Assembly: GCA_003164035.1 (NCBI GenBank)
Contig: PLRS01000056.1
Location: forward strand, 62,001-126,000
Origin: Bryobacterales bacterium
GTDB taxonomy: Bacteria > Acidobacteriota > Terriglobia > Bryobacterales > Bryobacteraceae
Length of the DNA: 64,000 nt
Direction of reading: 5' to 3'
Position numbers and translations under genes: made by a program. The notes beneath the pieces are model-generated. The model saw only the letters and a list, made by a program, of their open reading frames with translations, made no database searches and had not been told where the DNA came from. This document shows, piece after piece, positions 1 through 64,000 of the stretch (positions are counted from its first letter, which is position 1; the number at the start of each line of letters is the position of its first letter).

Positions 1-2266
1 GGACCACCATCATGGTCTGATAGTAGCAATTCTGGCTATCCATCTTGTAGATGACGAACACAGGCTGCGGGGTGCCGGAGCACGACGAATGGTAGGGCGT
101 GTTGTACTGCGTGAAATGGGTATATCCGATTGTGAAGAAGCTCACAGGAGCGGTCACGCTAGCAGTGTCCCACGTCGCGGTCACACTGCCGTACTGTTGC
201 CCGCCTTGAATCCGGGTCCGGAATGTATCGCTGAAGGAGCTGCCGCCCTGAGACGAGGCGTGCGGCGTCGAGAGCATCTGTTGGCCCTGGGAGTTGCTTA
301 CGACAACGGTAAGGTTGCTGGTCTTCTGCCCGGCCAGCTGCGTGCTGATCTTTCCGGTCACCAAATCCACGGTAACGGTGATGCCCGGCGGGGTGGATGT
401 CCGCGACCAGGTCGTAGTGGGCGCGACCGGCGCCACGGAGACTAGGCTCGTCGAGTCCAGCCAAGTCCCCGCGGTCTGGGACTCCGTTCCGAGGCCGCTC
501 GTTTCGGTAACGCTAGCTGAGCTGCACCCGGGCGCCACGACGTCTGTACTTGGGGCTCCAGTCACGTAACAGGAATTCGTGGAACCGTTGGAAAAGGTGA
601 CCTGCCAGGTTCCATCTGGCTGAAGGGACCCGCCAAGCTGCCACGTTATGGTTCCGCATACGTCCGTAGTGTACGTCGCCAGGCTGTCGCTTGTTATTAT
701 TCCCCCGGATGTATCGATGCTGATTGTCTCTCCCTGCCCAGCGTTGTTTGTCCAGGTTCCGCTGATGTCGTCGCAGCTCGTCGTGGAGGCGGAGGCCGGC
801 GGCGGCGGCGTTGGCGCGGTCTCTGATTCGGGTGGCGATTGGTATACCGGGGAGCTTGTCACGGGCTCTTGCGCTGGTTCGACGATCACCGTTCCCAGCG
901 CCTCCCAGGGACCAGCATACCCCGAGCCCGAGCCGTAGTTGATCTGCGTTAGGACGGTGTACGTGCCGCCGGGGCCCGGATTGAAGTTGAAGTTAAGGAC
1001 AACCGTCGCTTCCGTCGGGTCGGTGGCCGAGTTTGTAATGGACGTGAGGGAAACGTTGCAGAAGCTGTCGCCCTGGTTGATGCCGAAGCCCCATGTCGTC
1101 CCGGTGCCCCCGTCGTAGAGGTCCAGGCCGTCGGGCCGCCCCCAGTCGCCATAACAATGTGCGTTTCCCGAGCTGTCCTCCAGGTAAAACTGCCCCCAGG
1201 CGATGTCGTTGGCCCCGTTGGCTTGGTCATAGAGGTTGAACGCCAGCGAGACGTTGGTTGAGGGAGCGACCTCGGCGCCGTTCGACCCGCCGTTGATGCT
1301 GAGCGGGGGGAGCGTGACGGTAGGCGCGAAATTCGCCGTGACGCTCTCCGGCCCGTTGATCGGCGGCAGACTCTGTGGGCTCGTCGTGCCGCTCAGCGGG
1401 CCGCTGAACCCCAAGAACTGATAGCCGCTGTACGCGCTGGCGCTAATCGACGGGGCGGAGCCAGCCGTCAACCACTCGCTGCCGGGGCTGATGGTGCCCT
1501 CGCCAGCGGGGCTTACCGCGGTCGTCAGGTAGTACTGCGTCAGGTAAGAGGCGGTGATGGTGGTGCTGGCTGCGTACACGGTGTGCGAGAGTGCGCCGTT
1601 ATCGCTCCAATACGAAAACGCGTATTGGGTTCCCGCGGGCGTCCCCGAGGGGGCGGCGGTTGACGGCACCGACACCGTGTGCTGCGATCCGGCCACCCAG
1701 GAGAAGGCGTAGGGCGAGGTGTAGTTCGCGCCGTCGACCGTCAGCGTGATTCCGGTGGGCGCCGTTGTGATCGTCTCGGAGACGTTACCACCGCCGGCCG
1801 GGACCGCGAAGTACCCGGAAATGTCCAGCACCAGTTGGGTGGAGTTCGACGCGTATGCGTCAATCCAGCCGCCTGTGTCCGGGACTACCGCCATATTGTT
1901 GGTGATGGCGCCATCCAAGGCGTCCAGCACTGTGGCGAGGGCCGGCTGCGGCTGCCCGTACTGCCAGAACTGCAGGTAACCCAGCGACGTCGGCGGCACC
2001 ACGGTGGCATTCAGCACGTAGCCTTCGGTCCCCGTGGGCAAGCCGCATGAGCTCGCCGCCACATCCGCCGGCAGGGTTCCGGTGAATGCTCCAGCGCCCT
2101 CGCGCGTATCCAGCACCCGGCAGGGCGTAAGCGTGTAGAGCAGGCTGCCCCCGGCTTCGGCGGGGCGAAATAGCCCTCGATATCGATCGTCAGGTCCGTA
2201 TTGTCGGCGACGTACACATCGGCCTGGAGCTGCCGAAGCAGGCCAGGCCGTTTCGTCCCGGCTCAC
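1..2266 (-). pseudogene. Secreted Ig/repeat-type protein, 5'-truncated and frameshifted, runs off left edge
   Basis: One minus-strand frame is open from about 2160 to the window edge (over 700 codons). In order it encodes a TLTPCRVLDTR module, a module ending LDISGYFAV, an InlB-like repeat (GYQFLGFSGPLSGTT) and beta-rich Ser/Thr/Pro-rich sequence, as in large secreted acidobacterial repeat proteins. The preceding module (DNTDLTIDIEGYFAP, 2163-2215) is in a different frame, so one base seems to be missing near 2155-2163. That frame meets a stop at 2263-2265 and the gene has no signal peptide or upstream modules. The main frame could start at a GTG at 2266, but the first 35 residues would then be out-of-frame nonsense. 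I read it as a decaying gene; a sequencing indel would explain the frameshift but not the missing N-terminus. Confidence 0.6.
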
Positions 2267-2296
2267 GACCGGGCTGGAATCTTACTAACCGCCTTA

Positions 2297-2695
2297 CTAG
2301 GTGGTCGCCCGTTTTGCGGTTACGGTCGTCGTCATCGGATCGCCGCCGCCACGGCCCGGACGGGTTACATCCAACTTGATCGTGTCGCCATCCACGGTTC
2401 CCTTGTACGTGATGACGAAGGTGTTGCCGTTGAATTCCCGCTTCACCGCGAAGGAAATGTTGTTGCCATCCACCTTGCCGTCGGAGATTTCCTGGTCGGC
2501 ATTTCCACCGCGGCCCATGCCGCCCGATACCGTGCCGGTGAGAGTGCCGCCATCCGCTTTCAGATTCAGAGTGACGGTCTGGCTCCCGTTCCGACCCTGT
2601 TGCTCAAACGTCCACTTGCCGCTGACGTCGGCAGCCATCAGAGCGATGCTGGCGACCAGGGCAATCAGTACTACAAAAAGCAGCTTTTTGGTCAT
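2297..2695 (-). CDS. Small secreted acidobacterial 'SGKW' protein
   Basis: The product is 132 residues. It starts MTKKLLFVV and has a hydrophobic signal peptide of about 22 residues ending near ALMAAD, followed by DVSGKWTFEQQ. The mature part is a short beta-rich domain with alternating LTGTVSG and KVDGNNISFAV strands. Small exported proteins with this DVSGKW opening are frequent in Acidobacteria; their function is not known. I chose the ATG at 2695 because the frame upstream of it has no signal-like sequence. The gene sits between the truncated repeat-protein gene and an intergenic palindromic repeat. Confidence 0.7.
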   Translation of the reverse strand: MTKKLLFVVLIALVASIALMAADVSGKWTFEQQGRNGSQTVTLNLKADGGTLTGTVSGGMGRGGNADQEISDGKVDGNNISFAVKREFNGNTFVITYKGTVDGDTIKLDVTRPGRGGGDPMTTTVTAKRATT

Positions 2696-2816
2696 AGTAA
2701 ACCAGTAGGCGTACCCAAACGGACGGACGTTACCCGTCGCTTTACAACGAATTGCCGCCAGGCGGAATCCGGTGCGGACAGGATTTTTGGGAACCAATCA
2801 CCTCCCTTCCGCAAGC

Positions 2817-2920
2817 CCTAACCGATCTGGGGATTTCCTGGTTAGGCGCGCCAACCGCGCCCCGACGGACTCGGCTCGGTTACAGCACCGCGTGTTTTCA
2901 ATTACTTACCGAACGACTCC
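2817..2920. repeat. Degenerate copy of the dispersed palindromic repeat
   Basis: The sequence from CTAACCGATCTGGGGATTTC through GGCGCGCCAACCGC, CGGCTCGGTTACAG and ACTTACCGA matches, in the same order, the reverse complement of the element at 26547-26690. The palindrome arms are eroded here. It fills most of the 284-base gap between the small secreted protein and the transglutaminase-like gene; I see no gene in that gap. Confidence 0.6.
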
Positions 2921-2979
2921 ATGGCGCACCGCCTGCCGCCGGCGCGCGAGCGAGCCGCTGAAATCGGGCCCCCCGAGAA

Positions 2980-5148
2980 ATGCGGATTAGAATGAAACTA
3001 ATGCCGCGCACGGCCGCCCCTTCCGCCGAGTGCCCCGCGCCGATGATCGTGGAGTGGGCCATGTCCGGGCTGGCCGCCAGCGGATTCCTGGCCGCCGCGC
3101 TGGCGGGCGCCCTGGACCGCGGTTCGATCCTTTTGGGGACCGCCGCGCTGCTGCTCCGCGTGGGCAAGCTCGTCTCCCGGCGGGAAATCCCTGGCCACAA
3201 GCTCCTCGAGTTGCTCTGTCTCCCGGTTTGCGCCGTTTGGTTTGGGGTGGACGCGCTGGCGGCCTCGCGCGACCTCCATCTTGCCGCGCTCCACGGCGCC
3301 GTCCTGACCGGCGGTTGGCAATTGGCTGTTTCCACGCTCCCCCGCTCCCGCTGGATCGCCGCCGCGTGGGGGGTCTTCGGGCTCCTGCTGGCGGGAACCG
3401 GCGGCGCGGGAGTCTCGTTTTTGTTTTTTCTGTTTCTCTTTCTGGGGTTCGGCTCCGCGGCGCTTCTGGCCGCGCAAGTCCGGCGCGGTTTCCCGGGCGG
3501 CGCGGCGGGCAAACCGATCCGCGGATTGACCCTTCGATTGCTGCTTCTGGCCGCCGCCATCGCGCTGGCGGTCATGTCCTTCACCACCGGCCTCTTTCTG
3601 CTCCTGCCCCGCGGCGCGGAAGTGGCGGCTCGAATCTCGTCCCATCGCCTCTGGATGCCGGGTTTGGCGGGACGGGTGACCCTGGGCGAAATCGGCAAGC
3701 TGCAGGCCAGCGCCCGTCCGGCTTTGCACGTTCGCATCTTTGGCGACCGCGATGGCTCCACTTTACGCTGGCGAGGGCGGGTGTTCGACCGGTTCGACGG
3801 CTCGTCCTGGCAGACCGACAGCAGCGAAACTGCCATTACGGTCGACCACGGTCATGCCGCTCTCATCTCCGGTGGCGCCGTCCGCCCCGGCGAGCGCCTC
3901 ACCTACGATGTGGAGATCGAGCCCTCCAATGCCGATACGCTATTCCTGGCTGGCCGCACGGAATCGCTCGACTTGCCCTATCCCAGCCTTATCGAATCCT
4001 CCAGCGGCACCTACCGGTTGCCGTTCGCACCCTACGGCGGCATACGTTACGAAGCGTACAGCCTGCTCGAAGACCCGCCCGAGCAAGCCGGGCCGCTCCG
4101 CCCCGCGTTCCAACTGAGCCGGGACGAGCGCCGCCGCGAGTTGCAGTTGCCCAACCGGCTCGACCCCCGCATTGGCGGACTGGCCCGCGGCTGGGCGCGG
4201 TCCGCGCCTACGGACCTGGCCGAAGCCCGCGCCGTGGAAACCCATTTGCGTTCGGATTACGGCTATACGCTGGAACTCCCGCGCCGGCGTCCGGCCGATC
4301 CGGTGGCCGATTTTCTGTTCCGCCGCAGGCGCGGCCACTGCGAGTATTTCGCCTCTTCCATGACCATCCTGTTGCGCACGCTGGGGATTCCGGCGCGTCT
4401 GGCAACCGGATTCGCGGGCGGCGTTTATAACCCGCTGACCGGCCTTTGGCTGGTGCGGACCTCGGACGCTCACGCCTGGGTCGAGGCCTGGCTGGAAGGC
4501 CGCGGCTGGACCTCCTTCGATCCCACCCCCGCCGCCACCTCCGCCCCCGCCGCTTTCGAAACGCGGCTGAGCCTCTATCGCGATGCCGCCGACCTATGGT
4601 GGAACACCTGGGTGGTTGGCTACGATCCGGTACGGCAGGGTGTGTTGGCCGATCTGGTGGATCGCGGTGCGCGCCACATGGGCGTGGACTGGATGGCGTG
4701 GCTGGCCGCGGCGCGGCAATCCAGACATTCACCGCCGTTGCGGCCGCTGGCCGGCGTTCTTGCCGTGCTGCTCGGTTTAGCCTTGGCCGGATTCGGGTGG
4801 AAATCCGGACGGCAGTGGCTGCTGCGGCTCCGCTTCCGAAGACGCGTGATCGGGATCCGCCGCGGCCGGTTGTCCGCGGACGATGCCACGGTCCTGTACC
4901 GGCGCATGTTAGAGCTGCTCGGACGCCAGGGCTATCATAAGCCGGCATGGTTCACTCCGGCCGAGTTTGCCGGCACTCTGGAACGGTCCGTTTGGGGACC
5001 GCGCGTGGTCGAGTTTACGGCGGCGTACAATGCCGCACGCTTCGGCGCCGGGCGGGAGGCCCCCGCTCGTCTTTCGAAGATGCTGGACGATCTCGAAAGC
5101 GCGGTACGGGCCGGCTTAACTATGGCTGGGGCGGAACCTCGCTCCTGA
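2980..5148 (+). CDS. Transglutaminase-like membrane protein (TgpA/DUF3488 type)
   Basis: The 722-residue product has several membrane segments in residues ~25-215, a periplasmic transglutaminase-like domain, a further membrane segment near 590-610, and a C-terminal cytoplasmic domain resembling DUF4129. The catalytic triad of the papain-like transglutaminase fold is visible: Cys454 in GHCEYFAS, His498 in SDAHAWVEAW and Asp514 in FDPTPA. This order of domains is that of the TgpA family. The substrate is unknown. The start is uncertain: ATGs at 2980, 2992 and 3001 are all possible and none has a clear ribosome binding site. The 3' end overlaps a small convergent gene by 29 bases. Confidence 0.88.
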   Translation: MRIRMKLMPRTAAPSAECPAPMIVEWAMSGLAASGFLAAALAGALDRGSILLGTAALLLRVGKLVSRREIPGHKLLELLCLPVCAVWFGVDALAASRDLHLAALHGAVLTGGWQLAVSTLPRSRWIAAAWGVFGLLLAGTGGAGVSFLFFLFLFLGFGSAALLAAQVRRGFPGGAAGKPIRGLTLRLLLLAAAIALAVMSFTTGLFLLLPRGAEVAARISSHRLWMPGLAGRVTLGEIGKLQASARPALHVRIFGDRDGSTLRWRGRVFDRFDGSSWQTDSSETAITVDHGHAALISGGAVRPGERLTYDVEIEPSNADTLFLAGRTESLDLPYPSLIESSSGTYRLPFAPYGGIRYEAYSLLEDPPEQAGPLRPAFQLSRDERRRELQLPNRLDPRIGGLARGWARSAPTDLAEARAVETHLRSDYGYTLELPRRRPADPVADFLFRRRRGHCEYFASSMTILLRTLGIPARLATGFAGGVYNPLTGLWLVRTSDAHAWVEAWLEGRGWTSFDPTPAATSAPAAFETRLSLYRDAADLWWNTWVVGYDPVRQGVLADLVDRGARHMGVDWMAWLAAARQSRHSPPLRPLAGVLAVLLGLALAGFGWKSGRQWLLRLRFRRRVIGIRRGRLSADDATVLYRRMLELLGRQGYHKPAWFTPAEFAGTLERSVWGPRVVEFTAAYNAARFGAGREAPARLSKMLDDLESAVRAGLTMAGAEPRS

Positions 5149-5422
5149 GCGCCGGCGGATTGTGGCCGGGATCGCGAAAGAAGGCCATCCACAAAAACCG
5201 CTCTGGCGAACCCGGGCTTGCGGCCGCGGGCGGGATCGCGGTTAAGTGGCGCAGCAGGAAGCGGCAGGCGGCGTTACGGGATGGCTCCATGGGTGACTGC
5301 CGCATGGCGCAGCGTACGCTTTCGAGCACCTCGCGGCGCTCTTCATCCATGGTCGTCGGGCGCGAAGCCCGCTGGCGGAACATCTTGCGCGGGGCCCGCT
5401 CCAAAACCGGTGTGGCAGCCAT
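5120..5422 (-). CDS. Hypothetical 100-residue protein
   Basis: A basic 100-residue frame (MAATPVLERAPRKMFRQRAS) is preceded by GGAGG six bases before the ATG at 5422, the best ribosome binding site in this stretch. The middle (MDEERREVLESVRCAMRQSP) looks helical; the C-terminal third is Pro-rich and overlaps the end of the transglutaminase-like gene by 29 bases. I do not recognise a family. The competing plus-strand frames here lack a comparable ribosome binding site. Confidence 0.45.
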   Translation of the reverse strand: MAATPVLERAPRKMFRQRASRPTTMDEERREVLESVRCAMRQSPMEPSRNAACRFLLRHLTAIPPAAASPGSPERFLWMAFFRDPGHNPPALRSEVPPQP

Positions 5423-5479
5423 CAACGTCCTCCGCTAGATCATATCGGACCGCGCCACACTTCCATGAATCTTGCGCAT

Positions 5480-5507
5480 TAAAGTTCTGCGTGCGGCCCG
5501 CCGATAG
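5480..5507 (+). promoter_or_regulatory. Sigma-28 (FliA-type) promoter of flbD-motA-motB
   Basis: TAAAGTTC, 12 bases, then GCCGATAG. This matches the sigma-28 consensus TAAAGTTT-N11-GCCGATAA at 14 of 16 positions with one extra spacer base. It lies 18 bases before the flbD ATG, giving a very short leader that contains GGAG. A sigma-28-type factor is encoded at 52924-53679. Confidence 0.65.
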
Positions 5508-5524
5508 GAATGCGTGGAGCGCGG

Positions 5525-5767
5525 ATGATTTGGCTGACCCGACTAAACCAGACGGTTTTGGTACTGAACTCCGACCTGATCGAACACATTGATATTACAC
5601 CGGACACGGTGATCACTTTGACCAGTGGCCAAATTCTGAGAGTGCGTGAGAGCGCGGAGGGAGTGATCCGCCGGGTGGTCGAATTCCGGCAGCGAATTCA
5701 GGCTGTGCCCGTAGCCGGTCCGGCGCCGGGGCCGGAAAGTCCGGTTCCGGGATTGGAAGGCGTCTAA
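5525..5767 (+). CDS. flbD: FlbD family flagellar protein
   Basis: The 80-residue product begins MIWLTRLNQTVLVLNSDLIE and contains TPDTVITLTSGQILRVRES, which matches the whole of the short FlbD family found next to motA/motB in many bacteria. The last 20 residues are a Pro/Gly-rich tail. An in-frame ATG lies five codons upstream, but the family starts at MI-LTRLN and GGAG sits seven bases before the chosen ATG. The stop is three bases before motA. The molecular role of this small family in flagella is not settled. Confidence 0.9.
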   Translation: MIWLTRLNQTVLVLNSDLIEHIDITPDTVITLTSGQILRVRESAEGVIRRVVEFRQRIQAVPVAGPAPGPESPVPGLEGV

Positions 5768-5770
5768 CCT

Positions 5771-6691
5771 ATGGCCGAATCGCCCATTACCGCCGCTCCG
5801 CCGGCGGCCAAGCCTCGCCCCAAGGGTGGTAAGACCGGCACCGCTCATTTCGATGTCGCCACGCTGGCTGGAATCGCTCTGGCGCTGGCCGGCATCCTGG
5901 GCGGGCTGCTGCTCGAACGCGGCAGCATTCAGGATGTTGTCCAGACCACGGCCGCCATGATCGTTTTCGGCGGTACCTTCGGCGCCGTGCTGGTGACTAC
6001 GCCGATGCCGGTGTTCCGCCGCGCGCTGCAAGGCCTGAAGGCGGTCTTCTTCGCACCAGACGAAGCCATCGCCAGCCGCATCGAAAGCCTCATCGAGTTT
6101 GCCACCAAAGCGCGGCGTTACGGGATTGTGAGCCTGGAAACGGAAGCGGCCGGGCTGCCGGATCCATTTCTGCGCAAAGCGATGGGGCTGGCGGTGGATG
6201 GCACGGACCTGGCCGAATTGCGCAAGATCATGGAGATCGACATTGCCTTGGCCGAGCAGGCGGGAGAGGCCGAGGCCAGAGTGTGGGAGGCGGCTGGCGG
6301 TTACGCTCCGACGGTTGGCATCATCGGCGCCGTCATGGGCCTGATTCAGGTGATGAAACACCTGGAAGACATCAAAGCGGTAGGACACGGCATCGCGGTG
6401 GCCTTCGTGGCCACGGTGTACGGCGTCGGCTCGGCGAACATCTTCTTTCTCCCCGCCGCCAATAAGTTGCGGGCGCGGCACCACGCCACCACGCTGCTGA
6501 ACGAGGCGACTCTGGAGGGCGTAGTGGGCATCGTCGAAGGCTTGAATCCCACCTTGTTGCGGACCAAGCTCAGTTCGTTCGGTTCGCCCGAGGCCGCGCC
6601 GGCCAAAGCGCGGCCGGCCAAGGCGCCGTCCCGCGCGCCCCGAGCCCCCGCCGCGGCCGCACCGGCCCGCGCCGGAGCTCCGCAGCCCTGA
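5771..6691 (+). CDS. motA: Flagellar motor stator protein MotA
   Basis: The 306-residue product is a MotA/PomA-type stator subunit, which with MotB forms the ion channel that drives flagellar rotation. A 27-residue Ala/Pro/Lys-rich cytoplasmic extension precedes the first membrane segment (VATLAGIALALAGILGGLLLE). The cytoplasmic loop carries RRYGIVSLE, and the last two membrane segments (YAPTVGIIGAVMGLIQVM and HGIAVAFVATVYGVGSANIF) hold the conserved Pro and channel residues. The C-terminus is an unusual Ala/Pro tail of about 35 residues. GGAAGG precedes the ATG. It is 17 bases from motB. Confidence 0.95.
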   Translation: MAESPITAAPPAAKPRPKGGKTGTAHFDVATLAGIALALAGILGGLLLERGSIQDVVQTTAAMIVFGGTFGAVLVTTPMPVFRRALQGLKAVFFAPDEAIASRIESLIEFATKARRYGIVSLETEAAGLPDPFLRKAMGLAVDGTDLAELRKIMEIDIALAEQAGEAEARVWEAAGGYAPTVGIIGAVMGLIQVMKHLEDIKAVGHGIAVAFVATVYGVGSANIFFLPAANKLRARHHATTLLNEATLEGVVGIVEGLNPTLLRTKLSSFGSPEAAPAKARPAKAPSRAPRAPAAAAPARAGAPQP

Positions 6692-6708
6692 GGACGCCAC
6701 CTGGAATC

Positions 6709-7497
6709 ATGAAACGTATCCGCCAAAGCGCCCATGACAGCCACGATCGCTGGCTGGTGTCCTACGCCGATTTCATCACCCTGCTGTTTGCCTTTTTCGT
6801 GGTGATGTTCGCCTCCACCCAGGACAATCGCCTGCGCGCCGATCAGGTATCCGCTTCGGTGCGCGACGCCCTGGAGCACGGGCAATTCAGCAGCGCCATT
6901 TCGATGGTCCTCGGGCGCGGCAAGGACCGCAACGACCGAAAGCCTCCGCACTCGGTCGATAATCCGATCGCACACAAAGTCGCCGGCCCTTCCCTCGCGC
7001 ACCCGGCGGATTTGAACGCCTCGCTCGAAACCCTGGCGCGCAACCTCGCGCCCGAGCTGGCGGCCGGCAAAGTCGGGCTGCAACTGGAGGGCCGAGGGCT
7101 GGTCATCAGCCTGCGGGAGGCCGGTTTTTACGCCTCGGGAGACGATACGGTTTCTTCCGCCGGATCCGACACCCTGGCCAAGATTGCGGGCGTAGTCAAC
7201 GCCCTTCCCAACCCGGTTCGTCTCGAGGGCCACACCGATTCCATTCCGATTCACAACTCGCGCTTCCACAGCAACTGGGAGTTGTCCGCGGCCCGGGCTA
7301 TCGCCATGCTCGGCGTTCTGTCCAGCCGTTTTGGGGTTGCCGAAGAACGGATGGCCGTGGCCGGCTACGCCGATACGGCGCCCGCCGACAGCAATGAAAC
7401 CGAGGAAGGCCGGGCGCGCAACCGGCGCGTCGACCTGGTGCTGCTGACCCGCGAGGGGGAGCTCGCCGAGCCGCCTCCCGCTAAGGGACAACCATGA
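6709..7497 (+). CDS. motB: Flagellar motor stator protein MotB
   Basis: The 262-residue product has a short cytoplasmic N-terminus, one membrane helix (DFITLLFAFFVVMFAS) with the ion-binding Asp21 directly after Tyr19-Ala20, and a C-terminal OmpA-like peptidoglycan-binding domain (LEGHTDSIPI, NWELSAARA, NRRVDLVLL). It anchors the stator to the cell wall. Its stop overlaps the fliW start by four bases, so motB and fliW are probably translationally coupled. Confidence 0.95.
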   Translation: MKRIRQSAHDSHDRWLVSYADFITLLFAFFVVMFASTQDNRLRADQVSASVRDALEHGQFSSAISMVLGRGKDRNDRKPPHSVDNPIAHKVAGPSLAHPADLNASLETLARNLAPELAAGKVGLQLEGRGLVISLREAGFYASGDDTVSSAGSDTLAKIAGVVNALPNPVRLEGHTDSIPIHNSRFHSNWELSAARAIAMLGVLSSRFGVAEERMAVAGYADTAPADSNETEEGRARNRRVDLVLLTREGELAEPPPAKGQP

Positions 7498-7949
7498 TTC
7501 TCTCCACTACACGCTTCGGCGACCTCAACGTCGATGAGACCCAGTCGATGGAATTCCCCGAAGGATTGCCGGGGTTCGAAGATTGCCGGCGATTCGTACC
7601 GTTTGAACACGCGGAATGCGCCGGGCTGATGTTCCTCCAGAGCATGGAGCGGCCGGACCTGTGCTTCCTGACGCTGCCGGTGCGGTCTCTGCGGCCGGAT
7701 TATTGTCTGCTGCTGACGCCGGAGGATTCCGAACTGCTGGGGTTGCCCGCCGGCCGGCCACCCCGGATCGGCACCGAAGTGGCGGCCATGGCGATCCTGA
7801 GCGTGCGGGAGGGCCAACCTCCCACCGCCAACCTGCTCTCCCCGATCGTGGTCCGTGTCGCGACCGGCCGCGCCGTGCAGGCCGTCCGCCCCGACAATCG
7901 CTACGGCTGCCGCGAGCCGCTGGTACCCGAGGAGGCCCAATGCTCGTGA
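7494..7949 (+). CDS. fliW: Flagellar assembly factor FliW
   Basis: The 151-residue product matches FliW throughout: MEFPEGLPGFEDCRRFVPFE near the N-terminus, YCLLLTPEDSELLG in the middle, and NLLSPIVVRVATGRAVQAV towards the end. FliW is known to bind CsrA and flagellin alternately, relieving CsrA repression when flagellin is low. The gene overlaps motB by four bases and csrA by ten, an arrangement that favours co-production of FliW and CsrA. Confidence 0.93.
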   Translation: MILSTTRFGDLNVDETQSMEFPEGLPGFEDCRRFVPFEHAECAGLMFLQSMERPDLCFLTLPVRSLRPDYCLLLTPEDSELLGLPAGRPPRIGTEVAAMAILSVREGQPPTANLLSPIVVRVATGRAVQAVRPDNRYGCREPLVPEEAQCS

Positions 7950-8266
7950 TCCGGCGCCACGAAGGTCAGACCGTGCTGGTAGGCGACGATGTGGAAATCG
8001 TAATCATCGAGTGCGGCGGGCGGCGGGTGAAACTCGGCTTCCGGGCGCCGCGCCAGGTGGCGGTCATGCGCGGTGAAGTCAAACTGACCAGGGAGCAAAA
8101 CCTGGCGGCTTCGCAGCCCGTTTCTCCGGCGGCTTTGCGCGAAGTGGGTAAGCGCCTGCCGGTTCTCGGCGCCGGCGGCGGGAAGGTCCCCGGCGTGGCT
8201 GAGATCGCCGGGCCGGTCCCTGCTCCGCACCGCGGCACAGCTTCCCTGGGAGGTGACAAACCATGA
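7940..8266 (+). CDS. csrA: Carbon storage regulator CsrA
   Basis: Residues 1-58 are a canonical CsrA: MLVIRRHEGQTVLVGDDVEI, VKLGFRAPRQVAVMR, with the conserved RNA-binding Arg at the end of the last strand. The product is 108 residues, against about 60-75 for most CsrA; the extra 45-residue tail is Ala/Gly/Pro-rich and probably disordered. GGAGG lies four bases before the ATG, inside the end of fliW. The stop overlaps the next ATG (ATGA). CsrA represses translation by binding GGA motifs; flagellin is the expected target. Confidence 0.93.
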   Translation: MLVIRRHEGQTVLVGDDVEIVIIECGGRRVKLGFRAPRQVAVMRGEVKLTREQNLAASQPVSPAALREVGKRLPVLGAGGGKVPGVAEIAGPVPAPHRGTASLGGDKP

Positions 8267-10290
8267 CGGGCCGCGCCGCGAGGCGGGAAAAGATGAGACG
8301 GGCCGCCACGCCGGCTGCCGGATGGCTGAGCCGGGTCTTGGAAGCGCAAACGGCGGGCCGGCTGGACGAGGCCGAGAAGCTTTGCCGCCAAGCGCTCGCG
8401 CACAACTCCGCGCAACCGGATGCCTGTTACCTTCTGGCCCAGAACCTGAAACAACGGGGAAAGCTCCGGGAAGCGGCCATCCTGGCGGCGCGCGCGGCCG
8501 ACGGGAGGCCGTCCGAACCGGTATTTCACCAGGGGCTGGGCGATATTCTGCAGGCCAGGAACGAATGCCAGGCCGCTTTACTGTGCTACCGGCAGGCGCT
8601 GGCGTTGCAGCCCGATCTCGTCCCGGCGCTGGTCAACCTGGGCAACACTTTGCAACGGATGGGCCGGTTCCGGGAGGCGCAAATCAGTTACGGCCGCGCC
8701 ATCCAGGCCGATCCACGATGCGCCGAGGCTTATGACAATCTCGGCAACGCCTTGCGCGGCGAGGGACGGACCGAAGAATCGCTAGCGTGTCATGCCGAAG
8801 CGCTGCGGCTGCAGCCCGGCTACCCGCAAGCGCTGGTAAACACGGCCGCGGCCTTGCTGGCCCTGGGCCGCTTCGCCGAGGCGGAACGCGCCGCGCGGCA
8901 GGCTTTTGAAACGGCGCCGGAATTGCACGAAGCGGCATCGAACCTTGGGGTCGCGCTGGAGAAACTGGGGCGCCTGGCGGATGCCGAACAGTGTCTCCGC
9001 GCGGCAATCCATCGATTTCCGCGGCAGGCGTATCTTTGCGTCAACCTGGCCAGCGTTTTGCTCCGCGGGAAGCGCGCGGAAGAAGCCGAGGGTTGGTGCC
9101 GGCGCGCGCTCCAGATCCAGCCCGGATCGGCCGAGGCATACTTCAACCTCGGCTGCGCATTGCGGCACCTCTACCGCAACCAGGAAGCCTCGGAGGCTTA
9201 CCAATCGGCCCTGGCGCAGCGCCCGGACTATGCCGACGCGTGGGCGGAAATGGGGGCCCTCCATCTCTCCGAGAAACGGCCCCCGGAAGCTCTGGCGTGC
9301 TTCGACGAAGCCATCCGCCGGAAGCCGGACCTGGCCGTCGCCCATCTCGATCGGGCGATGGCGCTTCTGGAGGCGGGCAATTTCGACGAGGGCCTGCAGG
9401 AATACGAGTGGCGAATGAAGTGTTTCGACCGGCCCCCGCGCGGGCTGGCTTATCCCCCCTGGAGGGGCGAACTGGTGGAGGGCAAAGCCGTGCTTCTCTT
9501 CACCGAGCAGGGTTTGGGCGATACGATTCAGTTCGTGCGCTACGCGGAAATGGTGGCCACCCGCGGCTGCCGGGTGATCGTGGACTCACAGCCGCGGCTG
9601 CTTTCGCTGGTGGCCACGGCGCGGGGCGTCGATGCCGTGGTGAGCGGAGAAGCGAAATTGCCGTCGTTCGATCTGGCAGCCTCTTTGCTTAGCCTGCCGC
9701 GCATTTTCGGAACCGGCCCCGATCGGCTGCCCGCCCGGGTTCCTTATTTGCGGGTTGCGCCGGATCGCCTTGCGGCCTGGCGACTGCGCCTGCGGAAGTC
9801 GAAAGGGGTACTGGCGGGGCTGTGCTGGCGGGGCAATCCGGACAACCCGTATGACCGGAAACGCTCGATGAACTTGGCGGCCTTGGAGGAGTTGGGCCGG
9901 CTGGAGCATGTCGAATGGGTCAGCTTGCAGTTGGGCGCCGGCGCGCGGCGGGAGGCGGAGGAGGCGGGCTGGCTGCGGCAGGTGCTGCGCGACGATTCCG
10001 GCATCGACGATCTGGCGGCGGTGATGGAGGTTTTGGACGTGGTGGTATCGGTGGATTCGATGCCCGCCCACCTGGCCGGCGCGCTGGCGCGGCCGTGCCT
10101 GCTGTTGCTGCCGTACGTAGCCGACTGGCGGTGGGGGCGGGAGGGCCGAACCACCGGGTGGTATCCCACTCTCCGTCTGTTCCGCCAGCGGCAGCCGCGG
10201 GATTGGTCGGCGCCGGCCGCGGAACTGGCCGAAGCGTTGCGCGCCTGGCCGGTTCAAGCAAAACGGGGCGGGGCCGATATGAACGAATGA
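8263..10290 (+). CDS. TPR protein with C-terminal GT-B glycosyltransferase domain, candidate flagellin glycosyltransferase
   Basis: The 675-residue product has about ten tetratricopeptide repeats (residues ~15-385; for example DNLGNALRGEGRTEESLACH and AYFNLGCALRHLYRNQEASE), then a glycosyltransferase-like domain: LLFTEQGLGDTIQFVRYA, LAGLCWRGNPDNPYDRKRSM and VVVSVDSMPAHLAGALARP. The last two resemble the nucleotide-sugar-binding half of GT9/GT41-type enzymes. TPR-GT proteins of this form are common beside flagellin genes, so I infer a role in glycosylating flagellin; the sugar is unknown. GGGAGGTGA precedes the ATG, which overlaps the csrA stop. Confidence 0.8.
   Translation: MTGRAARREKMRRAATPAAGWLSRVLEAQTAGRLDEAEKLCRQALAHNSAQPDACYLLAQNLKQRGKLREAAILAARAADGRPSEPVFHQGLGDILQARNECQAALLCYRQALALQPDLVPALVNLGNTLQRMGRFREAQISYGRAIQADPRCAEAYDNLGNALRGEGRTEESLACHAEALRLQPGYPQALVNTAAALLALGRFAEAERAARQAFETAPELHEAASNLGVALEKLGRLADAEQCLRAAIHRFPRQAYLCVNLASVLLRGKRAEEAEGWCRRALQIQPGSAEAYFNLGCALRHLYRNQEASEAYQSALAQRPDYADAWAEMGALHLSEKRPPEALACFDEAIRRKPDLAVAHLDRAMALLEAGNFDEGLQEYEWRMKCFDRPPRGLAYPPWRGELVEGKAVLLFTEQGLGDTIQFVRYAEMVATRGCRVIVDSQPRLLSLVATARGVDAVVSGEAKLPSFDLAASLLSLPRIFGTGPDRLPARVPYLRVAPDRLAAWRLRLRKSKGVLAGLCWRGNPDNPYDRKRSMNLAALEELGRLEHVEWVSLQLGAGARREAEEAGWLRQVLRDDSGIDDLAAVMEVLDVVVSVDSMPAHLAGALARPCLLLLPYVADWRWGREGRTTGWYPTLRLFRQRQPRDWSAPAAELAEALRAWPVQAKRGGADMNE
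10254..10280 (+). promoter_or_regulatory. Sigma-28-like promoter of flagellin
   Basis: TCAA, 15 bases, GCCGATAT. The spacing is exactly that of the sigma-28 consensus TAAA-N15-GCCGATAA. It lies in the last codons of the glycosyltransferase gene and would give a leader of about 75 bases before the flagellin ATG. Confidence 0.55.
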
Positions 10291-10349
10291 AGGCAGCGGG
10301 CGGGAAAAGCCCAGCCCAGCGGCCTCCGGCAAGATGCCAATCTTTCACG

Positions 10350-10358
10350 ACAGGACGT
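10350..10358 (+). promoter_or_regulatory. Possible CsrA-binding site at flagellin Shine-Dalgarno
   Basis: ACAGGACGT resembles the CsrA consensus ACARGGAUGU with one base missing, and its GGA is the only plausible ribosome binding core before the flagellin ATG at 10364. Binding here would block translation. csrA and fliW lie about 2 kb upstream. Confidence 0.35.
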
Positions 10359-10363
10359 AAAAA

Positions 10364-11968
10364 ATGTCACTTTCGATCCAAACCAACATCGCATCGCTCG
10401 TCTCGCAGAACGATCTGCTGACGAATACCAACTTCCAGAACCAGACCATTCAGGAGTTGTCGTCGGGGTACCGCATCAACTCCGCCGCCGACGATCCGGC
10501 CGGCCTGGCCGTGGCCAATCAATTCAAGAACAACGAAATGCAGCTCACCCAGGGCATTGCCAATGCCAACGACGGCGTCAGCGAACTGCAGATCGTCGAT
10601 GGCGGTCTGACCAACATTAGCAATATTCTCAATCGTTTGCAGACGCTGGCTACCGAATCGGCGTCGCAGACCTTTACCGGCAACCGTTCCACCATCAATA
10701 ACGAGTATCAGAACCTGCTGTCGGAAATCGACCGGCAAGCGTCCAATATCGGGCTGGCCGGCACCACCACCGGCGACTCGAATAACACCAACATGTCGGT
10801 TTACATCGGCGGCGGCAGCACGCAGACCAATTCGCAAGTGCAGATCGATCTGAGCGGTAAGACCAATCAGGTCGATTCCGTGGGCCTGGGCCTGGGGGGG
10901 ACCAATGTTTCCGCGGGCGGCACGGAGCTGTCGTACGTGAACGGCACACCGGCCGTCGTTGCCAACAACGTTAATCTCAACAACGCCGGCGGCGACTATT
11001 CGGACAACCAGGCGTTCACGTTCAATATCGAAAACGCAGCGGGGGCGGCGGCACAGGTGACGGTTTCCACCGGAGTGGGCACCGCGGCTACGACCGCGGC
11101 CGATGCCATTGCGAATGTCAACGCGGGGCTCACAGCCGCGAACACCGGGATAACCGCCTCGATCGCCGCTGACGGCACGCTGCAGTTTTCCGGCTCGGTA
11201 GCGTTTAGCGTGCAGGCCGGCACGGCGGCCGGCGGCGACGGCAACGCCAACGCCGGCGGCATAGCCGCAAACCTCAGCTATGCGGACAACAACGCAACCA
11301 TGTATTCATACAATCAGGCGGCACCGGGTACGGCCCTTGGGACTCCCGGGGCTTGGACCGGCCTAACTACTGGGGAGACCGTCGCGGTAACCAACGCGCA
11401 AGGAACGGTCGATGTAACGCTCAATGCCGCCGATACCACCACCAACGCCTCCACCATCGCCGCCCTGAATACGCAACTGAACTCTATCGGAATCTATGCG
11501 GTGGCAAACTCCGTGGGCGGCACTGACGCCAATCCGAACGCAGCGGGCGGATTCACCCTGCAGAGCGCAAGCGCATTCACTCTGGACAAAACGGTGGCGG
11601 ATGCCTCGGCAACGAACTCGGTGTTCGGAACGGGCGGCAGCACGGGGGCCATCGCCGTGACCGGCCCTACAACTCTGGCGAGCGGAGCCGCCGACACCGC
11701 GATTAATGCCATCGCCGCCGCCGTGTCGCAGCTCGGGCTGGTGCAGGGCCGCGTCGGCGCCGGAGAGAACCAGTTGAATTATGCCATCAGTCTGGCCACG
11801 TCGCAGCTCACCAACTTCACGTCGGCGGAATCCCAGATTCGCGACGCCAACGTCGCCCAGGAGGCAGCCAACCTGACCAAAGCGCAGGTATTGCAACAGG
11901 CGTCTATTGCCGCCATGGCGCAGGCCAATTCGGCTCCGCAGCAGTACCTGGCCTTGTTGAAGGGTTAG
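10364..11968 (+). CDS. fliC: Flagellin
   Basis: The 534-residue product has the conserved N-terminal D0/D1 helices (SLSIQTNIASLVSQNDLL, ELSSGYRINSAADDPAGLAVA) and C-terminal D1/D0 helices (RVGAGENQLNYAI, ESQIRDANVAQEAANLTKAQ, ending QQYLALLKG). The surface-exposed centre (~residues 175-440) is Ala/Gly/Thr/Asn-rich, typical of the variable and often glycosylated region. It is the only flagellin in the window. Expression is likely controlled by sigma-28 and by CsrA/FliW. Confidence 0.96.
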   Translation: MSLSIQTNIASLVSQNDLLTNTNFQNQTIQELSSGYRINSAADDPAGLAVANQFKNNEMQLTQGIANANDGVSELQIVDGGLTNISNILNRLQTLATESASQTFTGNRSTINNEYQNLLSEIDRQASNIGLAGTTTGDSNNTNMSVYIGGGSTQTNSQVQIDLSGKTNQVDSVGLGLGGTNVSAGGTELSYVNGTPAVVANNVNLNNAGGDYSDNQAFTFNIENAAGAAAQVTVSTGVGTAATTAADAIANVNAGLTAANTGITASIAADGTLQFSGSVAFSVQAGTAAGGDGNANAGGIAANLSYADNNATMYSYNQAAPGTALGTPGAWTGLTTGETVAVTNAQGTVDVTLNAADTTTNASTIAALNTQLNSIGIYAVANSVGGTDANPNAAGGFTLQSASAFTLDKTVADASATNSVFGTGGSTGAIAVTGPTTLASGAADTAINAIAAAVSQLGLVQGRVGAGENQLNYAISLATSQLTNFTSAESQIRDANVAQEAANLTKAQVLQQASIAAMAQANSAPQQYLALLKG

Positions 11969-12058
11969 TAGCAGCGGTTTCAGCGGAGGACGTATCGCCG
12001 CTTGAGGCGCAAGCGTAAGCGGCCGGCCCGGGCGGGTTGTTTCGGAGCGAGTCTTCGA

Positions 12059-12088
12059 GGCGGCCTTCCCGGGCGGCCGCCATCTTTT
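12059..12088 (+). terminator. Hairpin between flagellin and fliD
   Basis: GGCGGCC and GGCCGCC form a 7-bp stem around a 9-base loop, followed by ATCTTTT. It could end or attenuate the flagellin transcript. The T-run merges into the fliD ribosome binding site, so it might instead affect fliD translation. Confidence 0.45.
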
Positions 12089-12098
12089 GGAGGAGAAT

Positions 12099-13520
12099 AT
12101 GAGCTCGGTTTCTTCCACCAGTTCGCTATTCACCGGGACCAGCCAGTTTTCAAGCGAATTGCAGACGGCACTGCAGACCGAAATGACGGCCGCCGAAGAG
12201 CCGCTGACGCAGATGCAGACGGATCTGACGACGATGCAGTCGCAGCAAACCGAGCTGGGCACCTTAAGTTCGGATTTCACCAAACTGCAGACGGCGATCG
12301 CCAATGTAGCAACCGCGGTTGGCTCCAGTTCGTATTCGGCTTCGCTTTCGAGTTCGACGGTGGCGTCGGTTACTTTAAGCGGCACGCCCGAAATCGGCAA
12401 CTTGAGCCTGGATGTCAGCACCATGGGGACAGTCGACTCCTCGATGAGCTCCGATCCGTCCGGAGGAGTCACTACCAAAGTGACGGACCCGAGCAAGGGC
12501 AATATCAGCGATGCCACCGGCTACACCCTGACGGTAGGCTCGGCTTCGACCACCATTACCCCCAGCGGCACTTCGTTATCGGATCTGGCCGATGCCATTA
12601 ATCAAAGCGGCGCGGCGGTGGAAGCCATGGTGGTGAATATCGGCTCGTCGGCTTCGCCGGATTACCGGCTCTCCGTCCAGGGCACCCAGTACGGGGATCA
12701 GGCGATTCAGCTCACGGCCAACGATGGCACCGAATCGGGGGATTCGTTGTTCACGCTCGGGACGACGCCCGGAACGGACGCCACCTATCAGGTAAACGGC
12801 GAACCGTCGACTCCGATTTCCACTTCCAGTTCCACGGTGACGCTGGCGTCGGGAGTCACCGCCACGCTCAAGAGCACCGGCACCACTACCATCGGCATTG
12901 CCCGTTCCACGTCGGCACTGACCAATGCCCTCTCCAACCTGGCGAGCGCTTATAACAGCGCGGTGACCGATCTGAACAGTAACCACGGGCAGAGCGGAGG
13001 CGCTCTAACCGGCGACAGCGTGGTGAACTCGCTTTCGCAAACGCTCCAGAGCATAATGGATTATTCGAGCGGGAGCCCCGGGAGCTCCGGGTACACCTCG
13101 CTGACCGGCCTGGGCTTTTCTTTCAGTACGACCGGGGTGCTGTCCTTCGATCCAACCACCATCGACGACGCCTCCAGCAGCCAACTGAGCCAGGTTTTCA
13201 GCTTCCTGGGCTCGCCGACGGTAACCGGCTCGTCGGCGGGAAGCGGGTTTCTGGAGACGGCGACGAACGCGATGACGTCGGTCCTCGATCCCTCCACGGG
13301 GTATTTGGCCAGCGACATCACCCAGGTCGGAAGCAATATCACCGCCGAAAACACCAAAATCAGCAACGAAGAGACGTCGCTCGAAAGTTTGCAAACCAGT
13401 CTGACCAGCCAGATGACGGCGGCGGACTCTTCGATATCCTCGATGGAGCAGCAGTTGGAGTACATGCAAAGCCTGTTTTCCGCCACCCAGGCGGAAGAAG
13501 AAACGATTGCGATGGGCTAG
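12099..13520 (+). CDS. fliD: Flagellar filament capping protein FliD
   Basis: The 473-residue product is a FliD/HAP2 cap. The N-terminal helical part contains ELQTALQTEMTAAEEPLTQM, the middle is Ser/Thr-rich and beta-rich, and the C-terminal half has ALTNALSNLASAYNSAVTDL and a final coiled coil (SLESLQTSLTSQMTAADSSI, EQQLEYMQSLFSATQAE). An in-frame TTG lies four codons upstream, but GGAGGAG directly precedes the ATG at 12099, which I take as the start. It follows flagellin and precedes a small helical gene, a position normally held by FliS or FliT chaperones. Confidence 0.92.
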   Translation: MSSVSSTSSLFTGTSQFSSELQTALQTEMTAAEEPLTQMQTDLTTMQSQQTELGTLSSDFTKLQTAIANVATAVGSSSYSASLSSSTVASVTLSGTPEIGNLSLDVSTMGTVDSSMSSDPSGGVTTKVTDPSKGNISDATGYTLTVGSASTTITPSGTSLSDLADAINQSGAAVEAMVVNIGSSASPDYRLSVQGTQYGDQAIQLTANDGTESGDSLFTLGTTPGTDATYQVNGEPSTPISTSSSTVTLASGVTATLKSTGTTTIGIARSTSALTNALSNLASAYNSAVTDLNSNHGQSGGALTGDSVVNSLSQTLQSIMDYSSGSPGSSGYTSLTGLGFSFSTTGVLSFDPTTIDDASSSQLSQVFSFLGSPTVTGSSAGSGFLETATNAMTSVLDPSTGYLASDITQVGSNITAENTKISNEETSLESLQTSLTSQMTAADSSISSMEQQLEYMQSLFSATQAEEETIAMG

Positions 13521-13526
13521 GGGAGA

Positions 13527-13841
13527 GTGAAGTTTGTGAATCAGCTACCCGGGTTGGACCAAGCCGAGGAGAGGCTACGGAGCGCAGCCGCGAGCGGCGA
13601 TTTTGACGCTGCCCAGCGAGCGGCGCTCGATTATACGCGCGCGGTGGAGCGGACCCTGGCCGGGTTGGCGCCGACCGCGGCGGCCGCGCGCATCCGTCAG
13701 GCGATGAGCGCGGTGGAGGCGGCGCGCCGTCAATTGTGCGTGGCCCGGACACGGCTGGAGCGCCGTCTGCGGGCGGTGGAACGGAGGGTGCGCTTTCAGC
13801 AGACCATCCTTCCCACCAGTAGCTGGCGAATCGAGGCCTGA
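13527..13841 (+). CDS. Small helical protein after fliD, possible flagellar chaperone
   Basis: The 104-residue product starts with GTG seven bases after the fliD stop; GGGAGA lies directly before it. It is predicted almost wholly helical, rich in Ala, Arg and Leu (DAAQRAALDYTRAVERTLAG, RTRLERRLRAVERRVR). I see no clear FliS signature. Its size, helicity and place after fliD suggest a FliT- or FliS-like export chaperone, but sequence alone does not prove this. Confidence 0.6.
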   Translation: MKFVNQLPGLDQAEERLRSAAASGDFDAAQRAALDYTRAVERTLAGLAPTAAAARIRQAMSAVEAARRQLCVARTRLERRLRAVERRVRFQQTILPTSSWRIEA

Positions 13842-13865
13842 GGCGCTCCCGTGGGCACCGCCGCT

Positions 13866-15302
13866 CTATCCGGCGGATTGCGATGCCGTTGGGAAAGCGC
13901 TTTTGCGCGCCGCGAGAATCAGCGACAGCCCGGGCCATGGCATCAGGCCGTCGATGCGGCGCCAGAACCAGACCGTCTTATCGAACAGCTTCAAGACCAG
14001 CTTGCTGATCCGGCGCGAGCCCAGCAGGCGGCTGTAGGCCAACCAGGGCACGACGCCCGGTTTGTTCAAGCTATACGCCTTCTCCACCTGGAATCCATGC
14101 GACTCGAGCAGCGCCGCGGCTTGGGCGCGCCGGTAGCGCCGTTTATGACCCAGGCTGCGATCCAGACTGCCGTAAAGGAAAGGTCCGTTGGGCACCAGCA
14201 CCACCAGCGTCCCACCCGCTTTCAAAGTGCCGCGCAGCCGGTCCAGCACCGGGCCGGGATCCTCGACGTACTCCAGCACGTTCAGGCATAGCACCGTGTC
14301 GAACCTTCCTCCCAGCCCGGCGAAATCCTCGGCGGCTTCGGGATCGAGGCGCCTCACTTCCACGTTGGGCGTGCGCAGAAACCGGTTCCGCAGCGCGTGC
14401 AGACGCAGCGGATCGGCTTCCGCCGCCACGTAGAGCAGCCTCCGCGACATCAGCCGTCCGGCGAAGTTGCCGATCCCGGCTCCGATCTCGAGCACAGTGT
14501 CGCCGAGATGCGGACGCAGTTTCCCGCACAGCCAGCTCAGGTATTGCGGCGTCCCGGTCAGGGTATCAATGACTCCGCGGCCGTAGGGCTGCGCGTACAG
14601 ATCGTCGATCAGCCAGAAACGCAGCACCACCAGCAGGGCCTTCACCCCGTCCTTCCAGCCGATCTTCTTGCCTTCCTCGTAAGTGCGGCCGTGATAGCTG
14701 ATGGGCACTTCGTAGATGCGCAGCTTGCGCTTGGCGCTCTTCATGACGATTTCCGGTTCGAAACCGAACCGGTCGCTGCGGATGGGAATACTCTTCAGCA
14801 GGTCCGTGCGGAACACTTTGTAACAGGTCTCCATGTCGGTGAGGTTCAGGTTACAGAACATGTTCGCAATCAAAGTCAGACCCTGGTTCAGCATCGTATG
14901 CCAGAACAGCAGCACCCGCCGTTGTTCGCCGGAGAGGTAGCGGGAGCCAAAAACCGCGTCGGCGTGTCCGTCCAGCAGGGGTTTCATCAGCTTCGGGTAC
15001 TCGGAAGGGTCGTATTCGAGGTCGGCGTCCTGGATGAGGGAAAAGTCGCCGCCGGCTTGCTCGATGGCGGTACGCACGGCCGCGCCTTTTCCGCGGTTGC
15101 GTTCGTGCCTATACAGCTTCAGGTCCGGGTGCTCGGCGGCAAACCTCTCCAGGATGGCGAAGGTGCCGTCGGTGGAGCAGTCGTCCACCAAAATCAATTC
15201 CCTCTCCATGTTTTCCGGGAGGGGCGCGGCCAGCACCTGCAGCAGGCACCGTTCCACCACCGTCCGCTCGTTGTACACCGGGATCAGAATCGAGAGCTTC
15301 AC
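13866..15302 (-). CDS. Fusion of GT2 glycosyltransferase and SAM-dependent methyltransferase
   Basis: Residues ~1-230 of the 478-residue product are a DPM1-type GT2: ILIPVYNERTVVERCL, the DDCS nucleotide-binding motif, RNRGKGAAVRTAIEQA, and the metal-binding DADLEYDP. Residues ~255-450 are a class I methyltransferase with motif I VLEIGAGIGNFAGRL, acidic strand-2 motif AEADPLR, and LCLNVLEYVEDP. The GTG start at 15302 (VKLSILIPVYNE) matches the family start. GT2-methyltransferase fusions occur in surface polysaccharide and lipid glycosylation; the acceptor is unknown. It converges on the fliD block and is not an obvious part of it. Confidence 0.85.
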   Translation of the reverse strand: MKLSILIPVYNERTVVERCLLQVLAAPLPENMERELILVDDCSTDGTFAILERFAAEHPDLKLYRHERNRGKGAAVRTAIEQAGGDFSLIQDADLEYDPSEYPKLMKPLLDGHADAVFGSRYLSGEQRRVLLFWHTMLNQGLTLIANMFCNLNLTDMETCYKVFRTDLLKSIPIRSDRFGFEPEIVMKSAKRKLRIYEVPISYHGRTYEEGKKIGWKDGVKALLVVLRFWLIDDLYAQPYGRGVIDTLTGTPQYLSWLCGKLRPHLGDTVLEIGAGIGNFAGRLMSRRLLYVAAEADPLRLHALRNRFLRTPNVEVRRLDPEAAEDFAGLGGRFDTVLCLNVLEYVEDPGPVLDRLRGTLKAGGTLVVLVPNGPFLYGSLDRSLGHKRRYRRAQAAALLESHGFQVEKAYSLNKPGVVPWLAYSRLLGSRRISKLVLKLFDKTVWFWRRIDGLMPWPGLSLILAARKSAFPTASQSAG

Positions 15303-15401
15303 AGGTCCACGAGTGTAACAAGAGCGGGGAGCGAACCCCAACACCCAGGAGAGTTCGGAATCTCGACACAGCAGGGACGAATGCCTGCGCCACGGGGGGT
15401 G

Positions 15402-15827
15402 TCAGGCTGCGCCGGGGAGGGGTTTGTTCCAGGAGTCGGCGGATTTGTGCATTTTTGTGCTTTTTGCGGCGGGTAATCGGGACGCGCGGCGTTCCTCGAG
15501 TTCGGACGGGGTGGGAGCGGTGGCTTGTTCGATGATGAATCGGGCGGCTTTGAACTGGACGCTGGGCGAAGCTTTGTCGTCGCGGAGGATGCCGCCGAGG
15601 GTTTGGTAGGCGAGGTCGGCCAGGGTCATGGCTCTTTCGCGAAGCATGAGGTCGCGATCGGCGAAGGCTTGTTTGAGGGCGGCGGCGAAATGGGGCAGGT
15701 CGCGGCGCCAGGCGAGGACGTCCTTGCGGAGGACTTTGGCCAGGGTGACGGCGCCATGAATGGTGCCACCGGAGGCGATCACGTCGATGACCTCCTGCTG
15801 TTGCGGTGTGAGTTCGGGATCGGTCAT
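15402..15827 (-). CDS. Small HTH protein, terminase-small-subunit-like
   Basis: The 141-residue product begins MTDPELTPQQQEVIDVIASG, followed by a helix-turn-helix-like stretch (GAVTLAKVLRKDVLAWRRDL) and a helical part ending QFKAARFIIEQATAPTPSE. The plan (Gln-rich leader, HTH, RW motif) recalls phage terminase small subunits and the many short HTH proteins of Solibacter-type genomes. The tail is basic (KSTKMHKSADSW). I chose the ATG at 15827 because the longer frame upstream is low-complexity Pro/Ser sequence. Function unknown. Confidence 0.6.
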   Translation of the reverse strand: MTDPELTPQQQEVIDVIASGGTIHGAVTLAKVLRKDVLAWRRDLPHFAAALKQAFADRDLMLRERAMTLADLAYQTLGGILRDDKASPSVQFKAARFIIEQATAPTPSELEERRASRLPAAKSTKMHKSADSWNKPLPGAA

Positions 15828-16267
15828 GAGAACCTCATCTGGCCAACACGGTAACAGGCGGGCGCGTGCGAGACGGGGTGAGGGGGATGGGCCGGATGGG
15901 GGAGAGGCGAAGGAAAGAAAGGGGTAAGACCGGTCAGGGAAAATTTTGAAAGTTTGTGACTGGGTTTTTTGGGGGGCGGGAAAGGCAGCGGCGAGAAGAT
16001 GGGCGGCGGTGCGGGTTGTGCAAAATTGTGCAGATTTGGGGGAAAAGCTATTAGAGTGTCCACAAAAACAGGTGGGCGGAAAGGCGGCTGCAGCCATGAT
16101 TGGCTGCCCACAGCGCAGCGTAGCCGCAACGAAGAGCGCCGGGATGGGTCCCGGCGTGGCAGACCGAGGGTCCGCTCCACGAAAAAGTCGTGGCGGCGGG
16201 AGAAGAATGACCGGCGACAAGATCGCCGGCGGTACGTGCGATAATTGGTTGAAGATCCCCTCACGGC
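15828..16267. other. 440-base intergenic region before lepA
   Basis: No gene is supported. The minus-strand reading of 15850-16070 is Pro/Ser/Phe-rich without a domain. No strong ribosome binding site precedes lepA; any lepA promoter must lie here, but I cannot identify it. Confidence 0.4.
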
Positions 16268-18082
16268 ATGGACCGCGAATTCATCCGCAATTTCTCTATC
16301 ATTGCGCATATCGATCACGGCAAATCGACGCTGGCCGACCGGCTGCTCGAAGCTACCGGCGCGCTTCCGCAGCGCGAAATGATGGAACAGGTTCTCGACA
16401 CCATGGACCTGGAGCGCGAGCGCGGCATCACCATCAAGGCGCACGCGGTCCGGCTGAACTACCGCGCCGACGACGGCAAGCTGTATCAGCTCAACCTGAT
16501 CGATACGCCCGGACACGTCGATTTTTCCTACGAAGTTTCGCGCAGCCTGCAGGCGTGTGAAGGCGCGCTGCTGGTGGTGGACGCGTCCCAGGGAGTGGAA
16601 GCGCAAACGCTGGCGAACACGTACCTGGCGCTGCACCACAACCTGGAAATCATCCCGGTGATCAACAAGATCGATCTGCCGGCGGCCGAGCCCGAGCGGA
16701 TCCGCGAGCAGATCGAAACCGTGATCGGTCTGGATGCGCGCGACGCGGTACTGGCCAGCGCCAAGCAAGGCGTGGGCGTACACGAGGTGCTGGAGCACAT
16801 CGTGCTGCTGGTGCCTCCGCCCAAGGGTTCGTCCGAGGCCCCGTTGCGCGCCCTGATTTTCGATTCCTGGTTCGACGCCTACCGAGGTGTGATCATCCTG
16901 GTAAGGGTGGTGGACGGGGTTCTGCGCAAGGGCCAAAAAATCCGCCTGTGGTCGAACGGTCAAACCTTCGAAGTGGAGGCCGTCGGCTATCAATCCCCAA
17001 AAGCCACGCCTTGCGACGAGCTTTCGGCCGGCGAGGTGGGCTTTCTATCCGCCAACATCAAAACCGTTTCCGATGCCAAGATCGGCGATACCATCGTCGA
17101 CGACGAAACCCCGGCTTCCGAACCGCTGCCCGGATTCGAGGAGATCAAGGCGATGGTCTTCGCCGGTCTGTATCCGGTGGAATCGCACGAGCATGGCCTG
17201 CTGCGCGATGCGCTCGAAAAGCTGCGCCTCAACGACAGCGCCTTCAGCTTCGAGCCGGAGAACTCGGTGGCCCTGGGTTTCGGCTTTCGCTGCGGATTCC
17301 TCGGCCTGCTGCACCTGGAAATCGTGCAGGAGAGGCTGGAGCGCGAATTCCATATCGACCTCATCACCACCGCGCCGGGCGTGCGCTACCGGGTGACTTC
17401 AACCTCCGGGGAGTTGCTCGAAATCGACAACCCGACCAAGTTCCCCGATCCGTCCGAGATCAGGCAGATCGAGGAGCCGATCATCGACGCCACCGTCATC
17501 ACCCGCGAAGAATACCTGGGCGGTATTCTCAAGCTGCTCGAAGAAAAGCGGGGCACGCAACAGAAGTTCGAGTACATCGGCGCGGGCCGGATCATGCTGG
17601 CTTACCAGTTGCCGCTCAACGAAATCGTTCTGGACTTCTACGACCGGCTGAAATCCGCCTCGCGCGGCTACGCTTCGCTGGACTACCACCTGGCGGGATT
17701 CCGCGTTTCCCCGCTGGTCAGGCTGGACGTGCTGGTGGCTGGCGAACCGGTGGACGCGCTCTCCCTGATCGTACACCGCGACTTCGCCTACGAGCGCGGC
17801 AAGGAGCTGATCTCGCGGCTCCGCCGGCTGATCCCGCGGCAGATGTTCGAGGTAGCGCTGCAAGCCGCCATCGGCAATAAGATCGTGGCGCGGGAGACCA
17901 TCTCGGCCCTGCGCAAGAACGTGCTCGCCAAGTGTTACGGCGGCGATATCTCGCGCAAGCGGAAGCTGCTGGAAAAGCAAAAAGAGGGCAAGAAGCGAAT
18001 GAAGCGGGTGGGCCGCGTGGAGATTCCGCAGGAGGCGTTCCTGGCCGTATTGAAAGTCGGGCAGAGCGAAGAAGACGAGTAG
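16268..18082 (+). CDS. lepA: Elongation factor 4 (LepA)
   Basis: The 604-residue product is full length. It has G1 AHIDHGKST (13-21), the G3 motif DTPGHVDF, G4 NKIDLP, the EF-G-like domains II and III, and the LepA-specific C-terminal domain ([40 protein letters not shown]). LepA is a ribosome-binding GTPase that acts on stalled or mis-translocated ribosomes. It stands alone on its strand and ends ten bases before a convergent gene. Confidence 0.97.
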
Positions 18083-18091
18083 CCGCCGGCC

Positions 18092-19039
18092 TCAATCTTC
18101 GGTGAGTCGCTCGCGGCCGATCGAAACGCCGAATATGTAGAGGAAGCGATGGAGGCAGCGGTGGCAGCGGTTGATGCTCACGCCGAAGCGCCGCAGAGTC
18201 CGTTCGAACCCGTCCTGCGGCCGCGAAGGACGTGGGTCACGGGAGCCGCACCGGGGGCAGAAAAGAGGGGCGCGCAGGCCGCGGGTGGCGACGGCCGGGT
18301 TGGTCGACGTCGGCTCCGTAGCGTGTGCTTGCCCGATGGATGTTTCCGCCGCTCGGGGCGGCACGGGCACCGGTTCGCTCCCGGCGGCGTCAGGCGCGGT
18401 CACGTCAGGCTCGGCCCAGTCAGGCCCGACGGCATCGGGCTCCGAGCGATCGACGTCCGAACACGGTTCGGGCCTGGGGGAGCCAACCAGCGCGTACTGC
18501 AGCTTCAGTCCCGCCAGCAGGACTTCCACGCGCTGCAGGCGCTGTTCCGGCCTCTTTTCCAGGCAGTGCGAAACCAGTTGCGCCAGAGCCGGCGATAGGT
18601 TCTTGAGCGGAGCGGGGTCCCGCTGCAGAATTTCGCCTCGCAGGGCGGCTTGATTGGTGGCCGAAAACGCGCGGCGCCCGCTCAGCATTTCGTACAGGAT
18701 CGCGCCCAGGGAAAACAGGTCGCTGCGCGGATCCAGGTCTTTGCCCCGAACCTGCTCGGGAGAGAAATAGGGCGAGACGTCGGCCACTTGGGGGGAACCC
18801 AAACTCGCCCGGCCTCCCACGATGGCCACGCCGGTGGGCTGAAGGAAGGCGAAGACGCGGCTGCGTGCGTGAACTTCCCGCAAATGTGCCGCGAGGTCGA
18901 TGCCGTATCGCAGAGCTTCCGCTAAAGGCAGCGGGCCGTGGCCCAGACGGCGATCCAAGGTTTCGATTCCGGCGGGCCACGGCGACGCTTGGCCGTCAGT
19001 TGCCGTTATTCGAGACGACAAAAGCCTTGGCTTCGCCAT
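18092..19039 (-). CDS. Pseudokinase C-lobe protein with C-terminal zinc ribbon
   Basis: In the 315-residue product, residues ~40-185 resemble only the C-lobe of a Ser/Thr kinase: YFSPEQVRGKDLDPRSDLFSLGAILYEMLSG and LVSHCLEKRPEQRLQRVEVL. There is no glycine loop or catalytic Lys, the HRD position reads FAF, and no DFG is present. A Pro/Ala/Glu-rich linker leads to a C-terminal zinc-ribbon-like segment with FCPRCG and CHRC. It overlaps the end of the upstream pseudokinase gene by 44 bases. Catalysis is very unlikely; a scaffold or ligand-binding role is an inference. Confidence 0.72.
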   Translation of the reverse strand: MAKPRLLSSRITATDGQASPWPAGIETLDRRLGHGPLPLAEALRYGIDLAAHLREVHARSRVFAFLQPTGVAIVGGRASLGSPQVADVSPYFSPEQVRGKDLDPRSDLFSLGAILYEMLSGRRAFSATNQAALRGEILQRDPAPLKNLSPALAQLVSHCLEKRPEQRLQRVEVLLAGLKLQYALVGSPRPEPCSDVDRSEPDAVGPDWAEPDVTAPDAAGSEPVPVPPRAAETSIGQAHATEPTSTNPAVATRGLRAPLFCPRCGSRDPRPSRPQDGFERTLRRFGVSINRCHRCLHRFLYIFGVSIGRERLTED

Positions 19040-19904
19040 GCTCCACCATCGATCTGTGCATCTGATCGAAGGCTTCCACCACGTGCTCCATCACTTCATC
19101 GGTTTGGGTGACGGCAGCCTCGACCGCCAGGATGGCCCGGCCATGGGCGTGTACGAGATTCTCCAGTTTCGAGAGCGAACTGCGTACCGCCTCGATGGAT
19201 TCGGCGACCGAAACGGCGTGGGCCCTCTGCTCGTCGGCCGCGGCCTCCAGCGCGCTCACCGATTGGCGCAGTTGGGCGGCACCGGTTTCGTGCGCCGCCT
19301 GATGCGCGGCGGCGCGCCGTTCGAGGGCGTCCAACTGAAAACCGAGCGAGGCTACCATGCCTTTCCACTCCGGCGCCTGCCGGGCGTGGCGCGCCGCGGC
19401 GCCCGCCAGCTTCAGCTCGATGAGCACGGCGCCGATGCGCTGCCAGCGGCGCAGCGGGTCCTTGGCCAGGCAGCGGCGCACCAGGCGCTCCATGGAGGGT
19501 GAGGCGTTCGGGAGCGGCCGCGGCTCTTCCTCCAGAATGGCGCGCCGCAGCTCGTCGGGGTCCGGCGATCCATTTTCCCAGGCCACCGGCGGCCGGCCGC
19601 TCACGATTTCGTACAGAATCGCGCCCAACGAGTAGATATCGCTGCGTGCGTCGACCGCGCCGCCTTGCGCCTGTTCGGGCGAGCTGTACGGGTTCAAGCC
19701 ATCCTGCCGCGCGCCGGCGAGAAGGGTCACGGCGCCGTCTTCGATTTCGATGGTGTCGGGGGTAAGGTTGCCGAACACCGAGCCTTTTTCGTGCAATTCA
19801 CGAAGCGATTGGGCCAGCGCGACGGCGATGGCGCCAACGGTTTCCGGCGCAACCGAACCTTGGTTCAGTTGGCGGGCTAATGTCGTCTTTTCCTGAGTAT
19901 TCAT
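18996..19904 (-). CDS. Pseudokinase C-lobe protein with C-terminal coiled coil
   Basis: In the 302-residue product, residues ~20-165 form a Ser/Thr-kinase C-lobe: LHEKGSVFGNLTPDTIEIED occupies the place of the catalytic loop, with FGN instead of HRD, and LAG stands at the DFG position. The activation-segment end (YSSPEQAQG) and DARSDIYSLGAILYEIVSG are kept. No N-lobe is encoded. Residues ~190-290 are a long Ala/Glu-rich coiled coil. There is no membrane segment. It is the first gene of a two-gene set with the zinc-ribbon pseudokinase downstream. Confidence 0.75.
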   Translation of the reverse strand: MNTQEKTTLARQLNQGSVAPETVGAIAVALAQSLRELHEKGSVFGNLTPDTIEIEDGAVTLLAGARQDGLNPYSSPEQAQGGAVDARSDIYSLGAILYEIVSGRPPVAWENGSPDPDELRRAILEEEPRPLPNASPSMERLVRRCLAKDPLRRWQRIGAVLIELKLAGAAARHARQAPEWKGMVASLGFQLDALERRAAAHQAAHETGAAQLRQSVSALEAAADEQRAHAVSVAESIEAVRSSLSKLENLVHAHGRAILAVEAAVTQTDEVMEHVVEAFDQMHRSMVEHGEAKAFVVSNNGN

Positions 19905-20035
19905 GGCAGTGTAGACTTGTCTAAAACAGTAGCCGAACCGGGCATCGGCGACAAGTTCGGATAGTCCGTTAGTCGGGCTAGTACTTATGCGCGATTTAGG
20001 GCATCCTGTTACATTGACGACAAGAGAGAATTCGC

Positions 20036-21025
20036 ATGTATAACCCTCGGCAAGAGCGTTACCACCAGATGAGCTACCGGCGTTGCGGCGCCAGCGGGAT
20101 TCGGCTGCCAGGTATCTCGCTGGGCTTGTGGCACAACTTCGGCGGGGTGGACAGCCTCGAAAACGGCCGCGCGATCCTTCGCCGCGCCTTCGATCTGGGT
20201 GTGACCCACATCGACCTGGCCAACAATTACGGCCCTCCCTACGGCTCCGCCGAACAGACCTTCGGCCGCCTTCTGAAACTGGACCTGGCGCCCTATCGCG
20301 ACGAGCTCATCATCTCCACCAAGGCCGGCTACGACATGTGGCCCGGCCCCTATGGGGACTGGGGATCGCGCAAGTATCTGCTGGCCAGCCTGGATCAAAG
20401 CCTGCGGCGGACGGGCCTGGAGTACGTCGACATCTTCTATCACCATCGGCCCGATCCGGAAACGCCTCTGGAAGAAACCATGGGCGCGCTGGACCAGGCG
20501 GTGCGATCGGGCAAGGCGCTTTATGCCGGCGTGTCCAATTACAATCCGGCCGAGACGGCCCAGGCCGTGGCCATACTGCGGCGCCTGGGAACGCCCTGTC
20601 TGATCCATCAGTTCGCTTACTCCATGTTCCGCCGCGCCCCGGAAAGCGGGCTGTTGCATACGCTTGCGAGCGAAGGCGTGGGCGGCATCGCGTTTTCGCC
20701 GCTGGCGCAAGGTCTGCTGACGGAGCGGTACCTGGACGGCATTCCCGCCGATTCCCGCGCCGCCCGCCCCAACGCTTACCTGAAGCGCCAGGACGTGGAT
20801 GAGACGCGCGTAGCCAAGGCGCGCGCTCTCGCCCGGTTGGCTAAGGCGCGCGGCCAGTCGCTGGCGCAGATGTCGCTGGCCTGGGTGCTGCGCCACGCCG
20901 CCGTCACCAGCGCGCTCGTCGGCGCCAGCCGGGTGGACCAACTGGAACAGAATATCGCCGCGCTGGAGAAGCTCGATTTCAGCGGGGAAGAACTGGCGGG
21001 GATTGAGGGGATTCTGGCGGGGTGA
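20036..21025 (+). CDS. Aldo/keto reductase, YghZ/Gpr type
   Basis: The 329-residue product is a full-length AKR. The tetrad is visible: Asp60 and Tyr65 in DLANNYGPPYGSAE, Lys96 in STKAGYDMWPGPYGDWGS, and His136/137 in FYHHRPDP. The GPYGDWGSRKYL insert and Gly-rich NYGPPYG are typical of E. coli YghZ (L-glyceraldehyde 3-phosphate reductase) and of potassium-channel beta-subunit-like AKRs. It should be a soluble NADPH-dependent carbonyl reductase. It probably once converged directly on the ABC ATPase gene; a cassette now lies between them. Confidence 0.92.
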   Translation: MYNPRQERYHQMSYRRCGASGIRLPGISLGLWHNFGGVDSLENGRAILRRAFDLGVTHIDLANNYGPPYGSAEQTFGRLLKLDLAPYRDELIISTKAGYDMWPGPYGDWGSRKYLLASLDQSLRRTGLEYVDIFYHHRPDPETPLEETMGALDQAVRSGKALYAGVSNYNPAETAQAVAILRRLGTPCLIHQFAYSMFRRAPESGLLHTLASEGVGGIAFSPLAQGLLTERYLDGIPADSRAARPNAYLKRQDVDETRVAKARALARLAKARGQSLAQMSLAWVLRHAAVTSALVGASRVDQLEQNIAALEKLDFSGEELAGIEGILAG

Positions 21026-21035
21026 GGGGGGCGGC

Positions 21036-21112
21036 TTAAAGCACGCGATGGTACCAGTTCCGATCCGGCACTTCGGCGCGGATCTCGGACAGCGCTCCGG
21101 GGACAGCGCCAC
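21036..21112 (-). pseudogene. Diverged fragment of the 3' end of the ABC ATPase gene
   Basis: Read on the minus strand, the last ~20 codons give ALSEIRAEVPDRNWYHRVL and stop. The intact ATPase at 24117-24914 ends SDLFEIPVEVLERNGYYHVL and stop. The DNA is also alignable (for example GCTTANAGCACGNGATNGTA next to the stop), with one whole-codon gap. Nothing upstream of it is coding. It lies 11 bases after the aldo/keto reductase gene, in the same orientation as the intact copy 3 kb away. Confidence 0.6.
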
Positions 21113-21427
21113 TCCGGTGCGGGCTCGTTCTCCTCCGTTTTAGCATCAACAGAGCCCCTACCGGCAGGCATCTCGTTTTGGGGGGAGTGCGTTCGGCTGT
21201 AATTGGATGAATGTTTCAGACATCGAAGTGGTAAACTCTCCTGGTGGCACCAAGTGAGCGCCGCGTGGTTGGCTTCTCGTCTGGTGCCGCGGTCGAGAAC
21301 GACGGAGGTCGTCATACACTACTTCTTTCGCCTCCTGGCGCCGTCTTTTTTCCTGTGGTGCGCATCGCCGTCGCCGTGCCTTCAGACGCGGCCCCAGCCG
21401 GCGCCCGCCGCCTTGTTGGAGCCGACC

Positions 21428-21871
21428 GTGACCACAGCGCTTATCGCGGGCGGGGCGACGGTTCTTGCCGCCCTGATCACTTCTCTAATAGCCCTAGCCA
21501 AGTCCCGAAAGACGGAAAAGGCGGCTCTCTCGCTCGACGACCTGCTGGAGGCGAAGAACATCGACAACATGATTGCCGCCATCCAAGATCGCCGCCACTT
21601 CGTATCCGAGGGCCATATCCTCGGCACGTTGATGATGGAATACGAGCACCCAGACGCGTGGGCACAATTCCGAAGGTTGATTTTGGACGAGAGCTTGGTG
21701 AGCCAGATGATCGAAAAATCCGTCGCGGAGAAAGCGGAGATCGCGAGGGAGATTTTCGGCCAACTGGGTCCACTGTTGGGGGGCGATTCCCGAGTAGGGC
21801 CGGATGAGCCGGGCCAGACGCCCGCGTCCCCGCCGAGGCGGCCGAAATCGCCCAAAAGGGGGAACTCGTGA
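21428..21871 (+). CDS. Small membrane-anchored protein, first gene of unknown cassette
   Basis: The product is 147 residues from the GTG at 21428: one N-terminal membrane helix (TALIAGGATVLAALITSLIALA), then a charged helical domain (LDDLLEAKNIDNMIAAIQDR, MIEKSVAEKAEIAREIFGQL) and a Pro/Arg/Ser-rich tail. The frame is open back to 21203, so a longer form is possible; I favour the GTG because the membrane helix follows it directly. The stop overlaps the next start (GTGA). I recognise no family. The 400 bases before it hold only the ATPase fragment. Confidence 0.55.
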   Translation: MTTALIAGGATVLAALITSLIALAKSRKTEKAALSLDDLLEAKNIDNMIAAIQDRRHFVSEGHILGTLMMEYEHPDAWAQFRRLILDESLVSQMIEKSVAEKAEIAREIFGQLGPLLGGDSRVGPDEPGQTPASPPRRPKSPKRGNS

Positions 21872-23070
21872 GCGGAAGGAGAAGTAACGTGCGGTTTGAG
21901 ATTGATGTATTCAACCCGTCGGACTATGCCAGGGGCGGTCCTGTGACGGCACCCTGGCAGCCCATCCAACGCGCGACCGGGATAGGCGCGAATGCCTTCC
22001 AGTTACTGGACGGGAACGGCCGCGGGATTTCCGCCCAGATCGACCGTATCGATCCCGCCGATCCGAGCCTCGACACACTGGTCTTCTCCCTGCCTTCGCG
22101 GGTGGCGCCGGGGCCCGACGACTACTCGCGGGCGAGCGCAACGGTGTTTCTTGAGGCTGGCTCCGGGCCTCGGCCGGAGGTTTCCCCCGTACCTGCGGAC
22201 TCACCGGCCCGGGTAGAGCTTTCCAGTGGAGCGCTAACGGTGTCGCTCAGCCTGGCTCCATGCCAGGACGACAGCGGCCACGACTGGTTTGCCGGATCGG
22301 CGCAGAGCGTGCGGCGCGGTGCGACCGAGATGCTGGACGTCTGGCGCTCTCTCCTCGGATTTGTCGAACACGATCCGGAGAAACGCTGTGTGCAGATCGA
22401 CCGGTTGCTGCTCAGCCAGCCGCCGCGGGCGGGATTGCCCGATCAGGAAATACATCTGCATAAGTCCCCATATCAACTCGTTTCCGTCTGCTCCGGCCCC
22501 ATCCGTGAAGGATACACCATTATGTCGGCGCCGTTCGGATACGTATACTGGGACCCGTCCGAAGGGTCGCGCGAGACGCTCGTCTGCAACTTTTTCCGGA
22601 GCGTAAGTCTCTACCGCGGTTCCGACTGCGTCGTAGAGGAACTGTGGCTGAAGGGCACGGCAGCCGGCGGCGACGCCGAGTCGACCAACCTGTCATTTTC
22701 CGCGCGCTACTTTGCCAATATGAACCTGGGGTTCGACCCGGTCGTGTACCGGTTTGAAACCGTGCCGGACTGGTTCGCCGTCGGTTATCCTGATGGAGAT
22801 GTCCATCCAGGCTACGGGTTCGCGACCGATGCCCATGCCAGACATTTGCGCCATCCGCATCCCGGGTATCCCGACGCGCGGAACGCCTATCGCACGTTCT
22901 CCTGGGAACTGCATCCCAGCAAAAGGGCCCGGTGCCTGCACCTGTTTTACCTCGACGGGGCCGTCCCGGTGGAACACAGGGCGGGTCACGCGTGGTATGA
23001 AGAGATATACAAGCCCCTCAGAATTAAGATCCGTGGAGGTCGAACACATGCCGGAACAACCGGTCTTTGA
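21868..23070 (+). CDS. Unrecognised 400-residue beta-rich protein of the cassette
   Basis: Starts with GTG overlapping the previous stop. The N-terminus (VRFEIDVFNPSDYARGGPV, then FQLLDGNGRGISAQIDRIDP and a second beta-rich segment LSSGALTVSLSL) recalls the beta-sandwich parts of large glycoside hydrolases such as alpha-mannosidases or YetA-like lyases, but I see no catalytic motif and this is a weak resemblance. The centre has GYVYWDPSEGSRETLVCNFF, and the C-terminal part is rich in His, Tyr and Trp. No signal peptide or membrane helix. It overlaps the next gene by 23 bases. Confidence 0.6.
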   Translation: MSGRRSNVRFEIDVFNPSDYARGGPVTAPWQPIQRATGIGANAFQLLDGNGRGISAQIDRIDPADPSLDTLVFSLPSRVAPGPDDYSRASATVFLEAGSGPRPEVSPVPADSPARVELSSGALTVSLSLAPCQDDSGHDWFAGSAQSVRRGATEMLDVWRSLLGFVEHDPEKRCVQIDRLLLSQPPRAGLPDQEIHLHKSPYQLVSVCSGPIREGYTIMSAPFGYVYWDPSEGSRETLVCNFFRSVSLYRGSDCVVEELWLKGTAAGGDAESTNLSFSARYFANMNLGFDPVVYRFETVPDWFAVGYPDGDVHPGYGFATDAHARHLRHPHPGYPDARNAYRTFSWELHPSKRARCLHLFYLDGAVPVEHRAGHAWYEEIYKPLRIKIRGGRTHAGTTGL

Positions 23071-23572
23071 AAATGCCAGTCATGCGGTCAAACTCCTGAA
23101 CGCCGACGAGTTCATCAAGAAACACCGCAGCGAGATCTTCGAGCGGCTCGCGGGTGCCGAGGCGAGCGTCAAGGGCATGGGCCCGGAGGGCAATGTCGTC
23201 TTCGTCGCCGAGTGCCTTCCCTTCGTAGCCGCGATCGTACACGTCGGCAGTACGCTGGACAAATTTCGAGAAGCCAGGGATTGGGTGCGCGGCAAACTGG
23301 AGCATGCCGATGCCGTTTCCGTGCTGTCGGCGTTGACTTTTCTCTATATCGTGGACAAGGGCCTAGAATTCGCCACCCAACAGAATTCCGCGGAGCTGCC
23401 TGTCTGGCAGAGTATGCGCAGCCGGCTCGAGAGCCTTTTGCCAGCCTCGGGATCCGCGGGTGGAAGCGCTAGCGCCTTGAGCGCGCAGTCACCAGCACAC
23501 ATTTCGGTTGCAACCACGCTTGAAAGTGTTTCGGCGGCCGATTCCTGGCCAAGCGCTAACCAAAGTTCGTAG
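23048..23572 (+). CDS. Unknown cassette protein, paralogue of the next gene
   Basis: The 174-residue product starts at ATG 23048, seven bases after GGAGGT, inside the end of the previous gene. The core (~20-125) is helical: DEFIKKHRSEIFERLAGAEA, a hydrophobic VVFVAECLPFVAAIVHVG, REARDWVRGKLEHADAVSVL and SALTFLYIVDKGLEFATQQN; the last 45 residues are Ser/Ala-rich. The core aligns with the following gene along its whole length. Function unknown; the size and helical plan suit a protein-interaction or effector-associated domain, which is a guess. Confidence 0.65.
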   Translation: MPEQPVFENASHAVKLLNADEFIKKHRSEIFERLAGAEASVKGMGPEGNVVFVAECLPFVAAIVHVGSTLDKFREARDWVRGKLEHADAVSVLSALTFLYIVDKGLEFATQQNSAELPVWQSMRSRLESLLPASGSAGGSASALSAQSPAHISVATTLESVSAADSWPSANQSS

Positions 23573-23617
23573 CAACTGGTGTGGCCAACCTCGGTTAGAA
23601 TTATCTCGTGATGCCGC

Positions 23618-24109
23618 TTGGAGCCGAGGCAGCCGCCTCCGGGTCCGCAGCTCGGAGTTCGTACGCAACCGCATCCGATATTTGAGAGAGCCCGCTTCGC
23701 CGTCGAAGAGCAACTGAAGCTGACGGAGTTCGTTCGCGACCACCGCCCGCAGATCTACGACCTGATCGCGGGTGGGGAGCCCCTACTGCCCGCCGCGGAC
23801 AGCGCCGTCGATTCTGGCGGTAGCATGGTGGCCTGGGCTCTTCCGCTCGCTGCCCGCGTCGCACTTGCAGGCAGTTCGGAGGCGGACTTCCGGCGCGCGG
23901 TAGCGTGGGTCCGCGCGGCCCTACCTGCCGCCGATCCCGTCTCCGTTCTGTCAGCGCTCACCCTCATCTACCTTGCCCATCATGGCCAAGAAGAGGCGTC
24001 GGCAGACCCGCATCGCGTTCAGCTCTGGCAGAGAATCGGCTGGGAGATCGAGAGCTTGCTCGAATCCGCGGCGCCAGAATGCCCTTCAAACGGCACGGAG
24101 CGTGTGTAG
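23618..24109 (+). CDS. Unknown cassette protein, tandem paralogue of the previous gene
   Basis: Up to 163 residues. Its core matches the preceding gene: TEFVRDHRPQIYDLIAGGEP, MVAWALPLAARVALAGSSEA, FRRAVAWVRAALPAADPVSV and LSALTLIYLAHHGQEEASAD, ending in an equivalent WQRIGWEIESLLES helix. The start is uncertain; the frame begins with TTG at 23618 but the homology begins about 35 residues later. It lies 45 bases after its paralogue and ends seven bases before the convergent ABC ATPase gene. The two genes clearly arose by duplication and are now well diverged. Confidence 0.6.
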   Translation: MEPRQPPPGPQLGVRTQPHPIFERARFAVEEQLKLTEFVRDHRPQIYDLIAGGEPLLPAADSAVDSGGSMVAWALPLAARVALAGSSEADFRRAVAWVRAALPAADPVSVLSALTLIYLAHHGQEEASADPHRVQLWQRIGWEIESLLESAAPECPSNGTERV

Positions 24110-24116
24110 TCGCCGC

Positions 24117-24914
24117 TTACAGCACGTGATAGTATCCGTTGCGCTCCAGCACTTCCACGGGGATTTCGAACAGGTCGCTGAGGGGGGCGCTCCGCAGGAC
24201 TTCGCGCTTGGGGCCGTCGCGCAGCACCTTACCGCGCTGGATGAGCACCACGCGTTCCATTTCGGGAATGATGTCGGGCAGGTGGTGGGTTACCAGCACG
24301 ATGCTCAACCCGCGGCGGGCCAGGACGCGCAGGATTTCCCGCAACTCATAGGTGGCGCGGAGGTCGAGGCTGGTGGTGGGCTCGTCGAATACCAGAGCCT
24401 TGGGGTCGTGAACCAGGGCGCGTCCGATCAGGATGCGGCGGGCCTCGCCGGAGGACATTTCCGTGGCCGGGCGCTCGGCCAGGTGCCCGATCTCGAGCAG
24501 GCGCATCACCTCGCGCGTTTTTCGCTCCATCTCGGGGGTGACGGTGTGGTGCGGCCACACCCCCACGCTGCCGAAGAATCCCGAGAGCACCATCTCGTAG
24601 CCGGGATAATCGCGGGTACACATGTGCATCCAGTCGTTCGATACCAGGCCAAGCTGGTTTCTCAGCTCGAATAAATCCCAGCGGTCGCGGCCGAGGATGT
24701 GCAGGCACCACGGTTCGGATTTCTGCCGGGGATACAATTCGCGGGCCATCAGCTTGATGAAGGTGGACTTGCCGGATCCATTGGGTCCCAGCATGGCGAC
24801 GTGCTCACCCTGCGCGATGGAAAGCGAGAACCCGTCGAGCACGCGGCGGCCGCCGCGCTCCACGGTAACGTTTTCCAGGCGAATCAAGGGAGTCGAAGTC
24901 ATGGTTTCTACCAT
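24117..24914 (-). CDS. ABC transporter ATP-binding protein
   Basis: The 265-residue product is a single ATPase domain. Walker A is GPNGSGKST (43-51), the signature is MSSGEARRILIGRAL, Walker B ALVFDEPT with the following DLRATYELREILR, and the switch His is in LVTHHLPDI. The insertion WCLHILGRDRWDLFELRNQL and MCTRDYPGYEMVLSGFFGS recalls ModF- or YlmA-type ATPases rather than importer subunits. No permease is nearby, so the partner is unknown. Two ATGs (24914 and 24902) are possible; no clear ribosome binding site decides. It has a diverged copy of its 3' end at 21036-21112. Confidence 0.88.
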   Translation of the reverse strand: MVETMTSTPLIRLENVTVERGGRRVLDGFSLSIAQGEHVAMLGPNGSGKSTFIKLMARELYPRQKSEPWCLHILGRDRWDLFELRNQLGLVSNDWMHMCTRDYPGYEMVLSGFFGSVGVWPHHTVTPEMERKTREVMRLLEIGHLAERPATEMSSGEARRILIGRALVHDPKALVFDEPTTSLDLRATYELREILRVLARRGLSIVLVTHHLPDIIPEMERVVLIQRGKVLRDGPKREVLRSAPLSDLFEIPVEVLERNGYYHVL

Positions 24915-25015
24915 TGTATTTGTCCGGCGAAAAGAACCGGGGGAGGAGATGGCCGGCGGCACCGGGCGTGACTGAAATCTGACAGAAGTCACACCAAGCG
25001 GTGACCATAGGCGAG

Positions 25016-25045
25016 TTGCGGGTCTGAGACCGTTCCCGCTATACT
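25016..25045 (+). promoter_or_regulatory. Sigma-70-like promoter
   Basis: TTGCGG and TATACT separated by 18 bases, 66 bases before the ATG of the secreted TPR-like protein. A similar GCTATACT-GAAGTTAA stretch occurs before the FmdB-type gene (26739-26755), but without a convincing -35 box. Confidence 0.55.
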
Positions 25046-25111
25046 CCGGAGTTAAAACTTTCGCAACCAGGAGCAGCGCTGCCAAAAGCGCGAGCAGATA
25101 GGAGTCGGAAT

Positions 25112-26500
25112 ATGAAGGCAACTCTTGATCGATTGATCGGCGGCATGGCGGCGTTTGCCCTGCTGGCCGGGGCCGCGTTGACGGCTGTCGCGCCGGCGGC
25201 AAAAGCACAGGCCGCGCCGGCGGCACCGGCGGCAAAACCGGGGAAGAATTACAAAGACGCAGCCGAGTACAACATGTACAAGGCGGCCGGCGACGACATC
25301 GGGGCCAAGAATTTTGCCAAGGCCATCACCGATCTGGACGCCTGGAAGGCGAAGTATGCCGGTTCGGATTTCAAGAACGAGCGGGAAATCATGTACATCC
25401 AGGCTTACACGGGCGAGAACCAGTTTGGCAAGGTGGTGGATACGGCCGGGCCGATGCTGGACCAGGACCTGAACGCAATCTTCGCCGATCCGAACGCGGG
25501 GCCGGGGCAGGTGATCACGCTGCTCTACAACGCGACGGTGGCGATCGTCCGGGTGCAGAATCCGACCCCGGAGCAGTTGGCGATCGGCAAGAAAGCCGCC
25601 ACCCAGCTTCGCGATTTTAACCGCAAGCCGGGAGCGGTCAGCGACGCGGATTGGAATAACGCGCGCACGCAACAGTTGCAACCTCCCGCCAAAGCGGCGC
25701 TGATGTACATCGCGAGTCTGCCCGGGACCCTGGCGATGGCCAAGACTCCTCCCGATTGCGCCGGCGCGGAAGCCGCGTTTGGCGCGGCCCTAAAAGAAAA
25801 CCCCGATAGCGCCGCGATCGCCTATAGCCTGGGCCGGGCCTATTACTGCGAGAAGAAACTCTCCGAAGCCGTTTACGAGTTTCAGCGGGCCGCGGTGACC
25901 GATGCCACCCTTGGCGATCCGAAGACCGACGCCAAGAAGATCATCAGTTTCTCCGATAACGCCTATACCAAGCTTCACGGGAGCGATGAAGGACTGGCGG
26001 ATTTGAAGACCGCGGTGAAGACGAGCCCCCTGCCCCCGGATGGCTTCCATATCAAGACGGCGACCGAAATCGCCGAAGCGAAGGAAGCCGAATTCGAGAA
26101 GAGCAACCCGCAGTTGGCGCTGTGGATGAAGATTAAAGCCGCCCTGGCGGACACCAACGGCGACGACTATTTCAACAACCAGCTCAAAGGCTCGGCCGTG
26201 CCGAAATTGAAAGGTACGCTGGTGGACGCCAAGCCGGCCTGCCGATCCAAAGAACTGCTGATCGCCGTGCCGCTGCCCGATGCGCAGCAACCGCTCCAGG
26301 CGGAAATCACCCTCAAGCTGGATGCGCCGCTGACCGGCAAGCCGGAGTTGAACGCCGAGATCCAGTTTGAAGGCGTTCCCGGCGCCTTCGCCAAGGATCC
26401 TTTCATGCTCACCCTGGATGTCGAGAAGGCCAAAGTGGACGGCTTGAAGACTACCCCTTGCACGCCCGCTCCCGCGCGCCCGGCGACAAAGAAGAAGTAG
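25112..26500 (+). CDS. Secreted TPR-like protein of unknown function
   Basis: The 462-residue product has a signal peptide of about 32 residues (MAAFALLAGAALTAVAPAAKAQ) and an Ala/Pro linker. Residues ~45-300 have TPR-like helical repeats (YKAAGDDIGAKNFAKAITDL, AIAYSLGRAYYCEKKLSEAV), and the C-terminal ~100 residues form a beta-rich domain (LKLDAPLTGKPELNAEIQFE) with two Cys. Ends in basic KKK. AGGAG lies seven bases before the ATG. Proteins with this plan are common and unassigned in Acidobacteria. Likely periplasmic. Confidence 0.75.
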   Translation: MKATLDRLIGGMAAFALLAGAALTAVAPAAKAQAAPAAPAAKPGKNYKDAAEYNMYKAAGDDIGAKNFAKAITDLDAWKAKYAGSDFKNEREIMYIQAYTGENQFGKVVDTAGPMLDQDLNAIFADPNAGPGQVITLLYNATVAIVRVQNPTPEQLAIGKKAATQLRDFNRKPGAVSDADWNNARTQQLQPPAKAALMYIASLPGTLAMAKTPPDCAGAEAAFGAALKENPDSAAIAYSLGRAYYCEKKLSEAVYEFQRAAVTDATLGDPKTDAKKIISFSDNAYTKLHGSDEGLADLKTAVKTSPLPPDGFHIKTATEIAEAKEAEFEKSNPQLALWMKIKAALADTNGDDYFNNQLKGSAVPKLKGTLVDAKPACRSKELLIAVPLPDAQQPLQAEITLKLDAPLTGKPELNAEIQFEGVPGAFAKDPFMLTLDVEKAKVDGLKTTPCTPAPARPATKKK

Positions 26501-26546
26501 CCAGCTATCACGGAAGGCGCCGGTAGAGGCTAAGCCGCACCGGTGC

Positions 26547-26690
26547 CTAACTGATCTTGGGAAATCCGTTCCGGGCAACCGCTCCCTCACGGTCGCGGCT
26601 CGGTAAGTGAATGCAAACACACGGCATCTGTAACCGAGCCGCGACCGTGAGGGAGCGGTTGCCGCGCCTAAATTGCGAAATCCCGAGATC
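26547..26690. repeat. Palindromic intergenic repeat, best copy
   Basis: A perfect 30-bp inverted repeat (26575-26604 with 26633-26662; GCAACCGCTCCCTCACGGTC and onwards) surrounds a 28-base loop. Outside it, CTGATCTTGGGAAATCCG and GAAATCCCGAGATCGG form weaker outer arms. The element fills most of the gap between the TPR-like and FmdB-type genes. Related copies are at 2817-2920, 28509-28556 (half), 29704-29773 and, as short arms, 43189-43332. Confidence 0.85.
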
Positions 26691-26779
26691 GGTAGAGCAC
26701 CCGGGTCCCACCAGTACCAAACTTCGGCTGTGCGGCTTGCTATACTGAAGTTAAGTCCTGGGGGACCCGATTTTCAGTC

Positions 26780-27076
26780 ATGCCCCTTTACGAATATCAA
26801 TGTGAAGGCTGTGGGAAGACGTTTGAGCTGATTCAAAAGTTCTCGGACGAGCCCTTGACGGTTCACGGCGAGTGCGGCGGCGCAGTCCGGCGCCTGATCT
26901 CGCCGTCAGCTCTGCAGTTCAAGGGAACCGGTTGGTATGTAACGGATTACGCGCGCGGAAACAGTTCGGGGTCGAACGGCGGAAACGGCCATAAGGATGG
27001 CCGGACCGAGCCGAAATCCGAAACCAAATCCGAGCCGAAATCCGAAACCAAGTCGGAAACCAAGCCCGCCAGCTAA
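26780..27076 (+). CDS. FmdB-type zinc ribbon protein
   Basis: The 98-residue product starts MPLYEYQCEGCGKTFELIQK, the diagnostic start of the FmdB regulatory-protein family; CEGC and a later C in GECGG form the zinc ribbon. FKGTGWYVTDYAR is also typical. The tail from residue ~76 is a tandem EPKSETKS-type repeat, charged and surely disordered. Members are often of unknown role, sometimes linked to C1 metabolism regulation. Its stop abuts that of the convergent PilZ gene. Confidence 0.88.
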   Translation: MPLYEYQCEGCGKTFELIQKFSDEPLTVHGECGGAVRRLISPSALQFKGTGWYVTDYARGNSSGSNGGNGHKDGRTEPKSETKSEPKSETKSETKPAS

Positions 27077-27523
27077 TTACGCGCCACAGGCTGCCACGGA
27101 TTTCACGGCAACCTTGCGGTAAGAATCGACGAAGCGATAGAACGCCGGGTCTACGCGCACCGCCGGTTCCGAGGGTCGTGTCGTGCGCGCCTGGGTCCTG
27201 AACTCGTACTTGTCGATGGAGCAGACGGCCCGTGGTCCATCCGAGCGCAGCACCCTGCCGTAAGTCACCAGGCGCACCGGGCACTGGTCGTCCAACTTCA
27301 CCGGCCAGGCGATGGAGATTTCGGCGAAGGTATCTGTTTTCATAGGATTGGCAGCCAAGAAAGCCACGCCGCCGCTGCCCAAATCGATAGTCACGCCAAC
27401 TCCCGAGCCGATCACGATATCGTTTTCGATCAGCTTGAAACGCATTTCTCTGTGCAAGCGAAAGCGCATCTTCGTGCGCCGATCCGTGGCTTCCGCCACC
27501 GCTCTGGATTTCTGGTTCCGCAT
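27077..27523 (-). CDS. PilZ domain protein
   Basis: The 148-residue product has the two c-di-GMP-binding signatures of PilZ in usual order: a basic RRTKMRFRLHREMRF stretch (RxxxR) and TIDLGSGGVAF (D/N-x-S-x-x-G). AGGAGG precedes the ATG by eight bases. It is a single-domain PilZ protein, so a c-di-GMP receptor acting on an unknown partner is the likely role. Confidence 0.8.
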   Translation of the reverse strand: MRNQKSRAVAEATDRRTKMRFRLHREMRFKLIENDIVIGSGVGVTIDLGSGGVAFLAANPMKTDTFAEISIAWPVKLDDQCPVRLVTYGRVLRSDGPRAVCSIDKYEFRTQARTTRPSEPAVRVDPAFYRFVDSYRKVAVKSVAACGA

Positions 27524-27681
27524 TCCTCCGCACGCCTCCTAAGGGTTTACGACTTAAGTACAATGCACGCCGCTAACCGAAGTATTTCCATTTTAGAATC
27601 AATAAGTTAGCAGGCAAGTGAAAAGCGAGTGCCTACGGCCTGTACAGATTGCTGTAAAGCCGGTGGACGGCGGCGGTTCGT

Positions 27682-28416
27682 TCAGAGAGTGGAGGCGATG
27701 GCGGGGGCAACCGAGGGATGGGGCGGATCGCTCTTTGGTTTACGGTGGAATACGGCTTTGACGTCGGGCCAGAACTCGCGCACGAAGTTGCCTATGGCGA
27801 AGCTGCCCATGTTAGCGCTGCCCCAACCGAAGATGGAGCGGGCGTTTCTCAGTTCCGGCGGGCTCCATAGGGTGGCAATCGCCCAACTCCCGTAGGCGTT
27901 GGCGGCCACCGAAAACGCGAAGGTGTGGTGATCGCCGGGCCGGCGCGCTACCAACGTACCGGTGACCACGTGGCTGGTCCGGCGGAAGAAGTTCCCCGTT
28001 GCCAGCCGGCGGTAGGCGGTATCTTCCTTGTCCAGAGCGCGTACTCCATCCTCGATGGCGGCTCCCACCACGAACTGACCGTACAGGGATGCCACGCGCT
28101 TACCCAGGCCAAACCGATTGCGCGGCCACTCGTTCGGCCAATCGTGGAGTTGCTCCATAAGCGCGCCAGGCACCGTGGCGGTGAAAGCTTCCAAGGTGAA
28201 CATGCGCTTCCAGAAGGCCGCCTTGCGGAGGGCTTGCGCCGGATTGGCCTTGGCTGCAACCGGCGCCGGGACAGCAGCGGCGTCCGGGGAGGGTGCGGGA
28301 ACCGGCGGGCCTGACGCCGCGGTGTGTGCGGCCGGTGAAGCCAGCCCTTCTTGCGCGCGGCCAATCGCGGCCGCCGCCAGGGTAAAGACACAAACGAGCA
28401 ACAAGACTGCTTTCAA
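27682..28416 (-). CDS. Secreted or membrane-associated protein of unknown function
   Basis: The 244-residue product begins at TTG 28416 with AAGGA about nine bases upstream. It has a signal peptide (LLLVCVFTLAAAAIGRAQ) and an Ala/Pro-rich linker to residue ~60. The rest has weakly hydrophobic helices rich in Gly and aromatic residues (LEAFTATVPGALMEQLHDWP, FAFSVAANAYGSWAIATLW). I recognise no family; similar proteins occur in Acidobacteria. Confidence 0.65.
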   Translation of the reverse strand: MKAVLLLVCVFTLAAAAIGRAQEGLASPAAHTAASGPPVPAPSPDAAAVPAPVAAKANPAQALRKAAFWKRMFTLEAFTATVPGALMEQLHDWPNEWPRNRFGLGKRVASLYGQFVVGAAIEDGVRALDKEDTAYRRLATGNFFRRTSHVVTGTLVARRPGDHHTFAFSVAANAYGSWAIATLWSPPELRNARSIFGWGSANMGSFAIGNFVREFWPDVKAVFHRKPKSDPPHPSVAPAIASTL

Positions 28417-28508
28417 AAAACCGATCCTTCTATTTAAGCTGCCGGCAGAGTATCCCCCGATTGTAGTACAAACCGCCAGGTTCTTAATGTTTTTGACAGC
28501 CTACGAGT

Positions 28509-28556
28509 ACTTAACCGATCTGGGACAATCCGTTCCCGGCAACAGTTCCCTTATGG
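28509..28556. repeat. Half copy of the palindromic repeat
   Basis: CTTAACCGATCTGGGACAAT and CCGTTCCCGGCAACAGTTCC match the left part of the element at 26547-26690, but no second arm follows. It lies just at the 3' end of the downstream minus-strand glycosyltransferase gene. Confidence 0.5.
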
Positions 28557-29666
28557 ATCGGCCGCGTCGCGCAAGGCGGCCAGGGTTTGCTCCGCGGTGG
28601 TGCGCCAGGAATAGCGGGCGGCCTGGATAGGGCCGGCGGCGGCAAGGCGCTGGCGCAATTCGTCGTCGCCAGCCAGCCGCTCCAGGGCTAGCGCCAGAGC
28701 GGGCGTATCTTCGGGGGCGAACAGAAGGGCCGCCTGGCCGGCTACGGTCGCCACCGGTTCCACCGCCGAGCAGGCGGAGGGGATGCCGGCGGCGAGCGCT
28801 TCCACCACAGGCAAGCCAAATCCCTCGAACGTCGAGGGATACACGAACGCCCAGGCGCGGGCGTAGAGGTCGTAAAGGTCTTCGCGCGGAATCCAGCCGG
28901 GAAAATCGACGGCATTGGCCAAGCCCAACTCGCCGCGGAGGGCGAACAATTCGCGTGCCGCGAAGCCGTGTATGCCGGTCACCACCAAACGGAACTGGGG
29001 CCGGCCGGCCCGGAACGCCGCGAAAGCCCGCAACAGGCGGTCGAGATTCTTGTGGGGATGCAAGGTGGAGACGGCGAGCAGAAACGGTTCCGGCCGGCGG
29101 CACCGGGCGATGCCGAAACAGCGCTCGTCGGTGCCCATGGCGACCACACGGATGTGCGAATCCGGGAGGCGATAGAAGCGTTTCAAGTCGGCGGCGGAAG
29201 CGGGTGAATCCGCCAGCAGCAGCGTGGAAATTCGCGCCGACCAGAACAGGAAGAAATTCCAAAAGGGCAGATCGAACCAACGGAAGTGCTCGGGGTGGCG
29301 CTTATGCTGCAAGTCGTGGAAGACGGTGACCTGGGGACAGGGGCATGCCAGCGGAGCGGTAAACCCGGGGTTCAGCATCACATCCAGGTTCTCCCGCACG
29401 GCGGCCAGCGGCAGTCCGGTCTGTTCCCACAAAAGGCGCGCCGGCCGGTTGGCGGAACGGATAGGCTGAACCAGGGAACGAAAGTTCCCGGCGGGCGGAG
29501 TCAGGTCCTGGCCAGCTTCGCGCCCGGTGAAGACCGAATAACGATTCAACGGATCGATTTTCGCCAGCGCATCGAGGAGCGAGCGAAGGTAGATTTCCGT
29601 GCCTCCGACGCCTCCCGGAATCAGATAGAGCGCGTTGACGCCGATGCGCAGCGGTCGACTAGCCAC
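28551..29666 (-). CDS. Glycosyltransferase family 4 (group 1) protein
   Basis: The 371-residue product is a retaining GT-B enzyme. The N-terminal domain begins RIGVNALYLIPGGVGGTEIY; the C-terminal domain has VSTLHPHKNLDRLLRAFA, the loop FPGWIPREDLYDLYARAWAF and the EX7E-type YPSTFEGFGLPVVEALAAGI. GTG start. It is the last gene of a minus-strand surface-glycan cluster. Donor and acceptor are unknown. Confidence 0.9.
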   Translation of the reverse strand: MASRPLRIGVNALYLIPGGVGGTEIYLRSLLDALAKIDPLNRYSVFTGREAGQDLTPPAGNFRSLVQPIRSANRPARLLWEQTGLPLAAVRENLDVMLNPGFTAPLACPCPQVTVFHDLQHKRHPEHFRWFDLPFWNFFLFWSARISTLLLADSPASAADLKRFYRLPDSHIRVVAMGTDERCFGIARCRRPEPFLLAVSTLHPHKNLDRLLRAFAAFRAGRPQFRLVVTGIHGFAARELFALRGELGLANAVDFPGWIPREDLYDLYARAWAFVYPSTFEGFGLPVVEALAAGIPSACSAVEPVATVAGQAALLFAPEDTPALALALERLAGDDELRQRLAAAGPIQAARYSWRTTAEQTLAALRDAADP

Positions 29667-29703
29667 GGGCGACGCCTTGGGGGCTGGTTCTCCAATAAGG
29701 GCA

Positions 29704-29773
29704 GCAACCGCTCCCTCGCGGTCGCGGCTCGGAAACGCGCGAAACCGAGCCGCGACCGCGAGGGAGCGGTTGC
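29704..29773. repeat. Palindromic intergenic repeat, short-loop copy
   Basis: A perfect 29-bp inverted repeat (29704-29732 with 29745-29773) with a 12-base loop. The arms differ from those at 26575 by one base (CTCGCGG for CTCACGG), changed on both arms, so pairing is kept. It lies between two minus-strand genes of the glycan cluster. Confidence 0.85.
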
Positions 29774-29807
29774 CGGCGATTGGAATGGCTGTTCCCTACC
29801 TCGAACG

Positions 29808-31577
29808 TCACCGGTGCCCTCGCAGACTTTGTTCGGCCATCACCAGTGCCTCTTTGGCTTCCTCGTTGGTGGGATCGAAAGTGAGCGCGGTGCGCAAATC
29901 GTCGGCGGCCGCCCGCGGCTGGCCCAGCTTCAGGCGAATCTTGCCGCGGGTGACGTAGGTGAGGGCGTAACCAGGTTCGATCTGCTCGGCGATGCGGAGC
30001 GCGTCCAACGCCTGTGGGAATTCGTTGCGCTTGGCGTAGACAACGGCGATCTGGGTATAAGCGTAGGCCGAGGGTTCCATGGCGGCTGCCTGGCGCAGTT
30101 TTTCGATGGCCTGCTCGGGACGGTTCAGGCAATCGTAAGCCAGCCCCCAATCGATCAGCAGGTCGTGGCTGAGGCCATTGATGGAGGCCGTCCTGCGGAA
30201 TTCCTCGACCGCAAGGTCGCAGTGGTTTTGATCAAATTCGGCCTGGGCCAACTGAAAATGGGCGCGATAGTTAGAGGGCTCTTTTTTCACGCTATCGGTC
30301 CAGAGGGCGACCTCGTCGCCGTAGAGCTCCGCGCGGGCATGGGTAACGGCGGCGGCGGCGGTCAGCACCAGCGCGCAGGCGATTCCCAGGGTGCGCGGCG
30401 CCAGGCGCATCCGGAGCAGCAATTCCAGCAGGATGAGCAGCAGGCCGAGCATGGAAAAGTAGGCGCGCCTTTCGGCGACGGCGTCGGCAATGGGCAGGAT
30501 CGACGAGGTGGGAGCCATCATGACCAGGTAGACCAGAAGCCCGAAGGCGGCCAGGCGAAAACGCCGCCGCAACCACCAGGCGGCCGCGAGCAACCCGAGC
30601 CATGCCACCAGAGCGAAAACGGCGCCGTGCTCGGCCAGCGAGTGCGAAATCGAAAAGTGCCAGTCGATATTCAGCCAGGCGGGGCAGACAAATTCCAGCA
30701 CATAAACGAACAGGGCGCGGCACTCGGTAAAGAAATACTGGTACCAGGTGAAGTCTTTCAGGCCAAAGCCGGCGTTGTTACCGGCGGCAATCACACCGCG
30801 AAACGAATACAAAGCCGCTGCGCCGGCCAGAACCAAGGGGGCGTAAAGCCGCCAGTTGGCGCGGATGCTCTGAAACGAAAAGGGCTTTTCCGGAGAGGCG
30901 GGATTCCACCAGAAATCGGTGAGCAGCAGCAGAGCCGGCAGGATCATGGTCTGTTCCTTGCTGAGCAGGGCGGCGCCAAACAAAAGAAAGACCGCCGCTG
31001 CCACCAGCCAGGAAGCAGCCGCTTTGGGGCGGTAGAGGAAAACCGCATAGGCGGCCAGAGTAAAGGCGGTGCTGAGCGATTCGCTGCGTCCGGCCAGATA
31101 GGCGACGGCTTCGGAATTAAGGGGGTGAAGCAGAAACAAAGCCGCGCCGAAGGCGGCCATCCAGGTACGCTTGGGGTCGGCCACGCCGCTCCAGTCGAGG
31201 AGACGGAGGAGAATCAAACCGATGAGCCCGCCGGCGGCCAGATGAATCGCCACGTTGCCGAAATGATAGGCGTAGGTGGTTTCGCCGGCCCAACGGTAGC
31301 TGAACCAATAGCTGGCCATCAGTACCGGCCGCACGCCGTGAATCCAGTCGCGGAAGGAGCTGTCGGCCCCCGGCAAAGCGAACTTCAGATGCGTATCGTC
31401 GAACAGAAACGGCCCATACATGGAGGGTCCATAGATCCAGAGGGTGAGCGCCGCGGCCACCAGCGCGGCCAACAGGTAGGGAAGCCACGGACGCGGGCGA
31501 GCGGCGGGTGAGGATTTCGCCGGTATCGCGGCCGGTTCGACGGACCGGCGCCCGGATTTTCTCGATTTAGCCTTCAT
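29808..31577 (-). CDS. Polytopic membrane protein with C-terminal TPRs (PMT/TMTC-like)
   Basis: The 589-residue product has about ten membrane helices in residues ~25-410, with a first periplasmic loop holding FDDTHLKFALPG, where GT-C enzymes keep their catalytic acidic pair, and RPVLMASYWFSYRWAG. Residues ~430-585 are TPRs (NYRAHFQLAQAEFDQNHCDL, LTYVTRGKIRLKLGQPRAAA). This plan is that of TMTC/PMT-like O-glycosyltransferases and related bacterial proteins. Start overlaps the DUF2304 gene by 11 bases. Glycosyltransferase activity is inferred. Confidence 0.78.
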   Translation of the reverse strand: MKAKSRKSGRRSVEPAAIPAKSSPAARPRPWLPYLLAALVAAALTLWIYGPSMYGPFLFDDTHLKFALPGADSSFRDWIHGVRPVLMASYWFSYRWAGETTYAYHFGNVAIHLAAGGLIGLILLRLLDWSGVADPKRTWMAAFGAALFLLHPLNSEAVAYLAGRSESLSTAFTLAAYAVFLYRPKAAASWLVAAAVFLLFGAALLSKEQTMILPALLLLTDFWWNPASPEKPFSFQSIRANWRLYAPLVLAGAAALYSFRGVIAAGNNAGFGLKDFTWYQYFFTECRALFVYVLEFVCPAWLNIDWHFSISHSLAEHGAVFALVAWLGLLAAAWWLRRRFRLAAFGLLVYLVMMAPTSSILPIADAVAERRAYFSMLGLLLILLELLLRMRLAPRTLGIACALVLTAAAAVTHARAELYGDEVALWTDSVKKEPSNYRAHFQLAQAEFDQNHCDLAVEEFRRTASINGLSHDLLIDWGLAYDCLNRPEQAIEKLRQAAAMEPSAYAYTQIAVVYAKRNEFPQALDALRIAEQIEPGYALTYVTRGKIRLKLGQPRAAADDLRTALTFDPTNEEAKEALVMAEQSLRGHR

Positions 31578-31920
31578 GACTTTCGAGGTCTCGGAGGCGA
31601 TGCTCCAGAATGGCCACGCGTTGCGCCAGCGCGATGTTATTGTCGCGCAGGTGCGAGATCACCACGGAAGTGCGAAAAGCCAGCACCAGCAGCACGGCCG
31701 CGCCCAGCAGGAATAACGCGAGCGGCGAATCGGGCAGGCCCAGCAGGTTGCGCACCGCGTCGAGCAGGCCGCGCCAGAGAGAAAGCACCAGCAGGGCTAT
31801 CGCGGCCAACAGCCAGGTGACCGAATACTCCACCCGAATATGAGCGCGCCGCAACGATGCCAACACGATCCCGAGGAGTATAAGGCTCACGCCGGTGGCG
31901 ACATGCAGAAGACGATCCAT
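31567..31920 (-). CDS. DUF2304 membrane protein
   Basis: The 117-residue product has three membrane helices (LHVATGVSLILLGIVLASLR, VTWLLAAIALLVLSLW, LALFLLGAAVLLVLAFRT) and a short C-terminal coiled coil (NNIALAQRVAILEHRLRDLE). Size and topology match DUF2304, which is regularly found next to dolichyl-phosphate-mannose-synthase-like GT2 genes, as here. It may assist that enzyme at the membrane. Its ATG overlaps the GT2 stop (TAATG). Confidence 0.85.
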   Translation of the reverse strand: MDRLLHVATGVSLILLGIVLASLRRAHIRVEYSVTWLLAAIALLVLSLWRGLLDAVRNLLGLPDSPLALFLLGAAVLLVLAFRTSVVISHLRDNNIALAQRVAILEHRLRDLESHEG

Positions 31921-32708
31921 TAGACCTCCTTGGGCTGTTTGGCGTGGTTTTCCGGGGGCCGGTTCATCGCGGGTATTGGTGGGCGATGGCCGCGGCGTTC
32001 ATACTTGAGCACGTTAACAAATACCCCCAGCAACACGTGGACAATGTAGTACAACGATTTTAGGGCAGTCAAGGTGGAGCGGCCAGCCAGCCGTGGAAGC
32101 ATCCGGCAGGGAATTTCCTCGAAGCGGAAGCGGCGGCGCTGCAGCACCACCAGGGCCTCGATTTCAGGGTACTCGAGCGGAAAGCTGCGGCTGAAGACAG
32201 CCAGGGCGCGGCGGTTGACGCCCACGAAACCGGAAGTGGGGTCGCACACGGGCCTGCCCAGAATCGGACGCAGCATGAGGCGGAAAAACCAGATACCCAA
32301 AGAGCGGACCCAACCGGTGCGCCAGGCGCCATCGCCGGAAACGCGGCAGCCGATGACCATCTCGCAGCCGGTTTGCCGCAGGCGATCGAGGAGGCGCGGA
32401 ATATCGCGCGGATCGTGTTGGCCGTCGCCGTCGACGCGGATCACGTACTCATAGCCCAGCTCATAGGCCAGCGTGTAACCGGCCTGGAGACACCCGCCGA
32501 GTCCAAGGTGGTGGGGCAGGGGCAGAATGGCGGCGCCGGCTTCGGCGGCCAGACCGAGGGTGCTGTCGCTGGAGTAATCGTCGATCACGAGCACGGGCAC
32601 GCCGGGCACGGCTTCCTTTACCGAGCGGACGACGTGGCCGATGGCACCTTCCTCGTTGAACGCCGGCACGATTACCAGCAACGCGCCGGGGCCGTTTGCG
32701 TGGATCAA
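31920..32708 (-). CDS. GT2 glycosyltransferase, DPM1-like
   Basis: The 262-residue product has LVIVPAFNEEGAIGHVVRSV, DDYSSDSTLG, HLGLGGCLQAGYTLAYELGY, the metal-binding DGDGQHDP and a C-terminal helical stretch for membrane association. This is the pattern of bactoprenol/dolichyl-phosphate sugar synthases. The frame extends far upstream but only as a shadow of the next gene. The best start is TTG 32708, which overlaps that gene's stop as TTGA, with AGGAGG about 11 bases upstream. With DUF2304 it likely supplies lipid-linked sugars to the membrane protein downstream. Confidence 0.85.
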   Translation of the reverse strand: MIHANGPGALLVIVPAFNEEGAIGHVVRSVKEAVPGVPVLVIDDYSSDSTLGLAAEAGAAILPLPHHLGLGGCLQAGYTLAYELGYEYVIRVDGDGQHDPRDIPRLLDRLRQTGCEMVIGCRVSGDGAWRTGWVRSLGIWFFRLMLRPILGRPVCDPTSGFVGVNRRALAVFSRSFPLEYPEIEALVVLQRRRFRFEEIPCRMLPRLAGRSTLTALKSLYYIVHVLLGVFVNVLKYERRGHRPPIPAMNRPPENHAKQPKEV

Positions 32709-33727
32709 AGCGCGGCTATCCTCCTGAGCCCGATGGAGTGGGCGCGCAAGAGCCGGCGGAAGACGGCGGGAGTGATGCGGGCGCGCGCGCGGATCTCGCG
32801 GCGCTGGCGCCAAAGCCGGCCGCCGTTCCCGAGCAGGGCGAGATGGGCGCGCAGGACGCACCACAGCAGTTTGGGTCCGGCCTGGCCGCCAGCGCGGAAA
32901 CGCGCCGCACTGCCGCAGCCGCCGAGCAGGAACCAGATGTGCCAAAAGTACCGTGCCACGGCCGCCGGCAACGCCGCCGCCAGCATCCAGCCGGGAAAGT
33001 TCTTCATCGCCACGAAGAGTCGATTCCGTTCCACGTAATAAGCCTTCAGCGCGGAGGCGGCGCCGGCCGAATGGGAATAATGATGCTCGACTACCGCCCG
33101 CGGCGCATACAGGCACTTCCATCCGGCCCAGCGGGCGCGCAATCCCAAGTCGGTATCTTCGCAATAGAGAAAGAAAGCTTCGTCGAAGCCACCCAACTGC
33201 CGCAGCATGGTCCGGCGGTAGAGGGCGGCGCACCCGCTGGGAAACAGAATCTCTTCGGCCACCGGGAAGGCATCGGGCGGCCGGCCCTGTCCGCGTTGCT
33301 TGCTGGAACCGTCGCGCGCCACCAGCATTCCGGCCGAATCGATGCGGTCTTCGCCGAAAAGCCGAATTTGGGGAGCGCACATGCCGGCATCGGGGCGTCG
33401 TTCGAGCGCGCGCAGCATCTCGTCCAGCCATTCGGGGTGGGCCGCGGCGTCGTCGTTCAAAGTTGCCAGGTAGGGGGAAACGGAGACGGCCATGCCCTGG
33501 TTGATGGCTGCGCCGAAACCCACGTTGCGTGGATTGAGCAAGACCTTGGCGAACCCGTCGAAACCGGCCGCGTGGAGCGTGCGCGCGGCCCGTCCGGCGC
33601 CGCTATTATCGATCACGAGCACCTCAAAATCCTGCCGGATCTGCCGCTTCAGAGAGGCCACACATTCGGCCAGCCGGGCGTCCGCCGACAAGGTTGGAAT
33701 GACTACGGTGACCAGACTCTCCGGCAA
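32705..33727 (-). CDS. GT2 glycosyltransferase, rhamnosyltransferase-like
   Basis: The 340-residue product has VTVVIPTLSADARLAECVAS, VIDNSGAG, NPRNVGFGAAINQGMAV, the DXD equivalent TLNDDAAAHP and the acceptor-side FLYCEDTDLGLRARWAGWK. These are marks of the WbbL/RfbN-like rhamnosyltransferase group. The C-terminal 70 residues are Arg-rich and hydrophobic, suggesting membrane contact. First gene of the run that continues with the DPM1-like GT2. Confidence 0.87.
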   Translation of the reverse strand: MPESLVTVVIPTLSADARLAECVASLKRQIRQDFEVLVIDNSGAGRAARTLHAAGFDGFAKVLLNPRNVGFGAAINQGMAVSVSPYLATLNDDAAAHPEWLDEMLRALERRPDAGMCAPQIRLFGEDRIDSAGMLVARDGSSKQRGQGRPPDAFPVAEEILFPSGCAALYRRTMLRQLGGFDEAFFLYCEDTDLGLRARWAGWKCLYAPRAVVEHHYSHSAGAASALKAYYVERNRLFVAMKNFPGWMLAAALPAAVARYFWHIWFLLGGCGSAARFRAGGQAGPKLLWCVLRAHLALLGNGGRLWRQRREIRARARITPAVFRRLLRAHSIGLRRIAAL

Positions 33728-33845
33728 GCCTAAATTCTAACAGGTAGTTTCTTAGAGCGGCGCTATTGGCAGCGCTATTGGAGGTCGGAGAGAAAGTCGC
33801 CCTAGAGGCGGCTGCCTGGGAGCGTACCCCGGAAGGGGAGCCGGA

Positions 33846-34451
33846 TCAGCGCTGGCGGTCGGAAACCTCGAAGCCGTATTCGCGCAGTAATTGGCCGCCG
33901 GGCGCGTACAGCCGGATATAATACGAGCCGGCTCGCAACGCCGGAACCGTGGCCGCTCCGGGTGCGGCATCGACCCGAGACACGGAAGTACCCCAGCGGT
34001 CTACAATCTCCAACTCGTAGGACGGAAGATCGGGCAGGCCCAGCAGATCGAAATGAAGGACAAGTTCCCGCGCTGCCGGCGCCCATGCTTCCGCAGCCGC
34101 GCCCCGGTACGCTTCCAGGGTGACGATCGCAGGTTGTCCGGCCGGTTGGGCCAGATGCCTCACGGCCGTTCCCGCCACTAACAGAAGCCCAGCGGCGAGG
34201 GTGGCGAAAACGGGCAAACGAGTTCGCCAAACGTAGCGCCACGGGGCGTTTTCTCTCACGTGCTCGGAACCGGCCCCCCGCAGGGCCTTGATAAAAGCAT
34301 CGTTCTGCGTCAGGCGCTCCTGGCAGGAGACGCAGAGGAGAAGGTGCTCTTCGAAGTCCGCGATCTCCTCCTCGGGCATCACGCCCAAGGCATAGTCGTC
34401 CATAGCCGTTTCATCGAGGTGACAAATCACCACAAAACTACCTCCATCCAC
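33846..34451 (-). CDS. Anti-sigma factor-like zinc-finger membrane protein
   Basis: The 201-residue product has an N-terminal zinc-binding anti-sigma module: His11 (CHLDE), then HLLLCVSCQERLT, giving the H-x3-C-x2-C type pattern. One membrane helix (FATLAAGLLLVAGTAV) follows at ~80-98, then a periplasmic beta-rich domain (YELEIVDRWGTSVSRVD, AGSYYIRLYAPGGQLL). It lies about 100 bases after the sigma factor gene, so it probably inhibits that factor. Confidence 0.8.
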   Translation of the reverse strand: MDGGSFVVICHLDETAMDDYALGVMPEEEIADFEEHLLLCVSCQERLTQNDAFIKALRGAGSEHVRENAPWRYVWRTRLPVFATLAAGLLLVAGTAVRHLAQPAGQPAIVTLEAYRGAAAEAWAPAARELVLHFDLLGLPDLPSYELEIVDRWGTSVSRVDAAPGAATVPALRAGSYYIRLYAPGGQLLREYGFEVSDRQR

Positions 34452-34553
34452 CGTTTCACGCCGGCTCTTGGCCAGCTTGTGAACTATTTAATCGACCTCT
34501 TTGGGTCTTTCACTGGCTAAGTGCGCGTCCGGCAAGAAGATTCTCAACGATAT

Positions 34554-35198
34554 TTAGGCTCCGCGCTTTCGGAAAAGTCCCAGGCGCTGGGTGAGGCTGG
34601 CCCTTCCGAGAGTGCCGAAGCGGGCTTTGGCTCGCGATTTGATCAGGCGAAACTGAGTGCTGCTCAGCCTCAACTCCTCGCAAATCTGCTCCTGTGGTTG
34701 TTCCTTCAAATAGAAGCGGATCAGCACTTCGCGGTCGCGTTCGGGTATGCTCCGCAAGATCCGCATGGCCAGATCCAGGTTTTGCCGTTCGATGGCGATG
34801 TGTTCCGGATCGGGCTGCCGGTCGCGCACCACCGTTCCCACTTCCAGACTCGCCTGGTTGCGCCTTGCCTGGACCGCCGCGTCGATATGGATGGCCACCT
34901 GGCGGCGCACAATCGTCCGGACGTACCCCATGAGGCGCTCCGGTTGCCGCAATTCGCCTTTTTGGATGGCCTGGGTGATGATCAGAAAGACATCATGGAC
35001 CTTGTCGTCCAAATCCTGAGATCCGAGCTGGCGGCAAAGGTAAAAGCGGATGCCTTTGGAAAAAACGCGGTACAAGTCCGCCAGCGCCTCCTGATCGCCG
35101 TTTTGAATCCGGGCAACTAACTCCGCCCAGGAATGGGAGAGCGATTCGGGATCGTCACGATCATCCGATTTCGGCTGAAATAAGGTTTCAGAAATCAT
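34554..35198 (-). CDS. ECF-type RNA polymerase sigma factor
   Basis: The 214-residue product has region 2 (ALADLYRVFSKGIRFYLC, DLDDKVHDVFLIITQAIQ, LMGYVRTIVRRQVAIHI) and region 4 (LRSIPERDREVLIRFYLKEQ, QEQICEELRLSSTQFRLIKS, the DNA-binding HTH). ATG 35198 is preferred over the adjacent TTG. It lies between the CHAT protein gene and the anti-sigma gene, as in many acidobacterial loci. Confidence 0.88.
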   Translation of the reverse strand: MISETLFQPKSDDRDDPESLSHSWAELVARIQNGDQEALADLYRVFSKGIRFYLCRQLGSQDLDDKVHDVFLIITQAIQKGELRQPERLMGYVRTIVRRQVAIHIDAAVQARRNQASLEVGTVVRDRQPDPEHIAIERQNLDLAMRILRSIPERDREVLIRFYLKEQPQEQICEELRLSSTQFRLIKSRAKARFGTLGRASLTQRLGLFRKRGA

Positions 35199-35226
35199 CA
35201 ACGCGCTCCAGTCTTCCGGCTAAACT

Positions 35227-37695
35227 TCATGGGTTTCCAACAACGAAATAAGCGCCCCAATATTGCGGACGCGCGCGCCAGCCCCCGGTACGGATCATTT
35301 GTAACTGCGCCGAGCGAAGCGCCTCGGCGGGGTCGAGTCTGCCCTGCTCCCGCAAAGCACGGTAAAAGGCGCTGAATAACGTTCCGTTTTCGTCGCGGGT
35401 AGCCCAATGGCTGCCAATGACGCTGCGAGCACCCGCCAGGATCCAGGCACGGGTCAGTCCCAACATTCCCGCTCCGCGGAAAACCGGACCCTGGGCGGAG
35501 TGGCACCCGCTCAACACGACCAGATCCACCGGCACGCGCCAGTGGGCGATCTCGGGCGGACCGATCAACTGGACCTTTCCCTGGCTGTCGAGACTGAGCG
35601 CGATCATGCCGTCGCGGGAATCGACCGCCTGCAGAAAATGGGTGGCGAAATGCAGAATGGCGGGATGGAGGGGCAACCGGGCCAGCAGACCTTCGCGGGT
35701 CGCCGCCAAGCCGGTGAGGATAACCGAATCGCCTCGCCATGCCCGGGCGCAGGCCGTCAGTTCCTCCCCGGCTCCAACCAGCCGCGGCAGGGACAGGGCG
35801 GCGGGAGCTTCGGCTTTACTGGCGCCGAACAGGGTGAACGCCGTCGCGGGTGTACGGACGGTGCGCGGCTGCGCCTGCCGCTCATCGGCCTGGTTATAGA
35901 TCGGATCGCCGATTCCCAGGAAAGGCCCGGCGTCTCGAAATTGGTGGGAAGGCGGCCGATCCATCCAAACCCCGGCGCCCGCCACGACTATGGTGTTGTG
36001 AACCTCAACAAGATAGGTCGGGACTGGGTTCGGACGTTCCACCAACGCGCCAATCGGAACATCGGACAAGGCCGGATCGAGCGCGAGCACCCAGCGCCGG
36101 ACCCGCTGGAAACGGGGTTTGAGCGAGCTGAAAAGAGTTTGATAGAGGCGGGCGCCGGCGATGTCGGCCTCATCGGCACCGGTCGCGATCGCCCGGGTCG
36201 CGGCGGCAGCCTGTTCTTTGATCGTCTTGGACCCTGGTAACCGGTCGATGGTCAGTCCGGACCGGTCGATCGCCCACCGCCACGATACCGAGTCTCCCAG
36301 CGTAAAGCTGACCCAGGCGGTATCGGCTCCCAGCCGGGATTGCAAGCGAGGGAAGAGGCTCCCGGTCCGTGCCTCGACCGCCGGCGCGGCGGCGGCTTCA
36401 ATGCGCACCAGCTCGGCGCGCAGGGCTGCCGCGTCTTCGGCCGCGCCGGCACCTCCAGCCAGAGCCCGGGATTCCGCGTCCTCCAACCGGGCGACGGTTT
36501 CCCAATACGGTGCGGGCAGCGGAGACGAGTTCGCATCCGCCAACAGCGACCGCAGGCTATTGGCCCGATTCTCTTCGGAGGCTTCAAAGGTCTCGCGCAC
36601 CAAAGCCGGATCGCGGGTCAACTCGTAAACCCGGTTGCCGGCTTCGATGAATGCGGTATAAGTCTGATCCAGAAGGTCTTCGGCGCCAATGCGCGCGGAA
36701 TCCTCGCCTGGGGCCTGCCATCGCCAAACGCGGGCGAGCCGGAGGGCAACGCGCAAATCGGCGAGCGCTTCGAGGTTCCTGCCCTGCCGCAATCGAACCC
36801 GTCCTCGCATCTCATAGGCATTCCAATCCGGTTTGAGCTCGATGGCGCGGGTGAGGAGCATGGCGGCAGCGTCCAGATCGCCTTGCTCCAGCCGTAAGCG
36901 CCCCAGGCTTCGGTAAGAGGCGTCCAGCGGCAGACGGTTGAGTTTGCGGATGCGGAAGGCTTCCAGTTGCGCCCGCTCGGCGCCAGCCAGGTCGCTCCCC
37001 AAAAGCAACGCATCGCCCATCCAAGTCCAGGCTTTGGCCACCAGGTCGAGATCGCCGTTGCGGTCGGCGCCGTCGATACCCTCCCCAAATAATTCCAGGG
37101 CTTCCGGCAGGCGGCCTTCCCGGCCCCGCAGGAGGGCCAGTTGCACTTTGAGTACCGGCAGATATAATCGCCTATCGCGACCTGAAAGTCTCTTAACGCT
37201 GGATTCAAGCCATCCGGTGGCCGCCCTTAACTCGCCTAATTCGGCATAAAGGGAAGAAATATTGACATCGAGGGCGGCCGCGGTGGAAGAATCACCCGAC
37301 AATTCGCTCCGGCGCCGTGCGTCCAGGAAGGAACTGAGAGCCGAGCGAAACTGGCGCAAGGCAAACTGGCAGGAGCCCACGTTGCCGATCGCGCGTGCCG
37401 CCAGGCGCTCATCGCCGGCCGCTATGGCGGTCCGCACCGCGGCTCGAAACTGTTGAGCCGCTTCCAGATAGCGATGATGCAGGTATAACTCGCCCCCCGG
37501 ACGCAGTAATTCGCTCTGCTCCCCGGTAGATTTGTGCCGCGGCCCGACTGCCGGGACAAATACTTCCCACGACGACCGGCGTACGGAATCGCCTACCGTG
37601 CCGGTGACAAGGAGCAATAGCAGGCAGCCCGCCGATACTTTCGTTCCGGTTCGAACTCCTGCTTTCGCGTACCATTCAAACTTGAGACCTAGCAA
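35227..37695 (-). CDS. CHAT-domain protease-like protein with N-terminal TPRs
   Basis: The 822-residue product has an N-terminal hydrophobic segment (VSAGCLLLLLVTGTVG), TPR-like repeats in ~60-380, and a C-terminal CHAT domain (~500-820). The caspase-like dyad is present: His686 in ILHFATHFLQ and Cys731 in LSGCHSAQGP. The end has GTLFSAFYRALREQGRLDPA and YWGAYFVVGNP, as usual for CHAT. The start is TTG 37695 and is uncertain. The hydrophobic segment suggests it is exported or anchored. It precedes a sigma factor and an anti-sigma gene; proteolysis of a partner is possible but not shown. Confidence 0.85.
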   Translation of the reverse strand: MLGLKFEWYAKAGVRTGTKVSAGCLLLLLVTGTVGDSVRRSSWEVFVPAVGPRHKSTGEQSELLRPGGELYLHHRYLEAAQQFRAAVRTAIAAGDERLAARAIGNVGSCQFALRQFRSALSSFLDARRRSELSGDSSTAAALDVNISSLYAELGELRAATGWLESSVKRLSGRDRRLYLPVLKVQLALLRGREGRLPEALELFGEGIDGADRNGDLDLVAKAWTWMGDALLLGSDLAGAERAQLEAFRIRKLNRLPLDASYRSLGRLRLEQGDLDAAAMLLTRAIELKPDWNAYEMRGRVRLRQGRNLEALADLRVALRLARVWRWQAPGEDSARIGAEDLLDQTYTAFIEAGNRVYELTRDPALVRETFEASEENRANSLRSLLADANSSPLPAPYWETVARLEDAESRALAGGAGAAEDAAALRAELVRIEAAAAPAVEARTGSLFPRLQSRLGADTAWVSFTLGDSVSWRWAIDRSGLTIDRLPGSKTIKEQAAAATRAIATGADEADIAGARLYQTLFSSLKPRFQRVRRWVLALDPALSDVPIGALVERPNPVPTYLVEVHNTIVVAGAGVWMDRPPSHQFRDAGPFLGIGDPIYNQADERQAQPRTVRTPATAFTLFGASKAEAPAALSLPRLVGAGEELTACARAWRGDSVILTGLAATREGLLARLPLHPAILHFATHFLQAVDSRDGMIALSLDSQGKVQLIGPPEIAHWRVPVDLVVLSGCHSAQGPVFRGAGMLGLTRAWILAGARSVIGSHWATRDENGTLFSAFYRALREQGRLDPAEALRSAQLQMIRTGGWRARPQYWGAYFVVGNP

Positions 37696-38415
37696 GACAG
37701 ATCCACTCGGGCGTTCCCGCTAAGGGAAACACCCAAGTGAATCATATCAGGATTTGGCTTTGAATTGGCAACTCGATTTTAAAGTTTTCTTTTTGTTGAT
37801 AACGTTAGTGTTTGTAGGTCGATCAGGCCGTTGGGGGCGGTCGATATTTGTGCTCCGGAGAAGACAATGATGATCGGATCATCCGTCAAATCTTAGTCAT
37901 TTCGGACCATGAAGCTGGCGTCGCCGATCGCGTCGTTCGGTCTCCTCGCGCTGCCCGTCGAGCGGTAGGAATTCCTTGACGCTGACGCGGCTAACTAACT
38001 GATTTCAACTAAGAAAGTATTACCATTCTAATTACGAACAAAGGATAGTGGCACCTGCGCCTAAGGTGCAGCGGGTCTTCCGGCAGCGGTCCTGCGGAGG
38101 CTCTTATCGGGACTGCGTGCGGAACCTTAGAATGGCTCAGGGCCACGACATTTTCGTCCGCGGATGTTTGTTAGGCGGCGATTCTAATGAGCCGCGACAT
38201 TTCCGTTCGAAAATGTTGTTAGATTAGGGCTTTATTCGGCTCAGGCGGTTGTGGAAAAGGCGAGCAAAAATACTATCCGCACCCGGAGCGGAGCCCGAGA
38301 CAAGGTGGCGGCGAGCGCCGTTCCGCCAACCCAGGCGCAGGACGCATCACCCGTTCACCCGCGGCGCCAGAGCGATATCGAGTACAATTAAGGTTATCTG
38401 GAGATTCTTCCCCAC
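37696..38415. other. 720-base intergenic region with small palindromes
   Basis: No gene is supported and base composition is more AT-rich than the surroundings. Near the CHAT start lies GGGCGTTCCC-GCTAA-GGGAAACACCC (37708-37733), an imperfect hairpin. A near-perfect operator-like palindrome GATGATC-G-GATCATC sits at 37869-37883, a hairpin GCACCT-AGGTGC at 38050-38068, and a repeated motif at 38142-38222. Promoters for the CHAT and S55 genes must lie here. Confidence 0.5.
38142..38222. repeat. Two-copy direct repeat containing a hairpin
   Basis: GCCACGACATTTTCGTCCGC (38142 on, 33 bases) and GCCGCGACATTTCCGTTCGA (38191 on, 32 bases) are diverged direct repeats, each ending TTGTTAG and each with an ACAT...ATGT inverted repeat. 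They lie about 200 bases before the S55-type gene. Confidence 0.55.
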
Positions 38416-40278
38416 ATGAAATATCTTTCCGCCGCGATTCTTTTCGGATTCGCGGTTTCCGCGCTCGCCTCCGATTCGCTTCCCGCGCCGCCCAAGGCCG
38501 GCAAAGTCGCGATCATGCGGCTCGACGACGTCAAACCAGGCATGAAGGGCGTAGCCTGGACGGTTTTCGAAGGCGCCAGGCCCGAGGCTGTGCCGATCGA
38601 AATTATCGGGCGTCTGAAGGACCAGTGGGGACCGAAGCAGGACATTCTGGTGGCCAAGATGCTCGGGAAGGCGATCCGCACCAATGTGGCCGCCGGCATG
38701 AGCGGCAGCCCGGTGTACATCGACGGCAAGCTGGTGGGCGCGGTGGCGCTGCGGCTGAGCGTGTTCTCGCCCGACGCCATTTGCGGCATCACGCCGATCG
38801 AGGAAATGCTGGAAATCAACGATATCGACGCCTCGCGTCCGGAGGAGTCGCGCAGCCCGGCCAAATTGGTCGCGGCCGGCTCCGGCGCCGGCCAAAATCC
38901 GGGCGGTCTCGTCGGCCAATTGGTGGCCGCGGGCGCTTCGGCGGGGCTACCGATCGAGTCGCAAAGCATGGTGCCAATCGAATCGCCGCTGCTATTTTCG
39001 GGTTTTTCACAGAGCACCCTCGCGCAGTTCGGCCCGTTATTGCGCGAGTTGGGCATTGCCGCGGTCGAGGTGGGCGGGGCGGGCGCGGATCTCAAAGGCA
39101 GCCAACCGGCGCCGGGTTGGGAACATTCGCTTAATCCAGGAGAAGCCGTTGCCGGCGTGCTGGTGGATGGCGATAAGAGCATCACGGGATTGGGCACGGT
39201 GACCTATAACGACGGCAAACGCGTGCTGGCTTTCGGCCACCCGTTTTTCAATCTGGGGCCGATCGACATGCCGATGGCGAAGGGCGAAGTGCTGATGACT
39301 TTGGCTTCGTCCTACCAGCCGAGCAAGCTGGCCAACGCCACCGAAATCGTGGGCGCGCTGCACCAGGACCGGCACAGCGGCATCGAGGGGCAACTGGGCG
39401 CGACGTCGCCCATGATTCCGGTGGAGATGAAGGTGCGCGCGCTCGACGACAAGGGCCAGCCCGAGCGTGAGAAGGACTTTCACTTCCACATTTTCGTGCA
39501 CCAGAAGTGGACGCCCTACCTGATGATGCTGACGCTTTATTCCTCGCTGTCGGAATTGAACGAATTCGCCGACGAGGCCACCTACCGGCTGAGCGGCAAC
39601 GTGGAAATGAGCGGCAATCAGCGCATCGCCCTTTCCACCATGCAGGCTTCGGGCGAAATGCCCATGCCGGCTCCTATGCTACTGGCCGGCTGGTTCGGCG
39701 ACAAATTCAGCCGGCTATACCTCAACAACGTGGCGACGCCGGAAGTGAAGCGGGTAAATATAACCGTGGAGCTGCTGCCGGAGCGGCGCGTGGCGGCGAT
39801 CGAGAACGCCTGGGCCGAGCGAACCGAGGTGGAAGCCGGCGATCGGGTGGCGGTGAAGGTTTTCCTTCGCCCCTATCGCGGCGAGCCGCTCGAGCGCGAC
39901 CTGACTGTCCGCATTCCGGAGGCGCTGCCCAAGGGCGACCACCGGATCCTGCTAAGCGACGCCGATACCCTGAACCGCATGCAGAGCATCGCCGGCATGA
40001 TGAATCGCTTCATCGACGTATCCCAGACCGTGTCGCTGCTCAACCAGGAGCGTTCCAACAACAAGTTATACGTGTCGCTGGTGGAATCGGCGCCGACGGC
40101 TTATGACAACGATAAGACGCTGCCCGCGCTGCCTGGATCCATATTGAACGTGATGCAGGCGAGCCGGGGCGCCAATCGTCCGCTGGTGACTTCACCGGAA
40201 ACGGCGACCGAACAGGCGGCGCTGCCGTTCGATTATGTGGTGACCGGCAGCTATTCGCTGCGCATCCATGTGAAGTGA
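38416..40278 (+). CDS. Secreted SpoIVB/S55-type peptidase domain protein
   Basis: The 620-residue product has a signal peptide (MKYLSAAILFGFAVSALAS). The S55-like domain opens with LDDVKPGMKGVAWTVFEG and has the catalytic-Ser motif AAGMSGSPVYIDGKLVGAV (Ser98), and FGHPFFNLGPIDMPMAKGEV further on. The rest (~330-620) is beta-rich. This long form is widespread in Acidobacteria; whether it cleaves proteins there is not known. Probably periplasmic. It is 72 bases before the propeller gene and likely co-transcribed. Confidence 0.82.
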   Translation: MKYLSAAILFGFAVSALASDSLPAPPKAGKVAIMRLDDVKPGMKGVAWTVFEGARPEAVPIEIIGRLKDQWGPKQDILVAKMLGKAIRTNVAAGMSGSPVYIDGKLVGAVALRLSVFSPDAICGITPIEEMLEINDIDASRPEESRSPAKLVAAGSGAGQNPGGLVGQLVAAGASAGLPIESQSMVPIESPLLFSGFSQSTLAQFGPLLRELGIAAVEVGGAGADLKGSQPAPGWEHSLNPGEAVAGVLVDGDKSITGLGTVTYNDGKRVLAFGHPFFNLGPIDMPMAKGEVLMTLASSYQPSKLANATEIVGALHQDRHSGIEGQLGATSPMIPVEMKVRALDDKGQPEREKDFHFHIFVHQKWTPYLMMLTLYSSLSELNEFADEATYRLSGNVEMSGNQRIALSTMQASGEMPMPAPMLLAGWFGDKFSRLYLNNVATPEVKRVNITVELLPERRVAAIENAWAERTEVEAGDRVAVKVFLRPYRGEPLERDLTVRIPEALPKGDHRILLSDADTLNRMQSIAGMMNRFIDVSQTVSLLNQERSNNKLYVSLVESAPTAYDNDKTLPALPGSILNVMQASRGANRPLVTSPETATEQAALPFDYVVTGSYSLRIHVK

Positions 40279-40350
40279 ATCGTGAAAACAATCTGCCGGC
40301 CCGCATAACCCCTGAAACGACCGCGGCGGAATACAGGCAACCGAAAACCA

Positions 40351-42552
40351 ATGAACATTTCTCTCTTGGCGCGGCGGACCGCGCTGGCGGCGCTGGCCGC
40401 GGCGGTGCTGGCCGCGGGCGATACGCGCATCTGGTCGGAGAGCGAATACTCCGATTTCGAAAAAGGCAACCTGAAGAACCTCTCGCTCGCGAGCGACGGC
40501 CGTTTGACGGTGGCGCCGCGAACGAGCGAGTTGTTCGATACCAACCTGCCCTACCTATGGGCGCTGGCGCGCGACTCCCAGGGCAACCTTTACGCGGGCG
40601 GAGGACCGGGAGCCAAGCTTCACCGGATCCCGTCCGGGTCGAATGCCGGAAAGGGCAAGATGGTGGCGGAGTTGGACGGACTGGCGATACAGGCCATCGC
40701 CATCGATGCCAAGGACCGCGTCTACGCCGCGACGTCGCCCGATGGCAAGGTGTACCGCATCGCCCGCAACGGCAAGCCGGAGGTGTTTTACGATCCCAAG
40801 ACGAAGTACATCTGGGCGCTGGTATTTGACGGCCGGGGGAACCTTTACGTGGCGACCGGCGATTCCGGGCAGATCCACCGCGTAACGCCGGACGGCAAGG
40901 GGGCCGTGTGGTACGCCGGCGGCGAAGCCCACGTGCGGTCGTTGGCGGTGGACCGCGCGGGCAATATCCTGGCCGGCACCGATCCGGGAGGCCTCGTGAT
41001 CCGGGTTTCGCCGTCCGGGCAGGGTTTTGTGCTGTACCAGATGGCCAAGCCGGAGGTGACGGCCCTGGCCGTGGCCGCGGATGGAGCGATTTACGCGGCC
41101 GGGGCGGGGACGAGGCCGGCCACGGCTCTGCCCGCGCCAACGATCCAGCCATCGGTTGCGGCGCCGCCGGCCAGCGCGCCCGGTAGCCCTGGCGGCGCGG
41201 CCGGCCCAGCTCGGGTGGCTACCGTGCCGACGGCCCCGATGAGCCCCGCCGCGAGTGTGAGCGGGGGCAGCGAGGTTTATCGCATTGAAGGCGACGGCAG
41301 CCCCACGCGGCTTTGGTCCAATCCTCAGGAGGTGGTTTACGCCATAGCATTCGATGGCGCCGGCCGCGCCATCCTGGGCACGGGCAACCACGGACGCTTG
41401 TATCGCATCGAAACACCTTATATATACACCTCGCTGGTGAGCTTCCCGGCCACCCAGATCACCGCGCTGGCGTCCGGGCCAAAAGGCGAGCTGTTCGCCG
41501 TGACGGGCAACGTCGGCAAGGTGGAACGGATCGGTCCGGAACTGGAGGAGGAGGGCACGCTCGAAAGCGACGTCTTCGACGCCGGCATGTTCACCCTTTG
41601 GGGCCGGCTGAGCTTCGACGGCACGTTGCATGGCGGCCATATTTCGCTCGCCGCCCGCAGCGGCAACCTGGACCAGCCGGAGCGGGACTGGAGCGGGTGG
41701 TCGGCGCCCATCGACGATTCGAAAGGCGCGCGCCTGACGTTGCCGGCGGCGCGATTCGTGCAGTGGAAAGCCACCCTTTCCGGACCGGCGGAACTTGAAT
41801 CGGTGGACCTGGCTTACCTGTCCAAGAACCAGGCACCGCGCCTGGAGGAAATCGAGATCACGCCGCCCAACTACAAGTTTCCGGCCAGCTCGGGTGGGCT
41901 CACCTCCTCGCCCAGCACGCTGAGCCTTCCTCCGCTGGGCCGCCACCTGGCGCAAGCCGCGCCGTCCTTCAGCCTGGAGGCGACCCCCACCAGTACGCCG
42001 GCCATGCAAGCCGCCAAGGGCGCCATCGGCGCGCGCTGGCTGGCTTGGGACCCGAATGGCGACGCGCTGATCTACAAAATCGAGATCCGCGGCGTCAAAG
42101 AAACCGAGTGGGAGCCTTTGAAGGATAAGATCGCGGATAAGTACTTTACCTGGGATTCGACGGCCTTTCCGGACGGCGAATACCGCTTGCGGGTGACCGC
42201 TTCCGATGCGCCAGGGAATCCACCTTCCGAGGCCCTGACCGCCAGCCTCGAAAGCGACCGCTTCCTGATCGATAATACGGCGCCCAAAATCACCAACCTG
42301 ACTGGAACCCGCGCGGGCGGCGGCCTGGAAGTCCGCTGGCACGCCGCCGACGCTCTGAACAACGTCACCCAAGCCGAATATTCGCTGGATGGCGGCGATT
42401 GGACCGTGGCGCCGCCGGTGACCAAGCTCTCCGATTCGCTGGCGCTCGACTATGAACTGACTCTGACTGCCGGCCCCGGCGAGCACACTGTCGCCATTCG
42501 CGTCACCGACGATTTCGACAATCAGGCAGTGGAAAAAGTGGTGGTGCGGTAA
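40351..42552 (+). CDS. Secreted beta-propeller protein with Ig-like C-terminal domain
   Basis: The 733-residue product has a signal peptide (~1-22) and NHL/SMP30-like propeller blades in ~60-380 (SQGNLYAGGGPGAKLHRI, AKDRVYAATSPDGKVYRI, GRGNLYVATGDSGQIHRV, RAGNILAGTDPGGLVIRV). A Pro/Ala insert lies near 255-300, a carbohydrate-binding-like beta domain around 400-490, and an Ig/FN3-like end (SLDYELTLTAGPGEH type). Function unknown; a structural or ligand-binding periplasmic role fits. The last ~30 codons recur, diverged and broken, at 43071-43164. Confidence 0.78.
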   Translation: MNISLLARRTALAALAAAVLAAGDTRIWSESEYSDFEKGNLKNLSLASDGRLTVAPRTSELFDTNLPYLWALARDSQGNLYAGGGPGAKLHRIPSGSNAGKGKMVAELDGLAIQAIAIDAKDRVYAATSPDGKVYRIARNGKPEVFYDPKTKYIWALVFDGRGNLYVATGDSGQIHRVTPDGKGAVWYAGGEAHVRSLAVDRAGNILAGTDPGGLVIRVSPSGQGFVLYQMAKPEVTALAVAADGAIYAAGAGTRPATALPAPTIQPSVAAPPASAPGSPGGAAGPARVATVPTAPMSPAASVSGGSEVYRIEGDGSPTRLWSNPQEVVYAIAFDGAGRAILGTGNHGRLYRIETPYIYTSLVSFPATQITALASGPKGELFAVTGNVGKVERIGPELEEEGTLESDVFDAGMFTLWGRLSFDGTLHGGHISLAARSGNLDQPERDWSGWSAPIDDSKGARLTLPAARFVQWKATLSGPAELESVDLAYLSKNQAPRLEEIEITPPNYKFPASSGGLTSSPSTLSLPPLGRHLAQAAPSFSLEATPTSTPAMQAAKGAIGARWLAWDPNGDALIYKIEIRGVKETEWEPLKDKIADKYFTWDSTAFPDGEYRLRVTASDAPGNPPSEALTASLESDRFLIDNTAPKITNLTGTRAGGGLEVRWHAADALNNVTQAEYSLDGGDWTVAPPVTKLSDSLALDYELTLTAGPGEHTVAIRVTDDFDNQAVEKVVVR

Positions 42553-42592
42553 AGGCCGAGGATGCTGTCCAGCAGCGAGGTACGATGAGCTT

Positions 42593-42805
42593 ATGGATAT
42601 TGGAGAGATCCAGCACGCGATCGAGGCGCTGTCACCCGAACAACAAATGACCCTCTTGGACTGGCTTACCGAGCGAGACCGGCGGGAATGGGACGCCCAG
42701 ATCGAACGCGGCTTCTCGCCCGGCGGCGCCGGCATGTACCTTCTCGATCGGGTTAGGGCTCAGGTTCGCGGAGGCGAATCCGTGTCGATGGATAAGGGCC
42801 GGTAG
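42593..42805 (+). CDS. Antitoxin-like small protein
   Basis: The 70-residue product (MDIGEIQHAIEALSPEQQMT, then LLDWLTERDRREWDAQIERG) resembles the short antitoxins that precede RelE/ParE-like toxin genes: a helical N-terminus and a WDAQIERDF-like C-terminal part. Its stop directly abuts the next start. The expected toxin appears to be truncated, so this is probably an orphan antitoxin. Confidence 0.6.
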   Translation: MDIGEIQHAIEALSPEQQMTLLDWLTERDRREWDAQIERGFSPGGAGMYLLDRVRAQVRGGESVSMDKGR

Positions 42806-43069
42806 GTGGGGTTCCGGTCTTTCGCCCTGCCCGAGTTTTGGAAATGCTTTAGCAACGGCGAAGCCCACGTGCTGACAAAGGAGAAACTGCGGGAGCGGAT
42901 AGCGGCGTCCAGGAAGGCGCCGGAGCCGACCGTGGCGCTGCGGATTCCCGAAGATCTGGCGTTGGCCCGAAAGCAGGCTGAGCGGAAAGGCCTACCTTAC
43001 CAGACCTACATCAAATCGCTATTGCACGAAACCCTCACCGAGCGAGAGAAGCGAAAGGCGGGGTGGTAG
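42806..43069 (+). CDS. CopG-like antitoxin joined to a toxin N-terminal remnant
   Basis: The frame starts with GTG and gives FRSFALPEFWKCF, the typical start of a RelE/ParE-like toxin. It then switches to a complete CopG-family antitoxin: VLTKEKLRERIAASRKAPEP, VALRIPEDLALARKQAERKG and LPYQTYIKSLLHETL. I read this as a deletion that removed most of a toxin and a following gene start. The antitoxin itself may start at GTG 42869. The CopG part looks intact with its RHH fold. Confidence 0.6.
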   Translation: MGFRSFALPEFWKCFSNGEAHVLTKEKLRERIAASRKAPEPTVALRIPEDLALARKQAERKGLPYQTYIKSLLHETLTEREKRKAGW

Positions 43070-43070
43070 G

Positions 43071-43164
43071 CCGCCGGTCCGGCGGGCACACCGTCGTCAT
43101 CCGCGTAAGCGACGTTTCGGCAACCAGGCAGTGGAGAAGGTGATGGTACGGTAAAGGCCGAGGA
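43071..43164 (+). pseudogene. Diverged copy of the 3' end of the propeller gene
   Basis: About 94 bases align with 42468-42562, at roughly 80% identity by eye, continuing through the stop codon into the shared AGGCCGAGGA. One base is missing (GACG-TTT for GACGATTT). With it restored, the frame reads HTVVIRVSD, then FGNQAVEKVMVR and stop, against HTVAIRVTDDFDNQAVEKVV in the intact gene. Several differences are at third codon positions, so this was once a functional related gene end. Confidence 0.75.
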
Positions 43165-43188
43165 ACGGAGGGCGGTCGTCTCCACCTC

Positions 43189-43332
43189 GGCAACCGCTCC
43201 CTGGGAAGCTGTTAAAAATGACAAATCGCAGGCGGAACCGCCTGCGCCACCAAAGCAGGTGCATTGTTTTCAATGGTGGAGCAGGCAGTTCCGCCTGCTC
43301 AGCGTGTTTTTTCACAGCTTCTGGCGGTTGCC
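43189..43332. repeat. MITE-like nested hairpin element
   Basis: Outer arms GGCAACCGC (43189-43197) and GCGGTTGCC (43324-43332) match the ends of the palindromic repeat family. Inside lie a second pair GAAGCTGT/ACAGCTTC (43205-43212, 43314-43321) and two hairpins: CGCAGGCGGAACCGCCTGCG (43227-43246) and GAGCAGGC...GCCTGCTC (43279-43300). No coding capacity. It lies between the decayed propeller fragment and murI. Confidence 0.7.
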
Positions 43333-43390
43333 CGGAAGTACGATAGCAAACTTATGAAGTTGTGCACCTGGTAATGGAAAGGATCTTCGG

Positions 43391-44200
43391 ATGATCGGGG
43401 TTTTCGACAGCGGCTTCGGCGGGCTGACGGTGCATCGCGCACTGATCGGGGCGCTGCCCGAGCGCGATTTCGTCTACCTTGGCGATAACCGAAATGCGCC
43501 CTATGGATCGCGGCCTCCCATCGACGTGCTGAACCTGACCTGCGCGGCTCTGGAACGCCTGTTCGCGGAGGGTTGTACGCTTGGCGTCGTCGCTTGCAAC
43601 ACGGCCTCCACGGTGGCCCTGCGCTGGATTCAGCAGCAGTGGTTGCCCGTGCGCCGGCGCGACGATGGCGTGGTGCGGAACGTGATCGGCATTGTCGTAC
43701 CGACCATCGAGGCGGCGACCGGGATCAAGCAGTCCGGCACCATAGCGGTTTTTGCGACCCGCCGCACGGTCGAGAGCGATTGCTACCCCATCGAGATCCG
43801 CAAACGCCGGCCCGACATTACGGTGGTGCAGCAAGCCTGTCCCGAGCTTGCCGGCTCCATCGAGCGCGGATTGCCTCGCCGCGATTTGCACGCACTCGTC
43901 GACCGGTACGTAAGCGAACTGTTGCGAAAGCTCGCCGCCGCGCCCGAATGCGTCATTCTCGGCTGCACTCACTACCCGCTGGTCGCCGACCTGTTCGCCG
44001 CCGCCCTGCCATCCGGTGTGCCGACGATCCACCAGCCGGACGCCACCGCTCGCGCGCTGAAGGCCTATCTCGACCGCCATCCCGAATACGACGGCTCCCA
44101 CGCCGGCCGGCGCAAGTTCCTCTCGACGGGCTTTTCCCCCGAGGCCCTCCCGCTGATCGAAAAATTCTGGGGAGATGAGGTTCCTTTCGTACAGGCGTGA
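43391..44200 (+). CDS. murI: Glutamate racemase
   Basis: The 269-residue product supplies D-glutamate for peptidoglycan. It begins IGVFDSGFGGLTVHRAL and contains YLGDNRNAPYGSR. The two catalytic cysteines are Cys69 in VVACNTAST and Cys192 in ILGCTHYPL. AAGGA lies seven bases before the ATG. Full length for the family; not in an obvious operon. Confidence 0.95.
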   Translation: MIGVFDSGFGGLTVHRALIGALPERDFVYLGDNRNAPYGSRPPIDVLNLTCAALERLFAEGCTLGVVACNTASTVALRWIQQQWLPVRRRDDGVVRNVIGIVVPTIEAATGIKQSGTIAVFATRRTVESDCYPIEIRKRRPDITVVQQACPELAGSIERGLPRRDLHALVDRYVSELLRKLAAAPECVILGCTHYPLVADLFAAALPSGVPTIHQPDATARALKAYLDRHPEYDGSHAGRRKFLSTGFSPEALPLIEKFWGDEVPFVQA

Positions 44201-44295
44201 CCGCGAGTTCCGCCGGACAGTATCGCTTGCCATCAGGCTGACTCCCGGTGGCGTTAGTATCGGGAGAAGCACTGGCCGCGCGATAAAATAGGTTC

Positions 44296-45171
44296 GTGCT
44301 TCATCGATATATTCTGCATAACGATGCGATCCGGGGAGTTAGCGAACCGCTGCTGGCGGCGGGGCAGGTCGGTCTGCTCTCGGGTTGGGGCGTTTTCACC
44401 ACGCTACGGGTTCAGGAGGGCGTTCTGTTTGCCTTCGAAAGGCATTGGGCTCGCCTGACCCGCGATGCCGCGGCTCTACACATCGCCCTGCCCGGCGACC
44501 CTGAAGCGGTCCGAGTCCGCCTGCTGGAACTGGTGGAAGCGAACCACGCCCAGAATTCCACCCTTCGGCTGGATTTTGTGCGCAACACCGGCGGCATGTG
44601 GGCCGCGCCGAACGCGCGCGAAACCGACGTCATCGCGCTCACGGCCGACACCAAGGAATGGGGGCGAGGCGTCCGCCTGGCGTACCAGGCTGAAGCGCGT
44701 CATGCGGCTTCCGGTTTCGCCGGCGCCAAGATTCTCTCCTGGGCCATGAACCTGACCTGGCTCGAAACCGCGCAGCGCAGGGGCTTCGACGAGGTGATTC
44801 TGCTCAACGAGCGCGGCGAAGTAGCCGAATGCACCTCGGCGAATATCTTCGCGGCGGTGGGCGATACGGTTTTCACACCGCCGCTTTTTTCCGGTTGTCT
44901 GCCGGGAGTTACGCGCGAAGTTCTGCTGGATGCAATTCACGTTCCGGGCGTGGAGATCGTGGAGAAGACCCTGTTCCCCTCCGATCTGGATGTGGCCGAG
45001 GAGGTTTTTATCACCTCCACCACGCGCGATCTGCTGCCGGTGGCCGAAATCGAGGGCCGCAAGACAGGCACGGCCAGCCGCGCGGTCAAAGCGTTATCGG
45101 CGGCTTTCGGCGTGTATCTCGACAACTACGTGGCCGAGCACAAAGCCACGTCGAAGGCGCAGCCGGTATGA
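44296..45171 (+). CDS. Class IV PLP aminotransferase (BCAT/ADC-lyase-like)
   Basis: The 291-residue product is a fold-type IV enzyme. Lys145 in AGAKILSWAMNLTW is the expected PLP Schiff-base lysine. EVILLNERGEVAECTSANIF and PLFSGCLPGVTREVLLDA are the phosphate-binding and C-terminal family motifs. Substrate class (branched-chain amino acid, D-amino acid or aminodeoxychorismate) cannot be told from sequence. Start is GTG. Its stop overlaps the ATG of the GH27-like gene. Confidence 0.85.
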   Translation: MLHRYILHNDAIRGVSEPLLAAGQVGLLSGWGVFTTLRVQEGVLFAFERHWARLTRDAAALHIALPGDPEAVRVRLLELVEANHAQNSTLRLDFVRNTGGMWAAPNARETDVIALTADTKEWGRGVRLAYQAEARHAASGFAGAKILSWAMNLTWLETAQRRGFDEVILLNERGEVAECTSANIFAAVGDTVFTPPLFSGCLPGVTREVLLDAIHVPGVEIVEKTLFPSDLDVAEEVFITSTTRDLLPVAEIEGRKTGTASRAVKALSAAFGVYLDNYVAEHKATSKAQPV

Positions 45172-46490
45172 TGCGAATATCAAGGCTGGCCGCGCTCGTA
45201 CTCGCAGCCGCCGCTTCCGCGGCTGCCGCCACTGGAGTGGCCGACACACCGCCGATGGGCTGGAACAGTTGGGACGCCTACGGCACCACCGTAACCGAGG
45301 CCGAAGTGAAGGCCAACGCCGACGCCATGGCCGCGCAGCTCGCGAGCCACGGCTGGCAGTACATCGTGGTCGACATTCAGTGGTCGGACGCTAAGGCCCG
45401 GGCCCATGGCTACCGGCCCAATGCCGAGCTGGCCATGGACGCCTACGGCCGGCTGATTCCGGCCGAGAATCGCTTTCCGTCGTCCGCTGGCGGGCGCGGA
45501 TTTCGTCCCTTGGCCGACTACATTCACGGCCGGGGCCTGAAGTTCGGCATTCACATCATGCGCGGCATTCCGCGCCGCGCGGCGGTTGCCAATCTTCCGA
45601 TCTTCGGCAGCGATGCTCGGGCCGGCGGGGTCGCGGACCAGACGTCCACCTGCCAGTGGAACACGGATATGTACGGCGTGGAGGTGGCGCGGCCGGGCGG
45701 GCAGGCGTATTACGACTCGCTGCTGGCTCTGTACGCCTCCTGGGGCGTGGACTACATCAAGGCCGACGACATCGCGCGCCCTTTGCATGCCGCCGAAATC
45801 GAGGCGCTGCACCGTGCCATCATCAAATCCGGCCGTTCCATCGTACTGAGCCTTTCGCCCGGCCCCGCGGACCTGGCCCAGGCCGATTTCTACGCCGCCA
45901 ACGCCAACCTGTGGCGCGTCTCGGACGATTTTTGGGACCTCTGGAAAGACCTTCGCGCGGCGTTTGGCTATCTTGACCGATGGAGCTCCCATGTGCGGCC
46001 TGGCGGCTGGCCGGATGGCGATATGCTGCCGCTCGGCCGGATCGGGATGCGCGCGGAGCGCGGCGACGACCGCTCCACCCGCTTCACCCACGACGAACAG
46101 CGCACGCTCATAACACTATGGTCGATCGCCCGTTCTCCCTTGATGTTCGGCGGCGACATGCCCAGCCTGGATCCATGGACGCTTGGGCTTCTCAGCAATG
46201 ACGAAGTTCTGGCCGCGGATCAGAACGCCGCCAATAGCCGCCAGCTTTTCGCCCGCGGCAATGACATTGCCTGGACCAGCGACGCGGGCTCATCCGGCAA
46301 ATTCGTCGCCCTCTTCAACGCCGGCGACGACGGCGCTCATGACGTGCGGGTCGAATGGAGGGACCTCGGCCTCGCCGGCGCGGTTACGGTGCGCGATCTC
46401 TGGGAGGGGAAGACGCTGGGAAGGTTCGAAGGGGGATTCAGCGTGAAGCTGGCACCGCATGCGGCGGCGATGCTGCTGGTAGGACCCTGA
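45168..46490 (+). CDS. GH27-like secreted alpha-galactosidase
   Basis: The 440-residue product has a signal peptide (~1-21) followed by the GH27 start TPPMGWNSWDAYGTTVTEAE. The nucleophile region reads VDYIKADD (Asp200 is the likely nucleophile; most relatives have KYD or KXDN here), and WRVSDDFWDLW probably carries the acid/base Asp. A C-terminal beta-sandwich follows. Overlap with the previous stop (ATGA) suggests coupled translation with a cytoplasmic aminotransferase, which is functionally odd. Likely hydrolyses alpha-galactosides outside the cytoplasm. Confidence 0.85.
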   Translation: MMRISRLAALVLAAAASAAAATGVADTPPMGWNSWDAYGTTVTEAEVKANADAMAAQLASHGWQYIVVDIQWSDAKARAHGYRPNAELAMDAYGRLIPAENRFPSSAGGRGFRPLADYIHGRGLKFGIHIMRGIPRRAAVANLPIFGSDARAGGVADQTSTCQWNTDMYGVEVARPGGQAYYDSLLALYASWGVDYIKADDIARPLHAAEIEALHRAIIKSGRSIVLSLSPGPADLAQADFYAANANLWRVSDDFWDLWKDLRAAFGYLDRWSSHVRPGGWPDGDMLPLGRIGMRAERGDDRSTRFTHDEQRTLITLWSIARSPLMFGGDMPSLDPWTLGLLSNDEVLAADQNAANSRQLFARGNDIAWTSDAGSSGKFVALFNAGDDGAHDVRVEWRDLGLAGAVTVRDLWEGKTLGRFEGGFSVKLAPHAAAMLLVGP

Positions 46491-46608
46491 GGGCTCTGCC
46501 GCAGGCTCGTTCCACGGCTGCAACTGGTGTCGTTCCCCTGCGTAGCGCTCCGCATGATGGCCAAAGATAGTCTGGATTGGCGCGGTTTCCACACAGATAC
46601 TGAAGCTG

Positions 46609-47142
46609 TTGAAGCCAAGCCTGCTCCTTTCCAGCCGACTGTCAAGGCGGCTCGCGATCCAGTTGTTGGCAACCGCGTCCATGGGCGTTGCGGGTGCGTT
46701 CCGGCAATCGGGCGAACGGCAATCGCTGGAGCTTCAGGTGTGGGAAGCGATCAACTGGGAACGCCACCAGAAAGGCGTCTTAGAACTGGATTGGGACGAT
46801 GCGCTGGCCGCCGAAGCCCGCCGCCATTCGGCCCGTATGGCACGGGCCGGTTTCTTCTCCCATTGCGATCCCGAGCGCGGAAGCCTGGTGCCGCGGCTCG
46901 ATGCCGATGCCATCCATTGGCGCGATTGCGCGGAAAACATCATCCTTTTGCCACCAGGCGACCAGGATCCCGCCGAGGTTGCGGTGAAGGCGTGGTTGTC
47001 GAGTACCGGCCACCGGAAAAATCTCCTGAATCCGGCCTATACCCGTAGCGGCGTGGGCATTGCCATATCCGATGACGACCGCCTGTGGATGACGCAGGAT
47101 TTCGCCAATCGGTCGGATTTCTCCGTCTCCGGCCGCCGGTAA
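46609..47142 (+). CDS. CAP (SCP/PR1) domain secreted protein
   Basis: The 177-residue product has a signal sequence with a twin-Arg-like SRLSRRLAIQLLATA, then a compact CAP domain: LQVWEAINWERHQKGVLELD, ARRHSARMARAGFFSHCDPE, and STGHRKNLLNPAYTRSGVGI. The conserved His and Glu residues of the CAP cavity are visible in HSARMA, CAENI and GHRKN. Start is TTG 46609 and uncertain. Function of bacterial CAP proteins is mostly unknown. Confidence 0.82.
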   Translation: MKPSLLLSSRLSRRLAIQLLATASMGVAGAFRQSGERQSLELQVWEAINWERHQKGVLELDWDDALAAEARRHSARMARAGFFSHCDPERGSLVPRLDADAIHWRDCAENIILLPPGDQDPAEVAVKAWLSSTGHRKNLLNPAYTRSGVGIAISDDDRLWMTQDFANRSDFSVSGRR

Positions 47143-47243
47143 TCGCGGATGGGACATCGTGCTAACCTTGGGCAAGCAATGTCCCCATTATTCACTCGCG
47201 GCAAGACCGGGCATCGGCGGATATTCCCCACTGGCTCGGCAGG

Positions 47244-48395
47244 ATGACTCCTCCCCCGCGGACGCGCCTGGAGTGTTTGCTGATTGCCGACGACCTTACT
47301 GGTGCGTGCGACGCAGCCGTGGCTTTTTCGGTTCGCGGTGCCGAAACCGAGGCGGCTCTCGATCCTGGCGGCCGGAGCTTCGGTTCGGAAGTGCTTGCCC
47401 TGAGTACCGATACCCGTGAGTTCCCGCATGACATCCCGGCTGAAGTTTTGACCGGATTCATGCAGGATCTCGCCTCGCGCGTGCCGCCCGCACAGGTGAT
47501 CTTCAAAAAAATTGACTCCACCCTGCGGGGGAATGCGGGTGCGGAGATCCTGGCGGTAGCGGCGGCTTTCGCTTGCGAGGCGGTGCTGGTGACGCCCGCC
47601 TTCCCCGCCATGCGGCGCGTGGTGGAATCGGGCTACCTCTGCGTGACCGGTCAGGAAACCTTCGCGCCGATCGATCTGGCCGCCTATTTTCGCAGCCAGG
47701 GCGTTGCCGCGTGTCACCAGGTGAAACCATGGGACGTGGAGACTGCTCTGGTTTGGGGAAAGAGATTTCTTTCCGTCGACGCAGGGTGCGACCAGGATCT
47801 GGACGGCCTCGTCCGTGCCGGCCTGGGGTGGCACCGCAGAGCTTTGTTGGCGGGCTCGGGTGGCTTGGCCGCGGCTCTGGCGCGCGCGCTTCGGCCCGAA
47901 CCAGTCGCCCGCTTGCGGACCGATCGGCCCGCTGGGCCGGCCATTTTCTGCATTGGCTCCGACCACCCGGCCACCTTGGAACAGCAAGCCGATCTGCTCG
48001 GCCGGCGGCCGGCGGTGCGGCTGGACGTGGGCGCGGCATCGCCGGGTCAAGTCGTCGACAGCCTGCGGCAGTCCAAGCACGTTCTCCTCCGCCTGCCGCG
48101 TGGAGCCACCCCGGCGGCACGGGTAAGCGAGTTGATTCTCCCCGGGGTCGAACATGCCGGCGGCTTGCTGCTTTCCGGAGGGGACACGGCGTCGCTGGTA
48201 TGCCGTGCCCTGGCCGTGGATTCGATCCGTCTGGTGGATGAAGTCACCACCGGTATTCCATTCGGCGTGCTGCGCGGCGGCTTGGCGGACGGGCGCACGG
48301 TGGCCACCAAGTCGGGTGCCTTCGGCAATATGGATGCCCTGGTTCGGGTGGCCGACTTCTTTACCGCGGGGGCGCGCGCCAACATCGGCTCATAG
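47244..48395 (+). CDS. Four-carbon acid sugar kinase family protein (DUF1537)
   Basis: The 383-residue product has the N-terminal substrate domain (CLLIADDLTGACDAAVAFSV, FKKIDSTLRGNAGAEI) and the C-terminal nucleotide-binding domain (GGLLLSGGDTASLVCRALAV, LRGGLADGRTVATKSGAFGN). These match OtnK/DtnK/PdxA-associated kinases that phosphorylate D-threonate, erythronate and related acids. No partner epimerase or dehydrogenase is adjacent, so the actual substrate is open. Confidence 0.88.
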   Translation: MTPPPRTRLECLLIADDLTGACDAAVAFSVRGAETEAALDPGGRSFGSEVLALSTDTREFPHDIPAEVLTGFMQDLASRVPPAQVIFKKIDSTLRGNAGAEILAVAAAFACEAVLVTPAFPAMRRVVESGYLCVTGQETFAPIDLAAYFRSQGVAACHQVKPWDVETALVWGKRFLSVDAGCDQDLDGLVRAGLGWHRRALLAGSGGLAAALARALRPEPVARLRTDRPAGPAIFCIGSDHPATLEQQADLLGRRPAVRLDVGAASPGQVVDSLRQSKHVLLRLPRGATPAARVSELILPGVEHAGGLLLSGGDTASLVCRALAVDSIRLVDEVTTGIPFGVLRGGLADGRTVATKSGAFGNMDALVRVADFFTAGARANIGS

Positions 48396-48416
48396 TGGGA
48401 CAGGCCTCCTGAATGC

Positions 48417-49610
48417 CTATTTGCCGGCCGGTTCGACCGCGCGCACCTGCGCCAGCCGCCGGCGGTATTGCCGCTCCAGCACCTTGCGCCATGCGGCCGG
48501 TTTGACGCCCCGGTTGGCGGCTGTCTCCCGCAGGCTCTTCTCGGCGGCCGCGATGCCGGCGTAGATACCGCCCGCCGGGCTTGGCTGGCTAGGGTCGTAC
48601 CCAAAACCGTCGTACTCGAATCCGAAGAAGGTCAGCGCCGGCAGCGGCGTGAAATAGTTATTCGGGAGGCCGACTCTTTCGAACGGGAACCCCGCCGCCC
48701 AATCCTGGTGATAACCGGCCTGCATATTGGCCGGGTTGACCGATACCTGGGCGTGGGTCACGCAATTGCCGCGCGGGATGTGGTAGCGCGCCAGCAGCAT
48801 TTCGGTAAGCACCGCGGCCGACCGCACCTGAGCCGGGCTGAGGGCCGGCGTTTCGCCGGAGCCGTCCGGCCCGGCTCCCCGTGCCGGTGTCTGTGCCTCG
48901 AACGATATCCCCAGGAAGCTCGCATTCAGATTGACGTACAGCCATTGGTCGTCGGCCCAAACCGAATGACCCGCGTGGTTAGCCACGTCCGTTTCGCGCA
49001 CCACCCGGTAGACCCGGCCGAAACGGTCGATAACGAAATGATAGGCCCTTTGGCGCTGGACGTATTCCAGCATCGATTCGCCGGCGCGTTTCAACTCGCG
49101 GTTTTCCCCCGGCAGGAACGGCAGTTGCGGGCTCTCGGTCGAATGGAAAACAATGCCGGCCGGATCCTGGCGGCGTACGCCACCTGAAGATTCGGCCCCG
49201 GAAACCGGAAACGCCAGGTACGCTCTGGGATGGGTGGACACCGCGTAGTGGCTATCGATGCGCAGCCCGTTGCTATAAACCTCGGCCTGATTCGAGCTGT
49301 CCACCTGCCACACCTCGGGGAGCCTGGGTGGGCCGGCCACCACCGGCGCGGCAGCGGCCGCAACGCGAACAACGGGGCGCGCCGACCGGGCAGCAAACGC
49401 GTTCCACAGCAGCGCACCGCCGAAATACAATCCCGCCGCCATGGCGCCAAGCGCCACCGGAATCAGGTACTTAAGGCGCCTGGACGGGGGAAGAACCATC
49501 GAAGGCCCGACAATCTGGAGAAAGCGCAGCCGTGTCACCGGATCGCCAATATGTCTGGCGATGCGTTCGACCACGGGCCGCGGCGACGGTGGTAGTGTGG
49601 CGTTCGACAT
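48417..49610 (-). CDS. Membrane-anchored N-acetylmuramoyl-L-alanine amidase (amidase_2-like)
   Basis: The 397-residue product has a cytoplasmic N-terminus (~1-45), one membrane helix (LIPVALGAMAAGLYFGGALL), and a periplasmic domain with amidase_2 features: GIVFHSTES (first zinc His), YHFVIDRFGRVYRVV, NHAGHSVWAD and NCVTHAQVSV (second zinc His). Likely cleaves peptidoglycan. The ATG at 49610 begins MSNATLPPS. It is divergent from the actin-like gene. Confidence 0.8.
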   Translation of the reverse strand: MSNATLPPSPRPVVERIARHIGDPVTRLRFLQIVGPSMVLPPSRRLKYLIPVALGAMAAGLYFGGALLWNAFAARSARPVVRVAAAAAPVVAGPPRLPEVWQVDSSNQAEVYSNGLRIDSHYAVSTHPRAYLAFPVSGAESSGGVRRQDPAGIVFHSTESPQLPFLPGENRELKRAGESMLEYVQRQRAYHFVIDRFGRVYRVVRETDVANHAGHSVWADDQWLYVNLNASFLGISFEAQTPARGAGPDGSGETPALSPAQVRSAAVLTEMLLARYHIPRGNCVTHAQVSVNPANMQAGYHQDWAAGFPFERVGLPNNYFTPLPALTFFGFEYDGFGYDPSQPSPAGGIYAGIAAAEKSLRETAANRGVKPAAWRKVLERQYRRRLAQVRAVEPAGK

Positions 49611-49760
49611 GGTTCGGTCGCTATAACCGTCCGCGTTTAGCAGTGGCGGCGCGGCCGGAAGAATCTCACAATTCTTAAATCTGAGAGAAATTCCCGCCTG
49701 GCACAACTATCAATCCGATCCCAGGACCGTCGCTAACGGATCGAATGGCAGGTAAAACGA

Positions 49761-50762
49761 ATGAGCAACGCTGAACAGACCTATACCCAACCTCTGGGCC
49801 TCGACGTCGGCACCAGCCGTATCGTGGTGGCCCGGGCGGACGACAAGAAATATCGCTACGACTCGCAGCTCAACGCCTTCTTGACGCTACCCTATTCCAA
49901 ACTGGCCGAAAGCCTGCTGGAACGCGAAAACGTATTCCACCAGGTACAAGGCTCGGAACTGCTGGTTGCCGGCAATGACGCGCAGCGTTTTGCCGAAGTC
50001 TTCCACGTGGAGACCCGCCGTCCGATGAAGAACGGCGTGCTGAACCCCGACGAACCGCATAGCCTGGCAGTGGTCCGCAGCATCGTCGCCAGGCTGATCG
50101 GCCCGGCCGCGGTGCCCAAGCAGCGCATCTTTTTCAGCGTTCCGGCCCCTGGCGAAAGCGGCGAAGGAGGACTGGCGTATCACACCGCCTCCATCCGCGA
50201 TATGCTCAACGAACTGGGCTATGAAGCCACCCCCATCGAGGAAGGCCTGAGCGTGGTCTTCGGCGAACTGGGCTACTCCAATTTCAGCGGCATCGGAATC
50301 TCCTGTGGCAGCGGCCTGTGCAACGTCTGCCTGGCCGTACTTTCGGTTCCGGTCATCAGCTACAGCATCGCCAAGGCCGGCGACTACATCGATACGCAGA
50401 GCGCCCTGGTAACCGGCGACCGCGCCACCCGCCTGCGGGTCCAGAAGGAACAAGCCTTCCACCTGAACGGCTTTTCGAGCGATCGGGTGAAGAACGCCCT
50501 GAACGTGTATTACCGGGATGTGATGACGGCATTGGCCGATTCTCTCCAGTCCCATATCGCCTCATCGCAGAAACTCCCCCGGATCGACCAGTCCGTCCCG
50601 CTCGTGCTGGGCGGAGGCACGGTAATGCCGCAGGGCTTCCTGGACGGTTTCGCCGAAGTGATGCGCAACCACGAACTGCCCCTGCGCCTTTCCGAAATCC
50701 GGGTTTCGGCCGATCCGCTCAATTCCACCGCCCGCGGCGCCCTGATGGCCGCGCTCTGCTAG
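49761..50762 (+). CDS. Actin-like ATPase (MreB/ParM-type superfamily)
   Basis: The 333-residue product shows actin-fold motifs: phosphate-1 GLDVGTSRIVVARA, connect-1 VFFSVPAP-type strand, phosphate-2 IGISCGSGLCNVCLAVLSV and the adenosine motif PLVLGGGTVMPQGFLDGF. It is shorter in the linkers than MreB and closer in form to plasmid- and magnetosome-type actins. It may build a cytoskeletal filament. AGG precedes the ATG by eight bases. Stands alone between the amidase gene and a hairpin terminator. Confidence 0.78.
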   Translation: MSNAEQTYTQPLGLDVGTSRIVVARADDKKYRYDSQLNAFLTLPYSKLAESLLERENVFHQVQGSELLVAGNDAQRFAEVFHVETRRPMKNGVLNPDEPHSLAVVRSIVARLIGPAAVPKQRIFFSVPAPGESGEGGLAYHTASIRDMLNELGYEATPIEEGLSVVFGELGYSNFSGIGISCGSGLCNVCLAVLSVPVISYSIAKAGDYIDTQSALVTGDRATRLRVQKEQAFHLNGFSSDRVKNALNVYYRDVMTALADSLQSHIASSQKLPRIDQSVPLVLGGGTVMPQGFLDGFAEVMRNHELPLRLSEIRVSADPLNSTARGALMAALC

Positions 50763-50819
50763 AAGTGGACCAGACGATCGCTTGCCGTCGTGTGTAACGC
50801 CTCGGCAGGATGACCGCCC

Positions 50820-50847
50820 GACAGACGACGAAGGACGGTCGTCTGTC
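50820..50847 (+). terminator. Hairpin after the actin-like gene
   Basis: GACAGACGAC and GTCGTCTGTC form a perfect 10-bp stem with an 8-base loop, 58 bases past the stop. There is no T-run, so its action as a terminator is uncertain. Confidence 0.5.
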
Positions 50848-50924
50848 CCGTTGGGTTGGAGTGCCCGCGCCACATGCTCGGCTTGCCGTGGCGCATACTG
50901 GTATCGAGACCAGGGGTTTCCCGC

Positions 50925-51569
50925 ATGACCAGAGTCGCACTGCCATTTGGAAGCCGCACACCGGAGACCAGGCGCCATCCGTACCGTAAGGCGCTGGCGG
51001 CCGCGAACATTCAACCGGTTGAAAACGTCGCCACTCTTGCCGGTCTCGACGGCTTGGTGCTCGCCGGTGGATCCGATGTGGACCCCGCGTTGTATGGCGC
51101 CCCGCCGCACCCCGAAACGGGCGAACCGGACCGAGATCGAGACAGCCTGGAAACCGCCCTGCTACGCGAGGCACTGGACCGTGATCTTCCGCTCTTCGCG
51201 ATTTGCCGCGGACTGCAATTGCTGAACGTCGCCCTGGGAGGCACGCTGGCCCAGCATGTTGAGGGGCACCGCTGCCCGGGGCAGCCGGCAGCCCACCCAA
51301 TCGCGATCGCATCCCGGAGCAGGCTGAAGTCGATCCTGGAAGCTGACGAATACGTCGTGAACTCACGCCACCATCAATGCGTGGACCAGGTGGCGAGCGG
51401 GCTGGTAGTTGCCGCCAGAGCGCCGGACAACGTCATCGAGGCGCTGGAACTGCCCGGAAAGCGCTTCGTGCTAGCCGTGCAGTGGCATCCCGAGGATCGC
51501 ACGGACCAGCCGGACGCCAAGCTGTTTAAGGCCTTCCGGGACGCCATGAAACCTCCAGGCGAAAGATGA
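50925..51569 (+). CDS. Class I glutamine amidotransferase-like (PuuD-type) hydrolase
   Basis: The 214-residue product has LAGLDGLVLAGGSDVDPALY, the nucleophile elbow LFAICRGLQLLNVALGG and the His-Glu pair in AVQWHPEDRT, which give the Cys-His-Glu triad. The GGSDVDP motif and size match gamma-glutamyl-GABA hydrolases. The substrate is not certain and no putrescine-pathway genes are adjacent. The start at ATG 50925 (MTRVALPFGS) fits the family. Confidence 0.85.
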   Translation: MTRVALPFGSRTPETRRHPYRKALAAANIQPVENVATLAGLDGLVLAGGSDVDPALYGAPPHPETGEPDRDRDSLETALLREALDRDLPLFAICRGLQLLNVALGGTLAQHVEGHRCPGQPAAHPIAIASRSRLKSILEADEYVVNSRHHQCVDQVASGLVVAARAPDNVIEALELPGKRFVLAVQWHPEDRTDQPDAKLFKAFRDAMKPPGER

Positions 51570-51653
51570 TGCAAACCCGCCAGGCGGCTTACGACCCGAA
51601 GAAGCGGCGCATAAACATCGACCATTTTTTCCATCCCTGTTCCCAGGGCCTGG

Positions 51654-52043
51654 TTAGGTCCCGTTCACTGCCATTCTGTGAACCTTGACGAGTAATTCGA
51701 CCTCGTGGCGCCGCAAGCCCAGGGTGGCCGCGATGGCCTCGGTGCTCTCTCCTCGTCGGTGCAGGCGCAGAATCTGCGTGCGCCTGGTGATATTCATGCC
51801 GGTCCTGGTGCCGTCGCCGGTGAAATCCGGCATGCGTTCGAGCTCCCGGACTTCGCGCTCCAAGCCCTCCAGGCGGGCCTGAAGCTCTGCTACCGAAGCC
51901 TCCACCATAGCGTCCTTGGACCGTACCGCCGCGTCGGCCGCCCTCAGTAGCGACTGCGCCCGCAGCAGCAGGAAGAGGCTCATTCCAACGGCGCTCAAGG
52001 CTAGGCCGGCCAACAAAGCGGCGGGAAAGAGCCAGCCGTTCAC
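51654..52043 (-). CDS. DUF2802-like membrane protein of the flagellar operon
   Basis: The 129-residue product has one N-terminal membrane helix (LFPAALLAGLALSAVGMSLF), a coiled coil (~35-75) and a C-terminal HTH-like motif (RGESTEAIAATLGLRRHEVE, LLVKVHRMA). This plan matches the small DUF2802/DUF6115-type proteins found at the ends of flagellar operons. The GTG at 52043 overlaps the previous stop (GTGA). Last gene of the right flagellar block. Role unknown. Confidence 0.7.
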   Translation of the reverse strand: MNGWLFPAALLAGLALSAVGMSLFLLLRAQSLLRAADAAVRSKDAMVEASVAELQARLEGLEREVRELERMPDFTGDGTRTGMNITRRTQILRLHRRGESTEAIAATLGLRRHEVELLVKVHRMAVNGT

Positions 52044-52927
52044 GCGATCGCCCCCAGCCGACTCTGGCGGCCTGCGATTTTCTGAATCCTGACGCCGTAG
52101 TTGCCGTCGACCACTACCACTTCGCCGCGCGCAATCAAGCGGTGGTTCACCAAGACATCCACCATGTCGTTGACATCGCGGTTCAACTCGACGATCGAGC
52201 CGGTGGTCAGTTTCAGGACTTCTTTCATGGGCATCCAGGTTTTGCCGAAAGAGATGCTGACGGGCAGCTCCACGTCCAGCAGAAGGTCCATGGTCCGCGA
52301 CGATTGGGAGGAATGAGCGGGGCCCCCCTGAGCGGGGAGCGGCGACTCCACCGGCGCTTTCCGGGCCGTCTCGGGCGCCGCGGCGGGCGGTGCGGCGACC
52401 AGATTCAACAAGCCTTCGCTCCAGCCCAGCAGGAGCGGCGGCAGACTCTGGTTCTGCAACTGGATGGAAACCGTGGCCCAATCGCGCAACCCGGCCGGCG
52501 CGGCGCTTTCCTTGCCGTTGACGCACGAGACTTCCACCCCGAGGGCCGAGCCGATCCCGCGGGCCATGACCGACAGGGACTGCCCCAGAATCTCGAAGAA
52601 AGTGTTCTTGGACTCTCCCAGTTCGGCTGTCTCGATGCCCGCCACCTTGAGCGTCAGCGAGCCCAGATGTTCCCACACCGCCTGCGGCGCCATCAGCCAG
52701 ACCGTCATTCCCGGAGGGCCGGACAGCGGCTGCTCCCACCACAGGAACTCCGCCTCCGCTTCGGAAACGGGCGCCGGCGGCTGGGCCGAGGCCCACCGCA
52801 CCTCCGGCAATTGGTCCGTCATGGACTCAATCACTTGAGCCAAACCGGTCGCCCATTCGTCCAGCACTTTGCGGGCGGGTTCGGCCGCCTCCAGCCGCAA
52901 AGGTGTTCCCTGGTCGCCCGCGTTCAC
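52040..52927 (-). CDS. FliN/FliY-like flagellar switch protein
   Basis: 295 residues from the GTG at 52927, which overlaps the sigma factor stop as GTGA; a GTG at 52957 would add ten residues. The N-terminal ~180 residues resemble a divergent CheC/FliM-middle-type domain (ESKNTFFEILGQSLSVMARG), and the C-terminal ~75 are a SpoA/FliN domain (LLLDVELPVSISFGKTWMPM, LNRDVNDMVDVLVNHRLIAR, GEVVVVDGNYGVRI). It is therefore FliY-like and could take part in the rotor switch complex. A separate short FliN is at 60150. Confidence 0.8.
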   Translation of the reverse strand: MNAGDQGTPLRLEAAEPARKVLDEWATGLAQVIESMTDQLPEVRWASAQPPAPVSEAEAEFLWWEQPLSGPPGMTVWLMAPQAVWEHLGSLTLKVAGIETAELGESKNTFFEILGQSLSVMARGIGSALGVEVSCVNGKESAAPAGLRDWATVSIQLQNQSLPPLLLGWSEGLLNLVAAPPAAAPETARKAPVESPLPAQGGPAHSSQSSRTMDLLLDVELPVSISFGKTWMPMKEVLKLTTGSIVELNRDVNDMVDVLVNHRLIARGEVVVVDGNYGVRIQKIAGRQSRLGAIA

Positions 52928-53679
52928 GCTGTTACCATCCCCTTCGACATCGGCCACTGCTGTGCGAGATGCCCCCGCAACCTCAAGATGGCCTGGGACT
53001 TCAGTTGTGAGATGCGCGATTCGTGGAGGTGGACCACCTGGGCGATTTCGCGCAAGGTCAATTCCTCGTGATAGTACAGGCTGAGCACGACTCTTTCCAT
53101 TTCGGGTATGGCGTCGATCCCCTGCGCCAGCAAGCGTTCCAGCTCGGCGCGTTCCAAAATGGTCGAAGGAAGGTCGCCGTCTTCACCCGAAGCGAGGCGC
53201 AGCGTGTCGTGCCCCATCTGGCTGCCTACCGATTCCAGGCTGGCCACGTTCAGGCCGCAGATTTCAACCAGCCATTGATGATATTCCTCAAGAGGAATTT
53301 CGAGTTGGGCGGCGATTTCGTCCTCGGTCGGGGAGCGCTGCAGACGCTGCTCGGCGACCGCGATCGCGGCTTCGATCTGCTTGGCTCGCTTGCGCTTCTG
53401 GCGGGGAGCCCAGTCCAGGCTTCGAAGACTATCGAGAATCGCGCCGCGGATTTTGTACTCCGCGTAGGTCTTGAGCTTGACGTTGTGGCGGGGGTCGAAG
53501 TTGTCGATCGCTGAGATCAGACCCAGCACGCCGGTCGAGACTAAATCCTCCAGACTGACGTTTTCCGGCAACCGCCCTTGAATCCGGCGCGCGATCAGCC
53601 GCACCTGAGGCAGGTTTTCCAGAATCAGCCGTTGCCGTTCTTCTTCGCTCATCGCCTTAGATACCTCGTAACCGTGCAT
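52924..53679 (-). CDS. fliA: Sigma-28 family flagellar sigma factor (FliA/WhiG)
   Basis: 251 residues from ATG 53679; ATG 53652 is also possible and is nearer the family start. Region 2: NLPQVRLIARRIQGRLPENV, LEDLVSTGVLGLISAIDNFD, KLKTYAEYKIRGAILDSLRS, with DWAPR typical of FliA. Region 4: ERVVLSLYYHEELTLREIAQ, LHESRISQLKSQAILRLRGH. It should read the promoters found before flbD and flagellin. It follows flhF by 25 bases. No anti-sigma FlgM was found in the window. Confidence 0.93.
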   Translation of the reverse strand: MHGYEVSKAMSEEERQRLILENLPQVRLIARRIQGRLPENVSLEDLVSTGVLGLISAIDNFDPRHNVKLKTYAEYKIRGAILDSLRSLDWAPRQKRKRAKQIEAAIAVAEQRLQRSPTEDEIAAQLEIPLEEYHQWLVEICGLNVASLESVGSQMGHDTLRLASGEDGDLPSTILERAELERLLAQGIDAIPEMERVVLSLYYHEELTLREIAQVVHLHESRISQLKSQAILRLRGHLAQQWPMSKGMVTA

Positions 53680-53704
53680 AGCACTTCGCCATCGAGATTC
53701 ACCG

Positions 53705-54817
53705 TCAGGCCGCCGTGCGCGCGATACCGGCGGGCGCCAGCAGCCGTTCCACCAATCCGTCCAGCGTAGCCGCCCGCAAGTCTTCGGGAATGCGCTGGCC
53801 ATTGGAAAAGAAGGAAAGCGGCAAGCGGCTGCGCGCCGCTTGGGCGTAGATCGGACCGAATGTCAAGGTCTCGTCGATCCGGGTAAACAAGAGGTGGCCG
53901 GGATGGAAAGGCGCGAATGCCTCTACCATCCGCGTCATTTCGGCGGATTTGATGGAAGCGGCCAGCACCAGGTGGGTATCGATATCGGTGCGCGACACCA
54001 GAAACCGCGCCAACTCGCCGGCGCTTTCCAGATCGGCCGGCCCGAGGCCAGGCGTGTCGATCAAGACCAGGTCTTTGTTGCGGCTCCCTTCGATCGCCTG
54101 GGAGAGAGCGCGGACGGTTTCGGTAAGTTCGAAACCCACGCCGAGGATGGCCGCGTAGCTGCGCAACTGTTCCGCCGCCGCAACCCGGTAGTTGTCGGTG
54201 GACAACAGGACTGCCGGCCGCCGGCAGGCCAGCCCGTAATTCACCGCCAATTTCACCAAGGTGGTCGTCTTCCCGGAGCCGGGCGGACCCACCAGACAAA
54301 CGATACGAGGCGTCGACTCGCCGCACCCGAGGGTGGGAGTCGCCGCGATGCGCGAAGCCAGTTCGTCGGCCAGAGCCTGATCGAAACGGCCGGTGGCCTT
54401 GGGGCGGCGCAGGCGTCTTTCGGCCGCTTCCACGATTTCGGCCGCCAGTTCGGGGGGGACGTCCGCCAGGTTGAGGGAGGCGTAGGCTTCCGCGGCGCCG
54501 GCCGAGGCCCCCAACCAATCCGTCCGTTGAAAGGCGGCCCGCGTCAAGGTCTTGCGCATGACCTCCAGTTCCCGGCGCAACTCGGCAACCTCGCCGGACA
54601 GCTTTTCTCCGCGAGGCTGACCTGGCGGCGCACTGCCCGAGCCGGGGCCGTCCTCCGCGCTCAGATCGCCGGCAAATACCACCTCGTACTCACCCAGATG
54701 GCGGTATTCGGGGGGCGTCTTACGGCTATTGACGAGCATGGCTTCCGAGCCCATTTCCCGGCGCGCGGTGGAGACGGCTTCTTCCACGGTGGCGCTGTAG
54801 TACGACTTGATCTTCAT
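53705..54817 (-). CDS. flhF: Flagellar GTPase FlhF
   Basis: The 370-residue product has the FlhF N-terminus (MKIKSYYSATVEEAVSTARR, EMGSEAMLVNSRKTP), a charged linker, and an SRP-type GTPase domain with Walker A GPPGSGKTTT (177-186), LLSTDNYRVAAAEQLRSYA, LVLIDTPGL and LFTRIDETLTFG. It places the flagellum and, with FlhG, regulates number. Here FlhG is missing downstream and the sigma-28 gene follows directly. Confidence 0.94.
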   Translation of the reverse strand: MKIKSYYSATVEEAVSTARREMGSEAMLVNSRKTPPEYRHLGEYEVVFAGDLSAEDGPGSGSAPPGQPRGEKLSGEVAELRRELEVMRKTLTRAAFQRTDWLGASAGAAEAYASLNLADVPPELAAEIVEAAERRLRRPKATGRFDQALADELASRIAATPTLGCGESTPRIVCLVGPPGSGKTTTLVKLAVNYGLACRRPAVLLSTDNYRVAAAEQLRSYAAILGVGFELTETVRALSQAIEGSRNKDLVLIDTPGLGPADLESAGELARFLVSRTDIDTHLVLAASIKSAEMTRMVEAFAPFHPGHLLFTRIDETLTFGPIYAQAARSRLPLSFFSNGQRIPEDLRAATLDGLVERLLAPAGIARTAA

Positions 54818-54908
54818 GGCATCGCTTCCCCGGACCGGCTCAATGTACCGGTCCGGAAACTCTCAGAATCAATCGTCAGGACGGCGCATTTTCTGTAGAT
54901 CCACGGCA

Positions 54909-56984
54909 TCAACCAATTGTGCCCAGCGACTGGATTCTCACCCCGCCGGGTATCTCGTTGTGCGCCAGGAAGAAGAGGTTGGGGATGGTGGTTTCGGTAA
55001 TCTGGCGCAAGAAGTAGCGGGCGGCCGAGGACGTGATCGCCGCCACGGGCGCTTCGGGCGCGGGCACCCGGGCAGCCACCCGATTCAGAATGTCGCGCGC
55101 CGCCTGGGGCGGCAGCGTCAAGTGGCTGGCTTGCTCCCCGTGCTCCACGCCGGACTCCACCAGCCGCTCGATGGCGGGATCGAGAAACCATGCCGGCAAC
55201 TCGCCGCTGCGATTCAAATAGGGCTTGACCAGCGCGCGCCGGATCGTCTGGCGCACGTACTCGGTCAACAGGACCGGATTGCGCACGGAAACCGACGCCT
55301 CTCCCAGGGCCTCCAGAATCGAAACGGCGTCGCGAATGGAAACCCGTTCCCGCAGCAGGTTTTGCAGCACCCGCTGCACGCTCGCGAGCGGCAGCAGTTT
55401 CGGCACCAGATCCTCCACCACTTTAGGATGCTCGACGGCCACGCGGTCCAGCAGACGCTTGGCGTCCTGGCGGGAAAACAGTTCGTGGGCGAAACGCCGG
55501 ATGAGTTCCGCCAGGTGCGTCCCCAGGACACTCACTCCGTCCACCACGGTATAGCCGGCCATGCGGGCTTTTTCGGCGCGCTCGGCGGGCACCCAGAGAG
55601 CCTGGATGCCAAAAGCGGGCTCCCGCGTCGGTTGACCTTCGATCGCCGGATCGGCCGGGCCGGAAGCGATGGCCAGCTCGCAATTCTGCGGCAGCTCATA
55701 GCGCGCCACTTCCACGCCCTTCAGAGCGATTACGTACTCGCGGCTGCGCAGCGAGAGGTTGTCCATCACGCGCACGGGGGGCAGCAGGTATCCCAGATCG
55801 GTGGCCAACTGTTTGCGGATCGCCGAGATGCGCCGCAGCAGCGGGGAATCCTGAGCGCCTTCCACCAGACCCACCAAGCCCAGGCCCACCTCGACGGCCA
55901 GCGGATCGACCCGCAGCATGGCCTCTACATTCTCCTTGGCTGCCGGCTTGGTTTCGGGCGATGGAGCAGCGGCCTGCTGTTCCCGGCGGCGCAACCGCCA
56001 TCCCACCGCCCCGGCGCCGCCTCCCAAGATCAGAAACGGGAGCTTCGGCAAGCCCGGCATGGCGGCCAGCGCCAGCAGAACCCCCGCCGCCAGCAGCAGA
56101 GGCTGTGAATTTCCCAAAATCTGCTTCTGGAATTCCGCTCCCAGGCGGGCGTCGGAACTGGCGCGGGTGACGATCAGGCCGCCGGAAATCGAAATCATCA
56201 GCGCCGGAATCACCGTTACCAGGCCGTCCCCGATGGTCAACGTGGTGTAGGTTTGGAGGGCTTTGAGCAGATCCATGTCGTGCTGCAGAACGCCGATCAG
56301 AAATCCGGCCACGATATTGATCCCGGTGATCAGAATGCTGGCCACCGCGTCCCGCTGGGTGAAGCGCGATGCGCCGTCCATGGCCCCATAAAACTCCGCT
56401 TCCGTGGAGAGCTGCTTGCGCCGCCGCTTGGCTTCCGTCTCGTCGATCAGCCCCGCATTCAGGTCCGAGTCGATGGCCATCTGCTTGCCAGGGAGCGCAT
56501 CCAAGGTGAAGCGCGCGGTGACTTCGGAGATGCGGACTGCGCCGTGGTTGATGACCACGTACTGGATGGCGATCAGGACCAGGAAGATCACCGCGCCAAT
56601 GATATAGTTGCCGCCCACCACGAAACTGCCGAAGGCGCCGATCACCTCGCCAGCCGCCGTCGTTCCCGTGTTGCCGTTGAGCAGGATCAAGCGCGACGAC
56701 GAAATGTTCAGGGCCAGCCGGAACAAGGTGAGCAATAACAGAGTCGTCGGAAAGGAGGTGAACTCCACCGGGCGGATCAGGTAGAGGGAGACCATCAGCA
56801 CCGTGATCGACATCAGAATGTCGGTGGCGATCAGCAGATCGAGCATCCAGCCCGGCAGCGGCATGATCAGGGAGATCACAATGGCCAGAACGGCCAATGG
56901 CACCGCCATCTGGCCCAATGTCTCGAGAGGCAATTGAGCCATCCAGCGGTTCGGTGGCGGAGCGATGGTTTTGGCGGGTGTCAT
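54909..56984 (-). CDS. flhA: Flagellar export gate protein FlhA
   Basis: The 691-residue product has the N-terminal membrane domain with eight helices (LDLLIATDILMSITVLMVSL, FPTTLLLLTLFRLALNISSS, the FHIPEP-like region with VTARFTLDALPGKQMAIDSD) and a cytoplasmic domain of ~330 residues (DPLAVEVGLGLV, YTVVDGVSVLGTHLAELIRR, ASVQRVLQNLLRERVSIRDA). Full length. It lies four bases after flhB, and 91 bases before flhF. Confidence 0.96.
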   Translation of the reverse strand: MTPAKTIAPPPNRWMAQLPLETLGQMAVPLAVLAIVISLIMPLPGWMLDLLIATDILMSITVLMVSLYLIRPVEFTSFPTTLLLLTLFRLALNISSSRLILLNGNTGTTAAGEVIGAFGSFVVGGNYIIGAVIFLVLIAIQYVVINHGAVRISEVTARFTLDALPGKQMAIDSDLNAGLIDETEAKRRRKQLSTEAEFYGAMDGASRFTQRDAVASILITGINIVAGFLIGVLQHDMDLLKALQTYTTLTIGDGLVTVIPALMISISGGLIVTRASSDARLGAEFQKQILGNSQPLLLAAGVLLALAAMPGLPKLPFLILGGGAGAVGWRLRRREQQAAAPSPETKPAAKENVEAMLRVDPLAVEVGLGLVGLVEGAQDSPLLRRISAIRKQLATDLGYLLPPVRVMDNLSLRSREYVIALKGVEVARYELPQNCELAIASGPADPAIEGQPTREPAFGIQALWVPAERAEKARMAGYTVVDGVSVLGTHLAELIRRFAHELFSRQDAKRLLDRVAVEHPKVVEDLVPKLLPLASVQRVLQNLLRERVSIRDAVSILEALGEASVSVRNPVLLTEYVRQTIRRALVKPYLNRSGELPAWFLDPAIERLVESGVEHGEQASHLTLPPQAARDILNRVAARVPAPEAPVAAITSSAARYFLRQITETTIPNLFFLAHNEIPGGVRIQSLGTIG

Positions 56985-56988
56985 GCGT

Positions 56989-58050
56989 TCACCGTGGCAG
57001 TTTTCCGTTCATCAGTTTGAAGATGTAGGCCAGAATCTCGGCCACCGCGCGGTACAGGTGGGGTGGAATCTCCTGTCCGACTTCGACCGAGCCATACAGC
57101 GCTTGCGCGAGCGGTGGATTCTCGATGATCGGCACCTGGTTCTCGATCGCCTTCTGCCGGATCCGCTGCGCCAGGTAGTTCTTCCCCTTGGCGACCACCA
57201 ACGGGGCCGCCATCCGCTCCAGTTCGTAGCGGATCGCCACCGCGAAGTGAGTCGGGTTGACCACCACGGCGGTAGCTTTGGGTACTTCTTTCATCATCTG
57301 CCGCCGGGCCCGGTCCCTTTGCAGGCGGCGGATGCGGGCCTTCATCTGCGGGTTGCCCTCGACGTCCTTGATTTCCTCCTTGATTTCCTGCCGGCTCATG
57401 CTCAGTTCCTGCCGGTAACGCCGCAACTGGCGGAACAGATCTACCGCGCCGAATACCAGGAACAGGCCAGCGGCCTTCCACAACAGGCTCATCATGGTGC
57501 CGCTCATCAACTGAATGGCGCCACGCACGTCGGCCAGGGGCAAAACCAGAAACTGGTCCAGCCGGTCGCGCACCACCACCCAGACCGCCCATAGGAACAG
57601 GGGGATCAGCAGCGCGGCTTCGACCACCGACACCAGGTTCTGGCGCGGCAGGTCGCGCAGGCGTGCGGCCGGGTTGAGCCGTCCGATATCCGGGGCGAGC
57701 TTGCTCAGGCTCCATCCAAATCTGGTAGTGGCAAGGCGCACCACCACGGTGATCGCGGCCACCGCCAGTCCGCCGCCGATCAGCGGCGCCAGATAGCTCC
57801 ACAGGAGCAGGCGGGCGGTGTGAACGATGTCGGCGGGCGAGAGTTGCGGCATGAACGCCAAATCCACCAGGTCCCGCATCAACCGGCGGAATCCCGCGAG
57901 CGAGCTTCCGGCAGCCATGCGGATCAGCCCCAGAAACGCCAGAAACTGAAGCGCCGACACGAATTCTCGGGCGGAAGCGAACTGGCCTTCCCGCCGTGCC
58001 TTGTCGATGCGCCGCTGAGTCGGCTGCTCGCTCTTGCTCTGGTCTGGCAT
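56989..58050 (-). CDS. flhB: Flagellar export gate protein FlhB
   Basis: The 353-residue product begins with the KRRxDKARREGQFA-like sequence, has four membrane helices, and a cytoplasmic domain with the autocleavage motif NPTH (Asn265-His268) in VVVNPTHFAVAIRY. FlhB cleaves itself there to switch export from hook to filament proteins. It lies six bases after fliR. Confidence 0.96.
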   Translation of the reverse strand: MPDQSKSEQPTQRRIDKARREGQFASAREFVSALQFLAFLGLIRMAAGSSLAGFRRLMRDLVDLAFMPQLSPADIVHTARLLLWSYLAPLIGGGLAVAAITVVVRLATTRFGWSLSKLAPDIGRLNPAARLRDLPRQNLVSVVEAALLIPLFLWAVWVVVRDRLDQFLVLPLADVRGAIQLMSGTMMSLLWKAAGLFLVFGAVDLFRQLRRYRQELSMSRQEIKEEIKDVEGNPQMKARIRRLQRDRARRQMMKEVPKATAVVVNPTHFAVAIRYELERMAAPLVVAKGKNYLAQRIRQKAIENQVPIIENPPLAQALYGSVEVGQEIPPHLYRAVAEILAYIFKLMNGKLPR

Positions 58051-58056
58051 CTCCGC

Positions 58057-58830
58057 TCATAAGCCCAAAACCCGCTGGGCCGCGCTCCACATCGGGCCTG
58101 CCCAATCGTTCAGCGCGCGCGGAAAAAGCGGCACCACCCAAGCCAGCACCAAGAGCGCCGCCAGCATCTTGATGGGAAAGGCGAGCGTCATCATACGCAC
58201 CTGGCTATTCAGCCTTCCGAGCAGCGCCAAGGCGACGTCCACCAGCACCAACACGGCCACTACCGGGAGGGCCAGGCGGACACCGATCGAGAGCAAGCTC
58301 GCCGTCATGTCCACCAGGATGCGAGCCGAGGTTTGACTAAATTCACGCGCCGGATCCGGGATCCGGTCCAGGCTTTCGGCCAACAAACGCAACACCTGCC
58401 GGTCGAAGCCCAGGGCAAAGAACGACAACCCCCCAAACAGTTGCGCCACGACCAGCAGCACCCCGCTGTCGGCTTGGGTATTGGGATCGACCATGGAGGC
58501 ATAGCCAAAGCCCGCCGGCTGTCCCAGAATTTGCGCCGCGAACGCGAATGCCTCCAGCACGACTGCCGCCGTCACCCCGAGCGCCACGCCCACGGCCGTC
58601 TCCATCGCCACGGCGGCCGCCAACGCCGCTGGCGACGACAGATCGAGCGCCACCTTGGGCCAATGCGAATAAAGAGCCAGAGTCAAGGCCACGGCCAGAC
58701 CGGCCCGCGCCGTCACGGCCGCCGACGCAAACCCGGGAAGCGGCACCAGCGCCAAGGCCCCGGCAATCCGCGCCAGCACCAGCAGAAACCCGCTCAGAAG
58801 GCTCACCGGTAGCGCAACCCTAGTGGGCAT
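58057..58830 (-). CDS. fliR: Flagellar export gate protein FliR
   Basis: The 257-residue polytopic product matches FliR: VLARIAGALALVPLPGFASA, MVDPNTQADSGVLLVVAQLF, and RVGLRLALPVV-type and MLAALLVLAWVVPLFPRALN segments. It forms the export gate with FliP and FliQ. It overlaps fliQ by 11 bases. Confidence 0.94.
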   Translation of the reverse strand: MPTRVALPVSLLSGFLLVLARIAGALALVPLPGFASAAVTARAGLAVALTLALYSHWPKVALDLSSPAALAAAVAMETAVGVALGVTAAVVLEAFAFAAQILGQPAGFGYASMVDPNTQADSGVLLVVAQLFGGLSFFALGFDRQVLRLLAESLDRIPDPAREFSQTSARILVDMTASLLSIGVRLALPVVAVLVLVDVALALLGRLNSQVRMMTLAFPIKMLAALLVLAWVVPLFPRALNDWAGPMWSAAQRVLGL

Positions 58831-59089
58831 AGCGGCCCAAATCCTTCCACAAATCCGCGGTGTAGAACAGGAGCTTCTCGAGCATCCAGGGCAGCAACAG
58901 CACGAAACTTACCAGAAAAACCGCCAGGCGGGGAATGGTGCTGAACGCGTTATCCTGCATCGACGTCACAATCTGCAACAGGCTGACCGTGATACCGGCC
59001 AGAAAGCCGACCGCCAGCAGCGGCGCGGCCAGCCAGAAGGTCGCGAGCAAGTTCTGGCGGATCAGGTCTACCACGAAATCCGGAGTCAT
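58820..59089 (-). CDS. fliQ: Flagellar export gate protein FliQ
   Basis: The 89-residue product has the two FliQ helices (LLATFWLAAPLLAVGFLAGI, IPRLAVFLVSFVLLLPWMLE) and the conserved TVSLLQIVTSMQDNAFSTIP between them. The ATG overlaps the fliP stop (ATGA). Usual length. Confidence 0.95.
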   Translation of the reverse strand: MTPDFVVDLIRQNLLATFWLAAPLLAVGFLAGITVSLLQIVTSMQDNAFSTIPRLAVFLVSFVLLLPWMLEKLLFYTADLWKDLGRYAH

Positions 59090-59820
59090 CCGTAGAAACT
59101 CCTCATCAACGACCCCACCACCAGATTCCAGCCGTCCACCAGCACGAACAGCATGATCTTGAAGGGGGCCGAGATCATGACCGGCGGCAACTGCATCATA
59201 CCGACCGAAAGGGTCACCGACGCCACCACGAGGTCGATCATCAAGAACGGCAGGAACAGCACCGCGCCAATCTGGAAGCCGGCTTTCAGCTCGGACAGGA
59301 CGTAGGCGGGAATCAACACCGCCAGGTCGAGATCTTCCGGAGTGCGCGGGGCGGGTTGGCGGTCGAGCCCGAGAATCAGGCGGATATCTTTTTCCCGGGC
59401 AAAGCGGATCAGGAAGTGCCGCAACGGCTTGGCCGCCTCGGTGAAGCCCGCTTCGGGCGTTTCGGCGCCAGCAGCCACCGGCTCCCAGCCCCGGTGATAC
59501 ATCTCGGCGGCCACCGGGCGCATAAGCACGATCGTCAGGAACAACGCCAGACCCACCAGCACCTGGTTCGAAGGCATGGTTTGGGTGCCTAAAGCCTGGC
59601 GGAGAAAGTGCAGTACGATGGTGATGCGCAGGAATGGCGTGACGCACATCACCGCCGCCGGCAGAAGCGTCCCCAAGGTTAACAACACGATGATCTGCAT
59701 GGGCACGCTGAGCGTGGCGGCGCCTTTGCTTTCGGAAATGCCGAACAGCGTGAAGGGCGTGGCAGCCGCATACGCCGGCCGGACCGCGAGCAGGAGCCAA
59801 ACCAGCCACCGGCGACTCAT
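59086..59820 (-). CDS. fliP: Flagellar export gate protein FliP
   Basis: The 244-residue product has a cleavable-type N-terminal hydrophobic stretch, then the FliP core: LLPAAVMCVTPFLRITIVLH, RQALGTQTMPSNQVLVGLAL, PAYVLSELKAGFQIGAVLFL and VGMMQLPPVMISAPFKIMLF. The start at ATG 59820 overlaps the fliO stop (ATGA). The residues upstream in frame are a shadow of fliO. Confidence 0.95.
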   Translation of the reverse strand: MSRRWLVWLLLAVRPAYAAATPFTLFGISESKGAATLSVPMQIIVLLTLGTLLPAAVMCVTPFLRITIVLHFLRQALGTQTMPSNQVLVGLALFLTIVLMRPVAAEMYHRGWEPVAAGAETPEAGFTEAAKPLRHFLIRFAREKDIRLILGLDRQPAPRTPEDLDLAVLIPAYVLSELKAGFQIGAVLFLPFLMIDLVVASVTLSVGMMQLPPVMISAPFKIMLFVLVDGWNLVVGSLMRSFYG

Positions 59821-60146
59821 CGGCTCTCTCCCGGCGCGCCGGCGAACCGGCGATCCCGGCCGCCGGCTTCTTCGCCATCCGGCCGGCCAACTCCTCCCTG
59901 GCCGATCAGGGCGCAGCCAGCCGGGGAACACGCCACCAGGACCACGGTGTGATCGACTCTCACCAGGTGCAGGTTGTGTTGCGGTTCGAGCGTCAGCTTA
60001 CCGAGCGACTCCAGCCGCGCGCTTCGTCCGCGCCCGGGACTGGCTCGGGGCACCGCTATCCCCAGCCGCTTGAACCACCACAGCACGCCTGCCAGCGTGC
60101 CAAAGACCACCAGAATCGACGCCAGCGGCACAATTGCCATCTCCAT
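59817..60146 (-). CDS. fliO: Flagellar biosynthesis protein FliO
   Basis: The 109-residue product has one N-terminal membrane helix (IVPLASILVVFGTLAGVLWW) and a short soluble part with LEPQHNLHLVRVDHTVVLVA, the usual weakly conserved FliO signature (QNLHLVRVG-type). It helps assemble FliP. Assignment rests partly on its position between fliN and fliP. Confidence 0.82.
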   Translation of the reverse strand: MEMAIVPLASILVVFGTLAGVLWWFKRLGIAVPRASPGRGRSARLESLGKLTLEPQHNLHLVRVDHTVVLVACSPAGCALIGQGGVGRPDGEEAGGRDRRFAGAPGESR

Positions 60147-60149
60147 CTC

Positions 60150-60395
60150 CTATTCGTCGCGAAAATCGGTAATCCGAACACCGAGCGTGTTCTCGATCAC
60201 CACGATCTCTCCGGACCCGCACAGCACACCGCCGATGTAGATGTCGATGTTCTCTCCAGCGGAGCGCGAGGTTTCGATCAGGCTGCCCTCATCCCATTCG
60301 AGGACATCTCGCGTCGGCATCACGCAACGGTCGAGTTCGATCTCGATGTCGACCGGCACATCGGCCATCGGCGCTATCTCTGCTTGTGGATTCAT
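60150..60395 (-). CDS. fliN: Flagellar motor switch protein FliN (SpoA domain)
   Basis: The 81-residue product is a bare SpoA domain: VDIEIELDRCVMPTRDVLEW, GENIDIYIGGVLCGSGEIVV and NTLGVRITDF. It belongs to the C-ring base and to the export ATPase docking site. A second, larger SpoA protein lies at 52040. No good ribosome binding site precedes the ATG; seven bases separate it from the flgE stop. Confidence 0.9.
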   Translation of the reverse strand: MNPQAEIAPMADVPVDIEIELDRCVMPTRDVLEWDEGSLIETSRSAGENIDIYIGGVLCGSGEIVVIENTLGVRITDFRDE

Positions 60396-60402
60396 CGGCG
60401 GA

Positions 60403-61665
60403 TTAGTGGATCAAGTTTATGGTGTCCTGGCTCAATTGGTCGGCCGTAGTCACCACGTGGGCGTTGGCTTCGTAGGCGCGCTGGTAAACGATCAGGTTGG
60501 TGAACTCGGTGGCAATGTCGACGTTGGAAGCCTCGAGCGACCCTCCCTGGATCGTGCCGCGGCCCCCGGTTCCCGGCACACCGACCGACGGGTTCGCGGT
60601 CGCAGCACTAAGCTCGTAATTGTCGTTGCCGGTGGTGATCAGAGTGTCGGGATCGCGAATCGAGGCCATGGCAATCTGGCCCACCACCACCTCGCTGCCG
60701 TCTGAATACTGCGCCAGCACGGTGCCGCCGTTGCCGATGCCCACCTGGTCCAGTTGCGCCGCCGGCGTCCCGTTTTGGGTAGTGGCGGAGGAAGCCGACG
60801 ACTCGCCGTATTGGGTGATCATTCCCGCGGCGGAACTGTTGTAAACGCTCCAGGTGATGCTCATGTCGGTAGCCCCGTCGGTGAGGCCGGGGATGCTGAT
60901 CGTGATGGGACTGCCGGAGGTGGGCGAAGTGAGGTTGCCGTTTGAGTCGAACGTCAGCGTGCCGTCGGCGCCGGTGTCGTAGGGCGTGCCGGTGGTCCCG
61001 GCGGTCACGTCGGCGCCCGGGATCGTCACCCCGTAGCTCCAGGAGTTGGCCGCGGTCTTCTGAAAGTTCACCGTCAGCGTGTGCGAGGTTCCCAGGCTGT
61101 CGTAGACCGTGATGGGCACGGAAAACGCGGAGGTCGCACCGATGGCGGCCGAAGAGTCCAGATTCAGAGAGGCATCCATGGTGGTGGTGGCAACCGGCGG
61201 GTTGAGAGCGCCCACCGGAACCACGATGTCGCCGACCGGGCCGTTGGTATCCACGGTGCCGTCCGCGTTCAGAGCGGTCCAACCCTGTACGTAATCCCCG
61301 GTATTGGTCATCAGGTTGCCGCCAGTATCGGTCTGGAAAGCTCCGTTGCGGGTGTAGTAGGTGTTGCCGGAGGGGTTCTGCACCACGAAGAACCCGTCGC
61401 CCTGGATGGCGGAATCGAGCACGCCGGCACTGGTCTGGATCGCCCCCTGGGTGAACTCCATTTGAGTGAGCGGCGTGGCCGTACCGAATCCGACTTGGGT
61501 CTGGCCGAGACCGGCTCCCAACGACTGGGTCACAAGGTCCGAAAAGGTCACCGTGCTGGACTTGAAACCGGTCGAGTTCAGGTTTGCCAGGTTGTTGCCC
61601 ACGACGTCGATGGCCGTGGAGTCTGCATTGAGCGCCGAAAGCGCCGTCGAAAACGATGTGAACAT
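60403..61665 (-). CDS. flgE: Flagellar hook protein FlgE
   Basis: The 420-residue product has the D0 helix with the rod/hook signature (STALSALNADSTAIDVVGNN, LANLNSTGFKSS), AIQGDGFFVVQNPSGNTYYT, a beta-rich middle and the C-terminal EASNVDIATEFTNLIVYQRA. AAGGGAG lies about seven bases before the ATG. Short for a hook protein but complete. Confidence 0.95.
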   Translation of the reverse strand: MFTSFSTALSALNADSTAIDVVGNNLANLNSTGFKSSTVTFSDLVTQSLGAGLGQTQVGFGTATPLTQMEFTQGAIQTSAGVLDSAIQGDGFFVVQNPSGNTYYTRNGAFQTDTGGNLMTNTGDYVQGWTALNADGTVDTNGPVGDIVVPVGALNPPVATTTMDASLNLDSSAAIGATSAFSVPITVYDSLGTSHTLTVNFQKTAANSWSYGVTIPGADVTAGTTGTPYDTGADGTLTFDSNGNLTSPTSGSPITISIPGLTDGATDMSITWSVYNSSAAGMITQYGESSASSATTQNGTPAAQLDQVGIGNGGTVLAQYSDGSEVVVGQIAMASIRDPDTLITTGNDNYELSAATANPSVGVPGTGGRGTIQGGSLEASNVDIATEFTNLIVYQRAYEANAHVVTTADQLSQDTINLIH

Positions 61666-61693
61666 CTCTTTCTCCCTTATGACTCCGGAAATC

Positions 61694-61999
61694 CTAACTG
61701 CTGCTGCCGGTGGCGCCGGAGGTGCCGGTCGTGCCGGTGCTGCCTGTCATCTGGTTCAGATCCTGAAGGATCGAGGAAACGTTCGAGCTGAGGCCCATGG
61801 TCTCCTGTAACTGCTGCACTTCGGCGAGTTGCGTCACCATGTTGGTGGTATCCATGGGATTGGTCGGGTCCTGGTTTTGCAACTGGGCCACGAGCAGTTG
61901 CAGGAACATGCTCTGGGTGCTGCCCGTCGCCGAGGAAGAGCCGGTTGCGGTTGTCTGGCTCGTGGAGCCGCCGGTAAGCGAAGTAACGCCGGATGCCAT
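61694..61999 (-). CDS. flgD: Hook cap protein FlgD, short form
   Basis: The 101-residue product has the FlgD core MFLQLLVAQLQNQDPTNPMD and TTNMVTQLAEVQQLQETMGL, flanked by Ser/Thr/Gly-rich ends. The C-terminal Tudor/Ig-like domains of full FlgD (~220 residues) are absent, and no continuation is seen downstream. AGGAGG precedes the ATG by eight bases. Confidence 0.9.
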   Translation of the reverse strand: MASGVTSLTGGSTSQTTATGSSSATGSTQSMFLQLLVAQLQNQDPTNPMDTTNMVTQLAEVQQLQETMGLSSNVSSILQDLNQMTGSTGTTGTSGATGSSS

Positions 62000-62012
62000 C
62001 GCGAAAGTCCTC

Positions 62013-62690
62013 CTAAGTAGAAGCCGGGGCCGGGGTATCCGCGATCTGCGCGATCATCTGGTCGATGGTCGATTGCGGATATCCGTGGGTGTAGATCTGA
62101 GCGACCAGGCCTGCATTGACCTGGGCGCCGTTGGGAAGTTGCACCATGAGGTTGGGCTGCGACTGCTCGAAGGGCCCCCCGCCGTTGCCCAGGATGGCGT
62201 CGGTGGATACCACCGTGCCGCCCAACATATTGGCAACAGTCTGAGCCGTGGCCGGAGTCGCGAAGTAGTACGGGTTGTAGTTATAGGTCAATCCGTTCGG
62301 GCCGGTTCCGCCGGGATTGGTTTCCCAGGGGTTGGCTCCAAAGACCGACTCCGCGGTGGGCGCGGAGCTCCCCGATGCCGATGTGCCGGAGGTAGACGTA
62401 CTCGACTCGCTGGAAGAAGACGTGGCGGCCGACCCGCTACTCGCCGCAGCCGACGAGGAAGCGCCCGATGTGGTACCGGCGCCGGTCGACGCTTGCGCCC
62501 CGGAACTAGCGGCCGTCTTGCCTGCCGTTGGCATCGAGACTCCGATTTTTCGAGATTCCTCGGCCGCCGTGCGCGCGAATAGGGTCTGGAAATCGGTGGA
62601 TGCGGCGGCCGGTTTCGAAGCCCTGCCGGTGGCTGCGGCCGCCGATACCCCATCGGCGTGCGAGTTCATGGAAGTGAGGTGAATAACCAT
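62013..62690 (-). CDS. Ser/Ala-rich flagellar operon protein of unknown function
   Basis: The 225-residue product has an N-terminal part (FQTLFARTAAEESRKIGVSM), a long Ser/Ala/Thr-rich stretch (~50-110) and a conserved-looking C-terminal domain (YYFATPATAQTVANMLGG, PNLMVQLPNGAQVNAGLVAQ, STIDQMIAQIA). The start at ATG 62690 has AAAGGA six bases upstream; ATG 62669 overlaps the fliK stop but lacks a binding site. Its place between fliK and flgD suggests hook or rod assembly. Confidence 0.7.
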   Translation of the reverse strand: MVIHLTSMNSHADGVSAAAATGRASKPAAASTDFQTLFARTAAEESRKIGVSMPTAGKTAASSGAQASTGAGTTSGASSSAAASSGSAATSSSSESSTSTSGTSASGSSAPTAESVFGANPWETNPGGTGPNGLTYNYNPYYFATPATAQTVANMLGGTVVSTDAILGNGGGPFEQSQPNLMVQLPNGAQVNAGLVAQIYTHGYPQSTIDQMIAQIADTPAPAST

Positions 62691-64000
62691 TGAAAGTCCT
62701 TTCGATTCGTATCGGTTTCCGGCGACTGAGAAGACTGCCCGAGCCGTTGGTCGGGCGGCTGTTGTTGTTGTTGCTGCTGTCGCCGTCCCTGCTTTTGCCC
62801 GCCCTGGCCGTCCGCGTTGGCCGAGGCGCCCTTGTCAGCGGCATTCGGCGACATCGTGGAAGCCGACGCTGGATGCCAGATGGCGGCATGGAAACCGCTC
62901 TCGGCGAACCGCGTGGCCAGCGCTGGCAGCTCCTGGCGTAACGCGCTCGTCAGTTGGCTGTCCGGAGTGCGAACGTCGACCCGTACCTCGCCAGCGCGCT
63001 CCGTCACGCGCACCGCCACGCCGCCCGCGCCGGAGCGCACCTGCAACTGGATTCCACGATTCACCGTGGTGGCGGACGAAGCCGCCGGGGCGCCAGCCTC
63101 GGCCGGAGGCCGGGGCGGGGCCGGAGAGTCCCCGGCGATTGTCGGAACCGCGGGGCGGAGCGGTGGCTGCGACGGCGCCATCGCCGAGAGCAGGTTACCG
63201 GCCTCGGTGGTAAGCGGCTCCGCCGGCGGCGCGGCCGTTTCGGCTGGCTCTGGACGGCTGGCTCCACGCGAATTCGAAGCCGTTTGGGGCCGGTCTGGAC
63301 GCGAATCGTCCGCCACGGACGAATCGCGATCGGCGGTTGCCACCTCCGCTTGCCCACTGGCGGAGCCAGGACGCGCCGGGTCGCCGGAGACCGAAGCGCC
63401 GGCTGCCGGTGGATTGGACTCACGGTACGACGCGGTGGGGCTCCGGTAGGGCGCCGGCACCGGCCCTACCGAAACCGCGAAGGCGGCGAGGGTCTTCGAC
63501 TCGTGAGGCGTCAATCGCGCCTGAAAGGCCAACGGGGCGCTCGAAGCCCAACGAGCGACCGGTGAGAGCAGGGGACCGGCGAGGGGCGCCGGCTTCCCGG
63601 AACTTTCCCGCCGCAAGGATTCATACTGTGGCCCCGTCGGGGAACCGCGATCCCCCCCGGTCGCAAGGTGCGGCTCCGACGGGGCGTCCGAGGGCGCCGA
63701 CACCTCGCCCGCTTCCGCTTGAGTCGGCGGCAAAACCTGCGCGGCGGCCGAAAGCGGTGCCACCAAAGCGGCCTGTGGCGATGGCGCGGATGGGACATCG
63801 GCCTGATGGGAAGATGTCGTGGCGGCTCGATCGCGAGAGAGGTGTCGATCCACGGGTTGCCGCGCAGGACTGGAATTCGATCTCGCGGCGCCCGGATCCA
63901 TCGGCCCAACCGGCAGAATAAACGGTGGAGGAGTCAGCGCCGGTGTTTCGCCGGTTGTCGCGGCGGGTTGGACGGACGAGTTTTGGGGCGCGCCGCGGCG
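62666..64000 (-). CDS. fliK: Flagellar hook-length control protein FliK, N-terminus beyond window
   Basis: The frame is open to the right edge, so the start lies outside; at least 444 residues are visible. Most is Pro/Ala/Ser/Arg-rich and disordered. The C-terminal part (IQLQVRSGAGGVAVRVTERA, GEVRVDVRTPDSQLTSALRQ, ELPALATRFAESGFHAAIWH) matches the FliK hook-length control domain. It ends with a Gln-rich tract (RRQQQQQQQPPDQR). FliK measures hook length and triggers the FlhB switch. An in-frame ATG at 63901 is unlikely to be the start because the protein-like sequence continues upstream. Confidence 0.87.
   Translation of the reverse strand, partial: RRGAPQNSSVQPAATTGETPALTPPPFILPVGPMDPGAARSNSSPARQPVDRHLSRDRAATTSSHQADVPSAPSPQAALVAPLSAAAQVLPPTQAEAGEVSAPSDAPSEPHLATGGDRGSPTGPQYESLRRESSGKPAPLAGPLLSPVARWASSAPLAFQARLTPHESKTLAAFAVSVGPVPAPYRSPTASYRESNPPAAGASVSGDPARPGSASGQAEVATADRDSSVADDSRPDRPQTASNSRGASRPEPAETAAPPAEPLTTEAGNLLSAMAPSQPPLRPAVPTIAGDSPAPPRPPAEAGAPAASSATTVNRGIQLQVRSGAGGVAVRVTERAGEVRVDVRTPDSQLTSALRQELPALATRFAESGFHAAIWHPASASTMSPNAADKGASANADGQGGQKQGRRQQQQQQQPPDQRLGQSSQSPETDTNRKDFQWLFTSLP

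Follow-up and report, generated by a model that had tools for sequence, protein, structure and literature searches.

The window, a stretch of 64,000 nucleotides on contig C164 of G000, the draft genome of a soil bacterium of the Bryobacterales, contains two perfect inverted repeats; between the two, a single base of the arms (A or G) is altered on both sides (Table 1). Both repeats and the base changed on both arms had been described in a first-pass annotation and are confirmed at both positions. A 24-nt arm pattern with <=3 mismatches is matched four times in the window, whereas shuffled sequences predict 0.01. Other copies were judged by aligning them locally with a 163-bp consensus of the element and comparing the score with the maximum of shuffled sequences. 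The degenerate copy placed earlier near 2817-2920 scores 131 (shuffled maximum 46), and the half copy near 28509-28556 scores 67 (shuffled maximum 45). Arm remnants had also been proposed at 43189-43332. Here, inspection by eye shows a GGTTGCC end and a 14-nt remnant, GGCAACCGCTCCCT, but the best alignment in 43170-43350 scores 40, which does not reach the shuffled maximum of 45. These remnants are weakly supported, since the full element is not recovered and the pieces are visible only by eye. As reported before, the window lacks a REP transposase gene; none of the 12 PF01797 (Y1_Tnp) matches of the genome lies on C164.

Table 1. Repeat features of the window.
Feature	Position	Strand	Remarks
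Type 1 MITE degenerate copy	2819..2932	.	score 131, shuffled maximum 46
MITE-like element, type 1, 162 bp, central REP pair	26541..26702	.	ends related to GGGTGCTTAACCGATCTGGGG
Perfect inverted repeat 1	26574-26604/26633-26663		arms 31 nt, loop 28
REP 1, foot CCGAG + 20-nt hairpin core	26579..26603	minus	core 26579-26598
Spacer (loop) of first REP pair, 28 nt	26605..26632	.	
REP 2, foot CCGAG + hairpin core	26634..26658	plus	core 26639-26658
Type 1 MITE half copy: one end + decayed arm	28507..28575	.	score 67, shuffled maximum 45
Perfect inverted repeat 2	29704-29732/29745-29773		arms 29 nt, loop 12
REP 3, foot + hairpin core, loop G variant	29708..29732	minus	core 29708-29727
Spacer of second REP pair, 12 nt	29733..29744	.	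AAACGCGCGAAA
REP 4, foot + hairpin core	29745..29769	plus	core 29750-29769
Possible arm remnants, weak	43188..43332	.	score 40, shuffled maximum 45

The repeated unit is a REP of 25 nt, in which the 5' foot CCGAG precedes a 20-nt hairpin, CCGC-GA-CC-GYNA-GG-GA-GCGG, with a CCGC stem, a tandem GA mismatch, a CC stem and a GYNA tetraloop. A core search with <=1 mismatch retrieves 593 REP cores (305+288) from the 8.0 Mb of G000 and none in the backward control. The 29-nt arm, at <=3 mismatches, has 274+280 matches, again with none backward. In 1.236 Mb of this genome all 38 REP pairs share the inverted order and 44 arms are single; 101 of 115 arms are extragenic in DNA of which 15.5% is intergenic, with genes predicted by a simple caller made for this analysis. 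Copy number, extragenic location, the conserved single-REP hairpin and an HUH-Y1 gene flanked by REPs at another place in the genome support the REP-like behaviour that had been proposed. The REP reading is right and the kind is already known; both window palindromes are very probably REPINs, i.e. inverted REP pairs of the class 3 TnpA_Y1/REP kind.

The genome does have a cognate transposase gene outside the window, of class 3-like HUH-Y1 type, at G000:C48:9609-10103; it is flanked by REP cores at 9570 and at 10120. Class 3 TnpA_Y1 is described from Acidobacteria and Proteobacteria, with Planctomycetes also named as carriers, and has a published foot CnGA and about 600 copies in Solibacter usitatus (Quentin 2018, PMC6006769). 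Both REPs flanking the G000 gene have the foot CCGAG, which fits CnGA. As in class 3 (PMC6006769), a HuH-Y1 protein of similar size carries W[TA] and YV[VI][AENY]EQ motifs, and its gene is flanked by CnGA-foot hairpins (here CCGA) of high copy number. The G000 motifs are SHVH, WA and YVVEEQ, and SHVH differs from the published NHVH (PMC6006769); NHVH is present in the other 8 rows of our alignment A1, and the fourth residue of the Y motif is H or N in several rows. By these motifs, the protein may be regarded as a class 3-like TnpA_Y1. It stays under the NCBIfam cut-offs for RAYT (REP_Tyr_transpos, 33.8 of 80) and IS200 (24.5 of 55), and assignment to the GTAG REPs of class 2 TnpA-REP was rejected on the CCGAG foot and this RAYT score. 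A sequence search of the PDB gave no match at E 0.1. Confidence in the structure model is moderate (pLDDT 73, pTM 0.70); its fold best matches IS200/IS608-type TnpA, with Z up to 13.5, and TnpA-REP 4er8 follows with Z 10.6, near the 9.2 obtained by unrelated Thg1 rows.

We find that the gene and the REP co-occur in both groups, Legionellales and acidobacterial relatives. Among the subfamily loci fetched, 9 of 11 have REPs on both sides, and the other two genes lie at or near contig ends; nine other Y1_Tnp loci, taken as control, have no REP core within 1.5 kb. In Legionellales (<=2 mismatches) the core is present in 12/12 gene-positive vs 19/128 gene-negative genomes (P 1.9e-9). The corresponding counts in the relatives (<=1 mismatch, gene matches including some fragments) are 16/17 vs 12/44 (P 1.9e-6). 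For the wider Acidobacteriota the core occurs in only 9/31 gene-positive vs 25/365 gene-negative genomes (P 4.6e-4), and most gene-positive genomes without it fall into a clade that has different REPs. In the Proteobacteria and Acidobacteriota samples scoring was limited to 8 candidates per genome, and backward controls in the wider samples gave one match in G064, two in G065 and some single matches elsewhere. Many cores are found with the gene undetected in G017 (80), G175 (61), G201 (20) and G160 (19), and G049 has the gene and no core at <=1 mismatch. The REP is identical, letter for letter, in some Legionellales, where it reaches hundreds of copies (Legionella shakespearei has 343 cores), although between the two groups the transposases share only 40-48% identity.

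Hairpins with a GYNA loop flank class 3 genes more generally. They were recognised on both sides at 27 of 57 loci (mean 0.00 in 20 shuffles) and are missing on at least one side at 30. Tree and scan used 57 of 73 fetched loci, excluding spans of less than 115 model positions and two duplicates. Across class 3 the stem letters covary; the loop is retained, as is in most cases the GA/GA mismatch. The covariation set consists of ten REPs hand-picked from the scan; its 100% paired cells arise by construction because the scan demands pairing, and its four pairs with two-sided change are reached in 58 of 500 shuffles. Independent evidence for hairpin constraint is the 57-locus scan together with compensation at positions 8-13 within arms. 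There, T-A replaces C-G in 4/120 G000 arms and 6/38 L. shakespearei arms, and the partner arm retains C-G in 7 pairs. Because this true compensation occurs inside single arms with the partner arm unchanged, the constrained fold is the single REP hairpin and not the long palindrome hairpin. The first-pass annotation had regarded the window arms as compensated; the A/G change on both arms stands, but the base belongs to the loop of each REP, where it varies. At this position 11 the two arms are alike in 31 of 38 pairs vs 18.8 when re-paired; for the adjacent loop position the count is only 22 of 38.

The first window palindrome, though a REP pair, is not a bare one: it lies within a 162-bp MITE, the family of which has 9-bp target duplications. 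In 1.236 Mb we found 18 short facing terminal-repeat pairs, 16 of them containing REP cores, and at least 7 of 9 flanking bases are duplicated in 8/18 elements vs 0/306 mispaired. The type 1 shell has terminal inverted repeats, target duplications and no gene, as a MITE does; at the window element the duplication has decayed to 5/9 bases (by eye). Genome-wide there are 94+86 terminal-repeat ends, 100 of the 180 being listed. Single decayed ends are not all trustworthy, since the backward terminal repeat has 5 chance matches at <=5 mismatches vs 60 forward. No autonomous partner was seen among the five facing pairs of more than 260 bp in 1.236 Mb, which lie 3.5-5.7 kb apart without matching 9-bp flanks. 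One might regard the whole family as a MITE, the REP-like core being the middle of a DDE-mobilised element and the HUH gene incidental. The facing pairs, duplications and numerous ends speak for this, but 24 of 38 REP pairs lie outside intact shells, the core is found to either side of the HUH gene in two phyla and other class 3 genes have covarying hairpins of their own, so that we consider it improbable. Direct repeats of at least 9 bases occur in 3/24 pairs outside intact shells vs 19/552 mispaired, which makes the absence of duplications there not firm.

Long, stable and mostly intergenic hairpins could also be retained by selection for a host function, as terminators, mRNA stabilisers or protein-binding sites. 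Yet the orientation of neighbouring genes is unbiased (--33, +-21, ++24, -+23; P 0.61), which rules against a regulator or terminator; there is no Rfam match (for a structured RNA, no family at gathering score in the window), the core is patchy among genera (28 of 61 relatives) and compensation inside single arms is contrary to long-hairpin pairing. Such a function is very unlikely, and no role in gene expression is indicated. Hardly credible is fold-back copying (quasipalindrome correction) instead of transposition as the process that keeps arms alike: the agreement at position 11 and the locally palindromic flanks of Legionella copies are in line with it, but the 20-nt arms are identical in only 12 of 38 G000 pairs, 8 pairs are unlike at 8/13, and copy number and transposase linkage are left unexplained. 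Among the copies listed for L. shakespearei the flanks also recur, and the Legionella flanks might point to insertion into pre-existing palindromes.

For the preferred reading of transposase-linked REP pairs, TnpA would bind foot and hairpin on single-stranded DNA, cut and rejoin there, and this action would spread REP pairs, with survivors mostly between genes. In the subfamily with the first window copy, a DDE-type transposase would have copied the whole element as a MITE, with the REP pair carried along as passenger. Passage in a MITE would be a second route of REP spread, and hence the number of REPs in a genome is not necessarily a measure of how active its transposase is. Possibly, although we lean slightly against the claim in full, the class 3 TnpA/REP system spans phyla and its recognition code is almost frozen: after a single old transfer, Acidobacteriota and Legionellales would both have retained the 25-nt REP unchanged, whereas their transposases diverged to the identity given above, and in Bryobacterales the REP pair would have acquired a second vehicle by sitting in the middle of a DDE-type MITE. 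Very diverged enzymes apparently recognise one and the same repeat, so that the REP recognition code can be tested directly.

Repeats of the class 3 kind may also occur in Planctomycetes. REPINs with RAYTs in Pseudomonas fluorescens reportedly consist of two inverted REPs and a spacer, with the transposase gene in single or few copies. Inverted REP pair, spacer, many copies and a transposase gene in the genome are shared here, whereas REP, foot and transposase class differ. QMITE2 of Coxiella burnetii, a MITE of 150-190 bp with direct repeats of 7-11 nt, has a REP inside, and there are smaller REP-like forms that lack the ends (PMC5896051). A REP within a MITE with direct repeats, plus end-less versions, is common to both, but QMITE2 has a GTAG REP (PMC5896051) unrelated in sequence to the window REP, and it has no link here to a class 3 gene. 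GTAG- and CGTC-tagged palindromic repeats (PMC3733652) resemble the window REP in being short hairpins of high copy number that carry a tag on one end, but the tag described here, CCGA(G), is neither of the two. In the literature searched, class 3 is described in PMC6006769 only; the word Legionella is absent from its main text, and a text search with 13-14-nt REP strings gave no match. Its passages on class 3 mention neither REP pairs in a MITE nor cross-phylum REP identity or stem covariation (PMC6006769), and these three are added here. Class 3 thereby gains a sequence and structure consensus and a gene-repeat co-occurrence test in two phyla. A plasmid or phage vehicle was rejected, as a 90-nt repeat query had no match in plasmids or phages; neither had the L. 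shakespearei protein in plasmids nor the G000 protein in phages. In a profile search of viral contigs 116 stretches fit the peptide pattern and none encodes a relative; a single REP arm is present in 25 viral-contig stretches.

The two perfect inverted repeats described by the first-pass annotation are present in the window, with one base changed on both arms between the copies. The 24-nt arm pattern matches the window four times (0.01 expected), and the genome-wide search proposed by the annotation, run on the whole source genome (G000, a draft of 8,012,244 bases in 169 contigs), gave 274+280 occurrences of the 29-nt arm against 0 for the backward pattern (at most three mismatches). The 20-nt core CCGCGACCGYNAGGGAGCGG occurs 305+288 times (at most one mismatch; control 0). 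A degenerate copy (2819-2932) and a half copy (28507-28575) were also confirmed, while the proposed arm remnants near 43189-43332 are short remnants only (43188-43332). Between them lies a second palindromic repeat around GGCAGGCGGAACCGCCTGCC (43230-43300), which recurs next to a further arm of this contig (G000:C164 near 28026) and is probably a different small repeat family. A 98-aa open reading frame has a KSEPKSET-like tail, encoded at 27006-27065 by four overlapping 24-nt copies, each shifted by 12 bases.

Palindromes and MITE-type shell (window coordinates) and transposase genes (contig coordinates)
Feature	Position	Length	Remarks
First palindrome	arms 26574-26604/26633-26663	31 nt	loop 28
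Second palindrome	arms 29704-29732/29745-29773	29 nt	loop 12
MITE-type shell with first palindrome	26541-26702	162 bp	aligns to consensus over its length
Y1_Tnp gene	G000:C48:9609-10103	164 aa	REP cores on both sides, 9570 and 10120
Truncated second gene copy	G000:C1:6979-7143		core just upstream

In 1.236 Mb of G000 we found 120 arms (at most three mismatches), namely 38 pairs, all in one inverted order, and 44 singles; the commonest core-to-core spacings are 40 (17 pairs) and 22 bases (8 pairs). On its own, the DNA strand CCGAG-CCGCGACCGTGAGGGAGCGG folds into a small hairpin with CCGC:GCGG and CC:GG stems, a GA/GA mismatch between them and a GTGA loop. Mismatches of the tandem GA type are stable in DNA. 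At 18 of the 20 core positions, no more than three of the 76 paired arms deviate; the variable positions are 10 and 11, the inner loop positions. The base reported as compensated is indeed changed on both arms, but it sits at loop position 11 of the REP. Arms agree at position 11 in 31/38 pairs (18.8 on random re-pairing) and at position 10 in 22/38 (14.4 re-paired), with identical 20-nt arms in only 12/38. Positions 8 and 13 are partners in the small hairpin, and T-A replaces C-G there in 4/120 G000 arms and 6/38 Legionella shakespearei arms. In seven REP pairs one arm has T-A and its partner has retained C-G, so that mismatches enter the long hairpin. True compensation occurs within arms, and since this leaves the long hairpin mismatched, the constrained fold is that of the single REP.

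The proposed count of intergenic and genic copies placed 101/115 arms (at most two mismatches) in intergenic DNA, whose share of the sequence is 15.5% (binomial P 6e-66; genes from our own codon-usage gene caller). Of the other 14, thirteen are no more than 100 bases away from the end of a predicted gene, and the orientation of genes neighbouring the arms shows no bias (P 0.61). In genome G015, arms lie about 40 bases or less from the ends of contigs C30, C59, C147, C149, C157, C183, C212 and C253; the repeats seem to break assemblies.

That a REP transposase is lacking holds for the window's contig, which has no PF01797 (Y1_Tnp) match, but not for the genome, where 12 places match and the TnpA-REP search suggested earlier retrieves a REP-flanked HUH-Y1 gene. 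Ten PF01797 loci (L031-L040) have no good arm, only three 3-mismatch matches of a loose 17-nt pattern. Nine members of the gene's subfamily were aligned (A1), and 9/11 fetched subfamily loci have cores on both sides, and in the two exceptions the gene lies at the end of a contig or close to it; none of nine control Y1_Tnp loci (G061, G071, G165, G191, G160, G201) has a core within 1.5 kb. The G000 protein model (pLDDT 73, pTM 0.70) best matches IS200/IS608-type TnpA (Z up to 13.5), and scores Z 10.6 against TnpA-REP 4er8, with unrelated Thg1 rows reaching 9.2.

According to Quentin et al. (2018; PMC6006769), class 3 TnpA_Y1 proteins carry the motifs NHVH, W[TA] and YV[VI][AENY]EQ, occur in Planctomycetes, Acidobacteria and Proteobacteria, and are encoded by genes flanked by atypical structures with the foot CnGA; about 600 copies are given for Solibacter usitatus Ellin6076. 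In the G000 protein these motifs read SHVH, WA and YVVEEQ, and the REP foot here is CCGA. We file gene and REP as class 3-like, a kind already described; the word Legionella is absent from the main text of PMC6006769. In 17/73 class 3 loci of both phyla (one gene counted twice) the downstream core starts 5-10 bases past the conserved domain end. One acidobacterial genome (G053) has nine class 3 profile matches; five of its loci (L212, L222, L230, L232, L233) are mutually diverged, and three have flanking hairpins whose stems differ.

An exact 23+23-base palindrome query of the genome collection returned 30 stretches, among named records mostly Bryobacterales and Candidatus Solibacter, with others in further acidobacterial MAGs and in L. 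shakespearei, L. waltersii and one Proteobacteria MAG. The last three hold 343, 141 and 136 cores (at most two mismatches; controls 0), and the Legionella loci around the REPs have 39-44% GC. The 1.236 Mb retrieved from G000 and the 0.26 Mb from L. shakespearei have two 28-base words in common, which are the REP with foot, and no 30-base word. At least one core occurs in 31/140 Legionellales, 28/61 genomes around and including G000 and 34/396 Acidobacteriota; the gene was found in 12/140, 17/61 and 31/396, respectively, and in 1/398 of a Proteobacteria sample, L. shakespearei itself. Cores accompany the gene: 12/12 gene-positive versus 19/128 gene-negative Legionellales (P 1.9e-9), 16/17 versus 12/44 G000 relatives (P 1.9e-6), and 9/31 versus 25/365 in the Acidobacteriota sample (P 4.6e-4). 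Cores occur without a detected gene in G017 (80), G175 (61) and G201 (20); the reverse holds for G049, with a gene but no core. Most L. shakespearei pairs are ordered as in G000, unlike the listed pairs of G071, G128, G165 and G201 (Legionellales), which have the opposite order. The arm also occurs in 25 stretches of IMG/VR contigs (L099-L123), with several copies on three contigs.

In a midpoint-rooted tree of 57 class 3 proteins, the 11 Legionellales proteins form one clade (100/99), nested in a clade of 34 rows (100/99) that also includes Bryobacterales and further acidobacteria. Acidobacterial proteins that have this REP number 13, of which twelve lie on several deep branches of the 34-row clade and one in the other clade, of 23 rows, where most loci lack such a core. 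G000 and Legionellales proteins are 40-48% identical, thus conservation is stronger in the REP than in its transposase. Other class 3 REPs follow the same plan in different letters: GYNA-loop hairpins flank 27/57 loci on both sides (20 shuffles averaged 0.00), GA/GA forms the internal mismatch of 48/90 hairpins, and stems start with CCGC, CCAC, CCAT, CCAG, GCCC, GCGC, ACAC, ACGC or ACCC. Ten chosen REPs, fully paired by the way they were chosen, show two-sided change at 4/6 stem pairs (covariation 0.82 versus 0.16 shuffled).

An E. coli relative of TnpA (structure 4er8) recognizes foot and hairpin on single-stranded DNA. Most likely, the TnpA described here would do the same, and its tyrosine would cut REP DNA and thereby move REP pairs. 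Build-up between genes may reflect selection against insertions in genes; a host benefit of the REPs is not indicated. The shell subfamily would have a second, DDE-type route of spread, because it shows target duplications. The G000 genome has 94+86 shell ends similar to GGGTGCTTAACCGATCTGGGG (at most two mismatches; control 0), and 1.236 Mb contain 18 facing end pairs under 260 bases, 16 with REP cores inside and two core-less (64 and 77 bases). The 9-base flanks match at seven or more positions in 8/18 shells versus 0/306 mispaired. Thus, one REP subfamily seems to have multiplied as a MITE that carries the REP pair along as a passenger. The literature has a comparable case in QMITE2 of Coxiella burnetii: this MITE measures 150-190 bp, has direct repeats of 7-11 nt and includes a GTAG REP (PMC5896051). 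The target duplication of the first window copy is decayed. Among 24 REP pairs outside intact shells, direct repeats of at least 9 bases occur in three (19/552 mispaired); these pairs show no regular duplication, though a few may carry one. In each of the core-less shells CGGTTGCC, part of a REP edge, is still present, which fits loss of their cores by later deletion.
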